DNA from: Solirubrobacterales bacterium
GTDB taxonomy: Bacteria > Actinomycetota > Thermoleophilia > Solirubrobacterales > 70-9
Assembly: GCA_035573435.1 (NCBI GenBank)
Contig: DATMZR010000012.1
Location: forward strand, 62,001 to 126,000
DNA length: 64,000 nt
Direction of reading: 5' to 3'
The position numbers and the translations under genes are program-made. Positions 1 through 64,000 of this stretch are shown piece after piece. Position 1 is the stretch's first letter. Each line of letters begins with the position of its first letter. The notes under the pieces are model-generated. The model was not told the origin of the DNA and made no database searches. It saw only the letters and a program-made list of their open reading frames with translations.

Positions 1-1
1 G

Positions 2-382
2 TGGGGCGAGGAGTGGTCGGGCTGGTGGGGGCCCGAGCCGCCCTACCACGCGCCCGTGTTCGTCCTAACCCATCACACTCACGCGCCGATCGAGATGGAG
101 GGCGGGACGGCGTTTCACTTCATCACCGATGGCTTCGACGCCGCTTACGCCCAGGCCCGCGAGACCGCCGGCGCAGACGGCATCGACATCGCGGGCGGCG
201 CCTCGACCGTCCGCCAAGCGCTGCTGGCGGGCGTCATCGACGAGCTCTGGCTCGACATCGTCCCCGTTCTACTCGGGTCCGGCGAGGGGATATTCAACGG
301 CGTCGCGGAGTTCGATCTTGAGCCCGACGAGGTCCTCCATTCCCCACTGGCGACGCACATCTGCTACCGCCGGGCGGGATGA
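2..382 (+). CDS. RibD C-terminal-type dihydrofolate reductase family protein (5'-truncated)
   Basis: The open frame enters from the left edge, so the start codon and N-terminal part lie outside the window. The visible 126 residues show the C-terminal half of the RibD_C fold: a segment ending in GGTAFHFITDG, then DIAGGASTVRQALLAGVIDELWLDIVPV, the NADPH-binding G-G-x-S/T and following helix-strand of this family, and a closing LLGSGEGIFNG loop. Stand-alone members of this family are NAD(P)H-dependent reductases of unknown substrate, often annotated as dihydrofolate reductase-like, and are distinct from the riboflavin enzyme RibD. No riboflavin gene is adjacent, so the generic assignment is preferred. 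The internal ATG at 56 is unlikely to be the start, because homology-like sequence continues upstream to the edge. Confidence 0.8.
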   Translation, partial: WGEEWSGWWGPEPPYHAPVFVLTHHTHAPIEMEGGTAFHFITDGFDAAYAQARETAGADGIDIAGGASTVRQALLAGVIDELWLDIVPVLLGSGEGIFNGVAEFDLEPDEVLHSPLATHICYRRAG

Positions 383-430
383 GATGGATACACGCAACCG
401 TGCAAGCACCTGCAGCAGGTACCTGCGAAG

Positions 431-455
431 TAGCGGGGCAGGATTTGAACCGGGC
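431..455 (-). repeat. Degenerate copy of tRNA-Pro 3' half
   Basis: On the minus strand, about 20 nt beyond the 3' end of tRNA-Pro, a second T-arm-like segment repeats the 13-mer CCGGTTCAAATCC followed by a G/C-rich acceptor-like end. The T-stem would contain mismatches and there is no 5' half, so this is not a working tRNA. A duplicated tRNA 3' end is what integration of a tRNA-targeting element leaves behind, but no integrase is visible. Confidence 0.5.
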
Positions 456-475
456 TCGAATGCTTGGATGCTAAA

Positions 476-549
476 TCGGGGCGGCCGGATTTGAACCGGC
501 GACCTCACCGACCCGAACGGTGCGCGCTACCAGGCTGCGCCACGCCCCG
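476..549 (-). tRNA. tRNA-Pro (CGG anticodon)
   Basis: The minus strand folds into a full cloverleaf of 74 nt. It has a 7-bp acceptor stem (CGGGGCG with CGCCCCG), a GCGC/GCGC D-stem, an anticodon stem CACCG/CGGTG around the loop TTCGGGT giving anticodon CGG, and a T-arm GCCGG-TTCAAAT-CCGGC. The discriminator base is A. CCA is not encoded. It reads CCG proline codons. Confidence 0.95.
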
Positions 550-587
550 AGGCGACCCATTCTGCCAAAGGCGCTTAGGGGCTACAG

Positions 588-1274
588 CTAGCCGCCCACC
601 GCCGACACGGAGGCTTCAATCTCCTCCTTCGACGGCGAATCCTGCAGCACCTGCGTGCCCCCCGGCCCGCTGACGACGACGGACGGGCCCTGGACTCGCA
701 GGCTCAGATCGGCGGCGAGCCTGGCGTCCGCCTCCACCCTGTCCTGGACGGTGCTCGAGTCCCGAGCCGTCTCCCATGCATCGCGGTCGAAGTCGGGGAT
801 CGCGTTTCCGACGTCCCGGAGGAACTCGTCCGAGACGGTGTGCGCAGGGGCCTCATCCTGGTTGCGGAAGAACAGGTCGATGTACTGCCACTCCCGGTCC
901 TGCTCGCCCGCCGCGGCAGCGGCGTAGGCGGCCTTCGTGGTCTCGGCCTCGCCGAGCGAGAGGTGGCGGAACTCGAGCCTCGCCTCGCCGCTGCGCACGT
1001 ATTGCTCGATCAGCGGGTCGACCGTCTCGAGCTGGTAGTCGTCGCAGGTCGAGCATTGGAGGTCGTTGAAGACGGTGATGGTGACGGCAGCGTCGCTGGG
1101 CCCCAGGTCGGGGCCGTCCTGTGGAAGCCCCGCGATCAGCTCCTGGGTCTGCTCGCCGCCGCTGATGGTGATCTTCTCAGGACCCCCTTCGCCGACCGAC
1201 AGCGAGACAGCGGCAGCGATCAGGCCGATGCCGCCTACGCCCAGCAGCAGGCGCGGCAGCCACGGGCTATTCAT
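588..1274 (-). CDS. Membrane-anchored DsbA/thioredoxin-4 family oxidoreductase
   Basis: This 228-residue protein begins with a short basic segment and one hydrophobic helix (about residues 8-26), so the rest is probably extracytoplasmic and membrane-tethered. The thioredoxin-fold domain follows, with TVFNDLQCSTCDDYQ carrying the redox motif C-S-T-C near residue 74. A helical insertion and a conserved cis-Pro strand (VQGPSVVVSG) precede the C-terminus. This layout matches the DsbA-like thioredoxin_4 group, which forms or reshuffles disulfides in exported proteins. The ATG directly follows the stop of the upstream 112-aa gene (TAG-ATG), so the two are probably translationally coupled. The substrate is unknown. 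Confidence 0.85.
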   Translation of the reverse strand: MNSPWLPRLLLGVGGIGLIAAAVSLSVGEGGPEKITISGGEQTQELIAGLPQDGPDLGPSDAAVTITVFNDLQCSTCDDYQLETVDPLIEQYVRSGEARLEFRHLSLGEAETTKAAYAAAAAGEQDREWQYIDLFFRNQDEAPAHTVSDEFLRDVGNAIPDFDRDAWETARDSSTVQDRVEADARLAADLSLRVQGPSVVVSGPGGTQVLQDSPSKEEIEASVSAVGG

Positions 1275-1613
1275 CTACCCGGCGACCGCCTTGTAGTAAC
1301 GAACGGCCAGCCCCGTCAGAAGCGTCTCGAAGCTCTCCTCGATCGGGCCGCCGCTCTGTCGCGAGTAGGCGGCGAGGCCGCTTTGCTCGATCGCCTCGCT
1401 GCGAGCGACCACCTCGTCGACGAGGTCCGGATGCTCGTCGCAGAAGAAGGCGCCGATCGAGTAGAGCTCGGTGTCCATCAGCGACTCGAGGAAGGAGCCC
1501 ACCTCGCCGGCCGGCGGCTCGGTTCGGGGCGGAAGGGGCTTTGCGTGGTCGGCCACGGTTCGAACATCGTAGATGCCTGATGTGGCGCAATTTGCGCCCA
1601 AAAACGTTGACAC
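1275..1613 (-). CDS. Small hypothetical protein upstream of the DsbA-like gene
   Basis: I do not recognise this 112-aa product. The C-terminal two thirds are helical and acidic (SFLESLMDTELYSIGAFFCDEHPDLVDEVV and onwards, ending YYKAVAG) with a single Cys. No signal peptide or transmembrane segment is evident. Its stop codon abuts the ATG of the DsbA-like gene, which argues that it is translated and belongs to the same transcript. The 5' end is uncertain: the GTG at 1613 would put the first 15 codons over the palindrome and -35 element of the divergent gene, so an internal GTG near 1560 or the ATG at the MDTELYS segment may be the true start. Confidence 0.55.
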   Translation of the reverse strand: MSTFLGANCATSGIYDVRTVADHAKPLPPRTEPPAGEVGSFLESLMDTELYSIGAFFCDEHPDLVDEVVARSEAIEQSGLAAYSRQSGGPIEESFETLLTGLAVRYYKAVAG

Positions 1614-1635
1614 ATCCGTCCCAAGCGATAAAAAT
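1584..1635 (+). promoter_or_regulatory. Promoter with upstream 15-bp palindrome
   Basis: A perfect inverted repeat, GGCGCAA-T-TTGCGCC, occupies 1584-1598. It is followed by TTGACA (1607-1612), a consensus -35 box. An A/T-rich -10-like stretch, TAAAAA, lies at 1629-1634 after 16 bp. The promoter points at the 60-aa gene starting at 1668. The palindrome abuts the -35 box and is placed like an operator. Confidence 0.55.
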
Positions 1636-1667
1636 CACTACGCAAACGACACGGAGGAGACCAACGC

Positions 1668-1850
1668 GTGGCCATTCACTTGACGCCCAGCGAGCTCGCC
1701 GACGAAGTCAACATGCAGCGGCGCGAGGTGATCTCGAAGTGCATGGAGATGGGCGTCCCGATCTTCAACGGTCGTATCGACAAGACTCTCTTCCTCTCCT
1801 CGCTGCGCCAGTTTGCGCAGCAAGCCAAACAGCCCCAGGCCGCTGCCTAA
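1668..1850 (+). CDS. Small winged-helix/IF2-N-like protein (60 aa)
   Basis: The 60-residue product reads MAIHLTPSELADEVNMQRREV followed by a segment containing KCMEMGVPIFNGRIDK. The pattern of a helix-turn-helix start (LTPSELADEVNM-RREVI), then a short hydrophobic strand and a basic end, resembles the mini-domain seen at the N-terminus of IF-2 and in excisionase-like DNA-binding proteins. I infer a small nucleic-acid-binding protein. GTG was chosen as start because GGAGGA lies 9-10 nt upstream and a good promoter precedes it. Near-identical small proteins are, to my recollection, common and unannotated in related actinobacteria. The preceding palindrome suggests possible autoregulation. Confidence 0.6.
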   Translation: MAIHLTPSELADEVNMQRREVISKCMEMGVPIFNGRIDKTLFLSSLRQFAQQAKQPQAAA

Positions 1851-1962
1851 TCCGGTTCGCTGAGATAGCCTTCGCTGCGGGCGGCCTCAGCCGCCTCGTC
1901 GGCGTCGCGGCGCATCCGCGCGCGATCGGCACCTGAGTCCGGAAACCAAGGAGGAGAACAGC

Positions 1963-3774
1963 ATGGAGACAGCGACCGTCGAGTCCCGTTCGGCGACCGG
2001 GGCCGGCTCGGCGACGATCGCGGACCTCCTCCCAGCCGCCGTGCGCAAGTACGGCTCAGCCGACGCCGTGATGTACCGGGACGAGGGAGGCGAGTGGGTC
2101 ACCCGGAGCTTCGAGGAGGTCGGCGAGCGGGTACGCGCCCTGGCGCTCGGCCTGATCGACCTCGGAGTCCAAAAAGGGGACAAGGTCTCGATCCTCGCGA
2201 ACACCCGCCCGGAGTGGACCTACTACGACTTCGCCGCCCTCACCGCGGGCGCGATCGTGGTGCCGATCTACCAGACGAACTCGCCCGAGGAATGCCAGTA
2301 CGTGCTCGAGAACTCCGACGCCAAGGTGGTGATCGTGGAGGACTCGGAGCAGCTGGACAAGATCCGTCAGGTGCGCGACCGCTGCCCCAAGCTCGAGCAC
2401 GTGGTCCGTATGACCGGCTCCAGCGACGACGCGATCTCCGACGACGAGCTGGCTGAGCGCGGCGCCTCTCACCAGGAGTCGGAGTGGGAGGAACGGTGGC
2501 GCTCGGTCGCTCCCGACGACGTCTGCACGTTCATCTACACGTCCGGAACCACCGGCCCACCAAAGGGCTGTGTGATCTCGCACGGCAACTACCGCGCGAT
2601 GCTCAACATGTCGCTCGAGCAGACCGTGCTGGAGTCGGGGCGGATCACCTACCTCTACCTGCCCCTCGCCCACTCCTTCGCGCTCCTGATTGAGCTGCTC
2701 AGCTTCGACGTCGGCGGCGTGCTCGCGTACTGGGAGCGCGACCCGTTGAAGATCCTTCCCAACCTCGCCGAGGTCAAGCCCCACTACTTCCCCTCCGTGC
2801 CGCGGATCTTCGAGAAGATCTACACGGCCGCAACCTCGAAGGCGGAGAACGCCGGAGCCGTCCAAAAGGCCATCTTCAACTGGGCCGTGGGCGTGGGCCG
2901 CCGGGTTCGCGAGCTCGAGCGACAGGGCAAGTCGCCATGGCCGCCGCTTCGCATCCAGCACGAGATCGCCGATCGCCTGGTGCTGTCGAGCATCCGCAAC
3001 CTATTCGGCGGCAGGATCGTCGAGGCGGTCACCGGGGCCGCTCCGATCAACCCAGAGATCCTCCGGTTCTTCGACGCCGCGGGCGTGCTGGTGCTCGAGG
3101 GCTGGGGGATGACGGAGACCTCCACCGCAGCGACCATCTCGCGGCCAGACGAGTTCAAGTTTGGAACCATCGGCAAGCCGTTCCCGGGCTGCGAGGTGAA
3201 GATCGCCGACGACGGCGAGATCCTGGTGCGCGGCCCGAACGTCTTCCAGGGCTACTACAAGAACCCCGAGGCAACCAGCGAGACGCTCGTCGACGGCTGG
3301 CTGCACACAGGCGACATCGGCGAGGTCGATGCCGATGGCTTCATCAAGATCACCGGCCGCAAGAAGGACATCATCATCACGGCCGGTGGAAAGAACATCA
3401 CCCCGGCGAACATCGAGGCGGAGGTGAGGCAGCACCCCCTGGTCTCACAGTGCGTGGTGATCGGCGATCGCCGGCCCTATCTCGTCGCCCTGGTCACGCT
3501 CGACCCGGAGGAGGCAGCGGCATATGCCAAAGAGCATGGGCTCGCCGCCGAGCCCGAGGCCCTGGCCTCCCACCCGCAGGTCCGGGAGGCGATCGAGGCG
3601 CACATCGAGAAGGCGAACCAGAAGTTTGCCCGCGTCGAGCAGGTGAAGAAGTTCGAGATCCTGCCCCAGGATCTATCCCAGCAGGAGGGTGAGCTGACGC
3701 CGACCCTGAAGGTGAAGCGAAGCGTGGTCGCCGAGAAGTACGCCGACAGGATCGAGTCGCTCTACTCGAGCTGA
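1963..3774 (+). CDS. Long-chain fatty-acid-CoA ligase (AMP-binding)
   Basis: This 603-aa enzyme activates a fatty acid with ATP to an acyl-adenylate and transfers it to CoA. The P-loop-like motif YTSGTTGPPKG lies near residues 191-202, the A5 motif GWGMTE near 380, the ATP-ribose-binding GDIGEVDADGF near 449, the hinge GRKKD near 464 and the C-terminal catalytic Lys within PTLKVKR near 584. Length and motifs match FadD15-type long-chain ligases. A strong AAGGAGG site precedes the ATG. It stands alone in its orientation and converges on the patatin-like gene, so a role in lipid recycling is plausible but not shown. Confidence 0.9.
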   Translation: METATVESRSATGAGSATIADLLPAAVRKYGSADAVMYRDEGGEWVTRSFEEVGERVRALALGLIDLGVQKGDKVSILANTRPEWTYYDFAALTAGAIVVPIYQTNSPEECQYVLENSDAKVVIVEDSEQLDKIRQVRDRCPKLEHVVRMTGSSDDAISDDELAERGASHQESEWEERWRSVAPDDVCTFIYTSGTTGPPKGCVISHGNYRAMLNMSLEQTVLESGRITYLYLPLAHSFALLIELLSFDVGGVLAYWERDPLKILPNLAEVKPHYFPSVPRIFEKIYTAATSKAENAGAVQKAIFNWAVGVGRRVRELERQGKSPWPPLRIQHEIADRLVLSSIRNLFGGRIVEAVTGAAPINPEILRFFDAAGVLVLEGWGMTETSTAATISRPDEFKFGTIGKPFPGCEVKIADDGEILVRGPNVFQGYYKNPEATSETLVDGWLHTGDIGEVDADGFIKITGRKKDIIITAGGKNITPANIEAEVRQHPLVSQCVVIGDRRPYLVALVTLDPEEAAAYAKEHGLAAEPEALASHPQVREAIEAHIEKANQKFARVEQVKKFEILPQDLSQQEGELTPTLKVKRSVVAEKYADRIESLYSS

Positions 3775-3790
3775 CGGCCGGCGCCGCAGG

Positions 3791-5107
3791 CTAGTCCGGT
3801 TCCGCTGCCTTCGAGTCCGGCTCGGCCCGCTCGGAGCGGGGCTGCTGCCTGAGCAGGACCGCCGTGGTCTGCTCCAGGACGCGCCGCCAGGCGGATTGCT
3901 GCTCCTGCTCCCGCTCCACCTGGTCGAGCACGTGGCGGACGCGGCGAGCCGAGATCTGGATGCCGTGACGCTCGGCGATCGCCTTGTACCGGTCGTAGTC
4001 GCGGGCGAGCCTCAGGGTCACCGACTGGAAGCCGTGCTTGGCGATCTCCAGGCGGGCGCTGTAGTCGAGGATGGACGTGCCGAACATGAGCTCGTCATCG
4101 AGCTCGGGCTCGATCAGGATGATGTCGACGCCCGGGTAGCGCTGCTCCCAATGCTGGACGGCGACGTGCAGGCGCTCGTGAGAGAGCACCCGGAAGGCCT
4201 GGTTGCCGATTGCCGTGAACCCCATGTCGGAGACGCGACGGGCCCTGGTGCCCGTCACGGTGGGGATCCGCTTGCGGAAGTCGTTCGCGTAGGGGACCAA
4301 CGGGTTGATCACGACGATGAACTTGGCGCCGTGCTCGACTGCGACATCGACATTCGTGGTCGAGCGTATGCCTCCGTCGATGAACTCCCGGCCGTTGATT
4401 TGGACCGGCGTGTAGATCATCGGCAGCGCGCCGGATGCGGCGACCGCGGCCGAGATCGGGACGTCGGCCCAATCGCCATCGCCGAGCACCACCCGCTCGG
4501 TCGTGTCGAGGTCGGTCGCCGTCAGATACAGCTCGGAATCCAGCAGCCGGAAGTCGTTGCTTCGATCGGGATCCGAGAGCACCTCGGCGACATAGCTCTC
4601 GATCCCGCGGTTGGTGTAGATGCCGGTCGGCAGGGCACTGGCCAGGCTGGTGGCCACGTCCACCGCCGAGAGCTCACCCACGTGGCTGACCAGCTCCCTC
4701 GCCACCCCCGCCACCCGGAGGGGAAAGGTGAGCGACTTGCGGAGGAATCCGCCGTAGTTGGGCTTCAGCAGGGCACCGAGCGAGATGTCGCGCAAGGGCG
4801 ACGGCAGCTCGCGGTTCACAACCCGCATCATCTCCTCGGGGGTGATCCCGTTCGCCACCATGCTGGCGACGAACGCGCCCGCGCTGGTTCCCACGTAGAC
4901 GTCGAACTGGTTGATCGTCCGGTTGGCGGCCAGCAGGTCGAGCGCGCGCAGGGCGCCGATCTCGTACACGCCGCCGGTGAAGCCGCCGCCGCCGAGTACC
5001 AGCGCGGTCTTCGATCGCCGCCGGCGACCCCCCTTTCTGCTCCGAGCCGCCCCTGAGTCCGTTCGGGGGGTCTCGAGCTCGACGACCTTGCCCATGGAGC
5101 CATTCAT
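3791..5107 (-). CDS. Patatin-like phospholipase
   Basis: The protein has 438 residues and a basic N-terminal leader (RKGGRRRRSK) before the patatin core. The oxyanion glycine loop GGGGFTGG sits at 39-46, the nucleophile elbow G-T-S-A-G at 73-77 and the catalytic dyad Asp in DGGI near 242. Together these define the Ser-Asp hydrolase fold of the patatin/RssA family, which cleaves acyl chains from glycerolipids. No signal peptide is seen, so it is probably cytoplasmic or peripherally membrane-bound. The C-terminal 60 residues are charged, coiled-coil-like (VLDQVEREQEQQ) and not part of the fold. Start could instead be the Met at residue 5. It is divergent from the DD-carboxypeptidase with only 30 bp between the starts. 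Confidence 0.88.
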   Translation of the reverse strand: MNGSMGKVVELETPRTDSGAARSRKGGRRRRSKTALVLGGGGFTGGVYEIGALRALDLLAANRTINQFDVYVGTSAGAFVASMVANGITPEEMMRVVNRELPSPLRDISLGALLKPNYGGFLRKSLTFPLRVAGVARELVSHVGELSAVDVATSLASALPTGIYTNRGIESYVAEVLSDPDRSNDFRLLDSELYLTATDLDTTERVVLGDGDWADVPISAAVAASGALPMIYTPVQINGREFIDGGIRSTTNVDVAVEHGAKFIVVINPLVPYANDFRKRIPTVTGTRARRVSDMGFTAIGNQAFRVLSHERLHVAVQHWEQRYPGVDIILIEPELDDELMFGTSILDYSARLEIAKHGFQSVTLRLARDYDRYKAIAERHGIQISARRVRHVLDQVEREQEQQSAWRRVLEQTTAVLLRQQPRSERAEPDSKAAEPD

Positions 5108-5137
5108 TATGCCTGGACCAGCGGTTACCCTGCGGCG

Positions 5138-6403
5138 GTGCGGGGAAGGATCCTTCGCATCGCGCTCGTCGCGCTTGCCTGCGCGCTGCTTGGCGCGCCG
5201 GGCGAAGCGACGGGCTCCATCTCCCGCTCACGGCTGCGCCACGGGCTCGAGAACCAGATGGAGCGCACAGGCGGTGCGAGCGGAGCCTGGGTGACGGACA
5301 TGGGCGCAGCGCGGAACCGGACCCTGTTCACCTGGGCGTCGCGCACACGGCGGATCCTGGCCTCGAACACGAAGCTGTTCACCACCGGGGCCGTGCTCGA
5401 TCGGTTCGGCGCCGACGGCCGCCTGACGACGAGGCTGTACGCCGGGCGCAGAAGGGCCCGGAACGGGCACACGCTCAAGGGGAGCCTGGTGATCGTCGGT
5501 GCCGGCGATCCAGCGCTGGCCAGCGTGGGCTTCTCTCGCAAGCACAATCTCCCGCTGACCCCCATCGCCAACCTGGCGAGCGACGTCCGCAAGGCAGGCA
5601 TCAGGCGGATCACCGGGGCCATCCGCGCCGACGACTCCATTTTCGACCGCCGCCGGGGCGTGGCGACCCGCGGAGTCGATGCGTCGGGAGAGCTTGGTCC
5701 GCTGTCAGGCCTTTCCTACAACTCCGGGTTCGCGGGGGGCCACTACGCGTCCAACCCGGAGCTGGCCGCGGCGCGGAAGCTGAAGCAGCGGCTGAAGGAG
5801 CTGGGCGTCCGCGTCAAGCGTGGGACGGGTCGCGCCGACCTGCCCGTGAGGGTCCTCCGCGGCAAGCCGCTCGGCAAGGTCCGCTCGCCCCGGTTGGGCA
5901 GCCTGATCGCTGAAACCAACCGGCCCTCGAACAACTTCTTCGCGGAGATGCTCCTCAAGCGCCTCGCGGCTCGGCGCGATGCCAGGGGCACGACGCGACG
6001 AGGCACCCGCAGGGCAGAGAGGTTCGCAGGCAAGCTGGGGAGCGGCGTGCGGATGGAGAACGGCTCGGGGCTTTCGCGTCAGAACCGCGCCTCGCCGCGC
6101 CAGGTCGGGCATTTCCTGGTGGCGATGAACGGCCAACCCGACCGGCGCTCCTTTCGCCACTCGCTGCCGCTGGCCGGACGCCAGGGGACGGTCGCCGGGC
6201 GCATGAACGGGACGGCCGCCGAGGGTCGGTGCAGAACCAAGACCGGCACCCTGATCGGCGTCAGCACCTTCTCCGGCTACTGTCGTGCAGGCCACGGCCT
6301 GGTGGCCTTCTCGATCCTGATGAACTCGGTCGACGTCGATACCGCGCACCGCGCCCAGGACAAGATGGCCTCCCTGATTTCCCAGTATCGGCGCCCGGGC
6401 TAG
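5138..6403 (+). CDS. dacB: D-alanyl-D-alanine carboxypeptidase/endopeptidase, PBP4 (S13) family
   Basis: The 421-aa protein starts with a signal peptide (basic MRGRILR, hydrophobic core, Ala-rich cleavage zone near residue 25). The three penicillin-binding signatures are present: S-N-T-K at 76-79 with the acylated Ser, S-N-N near 263 and K-T-G near 368. The large insertion between the first two is typical of PBP4/DacB enzymes, which trim pentapeptide stems and cut D,D-crosslinks in peptidoglycan outside the membrane. It is short for the family but intact. GTG start; no strong ribosome-binding site is visible. Confidence 0.88.
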   Translation: MRGRILRIALVALACALLGAPGEATGSISRSRLRHGLENQMERTGGASGAWVTDMGAARNRTLFTWASRTRRILASNTKLFTTGAVLDRFGADGRLTTRLYAGRRRARNGHTLKGSLVIVGAGDPALASVGFSRKHNLPLTPIANLASDVRKAGIRRITGAIRADDSIFDRRRGVATRGVDASGELGPLSGLSYNSGFAGGHYASNPELAAARKLKQRLKELGVRVKRGTGRADLPVRVLRGKPLGKVRSPRLGSLIAETNRPSNNFFAEMLLKRLAARRDARGTTRRGTRRAERFAGKLGSGVRMENGSGLSRQNRASPRQVGHFLVAMNGQPDRRSFRHSLPLAGRQGTVAGRMNGTAAEGRCRTKTGTLIGVSTFSGYCRAGHGLVAFSILMNSVDVDTAHRAQDKMASLISQYRRPG

Positions 6404-6459
6404 CGACGGAGTCGCGGTAGATGCGGAGGCGCCTGCCGGGTAAGGCTCGCGCCCTCGCC

Positions 6460-9335
<2,876 letters not shown>

Positions 9336-9382
9336 CCGATTCTAGGGACGGCCCTCGTACGCGCGGGCGAGAGAATCTGACC

Positions 9383-9928
9383 ATGAACGGCCAGCCGGAG
9401 GTGCTCACCATCGGCCACTCGACGCACGACGCGGAGCGCTTCCAGGCGCTGCTCCGCACACACCGAATCGAGCTGCTGGCCGACGTGCGCCGACACCCCG
9501 GATCGCGCAGGCATCCCCAGTTCGGCGCCGACTCGCTCAGCGCGGCACTCCGACAGGCTGGGATCGGATATCGGCCCTTGGGCGAGCAGCTCGGCGGGCG
9601 ACGCCGCCCCCTCCGGGATTCCCGGAATACAGGGTGGCGCGTGGCCGCATTTCGGGCCTACGCCGACCACATGCGGAGCCCGGAGTTCGCCGCCGGGCTC
9701 GAGGTGCTGGAGGAGCAGGCGCAGAAGCATCGCGTGGCGATCATGTGCGCCGAGGGGGACTGGCGACGCTGTCACCGCCGGCTGATCGCCGACGCGCTCC
9801 TGGCCGGCGGGTGGCGAGTGCGCCACATCAGGCCCGACGGTGGCCTCGAGGACCACGAGCTGACGCCCTTCGCGATCGTCCAAGAAGGCCGGGTCGGATA
9901 CCCGGCCCAGGGCTCGCTCGACGCGTGA
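9383..9928 (+). CDS. DUF488 domain protein
   Basis: The 181-aa protein begins with TIGHSTHDAERF, followed by LADVRRHPGSRRHPQF, the paired signatures of DUF488. Near the C-terminus, RVAIMCAEGDWRRCHRRLIADAL carries the conserved C-x-E and C-H-R residues. No biochemical role is established for the family; the invariant His/Asp/Cys residues suggest an enzyme or metal site. No membrane segment is predicted. It ends 15 bp before the convergent FTR1 gene. Confidence 0.85.
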   Translation: MNGQPEVLTIGHSTHDAERFQALLRTHRIELLADVRRHPGSRRHPQFGADSLSAALRQAGIGYRPLGEQLGGRRRPLRDSRNTGWRVAAFRAYADHMRSPEFAAGLEVLEEQAQKHRVAIMCAEGDWRRCHRRLIADALLAGGWRVRHIRPDGGLEDHELTPFAIVQEGRVGYPAQGSLDA

Positions 9929-9943
9929 GCGCCTGACTGGCTT

Positions 9944-10702
9944 CTAGCCGGCGCTCTCCGCCTCAGGCGCCGGCTCGGCGGCGGGCCTGGCGGCCGGCCG
10001 CCGCGAATCCCGGAGGTAGAGCAGCGCGAATCCCCCGCCGTAGAGCAGCGCGGCGAGCGGCGCGGCGAGCTCGAGGGCCTCGCTGCCGGCGACCTCGCCG
10101 AACTCGTGGATGCCGCTGAAGATCAGGTACGCGGCGAAGGCGATGACCAGCACGCTCGTGACCAGGAAGAACCGGCTCAGGTTCATGCGCAGGGCTCCCC
10201 GGTAAAAGAGCGTGCCCAGAACGATCGCGGCCACGAGCCCGGCGATCCCGCCGATCATGGTCACCACCGCGCCCGACTCGCCGGTCGAGGCGAACAGGAA
10301 CAGCGCGGTCTCGACACCCTCCCTGGCCACTCCGATGAAGGCCACCGACGCCAGCGCGACCCCCCCTCCGATGCGCAATGACTCGCTGACCTGCGCTCGG
10401 AGATGGCCCCCGATCGTGGCCGCCTGCTTTCGCATCCAGAAGGCCATCCAGGTGACGACGCCCGCGGCGACGATCATCGCCGTGCCCTCATAGAGGGCCT
10501 CCGAATCGCCCTCCAGCTCCCCGGCCGAGGCGAACAGGATCGCGCCGATCAAGACGCTTGCGGCGACTCCCACACCGACCCCCAGCCAGACGCTGCGACG
10601 ATGCTCCTGGAGCTGACCGGTCTTCGCCAGGTAGGCGAGGATCAGGGAGACGATCAGCGCCGCCTCGAAGCCCTCGCGGAGCGTGATTACGAAGGAGCCC
10701 AT
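9944..10702 (-). CDS. FTR1/EfeU-family iron permease
   Basis: The 252-aa integral membrane protein has about seven hydrophobic helices. It carries the two R-E-x-x-E iron-translocation motifs of the FTR1/EfeU family, REGFE at residues 9-13 and REGVE near 127-131, each at the start of a membrane helix. High-affinity iron uptake across the cytoplasmic membrane is the expected role. No EfeO or EfeB partner gene is adjacent, so it is either a stand-alone permease or its partners are elsewhere. The upstream region holds a perfect TTAGG/CCTAA palindrome, consistent with iron-dependent repression. The C-terminal tail is Ala/Pro/Glu-rich. Confidence 0.88.
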   Translation of the reverse strand: MGSFVITLREGFEAALIVSLILAYLAKTGQLQEHRRSVWLGVGVGVAASVLIGAILFASAGELEGDSEALYEGTAMIVAAGVVTWMAFWMRKQAATIGGHLRAQVSESLRIGGGVALASVAFIGVAREGVETALFLFASTGESGAVVTMIGGIAGLVAAIVLGTLFYRGALRMNLSRFFLVTSVLVIAFAAYLIFSGIHEFGEVAGSEALELAAPLAALLYGGGFALLYLRDSRRPAARPAAEPAPEAESAG

Positions 10703-10723
10703 CGGCGCGGCAGCATATCAGTC

Positions 10724-10751
10724 TTAGGGCGCCCTAATAAGGCTTGCCTAA
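10724..10751 (-). promoter_or_regulatory. Iron-box-like operator upstream of the FTR1 gene
   Basis: TTAGGGC-GCCCTAA (10724-10737) is a perfect 14-bp palindrome, and TAAGGCTTGCCTAA (10738-10751) immediately adjoins it. Both follow the T-W-A-G-G...C-C-T-W-A pattern bound by DtxR/IdeR-type iron repressors. The pair lies 22-49 bp upstream of the FTR1 ATG, where it would cover the promoter. A -10-like TATGCT is at 10712-10717 on the minus strand. Confidence 0.65.
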
Positions 10752-10796
10752 CTCCGGGCCGGGAACCGCCCCTCCTCCCTTCGCTAGGTTGGCGCC

Positions 10797-11897
10797 GTGA
10801 AGCGAGCCACGCCTGGCGCGGCCACCGACGTCTGGCGCGAGCCGGTTCGGGGCGCCTACCTCGACCCTCGGCTGATTGCCCTGCCCGGGTGTGAGCGCCT
10901 GGAGGGATGGCGCCGGGGCCTCTTGCCCCCGCCGCCGCTCTCCCACCTCACGGGCGCCCGGCCGACCGGGGTCGGGTCCGGCACCGCCGAGGCCAAGATG
11001 CCCGCCTCGGGTTGGCTGGCATCTTCGAACGGAGTGATCGCCGGAGGAGTGCTGGCGGTGCTCGCCGACATCGTCTTCGGCTGCTCGGTCGAATCCGAGC
11101 TGCCGGCGGCCACCCCATGCACCACCGCTGAGCTGTCGCTGTCCTTCCTGCGTCCGGCACGCCCGGGCGGGGTGCTGACCGCGAGCGGGCAGGCGATCCA
11201 CGTTGGGCGCTCCGTGGGCCTGTCGGAGGCCTTCGTGATCGAGGAGGGAAGCGAGCGCCTGCTGGCCCACGGGACCTCCCGGCTGACGATCTTCCCTCCG
11301 GTCGAGCCGCCGCCGGATCCGCCCGCGGATCCCGAGCCGTTCGAGCCCCCCGAGTACGAGACACCCGATCCCTATCTGCGTCCGGCCCCGAACGGGATCA
11401 TCGGGCAGGAAATCTGGAGCGAGCTCCCCGGCGCCGAGATCATGCGCCGCCAGCTAGTCGGCGAGCTGCCACCGCCTCCGGTCCATCACCTGACCGGGTT
11501 GGTCCCGGTGGAGATCGGCGAGGGCAGGGCCACCGTGGCGATGCCACGGAGCGAGTGGCTCGCCAACCCAACCGGAAGGCTCCAGGGCGGCGCGATCGCG
11601 ATGCTCGCCGACTTCGCGATGCTGATCGCGGTGGAGACGACCGTCCCCGCCGGCGTCGCCTTCGCCGCTCTCGACCTGAAGGCCAACTTCCTGCGGCCCG
11701 TGATGCCGGACGAGACGGAGCTCACCGCGCAGGCTGAGGTGATCCACACCGGGCGCACGATCGCGATCACCCGCGCCACGGTGACCAACGCCGGGGGCAA
11801 GCCGGTCCTCCTGGCCACAGGCTCCTCGATCTACCTACCCGGCCGCCCCGCGAGCCTCGGTGAGGTGGAGCTGAGCGACCGCGAGGCAGCCGGGTAA
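10797..11897 (+). CDS. Tandem hotdog-fold thioesterase (PaaI-like, two domains)
   Basis: This 366-aa protein is an internal duplication. Residues about 40-165 and 215-350 each read as a hotdog thioesterase, opening with PPPPLSHLTGARP and PPPPVHHLTGLVP respectively and containing the parallel helices GVIAGGVLAVLAD and GRLQGGAIAMLAD. The GG-x(3)-L-A-D helix carries the catalytic acid in PaaI-type acyl-CoA thioesterases. The two units would form one intramolecular dimer. A Pro-rich linker joins them. Substrate is unknown; acyl-CoA hydrolysis is inferred from family. GTG start with no clear Shine-Dalgarno sequence. Confidence 0.8.
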   Translation: MKRATPGAATDVWREPVRGAYLDPRLIALPGCERLEGWRRGLLPPPPLSHLTGARPTGVGSGTAEAKMPASGWLASSNGVIAGGVLAVLADIVFGCSVESELPAATPCTTAELSLSFLRPARPGGVLTASGQAIHVGRSVGLSEAFVIEEGSERLLAHGTSRLTIFPPVEPPPDPPADPEPFEPPEYETPDPYLRPAPNGIIGQEIWSELPGAEIMRRQLVGELPPPPVHHLTGLVPVEIGEGRATVAMPRSEWLANPTGRLQGGAIAMLADFAMLIAVETTVPAGVAFAALDLKANFLRPVMPDETELTAQAEVIHTGRTIAITRATVTNAGGKPVLLATGSSIYLPGRPASLGEVELSDREAAG

Positions 11898-11920
11898 CGA
11901 AGTTCCGGCTGGGATGTGGC

Positions 11921-12673
11921 CTAGTAGCTGACCGACGCCAGGTAGAGGCCGTGCGGAGGCGCCGTCTCGCCGGCGCGCTCGCGAGGTGCGCCGCGAAGCA
12001 GGTCCGCGAAGTCCTCGGCGCTGCGGGCGGCGTTCGCCACCTCGAGCATCGTCCCGACGAGGACCCGGACCATGTGGCGCATGAAGGCGTCCGCCTCGAT
12101 CCAGAACTCCAGCAGCTCGCCCGGGAACCGCTCGGCGGGACTTTGCACGCGCCACTCGGCCCGGGTCACCTCGCGCTCGAAGCGGACGTGCTCGGTTTCC
12201 GTGGGAGTAAAGGCGGTGAAGTCACGCCTGCCCACCAGTGCCGCCGCGCATCGGTCCAGTGCCGTGCGCTCGACTCGGCGCGGCCACCACAGCGCGCGCC
12301 CCGTCTCCAGCGGGTGCCGAACCGGAGACGCAAGCACTCGGTAGCAATAGGTTCGCGAGCGGGCGTCCCGGCGGGCGTCGAACTCCGCGGGGGCCGCTCG
12401 CGCCTCGATCACGGAGATCTCCGTCGGCAGGATCGCATTCAGACGGTGGGCCAGGCCCTCCGGCGGGGCGCCCTCGAGCTCGAAGCTCGCCACCTGCCCC
12501 CAGGCGTGAACGCCCGCGTCGGTCCGGCCGGCAACGGTCAGCGACACCGGCACACCCAGGATCCGCTGAAGCGCCGCCTCCAGCTCGCCCTGAATCGTGC
12601 GCAGCCCCGGCTGAGCCGCCCAGCCGGCGAAGGGCGTCCCGTCGTAGGCAATCGTGAGGCGGACGACCGCCAG
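11921..12673 (-). CDS. truA: tRNA pseudouridine synthase A with apparent CTG start
   Basis: TruA isomerises uridines 38-40 in the tRNA anticodon arm. The catalytic motif GRTDAGVHAWGQ is present with the nucleophile Asp at about residue 52. The conserved N-terminal strand VRLTIAYDGTPFAGW is encoded upstream of the first ATG/GTG/TTG codon at 12553, so the gene must begin earlier. Upstream the frame runs in phase to the rplQ stop codon, leaving CTG at 12673 as the most plausible start: TAG-CGC-CTG-GCG-GTC. With that start the protein has 250 residues, normal for TruA. Translation is probably coupled to rplQ. An ATT start or stop-codon readthrough are alternatives. Confidence 0.88.
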   Translation of the reverse strand: MAVVRLTIAYDGTPFAGWAAQPGLRTIQGELEAALQRILGVPVSLTVAGRTDAGVHAWGQVASFELEGAPPEGLAHRLNAILPTEISVIEARAAPAEFDARRDARSRTYCYRVLASPVRHPLETGRALWWPRRVERTALDRCAAALVGRRDFTAFTPTETEHVRFEREVTRAEWRVQSPAERFPGELLEFWIEADAFMRHMVRVLVGTMLEVANAARSAEDFADLLRGAPRERAGETAPPHGLYLASVSY

Positions 12674-12676
12674 GCG

Positions 12677-13030
12677 CTAGACCAGCTCGAGGAAGACCAT
12701 CTCGGTGGAATCGGAGCGGCGCGGGCCGAGCTTGATGATCCGCGTGTAGCCGCCGGGACGCTCCGCGTAACGAGGGGCGATCTCCTCGAACAGCTTGTGG
12801 ACGATGAACTTGTCCTGGCCCAGCTCGGACAGGGCGCGGCGGCGCGCGTGGAGATCCCCGCGCTTGGCAAGCGTGATCAGCTTCTCGAGCTCGGGCTTCA
12901 CCGCCTTGGCCTTCGCCTGGCTGGTCTTGATCCGCTCATGCTGGATCACCTCGCGGCAAAGGTTCCGCAGCAACGAGCGGCGATGCGCCGTGTCCCGGCT
13001 CAGCTTGTGCCTGGTCTTCTGGTGGCGCAT
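12677..13030 (-). CDS. rplQ: 50S ribosomal protein L17
   Basis: The 117-aa protein starts MRHQKTRHKLSRDTAHRRSLLRNL, the diagnostic L17 N-terminus, and ends with YTRIIKLGPRRSDSTEMVFLELV. L17 sits near the polypeptide exit tunnel of the large subunit. It is the last ribosomal gene of the rpmJ-rpsM-rpsK-rpsD-rpoA-rplQ run and is followed within 3 nt, in the same reading frame, by truA. No extension is present. Confidence 0.97.
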   Translation of the reverse strand: MRHQKTRHKLSRDTAHRRSLLRNLCREVIQHERIKTSQAKAKAVKPELEKLITLAKRGDLHARRRALSELGQDKFIVHKLFEEIAPRYAERPGGYTRIIKLGPRRSDSTEMVFLELV

Positions 13031-13049
13031 CCGGGCCTCCGCCTGCGCC

Positions 13050-14015
13050 CTACTCGTCCCTGAGCGTGAGGCCGAGGGCGTTCAGGGCCTCGATCACCTC
13101 TTCCGTGGAGCGCTTGCCGAAGTTGGGGATCGCGTTCAGCTCCGACTCCGAGCGCTGGATCAGGTCGCCAACCGTCTGGATGCCGGCCCGCTTCAGGCAG
13201 TTGTAGGCCCGGACGCCGATCTCCAGCTCCTCGATCAGGCGGTCGTCGCCCTCGCCCGTGGCGAGCTGCGCGAAGCCGGGCTCCACCGCGCCGGCGCCGT
13301 CGCGACTGGTCAGCTCCTCCACCCGGTCGGCGTCGGTGAAGATCGCCAGGCTCTTGATCAGGATCTCGGCCGCCTCGCGAAGCGCGGAGGCGGGCTCCAT
13401 CGATCCGTCGGTCTCGATATCCAGCGACAGCTTGTCGAAGTCGGTGCGCTGGCCGACCCGTGCCGAGTCCACCGAGTAGGAAGCGCGGCGGATCGGCGAG
13501 AAGATCGAGTCGATCGGGATCACCCCCAGCGGCTGATCCTCGTTCTTGTTCTCCTCGGCGGGCGAGTAGCCGCGACCGCGGCCGATGGTCAGATACATCT
13601 CCAGCTTGGTCCGCTTCTCGAGCGTCGCGATCGAGACCTCCGGGTTGAGGATCTCAACGCCCGCGGGAAGGTCGATGTCCTTCGCCTTCACCTCGCCGGG
13701 ACCGGTGGCGACCAGCGGGGCCTCCACCTCGTCCGCATCGGTGTGCATGCGGATCACGATGTCCTTCAGGTTCAGGACGATGTCGGTGACGTCCTCCTTG
13801 ACCCCGGAGACGTCCGAGAACTCGTGCGCCACGCCTTCGATCCGCACGCTCTTGATCGCGGCCCCGCCAAGCGAGGAGAGCAGGACCCGGCGCAGGCTGT
13901 TGCCGAAGGTGTAGCCGAAGCCCTTGTCGAGGGGCTCGATGGTGAAGGCGCCGCGGTTGTCGTCGACGTCCTCTGAGGAGATCTTCGGGATTTGGAACTC
14001 GGGCAGGGTGGTCAT
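13050..14015 (-). CDS. rpoA: DNA-directed RNA polymerase alpha subunit
   Basis: The 321-aa alpha subunit has the N-terminal assembly domain (FTIEPLDKGFGYTFGNSLRRVLLSSLGG, about residues 20-48) and, after a linker near 235-250, the C-terminal domain with LEIGVRAYNCLKRAGIQTVGDL and the helix-hairpin-helix that contacts UP-element DNA and activators. I start it at ATG 14015 (MTTLPEFQIPKI), which has AGAGGAAG just upstream. The longer in-frame extension reads as out-of-frame rpsD-side leader and lacks similarity to alpha subunits. Confidence 0.97.
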   Translation of the reverse strand: MTTLPEFQIPKISSEDVDDNRGAFTIEPLDKGFGYTFGNSLRRVLLSSLGGAAIKSVRIEGVAHEFSDVSGVKEDVTDIVLNLKDIVIRMHTDADEVEAPLVATGPGEVKAKDIDLPAGVEILNPEVSIATLEKRTKLEMYLTIGRGRGYSPAEENKNEDQPLGVIPIDSIFSPIRRASYSVDSARVGQRTDFDKLSLDIETDGSMEPASALREAAEILIKSLAIFTDADRVEELTSRDGAGAVEPGFAQLATGEGDDRLIEELEIGVRAYNCLKRAGIQTVGDLIQRSESELNAIPNFGKRSTEEVIEALNALGLTLRDE

Positions 14016-14056
14016 TGCTTCCTCTGGCTTTGTCGTTGTCGGGTTGGAATCGAGCG

Positions 14057-14677
14057 CTACTTGGAGTAGAGCTCGACGATCAGCTGCTCCTGCACCGGCG
14101 TCATGATCTCGCTGCGGTCGGGCAGGCGGAGCACTTTCGCGGTCAGGGCGTCGTGGTCCGCCTGCAGCCAAGGTGGCACGACCGTGGTGAGCTCGGTGGC
14201 CGTGCGCACCACGTCGCTGGCCGCGGAGCCGGGCCGGATCGTGATCACGTCGTCCGGGTGGACCTGGTACGAGGGAATGTCGACGCGGCGCCCGTTTACG
14301 AGCCAGTGGCCATGGCCGACGAGCTGCCGGGCCTGACGCCGCGAGGCGGCGAAGCCTAGGCGCACGAGCACGTTGTCGAGCCTCTGCTCCAGCAGCCGCA
14401 GGAGGTTCTCGCCGGTGACGCCCGGCTGGCGGGAGGCCTTTTGGTAGTAGCCGCGGAACTGCTTCTCGAGCACCTGGTAGTAGCGCCGTGCCTTCTGCTT
14501 CTCGCGAAGCTGCTGTCGGTACTCCGACTGGCGCATGCGCCCACGCCCGTGCTCACCCGGCGGATATGACCGCCGCTCCACGCCGCACTTCTCGGTCAGG
14601 CAGCGCTCTCCCTTGAGGAACAGCTTCTGTCCCTCGCGGCGGCACTGCTTGCACTGCGGACCGGTGTCTCGGGCCAT
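14057..14677 (-). CDS. rpsD: 30S ribosomal protein S4, zinc-binding form
   Basis: This 206-aa primary 16S rRNA-binding protein nucleates small-subunit assembly. The N-terminal CKQC...CLTEKC keeps the four cysteines of the zinc-binding (C+) S4 type, and the S4 RNA-binding domain ([25 protein letters not shown]) lies near 98-125. Its ATG overlaps the rpsK stop by one base (TGATG). It ends VEQL-like as LIVELYSK, the usual S4 C-terminus. Confidence 0.97.
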
Positions 14678-15084
14678 CAGACTCGGCGGCGCTTGCGGGG
14701 CCGGCAGCCGTTGTGCGCCTGTGGAGTGACGTCCTTCACGGTCGTGACCTGGAGCCCGGCCGCCTGGAGCGAGCGGATCGCCGTGTCGCGGCCGGAGCCC
14801 GCACCCTTGGCGTGAACCTCCACCCGCTCGAGGCCGTGCTCCATTCCCTTTCGCGCGGCGGAGTCGGCCGTCACCTGGGCGGCGAACGGGGTCGACTTCC
14901 GCGAGCCCTTGAAGCCGGCCGAGCCGGCGGACTCCCAGCAGACGACGCTTCCGTCGGTGTCCGTGATCGTCACGATCGTGTTGTTGAAGCTCGTCTTGAT
15001 GTGGGCGATTCCGTAGGCGATGTTCTTCTTCACCCGCCGGCGGGAGCGTCCCTTGCCGCGTGTACCCTTCTTCGGTTGCGCCAC
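14677..15084 (-). CDS. rpsK: 30S ribosomal protein S11
   Basis: The 135-aa product contains [18 protein letters not shown] and [20 protein letters not shown], and ends [15 protein letters not shown], all diagnostic for S11. S11 forms part of the platform and the mRNA exit channel with S7. The basic N-terminal [21 protein letters not shown] is typical of actinobacterial S11. The gene is followed by rpsD with a one-base overlap. Confidence 0.97.
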
Positions 15085-15094
15085 CCGTCTCCTC

Positions 15095-15478
15095 CTACCT
15101 CGGCCCCGGCGCCTTGCGCTTGCCGGCGACGCTCATTCGCCTGGGGCCCTTGCGGCTGCGGGCGTTGGTCTTGGTTCGCTGTCCCCTGACCGGAAGGCCG
15201 CGCCGGTGGCGGAGCCCACGGTAGGCGCCGATCTCGGACAGCCGCTTGACGTTCTGGGAGCGCTCGCGGCGCAGGTCCCCCTCCACCTCTTTGGACTCGA
15301 CCGCCTCGCGAAGCTTCACGACCTCGTCGTCGGTCAGGTCCTTGACGTAGGTGTTCGGATCCACCCCGGCGCTCTCGACGAGCTTGCCGGCGGTGGAGGG
15401 GCCGATTCCGTAGACGTAGGTGAGGCCCACCTCGACGCGCTTGTTGAGCGGGATGTTTACGCCAGCGATACGAGCCAA
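15095..15478 (-). CDS. rpsM: 30S ribosomal protein S13
   Basis: The 127-aa product begins [26 protein letters not shown] and carries the conserved [29 protein letters not shown]-terminal tail that reaches the P-site. S13 sits in the 30S head and bridges to the 50S subunit. It lies between rpmJ (18 bp upstream) and rpsK (10 bp downstream). No anomalies. Confidence 0.97.
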
Positions 15479-15496
15479 ATCAGTCCCCCCGCAACC

Positions 15497-15610
15497 TCAA
15501 CCCTGCCGCTGCTTGTGGCGCGGGTTCGAGCAGATGACCAGCACGACGCCGCGCCGCCGAATCACCCGGCAACGCTCGCACATCGGCTTTACGGACGCTC
15601 GAACCTTCAT
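15497..15610 (-). CDS. rpmJ: 50S ribosomal protein L36, zinc-binding form
   Basis: This 37-aa protein begins [20 protein letters not shown] and ends NPRHKQRQG. The C-x2-C, single downstream C and H are the zinc-ribbon ligands of the C+ L36 type. I start at ATG 15610, preceded by AAGGGG; an in-frame upstream extension to 15685 has no L36 similarity. It is the first gene of the alpha-operon block. The usual upstream neighbour infA is not found, and a Fur-family relic on the other strand occupies that space. Confidence 0.93.
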
Positions 15611-15720
15611 CGCCCCTTCGCTGGGTCGTATCCAATCACTTTCCGGAGAAGGCCCACCGGCCCCATGAATCGGGCCCGCGGGCACAAAAAGACGGCCCCA
15701 TGGCCGATCGAGAATGGTAG

Positions 15721-15990
15721 CAGGGCAGTTACGGGCGGACCCCTAGGCCTGGCCTGGCCGACGAGGACGCCCACGGTGGCCACAACCGCGCCCCCAAAGG
15801 TCACCTGGATCGGCGACCTCGCGAGCGCCAACACCTGGTGTGCCGCCGGTGTGGCGCGGTCGAGGACCTGGAGGCAGACGTCTCCCTGAATGGAGCGCTC
15901 GGCCTGGCGGCCGAGCAGGGCTTCGCGCCCGACGGTGCCGAGGTCGTGGTCCATGGCCTCTGCGCGCGCTGCCGCACAGGGGGTGCGTGA
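15721..15990 (+). pseudogene. Relic of a Fur-family regulator (C-terminal zinc domain only)
   Basis: The 402-bp stretch between rpmJ and map contains no intact gene, but one plus-strand frame is open for 89 codons after a TAG. Its second half reads QHLVCRRCGAVEDLEADVSL and closes with VVVHGLCARCR. This is the dimerisation/metal domain of Fur/Zur-type repressors, with H-x-L-V-C-x2-C-G and G-L-C-x2-C at family spacing. Upstream, LADEDAHGGHNRAPK is faintly Fur-like, but there is no winged-helix DNA-binding domain and no start codon before the zinc motif. The reading direction opposes the ribosomal operon. I interpret it as a decayed gene; an undetected frameshift is the main alternative. Confidence 0.6.
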
Positions 15991-16012
15991 TCCGGGAGCT
16001 CGCCGGCGGCGA

Positions 16013-16771
16013 TTATTCCTCGTGCCAGGGGGTGAGAACGCGTGGGCCGTCCTCGGTGACGGCAACGGTGAACTCGAAATGGGCGGCCAGCGAGCCATCG
16101 GCGGAGTAGACCGCCCAGTTGTCCTCGCCCACACGGACCTCGGGGCTGCCGGCGTTCACCATCGGCTCGATCGCAAACACCATCCCCGGCTCGAGCTCGG
16201 GACCTCTGCCCGGCTCTCCGTAGTTGGGGATCTGGGGGTCCTCGTGCATGTCCCGGCCGATTCCGTGGCCAACCAGCGAGCGGATGATCGAGAAGCCCTC
16301 CAGCTCGACCTGGCGCTGGATCGCCGAGGAGACGTCGCCAAGCCGGTTGCGGGGCCGAACCTCTTGGGTGCCGGCGATCAACGCCTGCTTCGTGACGTCG
16401 AGCAGTCGGCGCGCCTCCGGGTTGACTGGCCCGACCGGAACCGTGATCGCCGCGTCGGCCACCCAGCCGTCCTTGGTCACCCCCACGTCGAGCGAAATGA
16501 TGTCTCCGCGCTTCAGCTCATAGGCGCCCGGGATGCCGTGAACGACCATCGAGTTCGGCGACGTGCAGATGGAGCCGGGGAAGCCACGGTACCCCTTGAA
16601 GGAGGGCTCTCCTCCCTGCGACGCTATGAAGCGCTGCGCAGCCTCGTCGAGCTCCGCGGTGGTGATGCCGGGATGGCACTTGGAGCTCAGCATGCGGAGG
16701 CAGCGGGCCTGGATCGCCCCCGCGGCGGCCATCAGCTCGATCTGCTCCTCGGTCTTCCGGACTATCGGCAC
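16013..16771 (-). CDS. map: Methionine aminopeptidase, type I
   Basis: MetAP removes the initiator Met from nascent chains. The 252-aa sequence shows the five metal ligands: Asp in SLDVGVTKDGW, Asp in VADAAIT, His in GHGIGRDMHEDP, Glu in AIEPM and Glu in FEFTVAV. The substrate-gating His is in VVHGIPG. GTG 16771 (VPIVRKTEEQIELM) is the preferred start; the open frame continues upstream but overlaps adk and loses similarity. It follows adk as in many bacterial spc-alpha clusters. Confidence 0.95.
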   Translation of the reverse strand: MPIVRKTEEQIELMAAAGAIQARCLRMLSSKCHPGITTAELDEAAQRFIASQGGEPSFKGYRGFPGSICTSPNSMVVHGIPGAYELKRGDIISLDVGVTKDGWVADAAITVPVGPVNPEARRLLDVTKQALIAGTQEVRPRNRLGDVSSAIQRQVELEGFSIIRSLVGHGIGRDMHEDPQIPNYGEPGRGPELEPGMVFAIEPMVNAGSPEVRVGEDNWAVYSADGSLAAHFEFTVAVTEDGPRVLTPWHEE

Positions 16772-16791
16772 AACGGCCCCGAACGGCCCAC

Positions 16792-17466
16792 CTAAAGCTC
16801 CTCCTCCATGCGCAGGGTGGCGAGCAGGGCACGGATGCGGTCGTTGACGTCGTCCGGCTCGAGCGACCCGTCGACCCGCCGCAACAGCCCCTTGTCCTCG
16901 AAATACGCCACCAGCGGCTCCGTCTTCGAGTGATATTCCTCGACGCGGTGGCGAATCACCTCGGGTTTGTCGTCTTCGCGGATCTCGAGGCGGGCACCGC
17001 AGATGTCGCAGATGCCCTCGTTCTTCGGAGGATCGAACTCGACGTGAAAGATGTGCCCCTCCTTGACGCACGTGCGCCGACCACCGAGGCGACGAACGAC
17101 CTCCTCGTCCGAGACTTCGATCAGGACCGCGGCGGTCAGCGCGCGGCCGAGCTCCTCCATCTTCGCGTCCAGCGCCTCGGCCTGCGCGATCGTCCGTGGA
17201 AACCCGTCGAGAATGAAACCGTCGCCGGCTTCGGAACGAGCGACCCGCTCCGCGATCAACCCGACGATCACCTCATCCGGCACCAGGTCCCCCCGGTCCA
17301 TGTACTCCTTCGCCGTCACACCGAGCTCGGTGCCATCGCGGACCGCCGCGCGAAGGATGTCGCCGGTTGCGTAGTACGGAAGCCGGAAGTCCTTTTGCAG
17401 GCGTTCGCCCTGGGTCCCCTTGCCGGACCCGGGCGGACCTAGTAAGACGAGGTTCAACTCAGACAT
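16792..17466 (-). CDS. adk: Adenylate kinase
   Basis: This 224-aa kinase interconverts ATP and AMP with two ADP. The P-loop GPPGSGKGT is at 10-18 and the AMP-binding TGDILRAAVRDGT follows. The long LID carries a zinc site of type C-x4-H then C-D-I-C (near 131 and 152), typical of Gram-positive-like long adenylate kinases. Start at ATG 17466 (MSELNLVLLG) rather than the upstream in-frame start at 17577, which adds an unrelated leader. A 153-bp gap separates it from secY. Confidence 0.96.
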   Translation of the reverse strand: MSELNLVLLGPPGSGKGTQGERLQKDFRLPYYATGDILRAAVRDGTELGVTAKEYMDRGDLVPDEVIVGLIAERVARSEAGDGFILDGFPRTIAQAEALDAKMEELGRALTAAVLIEVSDEEVVRRLGGRRTCVKEGHIFHVEFDPPKNEGICDICGARLEIREDDKPEVIRHRVEEYHSKTEPLVAYFEDKGLLRRVDGSLEPDDVNDRIRALLATLRMEEEL

Positions 17467-17619
17467 CGGTGGACCAGCGATTGATGGGGCGAACGGGCGC
17501 GAAAACCGAGCCTGCCTAGGACGCAGGGTGATCGGCGAAGCGAGCGTACTGAAAACGTACGTGAGCGAGACGATCACCCGAGGACGACGGCAGGCGAAGG
17601 TTTGCAGCGCCCGCGCCGG

Positions 17620-18891
17620 CTACTTCAAGAAACCCTCGTAGTTGCGCATCATGAGCTGCGCCTCCAGCTGCTTCACGGTGTCCAGGGCGACGCCGATCAC
17701 GATCAGGATCGAGGTGCCGCCGAAGAAGAAGTTGGCCGACGTCTGGCTGATCAGGATGGTCGGGAGCGCTGCGACCGCGCCCAAGTACAGAGCCCCGGGG
17801 AACGTGAGCCTGGACAGGATGCGGTCCAGGTATTCGGCGGTAGGTCGTCCCGGCCTCACCCCGGGGATGAAGCCGCCGTATTTCTTCAGGTTGTCAGCCT
17901 GGTCCACCGGGTTGAAGGTGACCGCTGTGTAGAAGTAGGTGAAGATCACGATGAAGAAGACCTCGCCGACGACGTAGGCCCAGCCGTTGGGGCTGAAGAA
18001 GGCGGCGAAGTCGAGCGCCGCGGGCGTGTTCAGGAGCTGCCCGATGGTCGGCGGGAAGGCCATGATCGAGGCCGCGAAGATCACCGGGATGACGCCCGCC
18101 ATGTTGACGCGCAGCGGCAGGTAGGTCGAGCCGCCGGTGGTCATCCGCCGGCCGACGACCCGCTTTGCATACTGCACCGGGATACGGCGCTGGCCCTCCT
18201 GTACGAAGACGATCCCGACGATCACGGCCAGGGCGATGAACGGCATCATCACCACGAACACCTGGTCGGGGTTCGTCCACCACGCCTGGATCCCGTTCGG
18301 AATCGACGATGCGATCGAGGCGAAGATCATCAGCGAGATCCCGTTCCCGATCCCGCGCTGGGTGATCAGCTCGCCGAGCCACATCAAGAGCGTGGTGCCG
18401 GCCGTCAGTGCCATCACGATCAGGAACACCCTCGGGAAGGTCAGCGTGCCGACGACGCTGGTTCCGGCGGCGTTCTGGAAGGAGCGGAACAGGAACACGT
18501 AGCCCAAGGACTGGGCAAAGGCGAGGGCCACGGTCAGGTAGCGGGTGTACTGGGTGATCTTCTGCTGGCCGACCTCGCCCTCCTTTTGAAGCCGCTCCAG
18601 CGAGGGCACGACCACGGTCAGGAGCTGGAGGATGATCGAGGCCGTGATGTAGGGCATGATCCCCAGCGCGAACAGGGACAGCCTCGAGAGGCTGCCGCCG
18701 CTGAACAGGTTGAGGAAGCCGAGGATCGAGTTCCCGGAGAAGTTCGACTCGATCTCCTTGACCGTGTTGAGATCCACCCCCGGAGCCGGGATGTAGGCGC
18801 CGAGCCTGTAGAGCAACAGCATCGCCGCCGTGAACGCGAGCTTCTTGCGAATCTCGGCGACCTTGAAGGCGTTGGCGATCGTCTGAAGCAC
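17620..18891 (-). CDS. secY: Preprotein translocase subunit SecY
   Basis: This 423-aa, ten-helix membrane channel exports unfolded proteins and inserts membrane proteins with SecE and SecG. Hallmarks are the plug/helix-2 segment SGGSLSRLSLFALGIMPYITASIILQLL (near 65-92), the cytoplasmic loop GERITQRGIGNGISL-like GELITQRGIGNGISLMIF and the C-terminal RNYEGFLK. The GTG start overlaps the rplO stop by one base (TAGTG), so translation is coupled to the L15 gene, the usual arrangement at the end of the spc operon. Confidence 0.97.
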   Translation of the reverse strand: MLQTIANAFKVAEIRKKLAFTAAMLLLYRLGAYIPAPGVDLNTVKEIESNFSGNSILGFLNLFSGGSLSRLSLFALGIMPYITASIILQLLTVVVPSLERLQKEGEVGQQKITQYTRYLTVALAFAQSLGYVFLFRSFQNAAGTSVVGTLTFPRVFLIVMALTAGTTLLMWLGELITQRGIGNGISLMIFASIASSIPNGIQAWWTNPDQVFVVMMPFIALAVIVGIVFVQEGQRRIPVQYAKRVVGRRMTTGGSTYLPLRVNMAGVIPVIFAASIMAFPPTIGQLLNTPAALDFAAFFSPNGWAYVVGEVFFIVIFTYFYTAVTFNPVDQADNLKKYGGFIPGVRPGRPTAEYLDRILSRLTFPGALYLGAVAALPTILISQTSANFFFGGTSILIVIGVALDTVKQLEAQLMMRNYEGFLK

Positions 18892-19385
18892 TAGCTGTCG
18901 ACCACCTCACAGGCTCCGCCGGCCTTCTCGATCTTCTCCTTCGCGGAGGCGCTGAAGGCATGGGCGCGGACAGTGAGCTTCTTGGTCAGCTCGCCTCGCC
19001 CCAGCACCTTCACCGGATGGCGTCGCTTCGCCAGCCCGGCGGCTCGGAGGCTGTCCGGCGTGACCTCGTCGCCCGAGGCGAAGCGCGCCTCGAGGTCGGC
19101 CACATTGACGGGCTGCGTGTGGGTTCGAAAACGTTCGAAGGGCATGGACATCTTGCGGCGCGGCCCTCGAAGCTTTCGGGTGCGCATGTGGATCGGGTTC
19201 TGGCCGCCCTCGTAGCCGGGCTTGCGCTTGTTGCCCGAGCGGGCGCCCGCGCCCTTGGTGCCCCGGCCGGCAGTCTTGCCCAGTCCCGATCCAGCGCCAC
19301 GGCCGACCCGCTTTCGAGGATGACGTGAGCCTGGCTTCGGGCGCAGCGAATGGAGCCCGATCTCGTCCGGGGCGAGCCGAGGCAC
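18891..19385 (-). CDS. rplO: 50S ribosomal protein L15
   Basis: The 164-aa product contains the L15 signature LRPKPGSRHPRKRVGRGAGSGLGKTAGRGTKGAGARSG in its first third (shown here as overlapping short words: LRPKPGSR, KRVGRGAGSG, GKTAGRG) and ends with VRAHAFSASAKEKIEKAGG. L15 is a late-assembly 50S protein. GTG 19385 is chosen because it overlaps the rpmD stop (TAGTG). A longer open frame reaches 19640 but runs antisense-like through rpmD in another phase. Confidence 0.94.
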   Translation of the reverse strand: MPRLAPDEIGLHSLRPKPGSRHPRKRVGRGAGSGLGKTAGRGTKGAGARSGNKRKPGYEGGQNPIHMRTRKLRGPRRKMSMPFERFRTHTQPVNVADLEARFASGDEVTPDSLRAAGLAKRRHPVKVLGRGELTKKLTVRAHAFSASAKEKIEKAGGACEVVDS

Positions 19386-19573
19386 TACGAGCCGGCCTCC
19401 TCCTGGACCTTCACCAGGTGGCCCACGATCCCGAGCATCCCACGCAGCTCCGGGCTGTCCGTCCGCTTGGACTCCCGGCCGATTCGACCGAGCTTCAGCG
19501 AGCGAAGCGTGTCGCGCTGCTTGGGGTTGGCGCCGTTGGCCGAGCGGATCTGCTTGATGACCAACATCATCAA
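19385..19573 (-). CDS. rpmD: 50S ribosomal protein L30
   Basis: The 62-aa product reads [24 protein letters not shown] in overlapping form ([20 protein letters not shown]) followed by LGLR-type [11 protein letters not shown], the L30 pattern. Three consecutive Met codons precede Leu-Val-Ile, so the exact start is ambiguous; ATG 19573 overlaps the rpsE stop by 4 nt. The C-terminus [10 protein letters not shown] is standard. Confidence 0.93.
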
Positions 19574-20211
19574 TCCGCCGCTTCCTCGGGAGCATCAACC
19601 GCCGACCCAGCTTGGGTTGAACCACTTTCGGCCGGTCCACCTTGAGCCGCTGTGGCTTCGATCGTCTCGGTCTTCTGGCCGTTCTTCTGGATGCCGAGCA
19701 CCTGGTTGACGGTGAGGCCGCGAAGCTTGGCGACCTGCTCGGGGCGGCGAAGGCCCATCAGCCCCTCCATCGTCGCCTTCACGAGATTAATCGGGTTCTG
19801 GGTGCCGATGCTCTTCGTCAGCACGTCCCGGATCCCGGCCAGCTCGAGCACGGCACGCACGCCGCCGCCCGCGATCACCCCGGTGCCCGGGCTCGCCGGG
19901 CGCAGCACCACGTGGCCAGCGCCGAACCGGCCGATTATCCGGTGCGGGATCGTCTGTCCGTACATGGGCACGCGGATGAGGCTCTTGCGCGCGTTCTCAA
20001 CCGCCTTTTGGATCGCAAGCGGGACCTCGCGCGCCTTCCCGTAGCCGATTCCGACCACCGAGTTCTCATCGCCGACCGCGACCAATGCGGTGAACGAGAA
20101 GCGCCGGCCGCCCTTGACCACCTTGGCGACCCGATTGATCTCGATCACTCGCTCCTGTAGGTCGAGGCCCTGGGGGCTGACTGTCTCGATGTCTCGGTTC
20201 ATGCGGATCAA
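19570..20211 (-). CDS. rpsE: 30S ribosomal protein S5 with C-terminal extension
   Basis: The 213-aa S5 shows the double-stranded RNA-binding N-domain ([19 protein letters not shown]) and the ribosomal S5 C-domain ([20 protein letters not shown]). S5 takes part in decoding accuracy and mRNA helicase activity at the entry channel. The usual protein ends near residue 177. Here about 36 further residues, rich in Ala, Gly, Glu and Ser ([21 protein letters not shown]), follow. The DNA of this tail shares exact 13-mers with the S3 tail (GCATCAACCGCCG and CCACCTTGAGCCG). Confidence 0.95.
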
Positions 20212-20224
20212 TCAAGGTAGCGGG

Positions 20225-20578
20225 TTAGAACTGCAGCCCGCCCTCGCGCGCGCCCTCGGCGAGGGCCCTTACGCGGCCGTGGTACCGATAGCCGCCGCGA
20301 TCGAAGACGCAGGTCGCAACGCCTGCCTGCTTCGCGCGCTCGGCGAGCACGGCGCCGGCGCGCTTCGCCTGCTCCATCGAGTCCAGCGCGCGCAGCTCGG
20401 GCTCCGTCCAGGCCACGGCGACCAGGGTGCGGGACGCCTCGTCGTCGATGAGCTGCGCGAATACGCCTCGGTTGGAGCGGAACACCGACAGGCGTGGACG
20501 CTCGGCGCTGCCCCGCACCTTGGCGCGCACTCGCCGGCGGCGGCGCAGTCTGTGCTGCGGCTTGGTGAGGACGGCCAC
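20225..20578 (-). CDS. rplR: 50S ribosomal protein L18
   Basis: The 117-aa protein reads RPRLSVFRSNRGVFAQLIDD and ends VFDRGGYRYHGRVRALAEGAREGGL, the L18 5S-rRNA-binding fold and C-terminal signature. It forms the central protuberance with L5. Placement between rplF and rpsE is canonical. No extension is present. Confidence 0.97.
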   Translation of the reverse strand: MAVLTKPQHRLRRRRRVRAKVRGSAERPRLSVFRSNRGVFAQLIDDEASRTLVAVAWTEPELRALDSMEQAKRAGAVLAERAKQAGVATCVFDRGGYRYHGRVRALAEGAREGGLQF

Positions 20579-20581
20579 GGA

Positions 20582-21148
20582 CTAAGCTCGCTTCCCGACC
20601 TTGCGGGGGACGTGCTCGCCCGCGTAGCGGATCCCCTTCCCCTTATACGGCTCGGGTGGACGGGAGCGCCGTATGCGAGCGGCGATCTCGCCGACAAGCT
20701 GCTTGTCGATTCCCCGGACCACCACCTGCGTCGGTACGGGAACTTCGAACTCGATGCCCTCGGGGGCGCTGACCGAGACGGGGTGCGAATAGCCCACGTT
20801 CAGCTCCAGCGACTTGCCTTGAAGGCGCGCCCGGTAGCCCACTCCCTGGATCTCCAGCCGCTTCTCGAACCCCTCCGTGACGCCCTGGACCATGTTCGCG
20901 ATCAGGCTGCGGGTCAGGCCGTGCAGGGCGCGATGCTCGCCGCGGTCACTCGGCCGCTCCACCGTGAGCGCCCCGGCAGCGTGCTCGCCTCCGTTTGCGT
21001 CGGGGCCCTCGCCCTGGGTGATCCTCATCTCGGGGCTCACGGTCTGGGCGAGCTCCCCCTTGGGGCCCTTGACCGAGACCATGCCGGGCTTGACTTCGAC
21101 GGTTACCCCATCTGGAATCGCGATTGGCTTCCTTCCGATTCGGCTCAT
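20582..21148 (-). CDS. rplF: 50S ribosomal protein L6
   Basis: The 188-aa protein has the two repeated L6 folds, starting [19 protein letters not shown], with the L6 signature [16 protein letters not shown] near the end. L6 lies by the sarcin-ricin loop and factor-binding site. A short insertion ([22 protein letters not shown], cited partially: [12 protein letters not shown]) between strands of the first domain is somewhat long. Otherwise typical. Confidence 0.97.
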
Positions 21149-21163
21149 GGGATCATCCGGCGC

Positions 21164-21562
21164 TCACCACACGTAGGCGACGACCTCGCCGCCGACGCCG
21201 CGCTGCCTGGCCTGGTGACCGGTCATCACTCCGACCGAGGTCGAAAGAATCGCCGTGCCCATGCCGCCCATCACGCGCGGGATCTCCTCGTGGGTGACGT
21301 AGCGGCGCCGCCCCGGGCGGGAGATGCGCCTCAGCCCGGCGATCACCGACCCGCGCCCGTCCGTGTACTTGAGCTTGATCCGGATCGCCTCGCCGACCCG
21401 GGTGGGCTCGACCGCGAATTCGGTGATGTATCCCTGCTCGGCGAGGATCCTGGTCATCTCCTTCTTCAGGCGTGACGCGGGAACCTCGACCTCCGCGTGC
21501 TGCGCGGCGAGCGCGTTGCGAACACGGGTCAGGTAGTCGGATATCGGGTCGTTTACAGCCAT
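21164..21562 (-). CDS. rpsH: 30S ribosomal protein S8
   Basis: This 132-aa 16S rRNA-binding protein begins MAVNDPISDYLTRVRNALAA and ends with the S8 signature ILSTSVGVMTGHQARQRGVGGEVVAYVW. S8 also acts as translational repressor of spc operons in some bacteria; no such hairpin was identified here. It sits between rpsZ and rplF with 15-16 bp spacers. Confidence 0.97.
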   Translation of the reverse strand: MAVNDPISDYLTRVRNALAAQHAEVEVPASRLKKEMTRILAEQGYITEFAVEPTRVGEAIRIKLKYTDGRGSVIAGLRRISRPGRRRYVTHEEIPRVMGGMGTAILSTSVGVMTGHQARQRGVGGEVVAYVW

Positions 21563-21578
21563 CGTCGTCCCAGCCCGA

Positions 21579-21764
21579 TCACCAGCTCGACTTCGTCATT
21601 CCGGGGATGTACCCCTGGTGCGCGAGCTCGCGCAGACATAGCCGGCAGATGCCGAACTTGCGGTAGTAGGCACGAGAGCGCCCGCAGCGGCGGCAGCGGT
21701 TGTACGCCCGCGTCGGGTATTTGGGCTTGCGTCGCTGTCTGACTGTCTGTGAGGTCTTGGCCAT
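21579..21764 (-). CDS. rpsZ: 30S ribosomal protein S14, zinc-binding type Z
   Basis: The 61-aa S14 is of the short zinc type, with C-x2-C in [22 protein letters not shown] and a second C-x2-C, and the closing SGMTKSSW-like PGMTKSSW. It binds the 30S head. Together with zinc-type S4, L33 and L36 it shows that this genome uses the C+ ribosomal protein set at this locus. Confidence 0.97.
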
Positions 21765-21793
21765 GATTCGTGGTTGCTCGATCGGCGATCGAG

Positions 21794-22597
21794 CTATTCC
21801 TGGGACTCCTCCTTCTCGGTCTCCTCGGCGGCTTCGGCCGGCTCGGCTCCCTCTTCGCCTTCCTCGCCGTCCTCGGGTCTCACTCGCTTGGCATAGGCCT
21901 CGGGGTTTTCCTCCTTGAGCTGCTCCAAGGCCGCGGCCTCGGCCTCGGCACGCTTGCGGGCCTCCTCCCTGCGGCGCTCCTCCTCCTCGGCCTCATGGTC
22001 GACCTCTCCCGGGCGGCCCTCGGCCGAGAAGGGGAAGCCGAGGGCGAGCAGCAATTCGAACGCCTCCTCGTCACTCGCCGCGCTGGTCGTGATGGTCACG
22101 TCCAGCCCGCGGACCTCGTCGATCGAGTCGTAGTCGATCTCCGGAAAGATCAGCTGCTCGCGGATCCCCAGCGAGTAGTTGCCGCGTCCGTCGAACGCGC
22201 GTGGGTTCAGCCCACGGAAGTCGCGGATGCGCGGGATTGCGATCGAGACCAGCCGGTCGATGAACTCCCACATCCTCGCCCCCCGCAGCGTCACGGCGAC
22301 GCCAACCGGCATCCCGGCGCGGACCTTGAACGAGGCGATGGACTTGCGGGCCCGGCGCACATTGGGACGCTGTCCGGAGATCACGCCGAGCTGCTCTGTC
22401 GCCGCCTCCAGCACCGAGGTGGTCTGCTTCGCGTCGCCGACGCCCATGTTGACGGTCACCTTCTCCAGCCGCGGAACCTCCATGCGATTGCCATAGCCGA
22501 ACTTGCCGGTCAGGCGTTCGACGACCTCGCTCTCGAAGCGCTCGCGCAGCCGCGGCGGTGGAGCCGCGCGCTGGGCTTCTGTGGTGGTCGCTTCCAT
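21794..22597 (-). CDS. rplE: 50S ribosomal protein L5 with long charged C-terminal tail
   Basis: L5 binds 5S rRNA and contacts the P-site tRNA. The core ([20 protein letters not shown] to [20 protein letters not shown]) is intact and spans about residues 30-188 of 267. About 80 extra residues follow, rich in Glu/Arg/Ala, first coiled-coil-like ([20 protein letters not shown]), then strongly acidic ([20 protein letters not shown]). Most bacterial L5 proteins stop near 180 residues. The N-terminus also carries about 14 extra residues. Neighbours are rpsZ and rplX. Confidence 0.95.
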
Positions 22598-22608
22598 CGC
22601 TCCGTTCC

Positions 22609-22947
22609 CTACTCCTCGATCGCCTTGCCGGTGCGCTTTGCGTAGCGCTCCCGCTTGCCACTGGCGGAGCGCACGCCGACGCGCGTGGGCTTGTTGTCGG
22701 TGGGGTCGAGCAGCATCACGTTGGAGACGTGGATCGGCCCCTCCTTCTCGATGATCCCGCCCGCCTCAGCGCTCTTCTGCGTGTCCTTCACCGAGCGCGG
22801 ACGCTGGTGCCGTTTGATCATGTTCAGCCCCTCCACGTACACGCGTCGCTTCCCGGGATCGGTGCGCAGCACCCGGCCGGTCTTGCCGCGTTCCTTGCCG
22901 CCGGTGACCACCACCGTGTCGTCCTTGCGGATCCTCATGGCCTTCAT
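22609..22947 (-). CDS. rplX: 50S ribosomal protein L24
   Basis: The 112-aa L24 begins [20 protein letters not shown] and contains the KOW motif ([17 protein letters not shown]) and the signature [14 protein letters not shown]. It initiates 50S assembly near the tunnel exit. ATG 22947 overlaps nothing; the rplN stop is 2 bp upstream. A much longer open frame to 23976 is a shadow over rplN and rpsQ and was not used. Confidence 0.96.
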
Positions 22948-22949
22948 TG

Positions 22950-23318
22950 CTACAGGACCTCCGGAGCCAGCGAGACGATCTTCATGAAGTTCCGTTCCCT
23001 CAGCTCTCGGGCCACCGGGCCGAAGATCCGGGTCCCACGCGGATTGCGCTGCGGGTCGATCAGCACGGCAGCGTTCTCGTCGAACGCGATGTATGTGCCG
23101 TCGGAGCGCCCCAGCTGCTTCTTGGTGCGCACGACGACCGCCTGCACGACCTCGCCCTTGCGCACGCCACCGTGGGGCGCCGCCTGCTTGACGGTCGCGG
23201 TGATCACGTCGCCAACGCTCGCGTAGCGCCGGTGGTGCCCACCCTTCACCCGGATACACAGGATCTCGCGAGCGCCCGAGTTGTCCGCCACGCGGAGCTT
23301 GGTCTCCTGCTGGATCAT
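22950..23318 (-). CDS. rplN: 50S ribosomal protein L14
   Basis: The 122-aa protein begins [20 protein letters not shown] and ends [21 protein letters not shown], complete and typical of L14, which contacts L19 and 16S rRNA in an intersubunit bridge. Its start overlaps the rpsQ stop by 4 nt. Confidence 0.98.
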
Positions 23319-24001
23319 CGGGCCTTCTCCAGGACCTCGAGCAGCCGCCAGCGCTTCGTGCGTGACAGCGGCCGTGACTCGACGACCCGCACCACGTCGC
23401 CCTCCTGGGCCTGGTTCGTCTCGTCGTGGGCGTGAAGCCTGCTGGTCCGGCGCACCACCTTCTCGTAGGTCGGATGGCGCCTGACGACAGCGATCTCGAC
23501 CGTGATCGTCTTGTCTCCGCCGGCGGAAACCACCGTGCCGCGGCGGACCTTCTTCGGACCGGGCTCGCGTGCGGCCGCGGGGGTCCCTGAGCCCGCCTCA
23601 CCACGCTTTGCCCGTTGGGCCGTCCGGTAGCGCCGGCGACGTTCCGCGGAAGCGCGGCGCTTTGATGCGCGCCCCGTCGCCCGCTCGTCGGGCGTCCGCA
23701 CTGGACCCGGCGGACCCGAGGCGCGCGAGCGCTCGAGCCTCCGCCTGGCCTTCGGATCAAGATCAGCCTCAGCTTCGTCAACTGCCGGCTCCTCTGCGGC
23801 AGCTGGCTGCTCCTCGGCGGCCTCAGGCTCCGCCGCCTCCTCGGTCGGCTCAACCGCCTCTTCCGCGACTTCATCATCCGCCGGCTGCTCGGCTTCGTCT
23901 GCGCTGCCGGCGGGTTCGGGCTCGGACGGGGCGGCAGGTTCAGCCGCATCTTCCGCGACTTCGTCGCTGGCCTCAACCTGGTTCTTGTCTTCCTCGGCCA
24001 T
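23315..24001 (-). CDS. rpsQ: 30S ribosomal protein S17 with ~145-residue N-terminal extension
   Basis: The S17 core, starting [20 protein letters not shown] near residue 150 and ending with [16 protein letters not shown], is only the last 78 residues of this 228-aa product. Residues 1-90 are acidic and rich in Ala, Glu and Pro ([20 protein letters not shown]). Residues 95-145 are basic ([19 protein letters not shown]). Ordinary S17 has 80-90 residues and binds 16S rRNA from its N-terminal edge. The ATG at 24001 overlaps the rpmC stop (TGATG) and no internal start with a ribosome-binding site is obvious before the core, so the extension appears to be translated. It shares a 33-bp near-identical DNA word with the L10 tail. 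Confidence 0.9.
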
Positions 24002-24213
24002 CAGTGCCGGAGCTCCTTCTCGAGGTCGATCCCTCGCTGGCGGGCCACCGTCAGCAGGCGAGCGACGTCGCGGCGGGCCGCTCCCAGGCCCGCCGAATTC
24101 TCGAGCTCGCCGGTCGCGTGGCGGAAACGCAGGTTGAAGGCTTCCTGGCGTGCCTCCTTGAGCTGGTCGACCAGGTCGTGGTCGTTCAGGGCGTGCACGT
24201 CCGACCCCTTCAC
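24001..24213 (-). CDS. rpmC: 50S ribosomal protein L29
   Basis: The 70-aa two-helix protein reads [29 protein letters not shown] in overlapping words ([18 protein letters not shown] and [11 protein letters not shown]) and ends [15 protein letters not shown]29 sits at the tunnel exit beside L23. GTG 24213 overlaps the rplP stop by 4 nt (GTGA). The longer in-frame extension to 24438 is antisense-phase noise inside rplP. Confidence 0.93.
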
Positions 24214-24629
24214 TCCGCGACCCCCTCGCGCTTCACGAACTTCGTCTTCACAGGCAGCTTGTGGCCGGCGAGCCGGATCGCGTCGCGCGCCAGGTCCTCG
24301 GGCACCCCCGCCAGCTCGAACATCACCCGCCCCGGCTTCACGACCGCGACCCAGCCCTCCGGATTGCCCTTGCCCGAGCCCATGCGCGTCTCGGCCGGCT
24401 TCTTCGTGTAGGGCTTGTCGGGGAAGACGTTGATCCACACCTTCCCTCCGCGCTTGATCTTCCGGGTCATGGCGACGCGTGCCGCCTCGATCTGGCGATT
24501 GGTGATCCAGCCGCGTTCGAGCGCCTTCATGCCGTACTCGCCGAAGGCCACCTGGTGGCCCCCCTTGGAGTTCCCCCGCATGCGCCCGCGATGGACCTTG
24601 CGATGCTTGACGCGCTTCGGCATCAGCAT
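24210..24629 (-). CDS. rplP: 50S ribosomal protein L16
   Basis: The 139-aa protein begins [19 protein letters not shown] and contains [22 protein letters not shown] and [18 protein letters not shown], the L16 signatures. L16 lies at the A-site tRNA elbow. The ATG immediately follows the rpsC stop (TAA-ATG). The internal Met at residue 3 could also serve. Confidence 0.97.
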
Positions 24630-25751
24630 TTATTCATCACCTCCGCCGGAAGCCTCGCCGGCATCAACCGCCGCCTCCTCGTCCAACTTGGCATCCGTGC
24701 CGGCCTCGGAGGCGGCAGGTTCGGGCGCAGTCGGGGCGGCAGGTTCACTCGCAGAGGGAGCCGGAGGCGACCGGTCATCCGGCGAAGCTGGATGCGCGGC
24801 TTCGCCGCTGGCCCCGGCCGATGCAGCGTCGTCCGAACCACCTTGAGCCGATCCAGCGTCGGCCGTTCCAGCTTCAGCCGATCCAGCGTCGGCCGTTCCA
24901 GCTTCAGCAGCCTTCAAATCCGCTGCTCCACCCTCTGGTGCGCCTTCGGGCGGGGCGGGTGGCTCAGCGGCCGAGGCTGCCGCCGGTGCTGGCTCGCGGG
25001 TGGGAGCAGCGGGGCCGACGGGGGCCGCGGTTCGCTGGCGGCGCTCCGGACGGCCCGTGCGCCGGCGTCCCGAACGCGGGGTCATCGCCTCGGCGCCCTC
25101 CTCTCCGGAACCGGGTCCATAGCCCTCCGGCATCACCTCGCCCTTGTTGATCCAGCACTTGACGCCGATCCGCCCGGTGGTGGTCCGAGCCTCCACGAAC
25201 CCGTAGTCGATGTCGGCCCGCAGCGTGTGAAGCGGGACCCGGCCATCGGAGTAACCCTCGGTGCGGGCCATCTCGGCGCCGCCGAGACGGCCGGAGACCT
25301 GGACCTTGACGCCCTTGGCGCCGGAGCGCATCGCGGAGGTGAGGGCGCGCTTCATCGCGCGCCGGAATGCGACCCGGTTCTGAAGCTGCTCCGCGATCGA
25401 CTGGGCGACCAGCTTCGCATCCAGCTCGGGGCGCTTGATCTCGCGAATGTTGACCTTCACCGGCTTGTTCACGAGCTTGTGGAGGTCCCGGCGCAGGGCG
25501 TCGACCTCGGAGCCCGACTTGCCGATCACGATCCCGGGCCGGGCCGTGTGGATGTCGACGGTGACCTCCCCACGCTGCTTGACGATCCTGATGTCAGAGA
25601 GCCCGGCGTGCGCGAGCCTGCGCTGGATGTGCTCGCGAATGGCGATGTCCTCGTTCAGGTAGTCGGCGAACTCGCGCTCGTTGAACCAGGTGGATTTCCA
25701 GTCGTGGATGTAGCCGACCCTGAAACCCTCGGGATGAATCTTCTGTCCCAT
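24630..25751 (-). CDS. rpsC: 30S ribosomal protein S3 with ~165-residue low-complexity C-terminal tail
   Basis: S3 lines the mRNA entry tunnel. The N-terminal domain, the KH motif ([18 protein letters not shown]) and the C-terminal S3 domain ([19 protein letters not shown]) end near residue 207. Residues 208-373 are an additional tail rich in Ala, Pro, Ser, Gly and Glu. It includes a perfect tandem repeat [10 protein letters not shown] x2 and blocks such as [19 protein letters not shown], also seen in S17 and L10. Usual S3 length is 210-280. Start at ATG 25751 ([11 protein letters not shown]) with GGAG upstream. Confidence 0.95.
24847..24906. repeat. Perfect tandem duplication of 30 bp in the rpsC tail
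   Basis: Two identical 30-bp units (24847-24876 and 24877-24906), each beginning GCCGATCCAGCGTCGGCCG on the plus strand, lie head to tail. They stay in frame and encode [10 protein letters not shown] twice in S3. Perfect identity at synonymous sites indicates a recent slippage event. Confidence 0.9.
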
Positions 25752-25764
25752 CTCTCCTCCCCGC

Positions 25765-26133
25765 CTACTCCGTTGGCGTGAGCGCAACGCTCACGTGGCT
25801 CGTTCGCTTCTCGATCTTGGTGGCGCGGCCGCGCGCACGGGCTCGCCAGCGCTTCAGCGTCGGGCCCTCGTCGACATGAATCTCCGCGATCCGCATGTCA
25901 TCGGCCACCAGCTCGTGATTGTTCTCGGCGTTGGCCGCTGCGGATGCGATCAGCTTCGCGATGTCCCGCGCTGCCCCGCGAGCCGAGAAGTCGAGCAGCG
26001 TACGCGCCTCGGGCACGGTGAGCCCGCGCACCTGGTCGGCCACCAAGCGCGCCTTGCGAGGCGCCACCCGCATGTAATGGGCGCTGGCGCGCACCACCGG
26101 GCTCTCGGGCTCTCGCTTCTCGCTCGCCGCCAC
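25765..26133 (-). CDS. rplV: 50S ribosomal protein L22
   Basis: The 122-aa product contains [20 protein letters not shown] and ends [19 protein letters not shown], the extended loop and signature of L22, which lines the exit tunnel. The usual macrolide-related loop deletion is absent. It lies between rpsS and rpsC with short spacers. Confidence 0.97.
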
Positions 26134-26136
26134 GGC

Positions 26137-26409
26137 TCAGCGCTCCGCCTTGGTTCCCGAGTGCGCCCGGAAGGTGCGGGTGGGCGCGAACTCGCCCAGC
26201 TTGTGCCCCACCATCGACTCCGAGATGAATACCGGGACGTGCTTTCGCCCGTCGTGGACGGCGATCGTATGGCCCACCATCTCCGGGAAGATGGTCGAGC
26301 GCCTGGACCAGGTCTTGATCATCTGCTTGGAGCCACTCTCGTTCATCTGCTGGATCCGCCCAAGCAGGCGGTCCTCGACGAACGGGCCCTTCTTGGTCGA
26401 GCGTCCCAT
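26137..26409 (-). CDS. rpsS: 30S ribosomal protein S19
   Basis: The 90-aa protein begins [19 protein letters not shown] and contains [20 protein letters not shown] and [20 protein letters not shown], all S19 hallmarks. It binds the 30S head with S13. ATG 26409 is the start; the in-frame extension to 26517 reads through rplB in another phase. Confidence 0.97.
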
Positions 26410-26417
26410 CGGCGTGC

Positions 26418-27260
26418 CTACCTCTTCTTCTTCCCGCGTCGGCGTCCGCGAACGATCATCGCGTCGGAGCTCTTCCCCTTCTTGCGCGTCCTGTAGCCCA
26501 GCGTGGGCTTGCCCCATGGAGTCTCCGGATGGCCGCCGGGAGTGTGGTGGGCCTCGCCGCCGCCGTGCGGGTGGTCCACCGGATTCATCGCCACCCCCCT
26601 GGTCTGCGGCCGGCGCCCCTTGTGGCGCGCGCGGCCCGCCTTGCCCAGCTTGATGTTCTGGTGCTCGGCGTTGGAGAGCGAGCCGACCGTGGCCCGGCAG
26701 TCCGCCCGCACCATCCGCATCTCGGAGGAGGGGAGGCGCAGCGTCACCATCGGGCCCTCCTTGGCGGCCACCTGAATCCCGGCGCCCGCGGCACGCCCCA
26801 TGCGGCCCCCTTGGCCGGGGACGAGCTCGACGTTGTGGACGATGGTTCCCGTGGGAATGGACCGCAACGCGAGAGCGTTGCCGGGTCGGATATCGGCGCC
26901 CTCGCCCGATTGAACCCGGTCGCCGGGCCGCAGCCCCTGCGGAGCGAGGATGTACCTCTTGTCGCCGTCGGCGTACTCCAGCAGGGCGATGTAGCAGGTG
27001 CGGTTCGGGTCGTACTCGACCGTCGCCACCTTCGCCGGCACGCCGTCCTTGCGGCGTTTGAAGTCGATCCGGCGGTAGCGGCGCTTCGCGCCGCCGCCCC
27101 GGTGCCGCGACGTGATCCGGCCGCGCGAGTTCCGTCCGCCGCTTTGCGACTTGCCCTCGGTCAGGGGCTTGTGAGGCTGCTCGGTGGTCAGCTCCTCGCG
27201 AAGCTGGAAGGTCGCAAACCGCCTCCCGGGGCTGGTTGGCTTTGACTTTCGAATCGGCAT
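26418..27260 (-). CDS. rplB: 50S ribosomal protein L2
   Basis: The 280-aa L2, needed for subunit association and peptidyl transfer, shows the OB-like domain ([20 protein letters not shown]) and the conserved [15 protein letters not shown] loop near residues 222-236 with the universally conserved His. It ends with the basic [20 protein letters not shown]. Complete and ordinary. Confidence 0.98.
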
Positions 27261-27269
27261 CTCAGTTCC

Positions 27270-27566
27270 TCACTCGGCCACCGCGGCGCCCTCGAAGAGC
27301 TCGATCCGGTCCCCAGACGCCAGCTGCACGACCGCCTTCTTCCAGGAGCGGGTGCGGCCGCTGTGCAGGCCACGGCGCTTCGGCTTCGAACGCACCGTGG
27401 CGGTTCGCACCGACTTGACGCGCACCTCGAAGATCTCCTCGACCGCCCGAGCGATCTGGGTCTTCTGCGCCCGCTCGTCGACGCGGAACGTGTACTTGCC
27501 GTCGGCCATCAGCGCGTAGCTCTTCTCGGAGACGACCGGCTCGATGATCACCTGACGGGGGTCCAC
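27270..27566 (-). CDS. rplW: 50S ribosomal protein L23
   Basis: The 98-aa product begins MDPRQVIIEPVVSEKSYALM, the L23 start, and keeps the basic loop KPKRRGLHSGRTRSWKKAVV. L23 is the docking site for SRP and trigger factor at the tunnel exit. It is 3 bp downstream of rplD and 9 bp upstream of rplB. Confidence 0.96.
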   Translation of the reverse strand: MDPRQVIIEPVVSEKSYALMADGKYTFRVDERAQKTQIARAVEEIFEVRVKSVRTATVRSKPKRRGLHSGRTRSWKKAVVQLASGDRIELFEGAAVAE

Positions 27567-27568
27567 TG

Positions 27569-28321
27569 TTATTCCTCGGAATCCTTGCCTTCGGCTGCGG
27601 ATTCCTCGGAGGAAGCGGTCCCGGACTTACCGGCCTCCTCGCCACCGCCGCGCTTGACGTCCGTAGCGCGCGCCTGGAGCACCTCCAGGGCCTGCTTCGA
27701 GATCACCAGAGAGGCGTGGCCGATGACGTCGGCCACCCCCACCGCCGTGGCCCCGACCACGGTCACGCGGGGCATGTTCCGGAAGCTCTTCAGCGCCCCC
27801 ACCTCGTCCGCATCGAGGACGATCAGCGCCGGACTTCGCGCGCCCCAGGCCTCAAGACCCTTCGCGGCCTGCTGGGTCGACGGCTCCTTGAAGCTCGCGC
27901 CGTCCACCACGGCGACGCTGCCGCGGGCGGCGTGCACGGACAGCGCCGCACGCAGGGCGCGCCGACGAGCCTTGCGGTTCACCTTCACGGTGTAAGTGCG
28001 CGGCGTCGGTCCGAAGGCGGCACCTCCGCCGCGGCGGTGCGGGACGCTGAGCGCGCCGGCGCGTGCGCGGCCGGTGCCCTTCTGCCGCCAGGCCTTGGCG
28101 CCAGTCATGGCGACCTCGCCCCTGCCGAGAGAGGACGCGGTACCACGCCGCCGGGCAGCCAGGTCGGCTCGCGCAGCCTCGTGGACGAGCGACTCGTGGA
28201 AGTCCTCGCCGAACAACGCGGCCGGCAGGTCTGCCTTCGCAGTCTGCCCCAGCACCGGCGCCTTGACCGCGGTCCGTGTCGCCCGGCTTCGACTACCAGC
28301 CGTTTTGGCCTGCGGCGGCAT
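27569..28321 (-). CDS. rplD: 50S ribosomal protein L4 with acidic C-terminal tail
   Basis: The 250-aa L4 contains the tunnel loop region (RQKGTGRARAGALSVPHRRGG) and the globular core ending VISKQALEVLQARATDV near residue 222. A 28-residue Ser/Glu-rich tail, GTASSEESAAEGKDSEE at its end, follows. Its DNA resembles the end of the L10 tail (shared 16-mer and 15-mer words over a 43-bp frame). Start at ATG 28321, overlapping the rplC stop by one base. A longer upstream frame is a shadow of rplC. Confidence 0.95.
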   Translation of the reverse strand: MPPQAKTAGSRSRATRTAVKAPVLGQTAKADLPAALFGEDFHESLVHEAARADLAARRRGTASSLGRGEVAMTGAKAWRQKGTGRARAGALSVPHRRGGGAAFGPTPRTYTVKVNRKARRRALRAALSVHAARGSVAVVDGASFKEPSTQQAAKGLEAWGARSPALIVLDADEVGALKSFRNMPRVTVVGATAVGVADVIGHASLVISKQALEVLQARATDVKRGGGEEAGKSGTASSEESAAEGKDSEE

Positions 28322-28932
28322 CAGTCGGTCCGAATCTCCAGGGTGCCGTTGCGCGGCCCGGGCACCGCGCCCTTCACCAGCAGCAGGTTGCGCTCGGCGT
28401 CCACCTCGACGACCTCGAGGCGTCGCTGGGTCACCCGCTTCCCGCCCATGCGGCCGGGCATCCCGAGGCCCTTGAAGACCCGCGCCGGATCGGCGCTGGC
28501 CCCCACCGAGCCAGGGGCACGAACGTTGTGCGAGCCGTGGGTCATCGGCCCCCGGCTGAAGTTGTGGCGGCGGATCGTGCCCGCGAACCCCTTGCCGATC
28601 GCGATCCCGGAAACCTTCACCCGCTGACCAGGCTCGAACTGATCGACCGTGAGCGTCTGCCCCACCTCGTGCTCGCCCTGATCGCGGAACTCGACCAGCG
28701 TGCGGGCCGCCGGGGCGCCCGCCTTCTTCAGATGCCCGAGCTCCGCCTTCGTGAGCTTGCGTTCCGGCAGCTCCCCGAAGGCGAGCTGGACCGCCGCGTA
28801 GCCGTCGCGATCGGCCGCACGCACGGCGGTGACCGGGCAGGGCCCGGCCTGGATCACGGTGACGGGGACACGCGTCCCGTCCTCCGAGAACACCTGGGTC
28901 ATCCCGAGCTTCTTGCCGATGATCGCCGCCAT
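28321..28932 (-). CDS. rplC: 50S ribosomal protein L3
   Basis: The 203-aa protein starts MAAIIGKKLGMTQVFSEDGT and contains IAIGKGFAGTIRRHNFSRGPMTHGSHNVRAPGS in overlapping words (GKGFAGTIRRHNFSRGP, THGSHNVRAPGSVG), the L3 signature reaching the peptidyl-transferase centre. Complete, second gene of the S10 cluster. Confidence 0.98.
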   Translation of the reverse strand: MAAIIGKKLGMTQVFSEDGTRVPVTVIQAGPCPVTAVRAADRDGYAAVQLAFGELPERKLTKAELGHLKKAGAPAARTLVEFRDQGEHEVGQTLTVDQFEPGQRVKVSGIAIGKGFAGTIRRHNFSRGPMTHGSHNVRAPGSVGASADPARVFKGLGMPGRMGGKRVTQRRLEVVEVDAERNLLLVKGAVPGPRNGTLEIRTD

Positions 28933-28937
28933 CCGAT

Positions 28938-29258
28938 CTACGTCTTGATCTCAATGTCGACCCCCGCCGGCAGCGCGTCGAGACGCTGGAGCGAGTCAAT
29001 CGTCTTCGGCGTCGGCTGGTGAATGTCGATCAGCCGCTTGTGGGTACGGATCTCGAAGTGCTCGCGCGAGTCCTTGTCCTTGAACGGCGAGCGAATGACG
29101 CAATAGACGTTCTTGTCGGTGGGCAGGGGAACGGGCCCGGCGACCCGGGCGCCGGTCCGCTGTGCCGTCTCCACGATCTCCCGCGCCGCCCGATCGATGG
29201 CGTCGTGGTCGTACGCCTTCAGGCGGATGCGGATCTTGTTCGCCGTTATCGCTGACAT
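28938..29258 (-). CDS. rpsJ: 30S ribosomal protein S10
   Basis: The 106-aa S10 contains [40 protein letters not shown] and [21 protein letters not shown]. It also serves as NusE in antitermination. ATG 29258 with AGGA upstream is used; the longer frame to 29351 covers only the structured leader. It is the first gene of the S10 cluster, separated from tuf by an intrinsic terminator, so it should have its own promoter in 29259-29349. Confidence 0.97.
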
Positions 29259-29276
29259 CTGTCCTATCGCGCAGTT

Positions 29277-29308
29277 GGGGCGCCGCCCCGTTGGTGGGGC
29301 GCCGCCCC
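29277..29308 (-). repeat. Direct repeats of a self-complementary 13-mer in the rpsJ leader
   Basis: GGGGCGCCGCCCC occurs at 29277-29289 and again at 29296-29308, 19 bp apart. Each copy can form a GGGGC/GCCCC mini-hairpin in RNA. They lie 19-50 nt upstream of the S10 start, in the untranslated leader of the S10 cluster, where autoregulatory structures are common. No match to the known L4-binding S10 leader was made. Confidence 0.55.
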
Positions 29309-29349
29309 GGTCGTATGTCCTTTCACTTCTCCCGCGACTCCGCGGGCCC

Positions 29350-29377
29350 AAAAAGAGGCCGGCCCGTGGGGCCGGCC
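29350..29377 (-). terminator. Intrinsic terminator of tuf
   Basis: On the minus strand GGCCGGCCC-CAC-GGGCCGGCC forms a perfect 9-bp stem with a 3-nt loop, followed by TCTTTTT. It begins 7 nt after the tuf stop codon and matches a strong rho-independent terminator. It separates fusA-tuf from the S10 cluster. Confidence 0.92.
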
Positions 29378-29384
29378 CCGGCGA

Positions 29385-30572
<1,188 letters not shown>

Positions 30573-30664
30573 CTCGCTCCTTTTGGTGCTCGCGGGTTTC
30601 TCTCGAAGTCTGTCTGCTCACGCTGGGCGGGTTTCGGCTCGCCGCCACTCCGGCGAACCCCGGA

Positions 30665-30670
30665 AATATA
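30665..30670 (-). promoter_or_regulatory. tuf: Probable -10 box for tuf
   Basis: TATATT on the minus strand lies just after the fusA stop, about 85 nt before the tuf start. The same hexamer in the same C-TATATT context occurs before rpsL and upstream of fusA. The -35 region is weak. Inferred from position and the shared hexamer only. Confidence 0.4.
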
Positions 30671-30677
30671 GGAAAAC

Positions 30678-32789
<2,112 letters not shown>

Positions 32790-32886
32790 GTCTGTGCGTG
32801 AATGTGCTGGTCTGGGTGGGTGGGGAACCGGCGCCCGTGGCGCCACTTTCGGTGGAGACCTAGCGATTCCGAGTCGGTATTCGCGC

Positions 32887-32911
32887 ACAAAAAAGGCCCA
32901 CACGGGCCTTT
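32887..32911 (-). terminator. Intrinsic terminator/attenuator in the fusA leader
   Basis: Minus-strand AAAGGCCC-GTGT-GGGCCTTT followed by further T residues forms an 8-bp stem terminator about 100 nt upstream of the fusA ATG. A TATATT -10 box lies about 105 nt further upstream on the same strand. No minus-strand gene ends here; the nearest, rpsG, ends at 34220 beyond two plus-strand genes. The hairpin therefore lies inside the probable fusA leader and could attenuate it. Confidence 0.65.
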
Positions 32912-33016
32912 GGCGCGATTGCCGACTTAGCCCGAAACGCCTATATCGTGCAGCTCTCCATGGAGTGGATCTTTGCGCTCGCACGCCGCGCTCCGCTTGC
33001 GCACGAGCGACGGCTG

Positions 33017-33022
33017 AATATA
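33017..33022 (-). promoter_or_regulatory. fusA: Probable -10 box of the fusA promoter
   Basis: GCTATATTCAG on the minus strand matches the C-TATATT of the rpsL and tuf promoters. Transcription from here would give a leader of about 220 nt containing the intrinsic terminator. It also overlaps the upstream region of the divergent membrane-protein gene at 33054. No good -35 was found. Confidence 0.4.
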
Positions 33023-33053
33023 GCAGAGGCCTGAAGGCCCTCAGGAGGCCCGA

Positions 33054-33662
33054 ATGAGGCTTCAGCGACGCAGATCAGACCACCTCGCGGAGCGCTTGAT
33101 AACCCCGGCTGGCGGCGTCGCCGTCGTGGCGCTCGTGGCGACCATCACCCTGGGGGCCTCGCAGTTCAGGGACTACCGCGCGGTGAAGATCGACTCTCCC
33201 TCCTACGCCGGAGTCGAGAACCCGCCGGCACCGGAAAGGGGCAAGCGCTCCCCGCGCTCGGCCCACGGCCTGACCGTGCTCGGGATCGCGGTCGCCGCGT
33301 TCTTCGTCGCCGCCCTCGCGATCGGCGGCAGATGGCGGCTCGCCCGACTGCTGACCGTCCTCGGGATTGCGGTCATCCTGATCAGCCTCCTGGTTGACGC
33401 CCCGGAGGGCCTGCGCGAGGGGCTCGACGCCACCGTCTATGAAGGCGCCCAGGCCACCCTGCTCGGGGGCTTCTGGGCCCAGCTGGCGTCGGGGGTGACG
33501 CTCGCCGTCAGCGGCCCCCTGCTCGCCGTCTACCTGCGTGACGAGCGCGCGACGGGCCGCGAACGCCACCGGCGACAGCCGGGGCGCCGGAGCGTGCCCA
33601 CGGGCACCGTTGGCGCCGGGCCGGGCGCGGAGGGTGCCGCGGGCGGGACGGCCCGCTGGTGA
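33054..33662 (+). CDS. Hypothetical membrane protein (202 aa)
   Basis: I do not recognise the family. After a basic start ([15 protein letters not shown]) there are about four hydrophobic segments (near residues 20-36, 72-90, 97-115 and 142-160), with a polar loop between the first and second and a basic, Gly-rich C-terminal tail. AGGAGG lies 6 nt before the ATG. It overlaps the next gene by 4 nt (GTGA), so the two form an operon. Both run antisense to the flanking ribosomal genes and separate rpsG from fusA. Confidence 0.75.
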
Positions 33663-34183
33663 GCGACCGCCGGCCGCCACCGCGAACCCGCTTCCACCCC
33701 GAGCGTCTACTGCCCTACGCCTGCATCGTGGCGGCAGTGGCCCTGTTCGCCTCGGAGCTGACGACCACCTTCCAGTTCAGTTTTCCCGGTGGTGAGCCGC
33801 TGTGCGCCCAAGAGGCCGCTGACCGTCACGAGTTCGCGATGGGGGTGATTGCGCTGTTCGCGATCGGTGCGGTGATCGTCGCCGTTCTGGGAGCTTCCCG
33901 ACCGGCGGCGATCGCGGTCGCAGTAGCCGGCCTGGCCGCCCTGGCGCTGTTTCTGATCGTCGACCTTCCGGACGCGAACAGCACCGGCACGCTGAGCGAG
34001 CACTGCACCTCGCTCCCCAGCCAGCCGGACGTAGCCAAAGCGGTGCCCCAGACCGGGTTCTGGCTCGAGCTTGCCGGCGCCCTGGCGCTGACGTTCAGCG
34101 GCGCGATTCTCGCCACGCTGACCCCGGCCCAGCTCGCCGGCCTGCGGCCGCGCTGGCTGGCCAAGACCAAGGGCCGTGGCTGA
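33659..34183 (+). CDS. Hypothetical membrane protein (174 aa)
   Basis: No family is recognised. Four hydrophobic helices are visible (about residues 18-32, 60-78, 82-100 and 130-150). Between helices lie extracytoplasmic-looking loops with paired Cys (GGEPLCAQEAADRHEF and SEHCTSLPSQPDV) that could form a disulfide. The loop LIVDLPDAN recalls the LLVDAPEGL of the preceding gene, so the two may be distant paralogues with the same topology. GTG start, 4-nt overlap with the upstream gene. Confidence 0.75.
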   Translation: MSDRRPPPRTRFHPERLLPYACIVAAVALFASELTTTFQFSFPGGEPLCAQEAADRHEFAMGVIALFAIGAVIVAVLGASRPAAIAVAVAGLAALALFLIVDLPDANSTGTLSEHCTSLPSQPDVAKAVPQTGFWLELAGALALTFSGAILATLTPAQLAGLRPRWLAKTKGRG

Positions 34184-34219
34184 CCGGGGCCCCAACACCC
34201 AAGGGTTTGCAGCGGCCTT

Positions 34220-34690
34220 CTACCAGCGGTAGTGCGCGAAGGCCTTGTTGGCCTGAGCCATCCGGTAGATGTCGTCCTTGCGCTTCCAGGCGCCGCCCTG
34301 CTGCTGGGTGGCGTCGAGGATCTCGTTGGCAAGGCGTTCGGCCATTGACTTCTCGCGGCGGCTGCGAGCGAACTGGACCAACCAGCGGACGGCCAGCGTG
34401 CGCGCCCGCCGAGCCTGGACCTCGACCGGCACCTGGTAGGTGGCCCCGCCGACCCGCCGAGACCGGACCTCGAGCACCGGGGTCAGCTCCTTGATCGCCT
34501 CGTCCAGCACCTCGACAGGCGGGCGGCTGGTTCGCTCCCCCACGACCGCCAGGCAGTCATAGACGGTTCGCTCGGCGGTCGACTTCTTACCGGCGGTCAT
34601 CACCTTGTTGATTACCTGCTGCACCAGCCTGCTCCGATGCATCGCATCGGGCTCGACCGGGCGGATGGCTGCGCGGGCTCGCCGCGGCAC
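34220..34690 (-). CDS. rpsG: 30S ribosomal protein S7
   Basis: The 156-aa S7 contains [20 protein letters not shown], the signature [23 protein letters not shown] (as [15 protein letters not shown] and [13 protein letters not shown]) and [14 protein letters not shown]. It nucleates 30S head assembly. GTG 34690 ([17 protein letters not shown]) is chosen for normal length and proximity to the rpsL stop, one base away. The typical rpsL-rpsG-fusA-tuf order is broken after this gene by two plus-strand genes. Confidence 0.96.
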
Positions 34691-34691
34691 G

Positions 34692-35084
34692 CTAGCGCTT
34701 GACTCCGTACTGGGAGCGAGACTGCCGGCGATCGGAGACGCCCGAGGCATCCAGTGTGCCCCGAACGACCTTGTAGCGGACGCCGGGCAGGTCCTTCACA
34801 CGGCCGCCGCGCACGAGAACCACGGAGTGCTCCTGGAGGTTGTGTCCCTCCCCGGGTATGTACGTGGTGACCTCCATGCCGTTGGTCAGCCGGACGCGGG
34901 CCACCTTGCGCAGGGCCGAGTTCGGCTTCTTCGGCGTCGCCGTGTACACCCGGGTGCAGACGCCGCGCCGCTGCGGCGCCGCGATCCGTCGCTTGCGTCC
35001 CTGGCCGGACTTCAGCCCGGGCGTCGCAATCTTCTTCTGCGGCCGCGTGCGGCCCTTTCTGATCAGCTGACTCGTCGTCGGCAC
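34692..35084 (-). CDS. rpsL: 30S ribosomal protein S12
   Basis: The 130-aa decoding-centre protein contains [34 protein letters not shown] with the Lys equivalent to K42/43, and [17 protein letters not shown] with the Lys equivalent to K87/88. Both positions mutated in streptomycin resistance are wild type. The GTG start at 35084 is only about 9 nt from a TATATT -10 box, so the mRNA is probably leaderless or nearly so. The longer open frame to 35705 is a shadow of the plus-strand gene. Confidence 0.96.
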
Positions 35085-35092
35085 GGCGAAGC

Positions 35093-35098
35093 AATATA
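35093..35098 (-). promoter_or_regulatory. rpsL: Probable -10 box of rpsL, implying a leaderless start
   Basis: CGCTATATTGC on the minus strand ends 9 nt before the rpsL GTG. A transcription start 6-8 nt downstream of the box would fall within 0-3 nt of the initiation codon. No Shine-Dalgarno sequence is present in the interval. The -35 region is not convincing. Confidence 0.5.
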
Positions 35099-35162
35099 GC
35101 GACGGTCCCGCAGCCTCGCGGCTGGCCCTTGGTCCATGGAGTCCGTGGTCTACGCTGGAGGC

Positions 35163-35657
35163 ATGGACGATCAGCGGCCGATCTTGGCCCTGGATGTCGA
35201 CGGCGTCATCAGCCTGTTCGGCTTTCAGGGCCCGTTGGAGCAGGCGCCCGGGCGGTTCCATCTGATCGACGGGATGGCGCATTGCATTCCCCACGGGATC
35301 AACGAGCGACTCAGCCAGCTTGCGGACCATTACGAGATCGTCTGGGCGACCGGCTGGGAGGACAGGGCCAACGACTGGCTGCCGGGCGTTCTGGGGCTTC
35401 CGGGAGAGCTTCCCTTCCTGACCTTCGACGGCAATGCGCGCTTCGGATCCGCCCACTGGAAGATCGAGGCCATCGACCGATACGCGGGGGATCGCCGGCT
35501 GGCCTGGGTGGACGACTGCATCGACGAGACCTGCCAGGCGTGGGCGATCGCGCGCTCCGCCCCGACCCTGCTGGTGCCCACCGAGTCCGACGTGGGCCTC
35601 ACGGACGCGCATCTGAAGAGGCTGCTGAACTGGGCGCGGGCGGGCTACACTGCCTGA
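35163..35657 (+). CDS. HAD-superfamily-like phosphatase
   Basis: The 164-aa product has HAD motif I as [13 protein letters not shown] (D-x-D-G near residues 11-15), a central [13 protein letters not shown] that fits motif II, and [10 protein letters not shown] as the motif IV acidic pair near 115-120. The minimal size suggests a capless HAD hydrolase. Substrate is unknown. ATG 35163 is preferred over the earlier ATG at 35136 because GGAGG sits directly before it. It is divergent from rpsL and lies between rpoC and rpsL. Confidence 0.75.
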
Positions 35658-35661
35658 GGCA

Positions 35662-35988
35662 GTGGAGGGGTTCTGGCCGATCTTCTTCCTCGCGGTGATC
35701 CTCAAGATCCCCGTAGCCGGTCTGCTCTACCTGGTCTGGTGGGCGATACATCAGACGCCCGAGATCGAAGAGGCGCCGCCGGGGACGGATGATCACGAGT
35801 TCAGGCGCTGGCGGCCTGAGCCGCGCCGCCCCCGCGATCCGCGCCGCGGCCCCCACGCCCCCGACGCACAGCCGCTTCCGGACTGCCCGCCCGGCGGGCG
35901 CATCCGGGTGCTGACCCCTCCCGCACCCGCTCGGGCCTCGACGGCCCACAATCGCGGCTCCGCGGAGCCGGAGCGCGAAGCCGTCTAG
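35662..35988 (+). CDS. Small single-pass membrane protein
   Basis: The 108-aa product has one strong N-terminal membrane helix ([20 protein letters not shown], residues 3-22, continuing YLVWWAI) and then a hydrophilic, Pro/Arg-rich and presumably disordered cytoplasmic part. I do not recognise a family. GTG start with GCAGTGG context, 4 nt after the HAD gene stop, so it is co-transcribed with it. The Pro-rich tail may be compositional noise, and the protein could be shorter in relatives. Confidence 0.55.
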
Positions 35989-36092
35989 CCTGGTTCGGGT
36001 ACGGATCGCACCTCGACTGAGGCGCGCGTCCCCTTGGCGTAAAGGGGGCAGGCGGTAGGGGCGTCCGTGAACCGCGGAGCCGTGGAGACCCC

Positions 36093-36130
36093 TCCCGGAT
36101 TGTGACCACAATTGTGGTCACAGTTCGGGA
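36093..36130. promoter_or_regulatory. Near-perfect 38-bp palindrome in the rpoC/small-gene 3'-3' gap
   Basis: TGTGACCACAA (36101-36111) is followed immediately by its exact reverse complement TTGTGGTCACA (36112-36122). Flanks TCCCGGAT and GTTCGGGA extend the symmetry with two mismatched pairs. The 202-bp region lies between the ends of convergent genes, contains no promoter or gene I can support, and lacks a U-tract, so this does not look like a terminator. It resembles a high-affinity dimer-binding site. Confidence 0.6.
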
Positions 36131-36190
36131 GCGTGTTTCACCGAGGTCCCGGCGTGAGAATCGGGCGCCTGAGTGGCCGGAGCCGAGCGC

Positions 36191-40201
<4,011 letters not shown>

Positions 40202-40217
40202 CTGCCCTTCTGGTTCC

Positions 40218-43200
40218 CTATTCCTCTACCTTGGTTTCCTTCTCGGCGCCGGCACCGTTGGTGCTGCCGCCCTCTCCCTCCGCGACCACCTGCTCCTCGC
40301 GCTCGTCGGCCGCTCCCGCGCCGTCGCCTCCCTCGGCACGCACGCCGGAGAGATCGATGCCAAGCTCCTCCGCCGCGCGCAGCAGCTCGTCGTCCTCCTC
40401 GCCCAGGTCCACGGCGCCCTCCTCCGCCACCAGGTTGACGTCCAGGCCCAGGCTCTGGATCTCCTTCAGCAGGACCTTGAACGACTCAGGGACCGAGGGC
40501 TCGGGAATGTTCTCCGACTTGACGATCGCCTCGTAGGCCTTCACCCGGCCCACGGTGTCGTCGGACTTCACGGTCAGCATCTCCTGGAGCGTGTAGGCCG
40601 CTCCGTAGGCCTCCAGGGCCCAGACCTCCATCTCGCCGAAGCGCTGGCCGCCGAATTGCGCCTTTCCGCCCAGCGGCTGCTGGGTGACCAGCGAGTACGG
40701 CCCGGTCGAGCGCGCGTGGATCTTGTCGTCGACCAGGTGGAGCAGCTTCAGGATGTACATGCTGCCCACCGTCACCCGGCCCTCGTAGGGCTCGCCGCTG
40801 CGGCCGTTGTACAGCTTCGCCTTCCCGAACGCGCGGGTTCCCTCGCGGCGCTTGGCGTCGATCGCCAGGTCGATGCCACGGTCGGCGTTCTCGGCCTGCC
40901 AGCGGACCAGGGCCTCGTCGACGTCCTCGACCGTGGCCCCGTCGAACACCGGACAGGCCACGTAAACGCGCGAGTCGCCGTGGCCGTTGGCGGAGTTTCG
41001 CTGGGCCTCCTTATAGGAGGGCGTCCCATCGTCGTACCAGCCGTTGGCGGCTGCCCAGCCGATGTGCGTCTCGAGAATCTGGCCGATGTTCATCCGGCTC
41101 GGCACCCCGAGGGGATTCAGGATCACGTCGATCGGCGTTCCGTCCTCCATGAACGGCATGTCCGCCTCCGGGACGATCCGCGAGATCACTCCCTTGTTGC
41201 CGTGGCGGCCGGCGAGCTTGTCGCCCTCGGCGATCTTGCGCTTCGTCGCCACGTAAACGCGGACCAGGTTGTTGACCCCCGGTGCCAGGTCGTCGCCGGC
41301 CTCTCGATCGAAGGTGATCACGTCGATCACCACCCCGCCCTCGCCGTGGGGGACCTTGAGCGAGGTGTCGCGGACCTCGCGCGCCTTCTCCTTGAAGATC
41401 GCCCGGATCAGCTTCTCCTCGGCGGTCAGCTCGGTCTCACCCTTCGGGGTGACCTTGCCCACGAGGAGCTCGCCGGACGCGACCTCGGCGCCGACCCGCA
41501 CGATGCCCCGTTCGTCGAGGTTTCGCAGGCTCTCCTCGGAGCGGTTGGGGATGTCGCGGGTGATCTCCTCGTCGCCGAGCTTGGTCGTCCGAGCATCGAT
41601 CTCGTACTCCTCGATGTGGATCGAAGTCAGCTCGTCGTCCTTGACCAGGCGCTCGGAGATGATGATCGCGTCCTCGAAGTTGTAGCCCTCCCAGGACATG
41701 AAGGCGACTACGGCGTTCTTGCCCAGCGCGATCTCGCCCCCGGCGGTCGAGGAACCGTCCGCAAGCACGTCGTTGGCCTTCACCTTGTCGCCGACCGAGA
41801 CGATGGGCCGCTGGTGGATGATCGTGCCCTGGTTCGAGCGCATGAACTTGAGCAGCTCGTACTCGTCCTTCTTGGAGCCGTGAGTGACCACGATGCGCTC
41901 GGCGTCCACGTAAGTCACCTCGCCGTCGTTTAGGGCCAGCACCACGTCGCCGGTGTCGATCGCAGCACGGCGCTCCATCCCGGTGCCGACCAAAGGCGCC
42001 TCGGGCTTCAGCAGCGGCACTGCCTGGCGCTGCATGTTCGAGCCCATCAGCGCGCGGTTGGCGTCGTCGTGCTCCAGGAAGGGGATCAGCGCCGTGGCAA
42101 CCGACCAGATCTGGGTGGGCGAGACGTCCATCAGGTCGACCTGCTTCGGCGACACCACGACCACCTCCCCGTCGGCGGAGCGGCAGAGCACCTGCGGCCC
42201 CTTGAGCCGCTTCGTCTTCGGGTCGATTTCGGCGCTCGCCTGGGCGATCGTCTTCTCCTCCTCCTGGGTGGCGTCCAGGTGGACGATCTTGTTGGTGACC
42301 ACGCCGTCTCGGACGACGCGGTACGGGGTGGTCACGAATCCGTGCTCCGAGACCTCGGCATAGGAGGACAGCGAGCCGATCAGCCCGATGTTCGGGCCCT
42401 CGGGGGTCTCGATCGGGCACATGCGCCCGTAGTGCGTGGGGTGGACGTCGCGGACCTCGATCGGGGCCCGCTCGCGAGTCAGGCCGCCGGCGCCGAGGGC
42501 CGAGAGGCGGCGGCGGTGGGTGAGGCCGGCGAGCGAGTTCGTCTGGTCCATGAACTGCGACAGCTGCGAGGAGCCGAAGAACTCCTTCTGCGCCGCGACC
42601 ACGGGACGAATGTTGATGATCGTCTGCGGGGTGATCGCGTCCGAGTCCTCGGTGGTAAGCCGCTCCCGGACGACCCGCTCCATTCGATACAGGCCGACGC
42701 GGAAGGCGTCCTGGATCAGCTCGCCGACGGTCCGCAGGCGGCGGTTTCCGAAGTGCTCGTACTCGTCCAGGTGGTCCTTGATCGGGTCACGCGGGTAGGT
42801 CTGGGCCTCGGCCGCGTAGTCCTTGATCGGGGTCTCCTCGTCGATCTCCTCCGGAACTCCCAACAGCCGGGGCACCGTGACCAGCTCCTTGATGAGCGCG
42901 ACGATGTCGTCCTTGGTCAGGACGCGGGTGTCGAGGTCGACGTCGAGGTCGAGCCGCGCGTTCAGCTTGTAGCGGCCCACCCGCGTCAGGTCGTAGCGCT
43001 TCGGGTCGAAGAAGAGCTGCTCCATCAGCGCGCGGGCGGCGTCGACCGAGGGCGGCTCGCCGGGGCGCTGCTTCTTGAACAGCTCCACGAGCGCCCCCTC
43101 CTCGGTCTTGGTGGGCTCGGTGTCCGCCTCGATCGTGAGGCGGATGTAGACGGAGTCGTCGAACAGCTCCATGATCGCGTCGTCCTCGACGAACCCCATC

Positions 43201-43790
43201 GCGCGCAGGAGCACGGTGACTGGAAGCTTGCGCTTGCGGTCGATGCGCGCGTAGACGCGGCCCTTCTTGTCGATCTCGAGCTCCAGCCAGGAGCCGCGAG
43301 CCGGCATCAGGTTGGCGATGAAGACCTGCTTCTCGCGATCCTTCGGCTCCATCACGTAGGCGCCTGGGGAACGCACGAGCTGGGTGACGACCACCCGCTC
43401 GGTGCCGTTGATGATGAAGGTCCCGCGCTCCGTCATCCACGGGAAGTCGCCCATGAACACGGTCTGCTCCCGGATCTCGCCGGTCTCGCGGTTCTGGAAC
43501 GCGACCTGGACGTTCAGGGGGCGCGAATAGGTGATGTCCTTCTCACGGCACTCGGCGACCGAGTGCGTGGGCTCGTCGAACTCGAAAGCCCCGAAGACGA
43601 TCGCGAGGCTACCGGTGTAGTCCTCGATCGGCGAGATGTCGTCGATCGTTTCCCGTAGCAGACCCTCCTTCGGATTGGTGAGGTGCTCGAAGGAGAGCCG
43701 CTGGATGTCGATCAGGTGTGGGACTTCAAGCGGGTTCTCCAGGCGTGAAAAGGACCTTCGGGTGATAGGGGCAGCATGAGATCTGGCCAA
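40218..43790 (-). CDS. rpoB: DNA-directed RNA polymerase beta subunit
   Basis: The 1190-aa subunit contains the rifampicin region [20 protein letters not shown] followed by [16 protein letters not shown] (near 400-435). The positions equivalent to E. coli D516, H526 and S531 are unchanged, predicting sensitivity. The C-terminal clamp/switch motif [20 protein letters not shown] is intact. A short acidic Gly/Glu tail ends the protein. The start is TTG 43790, supported by GAGGAG 8 nt upstream and by family length. The gene follows rplL after 161 bp that may hold its own promoter. Confidence 0.97.
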
Positions 43791-43881
43791 CTAGGCGACT
43801 CCTCGGACGGTGACATTTAGGAATACAACGAATCCGCGCGACAGATTCGAAGCGGGCAGGGCCAACGGCGCGCGACCCCGC

Positions 43882-43911
43882 AAAATACCATAAGTACGCA
43901 CGCTCAGGCAA
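43882..43911 (-). promoter_or_regulatory. Possible rpoBC promoter in the rplL-rpoB gap
   Basis: On the minus strand TTGCCT (43906-43911) is followed after 18 bp by TATTTT (43882-43887), giving a leader of about 90 nt before the rpoB TTG. The gap between rplL and rpoB (161 bp) has no clear terminator, so readthrough from rplJL is also expected. Confidence 0.35.
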
Positions 43912-43951
43912 GCCTAGCAGGTGCGGGCGCGGCCGCTCCGAGCGACACTGA

Positions 43952-44347
43952 CTACTTCAGCTCCACCTCGCCGCCGGCCTCCTCGAGGTCCGACTTGAGC
44001 TTATCTGCTTCCTCGCGCTCCAAGCCCTCCTTGACGGCCTTCGGAGCGCTGTCGACGAGGGCCTTGGCCTCCTTGAGGCCGAGGCCGGTGGCGGCCCGAA
44101 CCGCCTTGATCACCTGAATCTTCTTGTCGCCGGGAGCGGTGAGCACGACGTCGACGGTGGTCGACTCCTCCTCGCCGCCCTCCTCGCCGCCGGCGGGGCC
44201 GCCGGCTGCCGGTGCGGCTGCGGCGACCGCAGTCGCCGAGACGCCGAACTCCTCCTCCAGCGCCTTGATCCGCTCGGAGAGCTCGATCACCGAGATCGTC
44301 TTCAGCTCCTCGATCCACTCCTCGGTGGACATCGCTTTGGTTGCCAC
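43952..44347 (-). CDS. rplL: 50S ribosomal protein L7/L12
   Basis: The 131-aa stalk protein has the N-terminal dimer helices ([20 protein letters not shown]), an Ala/Gly hinge ([17 protein letters not shown]) and the globular domain [28 protein letters not shown] in overlapping words. It recruits translational GTPases. The GTG start overlaps the rplJ stop by one base (TAGTG), with GAGGAGG 7-8 nt upstream inside rplJ. Confidence 0.97.
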
Positions 44348-45183
44348 TATTGATCCTCCTCGGAATCAGATTCCTCGGAATCCTTCGCTGGCGCTTCGGA
44401 TTCCTCGGAGGATTCCTCTTCGTCGTTTGTTACTTCCACTGAAGTCTCTTGCCCCTCGGTGTCCGGGGGCTTCTCGTCGGCGCCCTCATCCGGCGCCTCC
44501 TCGGTGCCTGCCTCGGCCGGCGCCGCATCGGCGGGTTCGGGCTCAGACGGGGCGGCAGGTTCACTCGCCGCTTCCGCGACTGCATCGCCGCCGGAAGCCT
44601 CGCCTTCGGCTTCGTTTCCGGCGGGTTCGAGCTCAGACTGCTCGGGTGCTTCTTCCCCCTCGACCAGGCCCTGCTCCTGAATCTGGCCGAGGGCCACAGC
44701 GAGGCCGGAGAGGATCGAGGCGAGGCCGCGGGTGAGCCCTGTGAGCGGGCTCGAGACCACGCCGACCAGCTGCCCCTGGAGCACATCGAGCCCCGGCAGG
44801 CGGGCGATCGCCGTGAACTGGTCGGGTTCCAGCGGCGCCCCGTCCATGAGGCCGCCCTTGTAGGCAAGGATGTCGTGCTGGCGGCCGAAGGTCGAGATCG
44901 TCTTGGCCGCGGTCACCGCGTCACCTTTGACGAAGGCGAGCGCGGTCGGACCCTGGAGCAGCGAGTCGAGCTCGGTCGTGCCGGCCCGCTCGGTTGCCCG
45001 CTTCGCGAGACGGTTCTTGACCACGCGGAAGCTGGCCTCCGCCTCGGCCAGTTTCGACCGCAGCTCGGCGGCCTGGGGGACCGTGATGCCCCGGTAGTCG
45101 ACGGCGAAGATCGCCTCGGCGTCGCCAAGGCGATCGGCGATCTCGTCGACCAGGGCTGCCTTGTCTTCCTTTGTCATCCTCAT
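44347..45183 (-). CDS. rplJ: 50S ribosomal protein L10 with ~105-residue acidic tail
   Basis: L10 anchors the L7/L12 stalk. The core ([55 protein letters not shown] as the L12-binding helix) ends near residue 172 of 278. The remainder is acidic low complexity: first Glu/Ala/Gly/Pro ([19 protein letters not shown]), then Ser/Glu ([19 protein letters not shown]). Typical L10 is 165-180 residues. Parts of the tail DNA are nearly identical to the S17, S3 and L4 tails. ATG 45183 is chosen with GGAGG 9 nt upstream; ATG 45177 is an alternative. Confidence 0.95.
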
Positions 45184-45330
45184 CTCGATCGGCCTCCGCT
45201 ACCGCCGCCGAACGAAGAAAGCCCGCGCGCGGGCGGGCTCAGGCATGCTCCTGACCTCGCCTGCGCCGGTCTTCCGGGCCGCCTTCGCAGCGGCCCCGCC
45301 GACGGTCTTCGGCAGGTTCCGGTTGGAGCG
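45184..45330 (-). ncRNA. L10-type ribosomal protein leader with attenuator hairpin
   Basis: The rplA-rplJ gap on the minus strand contains CCTGCCGAAGACCGTCGGC and later CGCAGGCGAGGT, features of the L10-leader RNA bound by L10(L12)4 in other bacteria. It is followed by the hairpin AGCCCGC/GCGGGCT (45220-45239) with TTTCTT. This terminator-like hairpin ends about 30 nt before rplJ, as expected for autogenous attenuation of rplJL. A -10-like TACCAT lies near its 5' end. Confidence 0.65.
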
Positions 45331-45369
45331 CGATGGTAGCCGATGCCGTCGAGGGCGGCCCGGCCGGCG

Positions 45370-46143
45370 CTAGGCCGGCTCCTGGACCTGCTCAGCCTCG
45401 GCCTCCGAGCCCGTCCCGTCACCGGAAGGGGCGCCCGCCAAGATCTCGGCCTCTCGCGTGCGAGCCGGATCCACGCGGATGCCGGGGCCCATCGTGGTGG
45501 CCAGGGTTATCGAGAGCAGATAGCGGCCCTTGGCGGCGGCCGGCCTGGCGCGAACGATCTCGTCGACGACCGCCGCATAGTTCTCCAGCAGCGCCCGCTC
45601 GTCGAAGCTCGCTCGGCCGATCGTCAGGTGGACGACCGCCTGGCGATCGGTGCGGTACTCGACCTTCCCGGCCTTGGCCTCTCCGACGGCCTTCGCGACG
45701 TCGTTGGTGACCGTCCCGACCTTGGGATTGGGCATCTTGCCCTGCGGCCCCAGGATTCGTCCCAGCTTCGAGACCACCGGCCCCATCAGGTCGGGGGTGG
45801 CGATCGCGACGTCGAAGTCGGTCCAGCCTTCCGAGACACGGTCGGCGAGATCCTGCGCGCCGACGTGGTCGGCGCCGGCCTCGGTGGCGGCCTTCGCCCC
45901 GTCCCCATCGGCGAACACGGCGACCGTCACGTCCTTGCCGAGACCATGGGGCAGCGCCAGGGTGCCGCGGAGCTGCTCCTCGGCGTGGCGGACGTTGACC
46001 CCCAGGCGCAGGTGCACCTCGACTGTCTCGTCGAACTTGGCCGTGGCGGTCTGCTTGACGAGGGCGATCGCCTCGGCCGGAGTGTGGTTGACCTCGCGAT
46101 CGACCCTCTCGTACGCGGCTCCGTAGCGCTTTCCCCGGTGCAT
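45370..46143 (-). CDS. rplA: 50S ribosomal protein L1
   Basis: The 257-aa protein of the E-site stalk contains [20 protein letters not shown], the signature [20 protein letters not shown] and VKFDKTGNI-type strand [20 protein letters not shown]. About 20 extra acidic residues ([13 protein letters not shown] at the end) follow the usual C-terminus, a milder version of the tails on neighbouring proteins. The start overlaps the rplK stop by one base. Confidence 0.97.
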
Positions 46144-46577
46144 CAGGACTCCAACCCCTCGACCTCGACCCCCATCGATCGAGCAGTGCCGGCGATGATC
46201 CGCGAGGCGGCGTCGAGGTCGTTGGCGTTGAGGTCGGGCATCTTGCGCTCGGCGATCTGGCGCACCTGAGCGGCCGTGATCCGGCCGACCTTCTCGCGAT
46301 TCGGCTCCCCTGAGCCCTTTTCGAGCCCGGCGGCCTCCTTGATCAGCACCGCCGCCGGCGGGGTCTTGGTGATGAAGTCGAACGAGCGGTCCTCGTAGAC
46401 GGTGATCTCGACGGGGATGATCGTGCCGGCGTCCTGCTGGGTCTGGGCGTTGAACGCCTTGCAGAACTCCATGATGTTCACCCCGTGCTGCCCGAGCGCG
46501 GGGCCGACGGGCGGTGCCGGGTTGGCGGCGGCCGCGGGGATCTGAAGCTTGATCATGGTCAGGACCTTCTTTGCCAT
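46143..46577 (-). CDS. rplK: 50S ribosomal protein L11
   Basis: The 144-aa protein begins [20 protein letters not shown] and carries [22 protein letters not shown], the Pro-rich switch targeted by thiostrepton, and the C-terminal RNA-binding domain ending [15 protein letters not shown]. It forms the GTPase-associated centre with L10. Standard nusG-rplK-rplA order. Confidence 0.98.
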
Positions 46578-46595
46578 CGCGTCCTCAGCCCTCGA

Positions 46596-47117
46596 TCAGA
46601 TCTTCTTCACCTGGTCGTAGCCGACCTCGACCGGTGTCTCGCGGCCGAAGATCGAGACCAGCACCTTCAGCTTGGCCGCGTCCTCGTTGATCTCGGCGAT
46701 CTCGCCCGAGAAGTCCGATAGGGGACCGGAGATGACCTTAACCGTCTCGCCCACAGTGAACTGGGCGCGGCTGCGCGGCCGCTCGGCGGTCTCGCGGTGG
46801 AGCAGGCGATCCACCTCTGGCTGCGAAAGCGGGATCGGCTTGTTGCGCGAGCCGACGAAACCGGTCACGCCCGGGGTGTTCTTGACCAGGTTCCAAGCGT
46901 CGTCGGTCATCTCCATCTGGACGAGCACGTAGCCGGGCATCGTCCGCTTCTCAACCGACACACGCTGACCGTCCTTGAGCTCCGAGACCTGCTCGGTCGG
47001 CACGACGACCTGGCGCACGCGCTGGCGCTGGGCCATCGATTCGATCCGGTGCTCGAGATTCTGCTTGACCTTGTTCTCGTGCCCGGAGTAGGTGTTGATC
47101 ACATACCAGCGAAACAT
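46596..47117 (-). CDS. nusG: Transcription termination/antitermination factor NusG
   Basis: The 173-aa protein has the NGN domain (RWYVINTYSGHENKVKQNLE, RTMPGYVLVQMEMTDDAWNL) and a C-terminal KOW domain (FTVGETVKVISGPLSDFSGE). It couples RNA polymerase to ribosomes and Rho. Compact, with no N-terminal acidic extension of the kind seen in many high-GC actinobacteria. It lies 18 bp upstream of rplK. Confidence 0.97.
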   Translation of the reverse strand: MFRWYVINTYSGHENKVKQNLEHRIESMAQRQRVRQVVVPTEQVSELKDGQRVSVEKRTMPGYVLVQMEMTDDAWNLVKNTPGVTGFVGSRNKPIPLSQPEVDRLLHRETAERPRSRAQFTVGETVKVISGPLSDFSGEIAEINEDAAKLKVLVSIFGRETPVEVGYDQVKKI

Positions 47118-47165
47118 CGCGTCGTCGTTCTCAGTTCGTGGTTCGTAAGTTCGAGGCAGGGGCGA

Positions 47166-47765
47166 CTAGAGGAGGTTCTGGACGAGGAAGTTGAACAAGG
47201 CGTCGAGTGCCCCCAGGTAGGCGGCCGCGATAGCGATGAACACCAAGGTCACCGCGGAGGCCTGGATCAGGGTCTCGCGGTCCGGCCACTGGACTCGCTT
47301 CAGCTCCGCCCAACAGGAAACGATGAATCCGGTCACCGGACCCCGCCGGCGCTCGGGCGCCTCGGCGACGGTCCGCCGCCGCTTCTCGGACTCCTTGCGG
47401 CGCCGCTCGCGCTCCTTCTCCTCGCGACGCCGCTCGCGGCGGCTGATCCGGTCGGGCGCCGCCTCCGGGGCGCCGACGTCGGCTCGCGACGGCGCGGGCG
47501 CGGGCAGGTCCTCGGCTGCTTCGGCGGGCGCCGGCTCCGGGGCGGGCGCCTCCTCCACGGTCGCCTCGTCGGCCGGAGCTTCCTTCAGTGCGTCCAGGTC
47601 GGCGCCCTGTTCGGCCAGCTCCGCCTCGACCACATCGGCCGATTCGGGCACCTGAGTACGCTCTTGGGCGCGGCTGTCCGAGCCGCGCTGGCGCTGTGCG
47701 TCGCGCGCGGCCCGTGCCTCTCGCGCTCGCCGCTCTGCCTTCCGCTGCGCCCGAGTCTTCGCCAC
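47166..47765 (-). CDS. secE: Preprotein translocase subunit SecE with long charged N-terminal extension
   Basis: The essential SecE core is the last 60 residues (FIVSCWAELKRVQWPDRETL, then one membrane helix ASAVTLVFIAIAAAYLGALD). The preceding 135 residues are an extension: basic (RAQRKAERRAREARAARDAQ), then acidic Ala/Pro-rich (EEAPAPEPAPAEAAEDLPAP), then a strongly basic helix (SRRERRREEKERERRRKES). Typical single-helix SecE is 60-120 residues. The extension would be cytoplasmic near SecY and the ribosome. Confidence 0.93.
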   Translation of the reverse strand: MAKTRAQRKAERRAREARAARDAQRQRGSDSRAQERTQVPESADVVEAELAEQGADLDALKEAPADEATVEEAPAPEPAPAEAAEDLPAPAPSRADVGAPEAAPDRISRRERRREEKERERRRKESEKRRRTVAEAPERRRGPVTGFIVSCWAELKRVQWPDRETLIQASAVTLVFIAIAAAYLGALDALFNFLVQNLL

Positions 47766-47783
47766 CGCTACACCAGCCCTCGC

Positions 47784-47948
47784 TCAGCGGGTCTCCTTGT
47801 GAGGGGTATGCCGGCCACACCAGCGGCAGAACTTGCGCAGCTCGAGCCGATCGGGAGTGTTGCGGCGCGACTTGTTGCTCTGATAGTTGCGTCGCTTGCA
47901 CTCCTCGCAGGCGAGCGTGACGGCGATTCGGACTTCTCCGCGGGCCAT
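47784..47948 (-). CDS. rpmG: 50S ribosomal protein L33, zinc-binding form
   Basis: Translating the minus strand from ATG 47948 gives a 54-residue protein, [20 protein letters not shown] followed by [20 protein letters not shown] and [14 protein letters not shown]. The two C-x2-C pairs are the zinc ribbon of C+ L33, and [17 protein letters not shown] is the L33 signature. It precedes secE by 18 bp, a common order. No strong Shine-Dalgarno sequence is seen. Confidence 0.95.
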
Positions 47949-48016
47949 TGGCTGGTCGTGATTCCCCTCTTCGGTCCGGGCGGGCGGCGCTTCACGGGCC
48001 GAGCACCGCTTCTCAG

Positions 48017-48051
48017 AAAAAAGACCCCGCCCCTCGCATTGCGGCGAGGGG
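48017..48051 (-). terminator. Intrinsic terminator downstream of the acyl-CoA dehydrogenase gene
   Basis: Minus strand CCCCTCGC-(6 nt)-GCGAGGGG, followed by CGGGGTC and six T residues, forms a stable stem-loop 35 nt beyond the acyl-CoA dehydrogenase stop. It separates that operon from the rpmG-secE-nusG block on the same strand. Confidence 0.8.
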
Positions 48052-48085
48052 GAGCGAGGTGCGCGAAGAATAGCGCCCCGCCGCC

Positions 48086-49228
48086 CTAAAGCCCCAGCGT
48101 CTTCGCGATGATGTTGCGCTGGATCTCGGACGTGCCGCCGTAAATGGTCGAAACGAGGGTGGCGCGGACCAGGCGCTCCATGTCGTACTCCGAGGAGTAG
48201 CCGTAGCCGCCCATCATCTGCATGCCCTCGAGCGCGGCCTTCTGCGCCGTCTCGGTGACGAACAACTTCACCATCGAGGCCTCGCGCGGGAGCATGCGGT
48301 CCGGGTCTTCGTCGACCTTGCTGGCTACCCAGTAGGTCAGCAGCCGGGCCGCCTCCAGCTGGGTCGCCAGGTCGGCGAGGCGATGCTGCAGCGCCTGGAA
48401 GGAACCGATCGGCCGACCGAACTGGCGCCGTTCCTTGACGTAGGAAAGGGCGTCGTCGAAGGCGCGCTCGCCGATCCCGAGCATGGTCGCGGCGAGGATC
48501 AGGCGCTCGACGTTGAGGCCCGCCATGAGCTGAGTCCAGCCCTGGTCGACCTCGCCGAGCACCGCGCTCTCAGGAGCCTCGACCTCATCCAGGTACAGAT
48601 GGGCGGTCTCGCGGCCGCCCATGGTGGCGATCGGGTCGATGCGGAGGTTCGGGGCATCGGTCGGGATCCAGATCATCGACAGGCCCTGGTGCTTGTCTTC
48701 CCCCTTGGTCGTGCGACAGACCACCAGGATGTGTCGCGCGATCCGCGCGTTCGAGCAGAACACCTTCTGGCCGCGGATCACGAAGCCGCCGTCGACGCGC
48801 TCCGCGGAGGTGGCGAGTGAGCCGACGTCGGAGCCCGCCTCCGGTTCGGTCATCGCGATCGCCTCGACCTCGCCGCGGGCGATGCCGCCCAGCAGGTCGC
48901 GCTTTTGATCGTCCGACCCGAACCGCTGCGTGGCCCCGGCGACGATCAGGGTCGTGGCATAGCCACCGATGGGGGCGAGGCCGCGCGAGCTCTCCTCCAT
49001 GAACAGGCAGGCTTCGAGCATGCCGCCATCCGAACCGCCGTACTCGTCCGGGATCGTCACGCCCAGCCAGCCGAGCTCCGCCATCTTGCGGTAGAGCCCG
49101 TCGTTGTGGGCCTCGGTGTAGCCCTTGGTCAACTCGTCGCGCTGCTCCTGCGTCCCGCATTCGCGGCGACAGAAGTCGCGGATCGCGGCGACGAAGTCGT
49201 GTTGCTCGTCCGTTAGCGAGAACTCCAC
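48086..49228 (-). CDS. Acyl-CoA dehydrogenase starting 3 nt after tRNA-Thr
   Basis: The 380-aa flavoenzyme oxidises an acyl-CoA to the trans-2-enoyl-CoA. FAD-contact motifs [18 protein letters not shown] and [14 protein letters not shown] are present, as are [20 protein letters not shown] and the C-terminal [17 protein letters not shown]. The usual catalytic Glu in IYEGTS is Gly here ([11 protein letters not shown]), so the base must lie elsewhere or this is a divergent subfamily. GTG 49228 ([12 protein letters not shown]) gives the normal N-terminus; it begins 3 nt after the mature 3' end of tRNA-Thr, so the mRNA probably arises by tRNA processing or is leaderless. Confidence 0.9.
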
Positions 49229-49231
49229 CGA

Positions 49232-49304
49232 AGCCCGGAGTCGGACTCGAACCGACGACCCCCTCCTTACCATGGAGGTGCTCTACCAACTGAGCTATCC
49301 GGGC
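49232..49304 (-). tRNA. tRNA-Thr (GGT anticodon)
   Basis: A 73-nt minus-strand cloverleaf with acceptor GCCCGGA/TCCGGGC, D-stem GCTC/GAGC, anticodon stem CCTCC/GGAGG around ATGGTAA (anticodon GGT) and T-arm GTCGG-TTCGAGT-CCGAC. The discriminator is T. CCA is not encoded. It lies 7 bp after the threonine aldolase stop and 3 bp before the acyl-CoA dehydrogenase start, on the same strand. Confidence 0.96.
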
Positions 49305-49311
49305 GCGGGCG

Positions 49312-50358
49312 TCACGATACCGCCGCCGCGAGGGCCGCCGCCAAGCCGTCCACGTCCTCCTCGGTCGTGTCCCAGGAGCACATCAGGCGCACGGTGCCCG
49401 CCGCCTCGTCCCAGACGTAGAAGGGGAGCTCGGAGGGAAGCGACGCGCGCAGGCGGTCGATTGCGGCGTGCGGCATCGTGACGAAGACGCCGTTCGCCTC
49501 CACCGGGTGCGCGAGCTCGGCGCCGTCGACCGCGGAGATGCTCTCGGCGAGGCGGCGGGCCATGGCGTTGGCGTGTAAGGCGTTTCGGCGCCACAGGTCA
49601 CCGCCGAGGAGAGCGTCGAACTGCGCCGAGAGGAACCGCATCTTGGAAGCGAGCTGGCCGAGCTGCTTGCGGGTGAAGAGGAAGGTCTCCGCGAGCTCCG
49701 GGCGGAGAAAGACCACCGCGTCGCCCATCAAGAGCCCGTTCTTGGTGCCGCCAAACGAGACGACGTCGACGCCGGCGTCGGTGGTGAGCGCGCGCAGCGG
49801 CGCGTCCAGCGCGACCGCCGCGTTCGCCAGGCGGGCGCCGTCGAGATGCACGTGCATCTCGAGCTCGTGCGCCGCGTCGGCGATCGCCCTCGTCTCGTCG
49901 AGCGTGTAGACGGCGCCGAGCTCGGTCGCCTGGGTGATCGAGACGACGCGCGGCTGGACTCGATGCTCGTCGGCACGCCAGGTCTCCCAACGGCGAACGT
50001 CTGCGACTGACAGCTTGCCGTCCACAGCCGGCACGGTGAGGAGCTTCGCCCCCGCCATCCGTTCGGGGGCACCGCACTCGTCGACGTTCATGTGGGCGAC
50101 ATCCGTGCAGATGACACCCTCGTGCGGGTCGGTGAGGGCATCGATGGCCGCGACGTTCGCTCCCGTGCCGTTGAAGACCGGGAACGCCTGCGCCTGGTCC
50201 CCGAAGTGCTCGCGAAAGCGCTGCCGTGCGACCGCCGTGTAGTCGTCGTCGCCGTACGCGGTCACGTGGCCGTCGTTCGCGCGGGCGATCGCAGCGAGTA
50301 CATCGGGGTGCGCGCCGGAGTTGTTGTCGCTTGCGAAACCGCGCGGGTGCGCCGTCAC
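49312..50358 (-). CDS. Low-specificity L-threonine aldolase-like PLP enzyme
   Basis: The 348-aa fold-type I PLP enzyme begins with GFASDNNSGAHPDVLAAI and has the Schiff-base Lys in SFGGTKNGLLMGDAV (near residue 206). HLDGARLANAAVA supplies the Asp/Arg cofactor contacts. The family cleaves L-threonine or L-allo-threonine to glycine and acetaldehyde, or related beta-hydroxy amino acids. GTG 50358 overlaps the SDR stop by 4 nt (GTGA). The upstream in-frame extension overlaps the SDR gene and is noise. Its partners suggest a pathway rather than simple threonine catabolism. Confidence 0.88.
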   Translation of the reverse strand: MTAHPRGFASDNNSGAHPDVLAAIARANDGHVTAYGDDDYTAVARQRFREHFGDQAQAFPVFNGTGANVAAIDALTDPHEGVICTDVAHMNVDECGAPERMAGAKLLTVPAVDGKLSVADVRRWETWRADEHRVQPRVVSITQATELGAVYTLDETRAIADAAHELEMHVHLDGARLANAAVALDAPLRALTTDAGVDVVSFGGTKNGLLMGDAVVFLRPELAETFLFTRKQLGQLASKMRFLSAQFDALLGGDLWRRNALHANAMARRLAESISAVDGAELAHPVEANGVFVTMPHAAIDRLRASLPSELPFYVWDEAAGTVRLMCSWDTTEEDVDGLAAALAAAVS

Positions 50359-51065
50359 GGGTGGAGTGATAGCCGCTTGCCGTTCATCTTCGCGGCCGCG
50401 TCGCTCAAGAGAAAGGCGATCGCCTCCGCGATCTCCTGCGCCGAGGTGAAGGTTGGGTATTCCTTGTCCGGGTTCTCCTCGCGCATCCGCGGCGTCAGGA
50501 TCGCGTTGACGACGATGATGTTGGCGGTCGCCGGGGTGTCCTTGAACGAGTCCGCGACGGCGAGGGTCCAGCTCTCGGCGGCAGCCTTGGCGGCGGCGTA
50601 GGCGGCGTTGGTTCCCTCGGGGGCCTGCGCCTGGGAGGAGGAGACGAGAACGAAGCGCCCGTTCGGGCTGGCGGCCAGGATGTCGTGGAAGGCGCGAGTC
50701 GTGTGCTGGACGGTGCGGACGAGGAGGTCGTGGAGCCACTCATAGTCGGATAGCGGCGCCTCGGCCAGCGGCTGGCCGCCACGCCAGCCGCCCACCAGGT
50801 GCAGGAGCGCGTCGACGGCGCCGAAGCGCTCGCGCAGCCCCGCCGCCCACTCGCGTGCGGCCTGGTCGTCGAGCAGGTCGACGACCCGGGCGTCGAAGCG
50901 GTCGTCGGGGAGATCGAGCTCGGTTCGCAGCGCGTCGAGGTGCTCCTGGGAGCGGTCGACTCCGGCGATCGTCGCGCCGGCGGCGGCAAGCCGCTCGGCC
51001 ACCGAGGGGCCGAGGCCCCCGGAGGCACCGGCGATCGCGATCACCCGGCCGTCGAGGTCGTTCAT
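50355..51065 (-). CDS. Short-chain dehydrogenase/reductase
   Basis: The 236-aa Rossmann oxidoreductase has the cofactor loop IAGASGGLG at about 11-19, HLVGGW in the NAG-equivalent strand, LVSSSQAQ with the catalytic Ser near 142 and Y-A-A-A-K at 155-159. It is a classical NAD(P)-dependent SDR of unknown substrate. The C-terminus is short (KMNGKRLSLHP). It overlaps the threonine aldolase start by 4 nt and follows the DUF6421-like gene by 23 bp, so the three are one transcript. Confidence 0.9.
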   Translation of the reverse strand: MNDLDGRVIAIAGASGGLGPSVAERLAAAGATIAGVDRSQEHLDALRTELDLPDDRFDARVVDLLDDQAAREWAAGLRERFGAVDALLHLVGGWRGGQPLAEAPLSDYEWLHDLLVRTVQHTTRAFHDILAASPNGRFVLVSSSQAQAPEGTNAAYAAAKAAAESWTLAVADSFKDTPATANIIVVNAILTPRMREENPDKEYPTFTSAQEIAEAIAFLLSDAAAKMNGKRLSLHP

Positions 51066-51088
51066 CGCGGGGATCTTCCCCGACCGGG

Positions 51089-53191
51089 CTACAGCGCGCC
51101 CCCTGGCCGCGCCAAGACGGGCTCGAGCTTCTGCGTCAGCTGCGCGTAGAAGAGGCTGAGCGGGAACTCGTCGTCCTTGACCAGGTCGACGAGCTCCTTC
51201 GGCTCCTCCACCTCCGGCAGGTCGCGTCCCTCCTTCGCCCACCGCGAGCCGGCGGCGGGCGGCACGTAGGCAGCCACCAAGTCGTGAGCGGCGATCCATT
51301 GTCCGAGCTTGGAGCGGTCGATGCCGGAGTGGTAGAGGTGCTGCACGCGCTCGCGAAGCGCGCCCACTCCCTCGCCGCTGCGCTCCCAGTCGATCGTCAG
51401 GCGGTTGTCGGTCCAGTGGAGGTAGCCCTCGGCGTGGAGGAAGGCGAACAGGAGCTGTCCACCGAGCCCGTCGTAGTTGCGGACCCGGCTCCCGGTGAGC
51501 GGGAAGCGGAACAGCCTGTCGAAGAGGATCGCGTACTGCACGTAACGGGCGAAGGGAAAGCCGTTTCGCTCCAGCTTCACGGCTTCTCCGAAGGCCGTCA
51601 GGTCGCAGCGAAGCTCCTCGAGCGAGTACATCCAGTAGGGGCTGCGCTGGCGGATCATGAAGGGGTCGAACGGCAGATCGCCGTGCATGTGCGTGCGGTC
51701 GTGGATCAGATCCCACACGACGAAGGCGTCCATCGACAGCTCCGACGAAGTCAAGAGGCAGGCGGCATCGGGCGGCAGATTCAGCCGCAGGAGCTCAGCG
51801 GCCTGGCCGCAGACGCGGCGAAAGCGCTCCGCCTCGCGGTCGCAGAAGATCCCTCCGAAGTGGCTGGGCGGCCGCTCCACGGTGGAGAAGGTCTCGGGGA
51901 AGAGGACCGCGCACTCCGATTCATAGCCCGACGTGTAGTCGACGAAGTTGAGCGGCACGAACTTCGGGTTGTCGTAGCCGGAGCGCTCCAGATCGGCGAC
52001 GAAGGCCGGCCACGGGACGCGGACGATCAGCGCCTCGAAGCACGTGTCCCGGGAGGCGTTCTGCTTGTACATCGGGAACACGACCAGGTGCTCGATCCCG
52101 TCGCGCCGGTCGCGTTCGGGGCGAAACGCCTCCAGGGAGTGAGCGAAGTTGGGCTGGGGGAATCCCGTGTCCACCCAGGTGCGGAGATCGGCTCGCAGGG
52201 CGTCGAGGTAGTCCCGCTGATGGGGGAAGTGAGGCTCCAGGCGCTGGGCGGCGGTGGAGATCGTCTCGACGAGCTCCTTGAGGCGGCGCGTGTCATGCAC
52301 GGACAGGTCGACCGAGCCGTCGGCCCGCTGGGCCAGGCGGAGCTCCTCGACGGCGGCCTTGAGCTCCGTCCAGCTCGGATCGGAGCGGGCGGGCGAGTCG
52401 ACGACGCCGTGGACGCCGGCGAAGGCAGGCTGTGCGGTCCAGTAGACGAGGTTCAGCCACAGCGACTCGTTGTCGAGCTGGCCGAGGCAGTCGTCGCCGA
52501 ACAGGTCGGAGTCGGCGAGGACCACGACACGGCCGGCGCCGTGCTCGGTGACGGCGGCGAGGGGCGCCTGCGGCGGCGAGGCGGTCGCCGAGCTGCGCGC
52601 GATCACGCGGGCCCCGTTGCGGAGCGCCAGGGTGCCGGCGCGGTAGAAGCAGGCCTGACGCACGCGGGCGAGGAGATCGACCATGTCGGGCTCGCCGTCG
52701 GCGGCGCTCTCGAGCTCCGCCAGCACCCAGGACGGAGCGGAGACGTGGTGCTCGTAGTCCTGCACGGTGCAGTTGGCGACCTCGATGCCGAAGCGGGTGA
52801 GGAGCTGGTTGAGGTTGTTTCCGTATTTGGCCTGCTCGGTCTCGCCGAGCGCTATGAGGCCGCCGCCGCCGCGCACGAATTCCTCGATTGCGTCGAGCTC
52901 GCGGTCGGAGAACAGCGGGGCGCGGGCGTTGGTGGTCGCCTCCCACCTGCGGTCGGAGGGATGGGCGATGACGAGCACGTCCACCCCGGCGAGGGTCTCG
53001 CGCGTGAGCGACCGCTCGCCGTTCGCATGGACCTCGAAGTCGCGGTTGCCGAGCGTCTCGGCGGCGAGGGCGTAGGAGGAGTCCTCGGGGTGCGCCGGCT
53101 GCATTTGGGCGGCGAGCTCGCGACGGATGGTCCAGGCCTCCGAGTGCGCCTCGTCGAAGAGGATCCGGGCGACTTTCGGCTGCTCGGCCAT
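51089..53191 (-). CDS. Uncharacterised two-domain protein, DUF6421-like
   Basis: This 700-aa protein has no assured function. Residues 1-235 resemble a class-I amidotransferase-like/DUF4350-type Rossmann domain: RILFDEAHSEAWTIRRELA, VDVLVIAHPSDRRW, EEFVRGGGGLIALGE and GRVVVLADSDLFGDD, but without an evident catalytic Cys. Residues about 280-690 match my recollection of DUF6421: HLVVFPMYKQNASRDTCFEA, WDLIHDRTHMHGDLPFDPF (near 492-510) and MYSLEELRCDLTAF (near 520-533). The H-x3-H-x-H cluster and following E-E-L-R-x-D could be a metal site. No signal peptide or membrane helix. It heads the operon and is divergent from the Lrp-type regulator. Confidence 0.7.
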   Translation of the reverse strand: MAEQPKVARILFDEAHSEAWTIRRELAAQMQPAHPEDSSYALAAETLGNRDFEVHANGERSLTRETLAGVDVLVIAHPSDRRWEATTNARAPLFSDRELDAIEEFVRGGGGLIALGETEQAKYGNNLNQLLTRFGIEVANCTVQDYEHHVSAPSWVLAELESAADGEPDMVDLLARVRQACFYRAGTLALRNGARVIARSSATASPPQAPLAAVTEHGAGRVVVLADSDLFGDDCLGQLDNESLWLNLVYWTAQPAFAGVHGVVDSPARSDPSWTELKAAVEELRLAQRADGSVDLSVHDTRRLKELVETISTAAQRLEPHFPHQRDYLDALRADLRTWVDTGFPQPNFAHSLEAFRPERDRRDGIEHLVVFPMYKQNASRDTCFEALIVRVPWPAFVADLERSGYDNPKFVPLNFVDYTSGYESECAVLFPETFSTVERPPSHFGGIFCDREAERFRRVCGQAAELLRLNLPPDAACLLTSSELSMDAFVVWDLIHDRTHMHGDLPFDPFMIRQRSPYWMYSLEELRCDLTAFGEAVKLERNGFPFARYVQYAILFDRLFRFPLTGSRVRNYDGLGGQLLFAFLHAEGYLHWTDNRLTIDWERSGEGVGALRERVQHLYHSGIDRSKLGQWIAAHDLVAAYVPPAAGSRWAKEGRDLPEVEEPKELVDLVKDDEFPLSLFYAQLTQKLEPVLARPGGAL

Positions 53192-53230
53192 ATTCCAACG
53201 GTACGGACTGGAGGAGCCGTCGTCAATGCC

Positions 53231-53256
53231 GATTCAGGGGTGAATCGCGCAATAAT
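53231..53256 (+). promoter_or_regulatory. Divergent Lrp/DUF6421 promoter with inverted repeat
   Basis: GATTCA-GGGG-TGAATC (53231-53246) is a perfect 6-bp-arm inverted repeat. An AATAAT -10-like box (53251-53256) sits 8 nt before the regulator ATG at 53264, so that gene looks leaderless and its -35 region is covered by the repeat. The 72-bp region also serves the divergent DUF6421-like operon. It is a likely binding site of the adjacent Lrp-type protein. Confidence 0.5.
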
Positions 53257-53263
53257 CAAACGT

Positions 53264-53707
53264 ATGGATGCCATGGACCGCAAGATTCTCTCATTGCTCG
53301 TGGAAGACGGGCGGCGCACCTATGACGACATCGCTCAGCGCGTGAGCCTCTCCGCGCCATCGGTGAAGCGGCGTATCGACCGGCTGCGGGACCGGGGCGC
53401 CCTGGAGGGGTTCACCGCCGTCGTCGACCACGGGGCGATGGGCTGGAACACCGAGGCCCTGGTCGAGCTCTTCTACCGGCCGGGCACCACGCTCGACGAG
53501 GTCACGAAGACGTTGCGGAACCACCCCGAGGTGGTGGAGGCGTGGAGCGTCACGGGGGAGGCTGATGCGATCGCCCGCGTGCGCACCGAGGACAACGCGG
53601 CGCTCGAGCGGTTGATCATGGACCTGCAGCGAAACGGGTTGGTGGTTCGCACGCGCTCCCAGGTGGTGCTGTCGCGGCTGGTGGGGCGCGCAGGCGAGGG
53701 GCTTTAA
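53264..53707 (+). CDS. Lrp/AsnC-family transcriptional regulator
   Basis: The 147-aa regulator has the N-terminal winged helix (MDRKILSLLVEDGRRTYDDI, then SLSAPSVKRRIDRLRDRGAL, residues 4-50) and an RAM ligand domain (GTTLDEVTKTLRNHPEVVEA, GEADAIARVRTEDNAALERL). Lrp/AsnC proteins form octamers and respond to amino acids. Divergence from an operon with threonine aldolase suggests that an amino acid, perhaps threonine or glycine, is the effector; this is inference. ATG 53264 or 53273 may be used. tRNA-Tyr lies 70 bp downstream. Confidence 0.9.
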   Translation: MDAMDRKILSLLVEDGRRTYDDIAQRVSLSAPSVKRRIDRLRDRGALEGFTAVVDHGAMGWNTEALVELFYRPGTTLDEVTKTLRNHPEVVEAWSVTGEADAIARVRTEDNAALERLIMDLQRNGLVVRTRSQVVLSRLVGRAGEGL

Positions 53708-53777
53708 CCCGGCGAAGGACACATTCGCCGCTGGCGAGTGCTCGTGACACTCAGCCGGTCCTAGAATCGAAGCCCCC

Positions 53778-53859
53778 GGGGGAGTACCCAAGCGGTCAAC
53801 GGGGTGGCGCTGTAAACGCCATGGCTATGCCTTCGCAGGTTCGAATCCTGCCTCCCCCA
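53778..53859 (+). tRNA. tRNA-Tyr (GTA anticodon)
   Basis: The 82-nt class II tRNA has acceptor GGGGGAG/CTCCCCC, an anticodon stem TGGCG/CGCCA around CTGTAAA (anticodon GTA), a long variable arm and T-arm GCAGG-TTCGAAT-CCTGC. The discriminator is A. CCA is not encoded. It converges on the MerR gene with 12 bp between. Confidence 0.95.
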
Positions 53860-53871
53860 TGACCTCGCTGA

Positions 53872-54693
53872 CTAGCGCCGTCGCTTCCCGCGGCGCGATC
53901 GCTTCCTCCCTGGGGCCGGCTCGCGCAGCTCCTGCCGGATCTCGCGGCCGGCGGCCTCCTCGACCGCCTCGCTCATCACCTGCTGGAAGATCGACAGGAG
54001 CGCCTCGGACGCCAGCGGACGCAGGTGCTCCAGCGCCTCGCGCACCTTCGGCCAGTCCTCCTCCGGGCGCCCGGCGCGGTTGAACGGCTTCCAAACGTTC
54101 TCCAGGAACACCTCGACGAACACCCGCGCCACGCCGCGCGCCTGGCGGCGCACCTTTTCGCCGATCTCCAGCGACTTCTCCGCGGGAATCCCCAGCGCCG
54201 CCAGCTCGACCCCGGCCCGCTGAAGGCGCGGGCTCAGGATCTCGTAGCGGCCCTCGCCGAGGGCCCGCATCATCCCCAGCTTCTCGGCGCGCGCCAGAAG
54301 CGCCGGGTCCGTCGGGCTACCCCATCTCTCCGCCATCTCCTCGGCATCGAGGATCTCCGGCTCCTCGTCCTCGAACGGCGCCCGTAGCGCCCGCGAGAAG
54401 TTGAGCACCTCACTGCTGGAGCCGCCTGCCCCCTCGAGCAACCGGCGAATCGCCTCGAGGTTGAAGCCATCGCCCTGCAGCTCCTTGATCAGCTCGATTC
54501 GCGCCAGGTGCTCCTCGCCGTAGTAGCCGGTGCGCCCCCGAACCTCCGGTGGCGGCACCAGCCCCCGCGACTGGTGCGCGCGAATGTTCCGCACCGTCAT
54601 CCCGGTCCGCCGCGCCAGCTCGTCGATCGTCATCGACCCACCCCCTGCGGCGGCGCCGTCCCGGCTCACCGTCACGTCCGTGAGTTCCGTCAC
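53872..54693 (-). CDS. MerR-family transcriptional regulator
   Basis: The 273-aa protein has a MerR winged helix at about residues 21-90: MTIDELARRTGMTVRNIRAH, GLVPPPEVRGRTGYYGEEHL and ELQGDGFNLEAIRRLLEG. The large C-terminal domain (residues 95-260) is mostly helical and ends in a basic tail (GRKRSRRGKRRR). It has no Cys-based metal site, so a small-molecule or lipid-like ligand is more likely than metal. GTG start. It is divergent from the 631-aa membrane protein gene across 52 bp holding a repeat operator. Confidence 0.85.
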   Translation of the reverse strand: MTELTDVTVSRDGAAAGGGSMTIDELARRTGMTVRNIRAHQSRGLVPPPEVRGRTGYYGEEHLARIELIKELQGDGFNLEAIRRLLEGAGGSSSEVLNFSRALRAPFEDEEPEILDAEEMAERWGSPTDPALLARAEKLGMMRALGEGRYEILSPRLQRAGVELAALGIPAEKSLEIGEKVRRQARGVARVFVEVFLENVWKPFNRAGRPEEDWPKVREALEHLRPLASEALLSIFQQVMSEAVEEAAGREIRQELREPAPGRKRSRRGKRRR

Positions 54694-54714
54694 ACGCGGG
54701 ATGGTACTCCCAGC

Positions 54715-54739
54715 GATGTTCCATCAAATGATGTTACAT
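54715..54739. promoter_or_regulatory. Operator in the MerR/membrane-protein divergent promoter
   Basis: GATGTTCCAT (54715-54724) and GATGTTACAT (54730-54739) are direct repeats one base apart in sequence. Their overlap also creates the inverted repeat CATCA-AA-TGATG (54722-54733). The element fills the middle of the 52-bp divergent spacer and is A/T-rich against a GC-rich background, as expected for a MerR-bound promoter. Confidence 0.6.
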
Positions 54740-54745
54740 TGACCC

Positions 54746-56641
54746 GTGCATGGGTATATGCACGACAGCGCAATGAACGCATTCGGCTCCATCCTCGCCG
54801 CCAGCACCCCCTTCGCCACCGGGGAGCCCGCCGGCGGCGCCGCCCTCGACCAGGTGGCCATCGCCACCGGCGCCGCCCTGGCGCTGAGCGCGGCGATCTC
54901 CTGGCTCGGGATGGGCCATCGCAGCGGCAGGGTTCCCTACCTGGGACGCGCCGCGGGCTTCACCGAGCGAGCCTCCGGCCTGCCCGGCTGGGCGGCCCTT
55001 CCCTCTGCGCTCGCGGCCGCCTCCCTCCTGGTCGCGCTGCTCGGCATGTACTGGGACATCTCGCTCCACATCGACGCCGGTCGCGACGCGGGCCCGCTCG
55101 CCAATCCCGCCCACTACCTGATCCTCGCCGGCCTCTTCGGCATCTTCAGCGCCGGCTACCTCGCCATCTGCCTGCCGAAGGAGCGCCCCGGGCCGGCCGC
55201 CGTCCACATCGTCGGAGACTGGTATGCGCCCGTCGGCGGCGTCCTGATCGCCGCCTGCGGCGCCTTCGCCCTGATCGGCTTCCCGCTCGACGACCTCTGG
55301 CACCGCCTGTTCGGCCAGGACGTCACCCTCTGGGGGCCGACCCACCTGATGCTGATCGGGGGCGCCGGGATGACCCTGATCGGCCAGGCCGTGCTGCTGA
55401 GCGAGGGCATGCGAGCACGAAGCTCCGGGCGATCCGCCGCGCCCCGGCCCCCCGAGCCGGCCGTGATCGTCCGCCTCCGGAGAGCAGGTCTGATGGGCGG
55501 CCTACTGATCGGCCTGTCGACCTTCCAGGGGGAGTTCGACTTCGGCGTGCCCCAGTTCCGACTCGTCCTCGAGCCGGTGCTGCTGGCCGCCGCCGCCTCG
55601 GTGGCCCTGGTCTGCGCCCGCCTCTGGATCGGGCGCGGTGGCGCCCTCGCCGCCGCCGCCTTCTTCATCGTGGTCCGCGGTGCCGTCAGCCTCATCGTCG
55701 GCGATGTATTCGGACAGACCGCACCGCACCTGCCGCTCTATCTCGCCGAGGCCGGATGCGTCGAGCTCGCCGGCCTGGTGCTCGCGCGCCGTCCCCTGGC
55801 CTTCGGCGCAGCCTCCGGTCTCGGGATCGGAACAGTCGGCTTCGCCGCTGAATGGGGCTGGTCCCAGGTCGCGATGCCGTTCCCCTGGACCTCGGACCTC
55901 CTTCCCGAAGCGCTGATCGCGGCCATCGTCACGGCGGTTGCGGGCGGCCTGGTGGGCGCGCTGCTGGGCGGCGCGCTGAGCGGGAGCCTCCCCCGTCCCG
56001 CGGTCGCGCGAGCCGTTCCCGCGGCCGCCCTGCTCGCAATCGCGGGCGCGCTCGCGACCGGGCTCTGGACAACTCAGCCCCATGACGTCCAGGCTCAAGT
56101 GCACCTCCATGACATCGGGCGCGGCCCGGAGCGCGAGGTCTCCGCCGTCGTCCGGATCAATCCTCCTGAGGCCGCCGAGAATCCGGCCTGGCTCAACATC
56201 ACCGCCTGGCAGGGCGGAGGCCTGATCGTCGACCGCCTGGCCGCGCAGGGCAACGGCGTGTACCGCACCACGAAACCGATCCCGGTCCACGGAGACTGGA
56301 AGGCCTCGATCCGCCTCCAGCGGGGCCGCGAGCTGCTCGGCCTACCCATCTACATGCCCGAGGACACCGCCATCCCCGCCCCCGGGGTGCCGGCGAAACA
56401 GTCCTTTACCCGCCCGTTCGTCAGCGACCACCAGCTTCTCCAGCGCGAGCAGAAGCAGGGCGTCCCGAGCTGGCTGACGACCGCGGCCCCGCTCGCCGTG
56501 CTTGCCCTCGCGCTCGGGTTCCTGGCCGCCCTGGCCTGGGGGCTCGGCCGCGTCGCGAGGCGGACCTCCGAGGAGCCGCCGGCACCAAGGCGCGTGGCCC
56601 GCCCGCGGCCGGTCTACCTTCCCGGGGCCGCCCGACCGTGA
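54746..56641 (+). CDS. Large polytopic membrane protein of unknown function
   Basis: The 631-aa protein has about eleven membrane helices up to residue 440 and one near residues 585-607. Between them lies an extracytoplasmic domain of about 130 residues (VHLHDIGRGPEREVSAVVRI, PVHGDWKASIRLQRGRELLG) that looks beta-rich and vaguely like YtkA/FixH-type domains. A conserved-looking motif MYWDISLHIDAGRDAGPLAN is in an early loop, with His/Asp residues that could bind metal. I do not recognise the family. It is divergent from a MerR gene and overlaps the following hydrolase by 4 nt. The start could be the Met at residue 5 or 10. Confidence 0.7.
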   Translation: MHGYMHDSAMNAFGSILAASTPFATGEPAGGAALDQVAIATGAALALSAAISWLGMGHRSGRVPYLGRAAGFTERASGLPGWAALPSALAAASLLVALLGMYWDISLHIDAGRDAGPLANPAHYLILAGLFGIFSAGYLAICLPKERPGPAAVHIVGDWYAPVGGVLIAACGAFALIGFPLDDLWHRLFGQDVTLWGPTHLMLIGGAGMTLIGQAVLLSEGMRARSSGRSAAPRPPEPAVIVRLRRAGLMGGLLIGLSTFQGEFDFGVPQFRLVLEPVLLAAAASVALVCARLWIGRGGALAAAAFFIVVRGAVSLIVGDVFGQTAPHLPLYLAEAGCVELAGLVLARRPLAFGAASGLGIGTVGFAAEWGWSQVAMPFPWTSDLLPEALIAAIVTAVAGGLVGALLGGALSGSLPRPAVARAVPAAALLAIAGALATGLWTTQPHDVQAQVHLHDIGRGPEREVSAVVRINPPEAAENPAWLNITAWQGGGLIVDRLAAQGNGVYRTTKPIPVHGDWKASIRLQRGRELLGLPIYMPEDTAIPAPGVPAKQSFTRPFVSDHQLLQREQKQGVPSWLTTAAPLAVLALALGFLAALAWGLGRVARRTSEEPPAPRRVARPRPVYLPGAARP

Positions 56642-57588
56642 GCCCGACCAGCCGCTTCTCCCATCAGGAGGTCACCCTCCACGGCCACCGCGTCGGTTTC
56701 CGGATCGCCGGCGAGGGGCCGCTGATCGTCCTCATACACGGCATCACCTCGACCTCCGACGTATGGGTCACGGCAATGGAGAAGCTCGCGAAGAGCTATA
56801 CGGTCGTGGCCCCTGATCTGCTCGGCCACGGGTGCTCGGCGAAGCCCCGCGGCGACTACTCGCTGGGCGCCTACGCGAGCGGCACCCGGGATCTTCTCGG
56901 CGTGCTCGGCTTCGAGCGGGGAACGGTGGTGGGCCACTCCCTCGGAGGCGGAATCGCGCTCCAGTTCGCGTACCAGTTCCCCGATTACACCGAGCGGATG
57001 GTGCTCGTCTCGAGCGGCGGGCTGGGCAAGGAGGTCCACCTGCTGCTGCGGGCGGCCGCCCTCCCGGGCGCCGAGCTGGTGCTGCCACTCATCGTCCGCG
57101 ACTGGGCGATCGGCGCCGGGTCGGCGGTGGCCGGTTTCTTTGGCCGCCTGGGGCTGCAGGCGGGGCCTGACCTCGCCGAGGCGGCGCGCGGCTACGCGTC
57201 GCTCGCCGATCGCGACGCGCGCGAGGCGTTCCTGCACACCCTGCGCGCGGTCGTCGATCTCGAGGGCCAGCGCGTCAGCGCCACCGACCGCCTCTATCTG
57301 GCGGAGCGGGTGCCCACCCTCCTGATCTGGGGCACCGACGATCCGATCATCCCCGTCGACCACGGGCGAGCCGCGCACGCTCGGATCCCCGAAAGCCGGC
57401 TGGTCGAGATCGCCGGCGCCGGGCACTGGCCGCAGCTCGACGATCCGGACCGCTTCGTCGCCGCGCTGAGCGAGTTCGTCGAAACCACCGAACCCCACGA
57501 GTTCGACCTCGACTGGATGCGGGAGACGCTCAGGCGCGGGCCGGTTACGCCAGCTCGCGGAGCCCCTGGGCCTCAGGCAGCTGCTTGA
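56638..57588 (+). CDS. Alpha/beta hydrolase
   Basis: The 316-aa protein has an alpha/beta-hydrolase core: oxyanion [10 protein letters not shown], nucleophile G-H-S-L-G-G-G near residue 102, acid Asp in [10 protein letters not shown] near 239 and catalytic His in [10 protein letters not shown] near 262. The fold covers esterases, epoxide hydrolases and dehalogenases; without Trp/Tyr cap signatures the substrate is open. GTG overlaps the membrane-protein stop (GTGA), so the pair is an operon. Its last 44 bp overlap the convergent sigma-factor gene. Confidence 0.88.
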
Positions 57589-58729
57589 GCTTCTTCAGCG
57601 TGTTGTTCTCGATCTGGCGGACCCGCTCGCGGGTCACGCCGAACGCGCGCCCGACCTCTTCCAGCGTCAACGGCTCGTGCCCGCGTAGTCCGTAGCGCAG
57701 CTCGATCACCTGGCGCTCTCGCTGCGGCAGGGCATCGAGCGCCTTCTGGATGTCTTCGCGCTGAAGGGTCTCGGTAGCGGTCTCGAACGGCAGTTCGGTG
57801 GTCTCGTCCGCGACGAAGTCGCCCAGCTCGGACTCCTCCTCGTCTCCGACCGGCTTTTCGAGGGACACCGGCATCTGCGCCACCCGCAAGATGTCCCTGA
57901 CCTCGCGCACGGAGACCTGCAGCTCGCTCGCGATCTCCGCCGGCTCGGGCTCGCGTCCGAGACGCTGTACCAGCTGGCGCTCCACGTGGGTGACCCTGTT
58001 CAGCTTCTCCACCATGTGAACCGGGATGCGGATGGTGCGCGCCTTGTCGGCGATCGCCCTGGTGACCGCCTGGCGGATCCACCAAGTGGCATAGGTCGAG
58101 AATTTGTAGCCGCGGCGATAGTCGAACTTCTCGACCGCCCGGATCAGCCCCAGCGAGCCCTCCTGGATCAGGTCGAGGAACCCCAGGCCCCGGCCCAGGT
58201 ATCCCTTCGCGATCGAGACGACCAGGCGCAGGTTGGCCTCCACCATGTGGCGCTTGGCGAGCATGTCGCCGCGCTCGATCCGCCTGGCGAGCTCGACCTC
58301 CTGGTCCGCCGTCAGGAGATCGACCCGCCCGATCGACCGCAGGTAGAGCCGCAGCGAATCGAGGCTGGGCTCCACCGTCAGGTCCAGCTCGGGCTTCTTC
58401 GCCGGGCCGGCCGGCGCCGCTTCCTTGCCGTCCCTGGCAGGGCCCAGGCCGTCCTGCGCGATCACGTCGACACCGTGCTCGATCAGGTACTCGTGAAGGT
58501 CCCGGACCTGCTCCTTGGTCACCTCGACCTCCTCCAGCGTCGAGGCAATCTGCTCGAAGGTCAGGTAGCCGCGCTCCCGGCCCTCGGCGATCAGGGAGCG
58601 GAGCTCGTCGGAGTCCTGAAACCGGGGATCGCCCTGAAGCTCAGCCGTTGCGCTCGCGCCACCGGCTTCCTGCCCGGCGGCTGCGACACCATCATCCCGG
58701 ACGAGTAGAACCTTCCCCTTGTCAGACAA
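57545..58729 (-). CDS. rpoD: Principal RNA polymerase sigma factor (sigma-70 group)
   Basis: The roughly 394-aa factor has region 1.1-like sequence ([20 protein letters not shown]), region 1.2-2 ([40 protein letters not shown] for -10 recognition), region 3 and region 4.2 ([20 protein letters not shown]) for the -35. Completeness and the 1.1-type N-terminus point to the housekeeping sigma. The start is uncertain: no ATG/GTG suits, so TTG 58729 ([14 protein letters not shown]) is proposed, and the frame is open further to 59089 but overlaps folE2. It converges on the hydrolase gene with a 44-bp overlap. Confidence 0.92.
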
Positions 58730-58910
58730 ACTTCCCGCCCCGTCCTCTCCTTGCGCTCGGGGTCCGGGCGGCGCGAAGTATATGGGCTGGCCGCGGGACT
58801 GATCCTCCACCCGAGCAGCCGCACCCCGCCCGCTAACCTTGGCCGACGGGCCGGTCGCGCAGCCTCGACACGCAGCGACCCGAACGGCCGCGTCGCCCGG
58901 ATCTACACGC

Positions 58911-59957
58911 ATGCCGATGAGCGAGACAAGCGAGATCCTCTCCCCCAGCGTCGACGTCCAGGCGTCGCGACCCCGCACCGAGGTCAGCCTGACCCGGGTG
59001 GGGGTGCGCGGGATCCAGAAGGTGATCAAGGCGAATGGTCGACGTCTCGGGACCGGCCAGGCCTCGACACGAGCAGGCGAGGCCGGCAATCACTTTTTCG
59101 CGGAGCTGGAGTGCTTCGTCGACCTCAACCCCCGCCAGGCCGGCGTCCACATGTCCCGCTTCGAGGAGATCGTCAACGCGGCCATCGACGAGGTGATCCT
59201 CAGCGAAACGCTGCGCGCCGAGGAGCTCGCCGCGCAAATAGCCGCGCGGATCCGGGAGCAGCAGGGAGGCCTGCGCGCGGAGGTGTCGATCACCGCTCAC
59301 TATCCGGAGACGGTCACGACCCCGGCCTCGCACCTGTCCACTCAGGAGATCTACACGCTGTGCGGAACCGCGGTCGTCTCCGAGCGGGGCACCAGAACGC
59401 TGACCGGCGTCGAGGCCCAGGGCATGACCGCCTGCCCGTGCGCCCAGGAGCTCGTGAGCGAGCGCTCGCGGGAGAGACTGGCCGCCGAGGGGTTCACCGA
59501 CGATGAGATCGAGCGCGTGCTGAACGCCGTTCCGGTCGCCACGCACAACCAGCGCGGCATCGGCTCGCTGCACCTCGGCCGTCCGGAGGGGCTGGAGCTC
59601 GACATCGACGCCCGCGACCTCCTGCACATCGTCGAGCAGTCGATGAGCTCGGAGATCTACGAGCTGATGAAGCGCTCCGACGAGGTCACGGTGGTCGAGA
59701 AGGCCCACTTGAACCCGCGCTTCGTGGAGGATTGCGTGCGGGAGATGGTGCGTCGCGTCGCCGACGGATACCCGCGCCTGCGCGACGATGGGTTCGTGCT
59801 CGCCCGCCAGGAGAACCTGGAGACGATCCACCGCCACTCCGTGTTCGCGGAGCGTTCCGGCCTGCTGGCCGAGATCCTCAACGAGGTCGAGAGCGGGGAG
59901 GACTCCCCGCACCACATGACCGAGCGCGAGTGGCTCGAGGCGCCCTGCTCGGATTGA
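58911..59957 (+). CDS. folE2: GTP cyclohydrolase FolE2/MptA type
   Basis: The 348-aa type IB cyclohydrolase opens the GTP ring at the start of folate/pterin synthesis, using a metal other than the zinc of Fol[21 protein letters not shown] carries the catalytic C-P-C (Cys175 and Cys177). [16 protein letters not shown] with the metal His and [13 protein letters not shown] complete the site. The sequence resembles the MptA-like branch. ATG 58911 or 58917 is the start; upstream frame to 58839 is unconvincing. Divergent from the sigma-factor gene. Confidence 0.9.
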
Positions 59958-59961
59958 GCAC

Positions 59962-60537
59962 CTAGGCTCGTTCCGGCGGCGCCGCGGCGCCCGTCCGCCG
60001 GGCCCGCTCCTCGGCAATCCGACGGCGAAGGCCGAAGAAGTAGTCCGCGCCGCTGATCACGGTGGCGGCAACCGCCACGTAGACGAGCACGTCGACGGCG
60101 AGCGGGGCGGGATTCCAGATGATCAGCGCGAACACGGCGGCGACCTGGAGCGCCGTCTTCACCTTTCCGAGCCAGCTCGCCGCGAGCACCACTCCCTGCT
60201 CGGCGGCGATGGTGCGAAGCGCGGTCACCGCCAATTCGCGGGCGATGATCACCATCGCGACCCATGCCGCCAATCGACCGAGCGAGACCAGCGAGACGAG
60301 CGCAGCGATGATCAGCACCTTGTCGGCGAGCGGGTCCATCAGCTTCCCGAACGTCGTCACGTCCCGCCGGCGGCGCGCGATGTAGCCGTCCAGTCCATCC
60401 GTGAGCGCGGCCAGCGCGAACACGCCCGCGGCCAGCGCGTCCCCGTTCGGCGTCTCGTCCAGGAGCGCCACCACGATCACGGGGACCGCGAGCACGCGCA
60501 GCAGGGTGAGCACGTTCGGCAGGTTGAGCGGAAGCAC
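59962..60537 (-). CDS. pgsA: CDP-diacylglycerol-glycerol-3-phosphate phosphatidyltransferase
   Basis: The 191-aa integral membrane enzyme makes phosphatidylglycerophosphate. The CDP-alcohol phosphotransferase motif D-G-x2-D-G-x2-A-R-x8-G-x3-D-x3-D is present as DGLDGYIARRRRDVTTFGKLMDPLAD, shown as DGLDGYIARRRR and GKLMDPLADK. Several hydrophobic helices follow. GTG 60537 (LPLNLPNVLTLLR) is the likely start. The short tail AEERARRTGAAAPPERA is cytoplasmic. The 193 bp upstream hold hairpins but no gene. Confidence 0.9.
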   Translation of the reverse strand: MLPLNLPNVLTLLRVLAVPVIVVALLDETPNGDALAAGVFALAALTDGLDGYIARRRRDVTTFGKLMDPLADKVLIIAALVSLVSLGRLAAWVAMVIIARELAVTALRTIAAEQGVVLAASWLGKVKTALQVAAVFALIIWNPAPLAVDVLVYVAVAATVISGADYFFGLRRRIAEERARRTGAAAPPERA

Positions 60538-60730
60538 GGACTCGGAGCGTAGATGCTTGCCCAGCGTGGCGGGCGATTCCGCCCAAAGAGGAGCGACCGG
60601 CGCGCCGTCGAATTCCCCACGAAGGCGGGAACCGAGGGATCGCCTGGAGTTTTCGGGATGGCGTCCCTCTGGAAGCGCCGCTTGCACCCAGGCGGCGCTT
60701 CCGCTTGGAGCGGGCTAAATCCCTCTGCGT
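60538..60730. other. Structured intergenic region between udg and pgsA
   Basis: No gene is supported here. A perfect 11-bp stem GGAAGCGCCGC/GCGGCGCTTCC with a 10-nt loop occupies 60671-60702, and a smaller GGGCG/CGCCC hairpin lies near 60571-60584. Neither has a U-tract. On the minus strand the region is the 3' end of udg and the 5' leader of pgsA. It may hold a factor-dependent terminator or a leader RNA. Confidence 0.5.
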
Positions 60731-61432
60731 CTAACGCTCGGCCTCTGCCAGGTGCCAGGCCCGAGCGAATAGATCGTCGAGCATCGCCTCGGTGAGCTTG
60801 CCCGTGAAGGTGTTCTGCTGGGAGGGGTGGTAACAGCCCACCAGCGCGTAACGGCCGACCCGCGCCTCTGCGCCGTGGCCGAAACGAGGCCTGGGGCGGG
60901 GGATCTCCCTCCCCAGCTGGCGCAGCGCTCGCAGAGCCCCGTCCCAGGCGAAGGAGCCCAGCGCCACGAGAACCCTGGCACGCTCGAGCAGCTGCAGCTC
61001 CTGGACCAGGTACGGAAGACAGTTGTCGCGCTCTGCCGGCGTGGGCCGATTGCCGGGCGGCGCACAGCGATTGACCGCGGTGACGTAGGCGCCGCGCAGC
61101 CGCAACCCGTCGTCGTGGTGGTCCGACCGCGCCTGATTCGCGAACCGCGCCCGGTGAAGCGCCGCGTAGAGCCAGTCCCCTGATCGATCGCCGGTGAAGA
61201 TGCGCCCGGTCCGGTTGCCGCCGTGGGCAGCGGGGGCCAGGCCGATCACGATCAACCGGGCGGCCGGGTCGCCGAAGCCCGGGAGCGGCCGAGCCCAGTA
61301 ATCGTCGTGTTCGAAGCGCCGTGGCGGCTTGGCAGCGACCTGCTCGCGCCACTCGACCAGCCGCGGGCAGCGGCGACAGCGGACTATCCGGCGGCCGAGG
61401 GCCGACAGCGAACTGGACTGGTCCTCGGGCAC
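60731..61432 (-). CDS. Uracil-DNA glycosylase, family 5 (UdgB-like)
   Basis: The 233-aa glycosylase removes uracil and deaminated bases. Motif A is [20 protein letters not shown] with the family-5 Ala-His in place of the usual catalytic Asp/Asn, and motif B is [15 protein letters not shown] near the C-terminus. Cysteines in [14 protein letters not shown] at the N-terminus fit the iron-sulfur ligands of family 4/5 enzymes. It is divergent from the thioesterase gene over 47 bp. The broad specificity suits a high-GC genome prone to cytosine deamination. Confidence 0.9.
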
Positions 61433-61479
61433 CCGTCGAAGGCTAGTGCGCGGGTATCCGCCGCTACGATCGCCGCGCC

Positions 61480-61989
61480 ATGGACGCCAAGCCCGCCGCC
61501 GAGTCGCGCTCCGAGCTCGTCAAGTGGATGGGCATCGGTGAAGCCAACTCGGCGGGATTCGTCCACGGGGGCGTGGTGATGAGGCTCTGTGACGAGGCCG
61601 CCGGGCTCGCCGCGGTCCGTCACTCCAGAACCCGCGTGGTGACTGCGGCGATGGACCGGATGACCTTCATCCATCCGGTCAGCATCGGCGAGCTCCTGAT
61701 CTGCTCAGCGACCGTGAATGCCGTCTGGCGCACCTCGATGGAGATCGGGGTTCGAGTCGAGGCCGAGAGCCCGCGAACGGGCGAGCGGCGCCACACCTCG
61801 ACGGCCTATCTGACGATGGTCGGCATCGACGACAACGGCAACCCGGTGCCCATCCCGGGCTTGATCCTGGAGTCGGATGGGGCGCGCCGCCGCCAGCGAG
61901 AGGCCGAGCTGCGGCGCCGTAACCGCCTCACGGAGCGGGAGCAGATCCTGCGCGAGCGCGAAGCGTCGGGGCCAGCCGTAGAGCCTTAG
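61480..61989 (+). CDS. Acyl-CoA thioesterase, YciA/hotdog type
   Basis: The 169-aa single hotdog domain reads [20 protein letters not shown], with the catalytic Asp in LCDEAAG and the GG turn, and continues with [18 protein letters not shown]. The pattern fits hexameric acyl-CoA thioesterases such as YciA/ACOT7. The C-terminus is an Arg/Glu-rich helix ([20 protein letters not shown]). Substrate chain length cannot be inferred. ATG start. Confidence 0.88.
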
Positions 61990-62071
61990 CCGCCCTCACG
62001 GAGCGCTAACCTGGCTTGCACGAGGCCGGCTCACGCATAGCTCGCCTGCGACGGCTCGAGCATCCGGAGAG

Positions 62072-62887
62072 ATGGCGCCCGACCACCCCCAGCTCCGCAA
62101 GCTAGCGATCGTCCCCGCCCACAACGAGGAGGGGATGGTGGGCCGCGTGGTGCGCGAGATTCGCCGCCAGGCCCCCGAATTCGACGTCGTCGTGATCGAC
62201 GACGGCTCCACGGACGAGACCGCGGCCGAGGCGGAGGAAAGCGGCGCGATCGTCCTGCACCACCCCTTCAACACCGGGATCGGCGGCGCGATGCAGTCCG
62301 GCTTCAAGTACGCGCTGCGGCATTCCTACGACGTCGCCGCCCAGGTCGACGGCGATGGTCAGCACAAGCCCGCGCACCTGCACGATCTGCTGGCCAAGCT
62401 GAGGACCACGGGCGACGAAGCCGACATGGTCTGCGGCAGCCGCTTCCGCGGGGATCCCGGGTACAAGGTGCCCATCGGCCGCCGGATCGGCAACCTGATC
62501 TTCTCGGTCGTCCTGACCGCGATTTGCCGCCAGCGAATCAGCGATCCCACGTCAGGGTTCCGGATGACGAACCGCCGCGGAATCGAGCTGTTCGCGCGCG
62601 ATTACCCCCACGACTACCCCGAGGTCGAGGCGATCCTGATGCTGCACGCTCACCGGCTTCGGATCCACGAGGTGCCGGTGCGGATGAACGCACGCGGCTA
62701 CGGCCGGAGCTCGATCGACTACCCGCGCAGCGCCTACTACATGGCCAAGGTGCTCTTGGCGCTGTTCGTGGGGCTCTTCCGGCGACGGCCGATTCCGCAC
62801 GACGCGGGCGTCGACCCGACCGAGGGTCGGCCGCTTGCGCCGAGCGCGACGGTGTCCGGAGCCGGCGGCAAGCCAGAGGCACGGTGA
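62072..62887 (+). CDS. Glycosyltransferase family 2, polyprenyl-phosphate type
   Basis: The 271-aa GT2 begins with AIVPAHNEEGMVGRVVREI, has the nucleotide-binding DDGSTDETA near 42-50 and the metal-binding VDGDGQHKPAHL near residue 91. SDPTSGFRM and the acceptor loop follow. It resembles DPM1/dolichyl-phosphate mannosyltransferase-like enzymes that load sugars onto polyprenyl phosphate. Its stop overlaps the DUF2304 gene (GTGA), a pairing often seen with this GT2 subtype. Confidence 0.88.
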   Translation: MAPDHPQLRKLAIVPAHNEEGMVGRVVREIRRQAPEFDVVVIDDGSTDETAAEAEESGAIVLHHPFNTGIGGAMQSGFKYALRHSYDVAAQVDGDGQHKPAHLHDLLAKLRTTGDEADMVCGSRFRGDPGYKVPIGRRIGNLIFSVVLTAICRQRISDPTSGFRMTNRRGIELFARDYPHDYPEVEAILMLHAHRLRIHEVPVRMNARGYGRSSIDYPRSAYYMAKVLLALFVGLFRRRPIPHDAGVDPTEGRPLAPSATVSGAGGKPEAR

Positions 62888-63378
62888 CGATGTCCGTCTC
62901 CTGGTTGGCGTTTGCCGCCACCCAGCTCGACAGCCGCATACGGATCGCGGCGGTCGTGGTGACCGCCCTGATGGTCGGCGTCGTGCTCGAGCTGGTCCGC
63001 CGTCGCCGGCTGGCGGAGCGCTACGCGCTGCTCTGGATGCTCGTTTCGGTGGCGCTGCTGGTGTTGGCGATTTGGAATCAGCTGCTCGCCTCCGCCGCCG
63101 ATCTGCTCCACATAGCGGTGCCCGCCAACTTCCTGTTCATCGCCGCCTTCGGCGTCGCTTTCGTGCTCCTGCTGCACTTCTCGGTCGCCACCTCGCGGCT
63201 CTCCGAGGAAACCCGGGTCCTGGCCCAAGAGGTGGCGCGGTTGGACGAGGAGCTGCGGGCGGCGCGAGCGGCTGAGGCGAACGGAGACGGCGCCGCGTCC
63301 GGCAGCTTGGAGCGGGCACCGGGTGGTGGGCGGCGTCAGGACGGCGATCCGAGCAGCCTCAGCACGACGGACCAGTAG
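62884..63378 (+). CDS. DUF2304 membrane protein
   Basis: The 162-164-aa protein has three membrane helices (residues about 20-38, 50-66 and 75-95): [58 protein letters not shown] coiled-coil follows ([20 protein letters not shown]), then a disordered tail. [14 protein letters not shown] is the DUF2304 signature. It is thought to assist the adjacent GT2 at the membrane. GTG 62884 and ATG 62890 are both possible starts. Its 3' end overlaps the convergent glycosyltransferase by 43 bp. Confidence 0.85.
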
Positions 63379-64000
63379 GCCCGAAGCGCGCCGCGCAATG
63401 CGCGCGAGCGGCCGGCGCGACCGAGGTATGGGGAGGCGAGGTCGGGGGTGAACGGCCGGGCGAACTCCGCCGCCCCGATCGTCCGGCCCTTCTGGATCTG
63501 GCGGCGCTCGCGAAGCAGCCGCCCCAACGCACGCAGCGTGTCTCCCCAGGACAGCAGCTTCTGCCCCAACCAGCCGCCCGCGGCGGCGACCGGCACCAGC
63601 GCCAGCTCGGTGGCGACCAACACGGGGACGAGCAGCGCCAGCAGACTTGAAGGGTAGGTGCGAATCACGGTCGCCCAGCGATTTGCTTCCAGGCGGCGCC
63701 ACTTGGCCTGGCCCTTGGCGAACTCGTAGGCGTGTTCGACGCGCGCGGAGGGCTCCACTCCGAGTCGTTGCCCCGCGAGCCGCAGCCGCAGCGACAGATC
63801 GACGTCCTCGTGATAGAGAAAGAAACGCTCCGCGAAGCCGCCAATCCGTTCGAAGGTCGCCCGAGGGATGGCCAGGCAGGCGCCGGAGACGAACCCGGGC
63901 TCGGCCGAAACGACCCCGTCCGCCGGCACCGGCTCGCCCATTCCGCCGGCCCAGGCGATGCCGGTGAAGTGCACGGCCCCTCCCCGGGTGTTGACCACGC
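63336..64000 (-). CDS. Glycosyltransferase family 2, C-terminal part (cut by window edge)
   Basis: The frame runs off the right edge, so the N-terminal nucleotide-binding part is missing. The visible 221 residues contain [20 protein letters not shown] and the acceptor/catalytic E-D of [19 protein letters not shown], typical of rhamnosyl- or galactofuranosyl-like GT2 enzymes. About 80 residues later a hydrophobic pair ([20 protein letters not shown]) suggests membrane association. Its 3' end overlaps the DUF2304 gene tail to tail. Confidence 0.85.

Follow-up and report, generated by a model that had tools for sequence, protein, structure and literature searches.

A probable deletion scar of a divergent fur/VIT gene pair inside a ribosomal gene cluster of a Solirubrobacterales bacterium

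The interval between rpmJ and map in the 64,000-nucleotide stretch of DNA analysed here (hereafter the window) is very probably a deletion scar in a resident pair of divergent genes, encoding a Fur-family regulator and a VIT-family membrane protein, and the product of ordinary gene decay. The features on which the argument depends are these:

15497 to 15610, minus strand: rpmJ (L36), the downstream neighbour, intact
15640 to 15722, minus strand: extended -10-like element TGCTACCAT and structured rpmJ 5' leader, from an alignment of 30 genomes
15746 to 15750, minus strand: 5-bp tandem duplication AGGCC, from comparison of the VIT 3' ends of G000 (the window's genome), G001 and G016
15751 to 15831, minus strand: remnant, some 26-27 codons long (LALARSPIQVTFGGAVVATVGVLVGQA), from the 3' end of a VIT-family gene resembling the MbfA membrane domain
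15829 to 15837, no strand: deletion junction, the 9 bp between the aligned remnants
15832 to 15990, plus strand: fur remnant, the last 52 codons and stop, Fur C-terminal zinc/dimerisation domain
16013 to 16771, minus strand: map (methionine aminopeptidase), the upstream neighbour, intact

The plus-strand open frame at 15721-15990 runs for 89 codons from stop to stop, contains the zinc motif HLVCRRCG...GLCARCR and ends in HLVCRRCGAVEDLEADVSLNGALGLAAEQGFAPDGAEVVVHGLCARCRTGGA. Only the portion from about 15832 to 15990 is Fur; the preceding 15721-15831 is unrelated to Fur and for most of its length lies opposite the 3' end of a different gene. The Fur portion opens with the third His of the HHH motif, continues with VCRRCG ... 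GLCARC, and retains all four structural-zinc cysteines as the CxxC pairs CRRC and CARC (15838-15990) expected of a Fur dimerisation domain. At the hinge, the cluster of histidines for the regulatory metal is represented by RQH at the junction instead of HHH. The winged-helix DNA-binding domain and the hinge are absent, as is the greater part of the first dimerisation strand, about 91-92 codons being missing by comparison with G001. The window copy thus shares the C-terminal CxxC...CxxC zinc/dimerisation domain of the Fur superfamily (PF01475: Fur, PerR, Zur, Mur, Nur, Irr) but, lacking the winged helix, is unable to bind DNA as its members do. The original prediction, of a Fur-family relic between rpmJ and map with a zinc domain, neither start codon nor winged helix, and an orientation against the operon, is borne out on each point. 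No start lies upstream of the zinc motif, the first in-frame ATG, GTG or TTG being a GTG at 15838 within it, and the remnant lies on the plus strand while the ribosomal operon, rpmJ and map included, is on the minus strand. A relic is also preferred to a gene in another frame or behind a frameshift: no frameshift or error in the reads would yield a complete gene, since the part encoding the winged helix is missing altogether rather than shifted.

Profile support for the fragment by itself is modest. NCBIfam Fur-family models match it with e-values down to 2.9e-6, while Pfam FUR gives E = 0.016 and 15.8 bits, under the cut-off of 23.1, as is expected of a fragment; with the same model, complete Furs from the syntenic loci reach 86.7 and 70.3 bits. 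A match to ribosomal L37e (E = 0.008) fell below the cut-off and was set aside as a chance zinc-ribbon match. Fur homology is settled by comparison with relatives. When the fragment was used as query against 60 of these, the best matches were in G003 and G001, of the same genus, and G016, of the same family: 71% identity for G003 (E = 9.7e-24), 64% for G001 and 53% for G016. With tblastn, the intact syntenic Fur of G001 gives 66% over 59 residues (E = 2.6e-21). In a tree of Fur sequences the relic clusters with the Furs of the rpmJ-map interval.

As had been suggested as a check, complete fur genes were sought at the same place in close relatives, and they are found in two of the three same-genus genomes (G001 and G003) and in one further member of the family (G016). 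The intact proteins have 149 residues in G001, 146 in G016 and at least 130 in G003, where the contig edge intervenes. In G001 the order is rpmJ, a VIT gene (minus strand), fur (plus strand), an ICMT-type methyltransferase gene (minus strand) and map; in G016 it is rpmJ, VIT, fur and map; in G003, whose contig ends just upstream of fur, it is fur, methyltransferase and map. The third congener, G002, has in its interval the methyltransferase gene and a gene which, from its sequence, we take to be penicillin-acylase-like; no fur was found there. An NCBIfam profile search with the G003 relative of the acylase-like gene gave no match.

The order of genes in G001 and G016 accounts for a second remnant, on the opposite strand, which was missed in the first reading of the sequence. 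VIT alignments to the minus strand of the window cover 15751-15825, the exact end of the VIT gene, with 80% identity to the intact G016 gene over 25 residues (E = 2.4e-6) and 60% to that of G001, and both the strand of the remnant and its position relative to rpmJ match those in the relatives. Only the last 26 or so codons survive of the VIT membrane domain, and their stop is out of frame: where G001 reads GGCCAGGCG-TAG, the window reads GGCCAGGCC-AGGCC-TAG, and it is this 5-bp tandem duplication (15746-15750) that displaces the stop codon. A 175-residue minus-strand frame at 15607-16134 was considered as a new fusion gene and rejected, since it reads through the VIT tail and the strand opposite fur, in GC-rich DNA.

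The VIT remnant directly abuts the fur remnant. Homologous points that lie 9 bp apart in the window are separated by 780 bp in G001 and 781 bp in G016, so that about 771 bp are missing relative to these genomes, comprising 140 VIT codons, the intergenic region with the promoter/operator region common to both genes, and the missing fur codons. This loss, together with the duplication at the VIT stop, is disabling, and neither remnant can work as regulator or transporter. Truncated frames, a small indel at the stop and intact syntenic orthologues in close relatives are familiar from deletion-type bacterial pseudogene remnants; unlike the usual examples, here two adjacent divergent genes have been beheaded together and their tails fused. 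The rpmJ-map intervals of other genomes showed no convincing similar remnant of Fur or VIT. The neighbouring map shows dN of 0.075-0.122 and dS of 0.68-0.80 against the congeners.

Within the ribosomal cluster, the rpmJ-map interval is a slot of variable content. Among relatives (L051-L106) it is usually 100-250 bp long. Within the family its cargo differs, with an LtrA-family gene in G005, acylase-like genes in G002 and G003 and fur/VIT in G001 and G016, and some other members have unidentified genes there. In other bacteria, infA often sits between map and rpmJ. A remnant of infA was therefore considered here and discarded: infA lies on another contig (G000:C6:67310-67501, L002), outside the ribosomal cluster, and none was found in the rpmJ-map intervals examined in the order, the gene itself being found in 57 of the 61 genomes of the set. 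A search of the literature on this locus found nothing.

What the lost pair did may be judged from the intact copies. The intact VIT gene scores above the Pfam VIT1 cut-off and matches positions 165-318 of NCBIfam MbfA (NF045676) at 1.7e-53, a match to the membrane half from which the ferritin-like half is absent. MbfA of alpha-proteobacteria is an iron exporter transcribed under the control of the Fur-family regulator Irr, and its N-terminal ferritin-like half is required for transport (PMC7762939). The VIT gene of the relatives resembles this membrane-bound ferritin/VIT-family exporter in its membrane half and in having a Fur-family gene as partner but, unlike MbfA, encodes only 166 residues without the N-terminal ferritin-like half, and the window keeps just the 26-codon tail. 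With all NCBIfam equivalog cut-offs missed, nothing identifies the regulator as Irr. Divergent fur/VIT pairs also occur in the order away from the ribosomal cluster (L007, L008, L009, L014, L016, L045-L047), and several fur/VIT intergenic regions have a similar block, TATAGCAA ... TTAAGATAAGGTGCACCTAA, with a short palindrome. The block with its palindrome (e.g. TAAGGTGCACCTAA) is conserved in the fur/VIT intergenic regions of L005 (1177-1236), L006-L009, L014, L016 and L045-L047; lying between the divergent genes, the palindrome may be an operator. In the ancestor, a Fur-family regulator likely controlled the metal exporter encoded divergently from it, the direction of control and the metal, most likely iron, being inferred.

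The following history would account for the scar. The genus ancestor would have had a complete fur gene (plus strand) divergent from an MbfA-like VIT-family transporter gene (minus strand) between rpmJ and map, with a methyltransferase gene of the ICMT family adjoining map in the same slot. A four-gene marker tree places G003 outside the window's genome, G001 and G002 (0.903), so that the simplest assumption is that both fur and the methyltransferase were already there in the genus ancestor. In the lineage of the window, a loss of some 771 bp would then have taken the 5' portion of each gene together with the promoter/operator that separated them, leaving the surviving 3' ends joined tail to tail; the 5-bp duplication, earlier or later, would have cost what is left of the transporter gene its in-frame stop. 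The methyltransferase gene, present beside map in all three congeners and absent here, would have been lost as well. Both remnants, the intact syntenic copies, the length of the missing piece and the duplication are seen directly in the sequences; that the deletion was a single event, in what order the events came, and that the methyltransferase gene was lost and not simply never acquired are what we infer.

Decay by point mutation is slight. Between G000 and G003, the 44 comparable Fur codons differ at 5 first, 7 second and 25 third positions, and dN is below dS. Since the differences are mostly at third positions the loss is probably recent, and may be too recent for relaxed constraint (dN/dS near 1) to show; the bias fits a recent loss and is also compatible with remaining constraint on the remnant.

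The slightness of this decay is what might be expected if the living genome kept an intact pair and the assembler had skipped the 771 bp. The deletion is seen in one assembly, a metagenome-derived genome in 43 contigs, and its fragmentation likewise favours an artefact. That explanation is nevertheless improbable: the 5-bp duplication removing the VIT stop is a second, independent lesion, the methyltransferase gene of the congeners is gone too, and the genome, estimated to be 97% complete, contains neither another VIT-family gene nor a second Fur of the type found in the slot. Its single other Fur lies beside a ZIP transporter and is only about 22-30% identical. The absence of a partner Fur also weighs against the proposal that the 52-residue zinc/dimerisation domain might be translated, with the GTG at 15838 or some non-standard codon as its start, and kept as a stand-alone zinc-binding micro-protein, for example a dominant-negative partner of a Fur protein. 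The open frame, the four zinc cysteines and the still coding-like substitutions would all suit such a product, to which we would nonetheless give very little credence, since there is no plausible start or ribosome site, initiation at the sole in-frame start would lose the last His and the Leu ahead of the zinc motif, and the truncated form was found in no other genome searched.

The original prediction had supposed an insertion that was later trimmed. The trimming stands, as an internal deletion of about 771 bp, but the pair appears to have been resident already in the genus ancestor. Insertion into the slot does happen, as the varied cargo across the family attests; that foreign DNA entered the cluster of this genome alone and was then trimmed is all the same most improbable, given that the same fur is intact at the locus in relatives and groups with the relic, and that the interval has no recognisable mobile-element gene. 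A deletion within the resident fur/VIT pair remains the preferred reading.

The deletion stops short of the rpmJ leader, which is intact. At 15640-15722 on the minus strand, TGCTACCAT matches an extended -10 element, and the leader, which precedes rpmJ throughout the family, can be aligned across 30 family genomes regardless of the gene upstream of it. Covariation in its hairpin is 0.336 against 0.171 in shuffled alignments, none of 500 shuffles being as high, and slid controls reach at most 0.086; three of the five pairs change on both sides, with 29 double-changed cells against 8.2 in shuffles, and the conserved loop is about GAYUCMU. A model of the leader matches the window at 4.4e-17 and, in each of the 37 family genomes searched that carry it, scores best upstream of rpmJ, with two weak extra matches besides the rpmJ sites; 30 of the 37 were in the training alignment and match by construction. 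Rfam gave nothing at gathering score over 15400-16100, which includes the leader. A weak, sub-threshold match to Alpha_RBS was seen at the start of rpsM (15446-15499, minus strand; 22.2 of 38 bits, E = 0.007). The rpmJ leader differs in families f2 and f4 of the order (L091, L096, L103, L098, L088, L084, L104, L082), and several of those in f2 have in common GGTAGCGG ... CAGAGCC. The leader of the window's family could be an undescribed regulatory leader of the rpmJ-rpsM-rpsK-rpsD-rpoA operon, and it is reasonable to suppose that deletions reaching into it would be selected against.

The locus offers a small, clear example of how a deletion scar can be read, from two fused tails on opposite strands and intact pairs in relatives, and documents that one lineage has lost a metal-regulated exporter module from the rpmJ-map slot among its ribosomal genes. 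That slot, with its variable cargo between map and the structured rpmJ leader, is of wider interest than the relic, and the leader is the more interesting element here than the Fur remnant itself.
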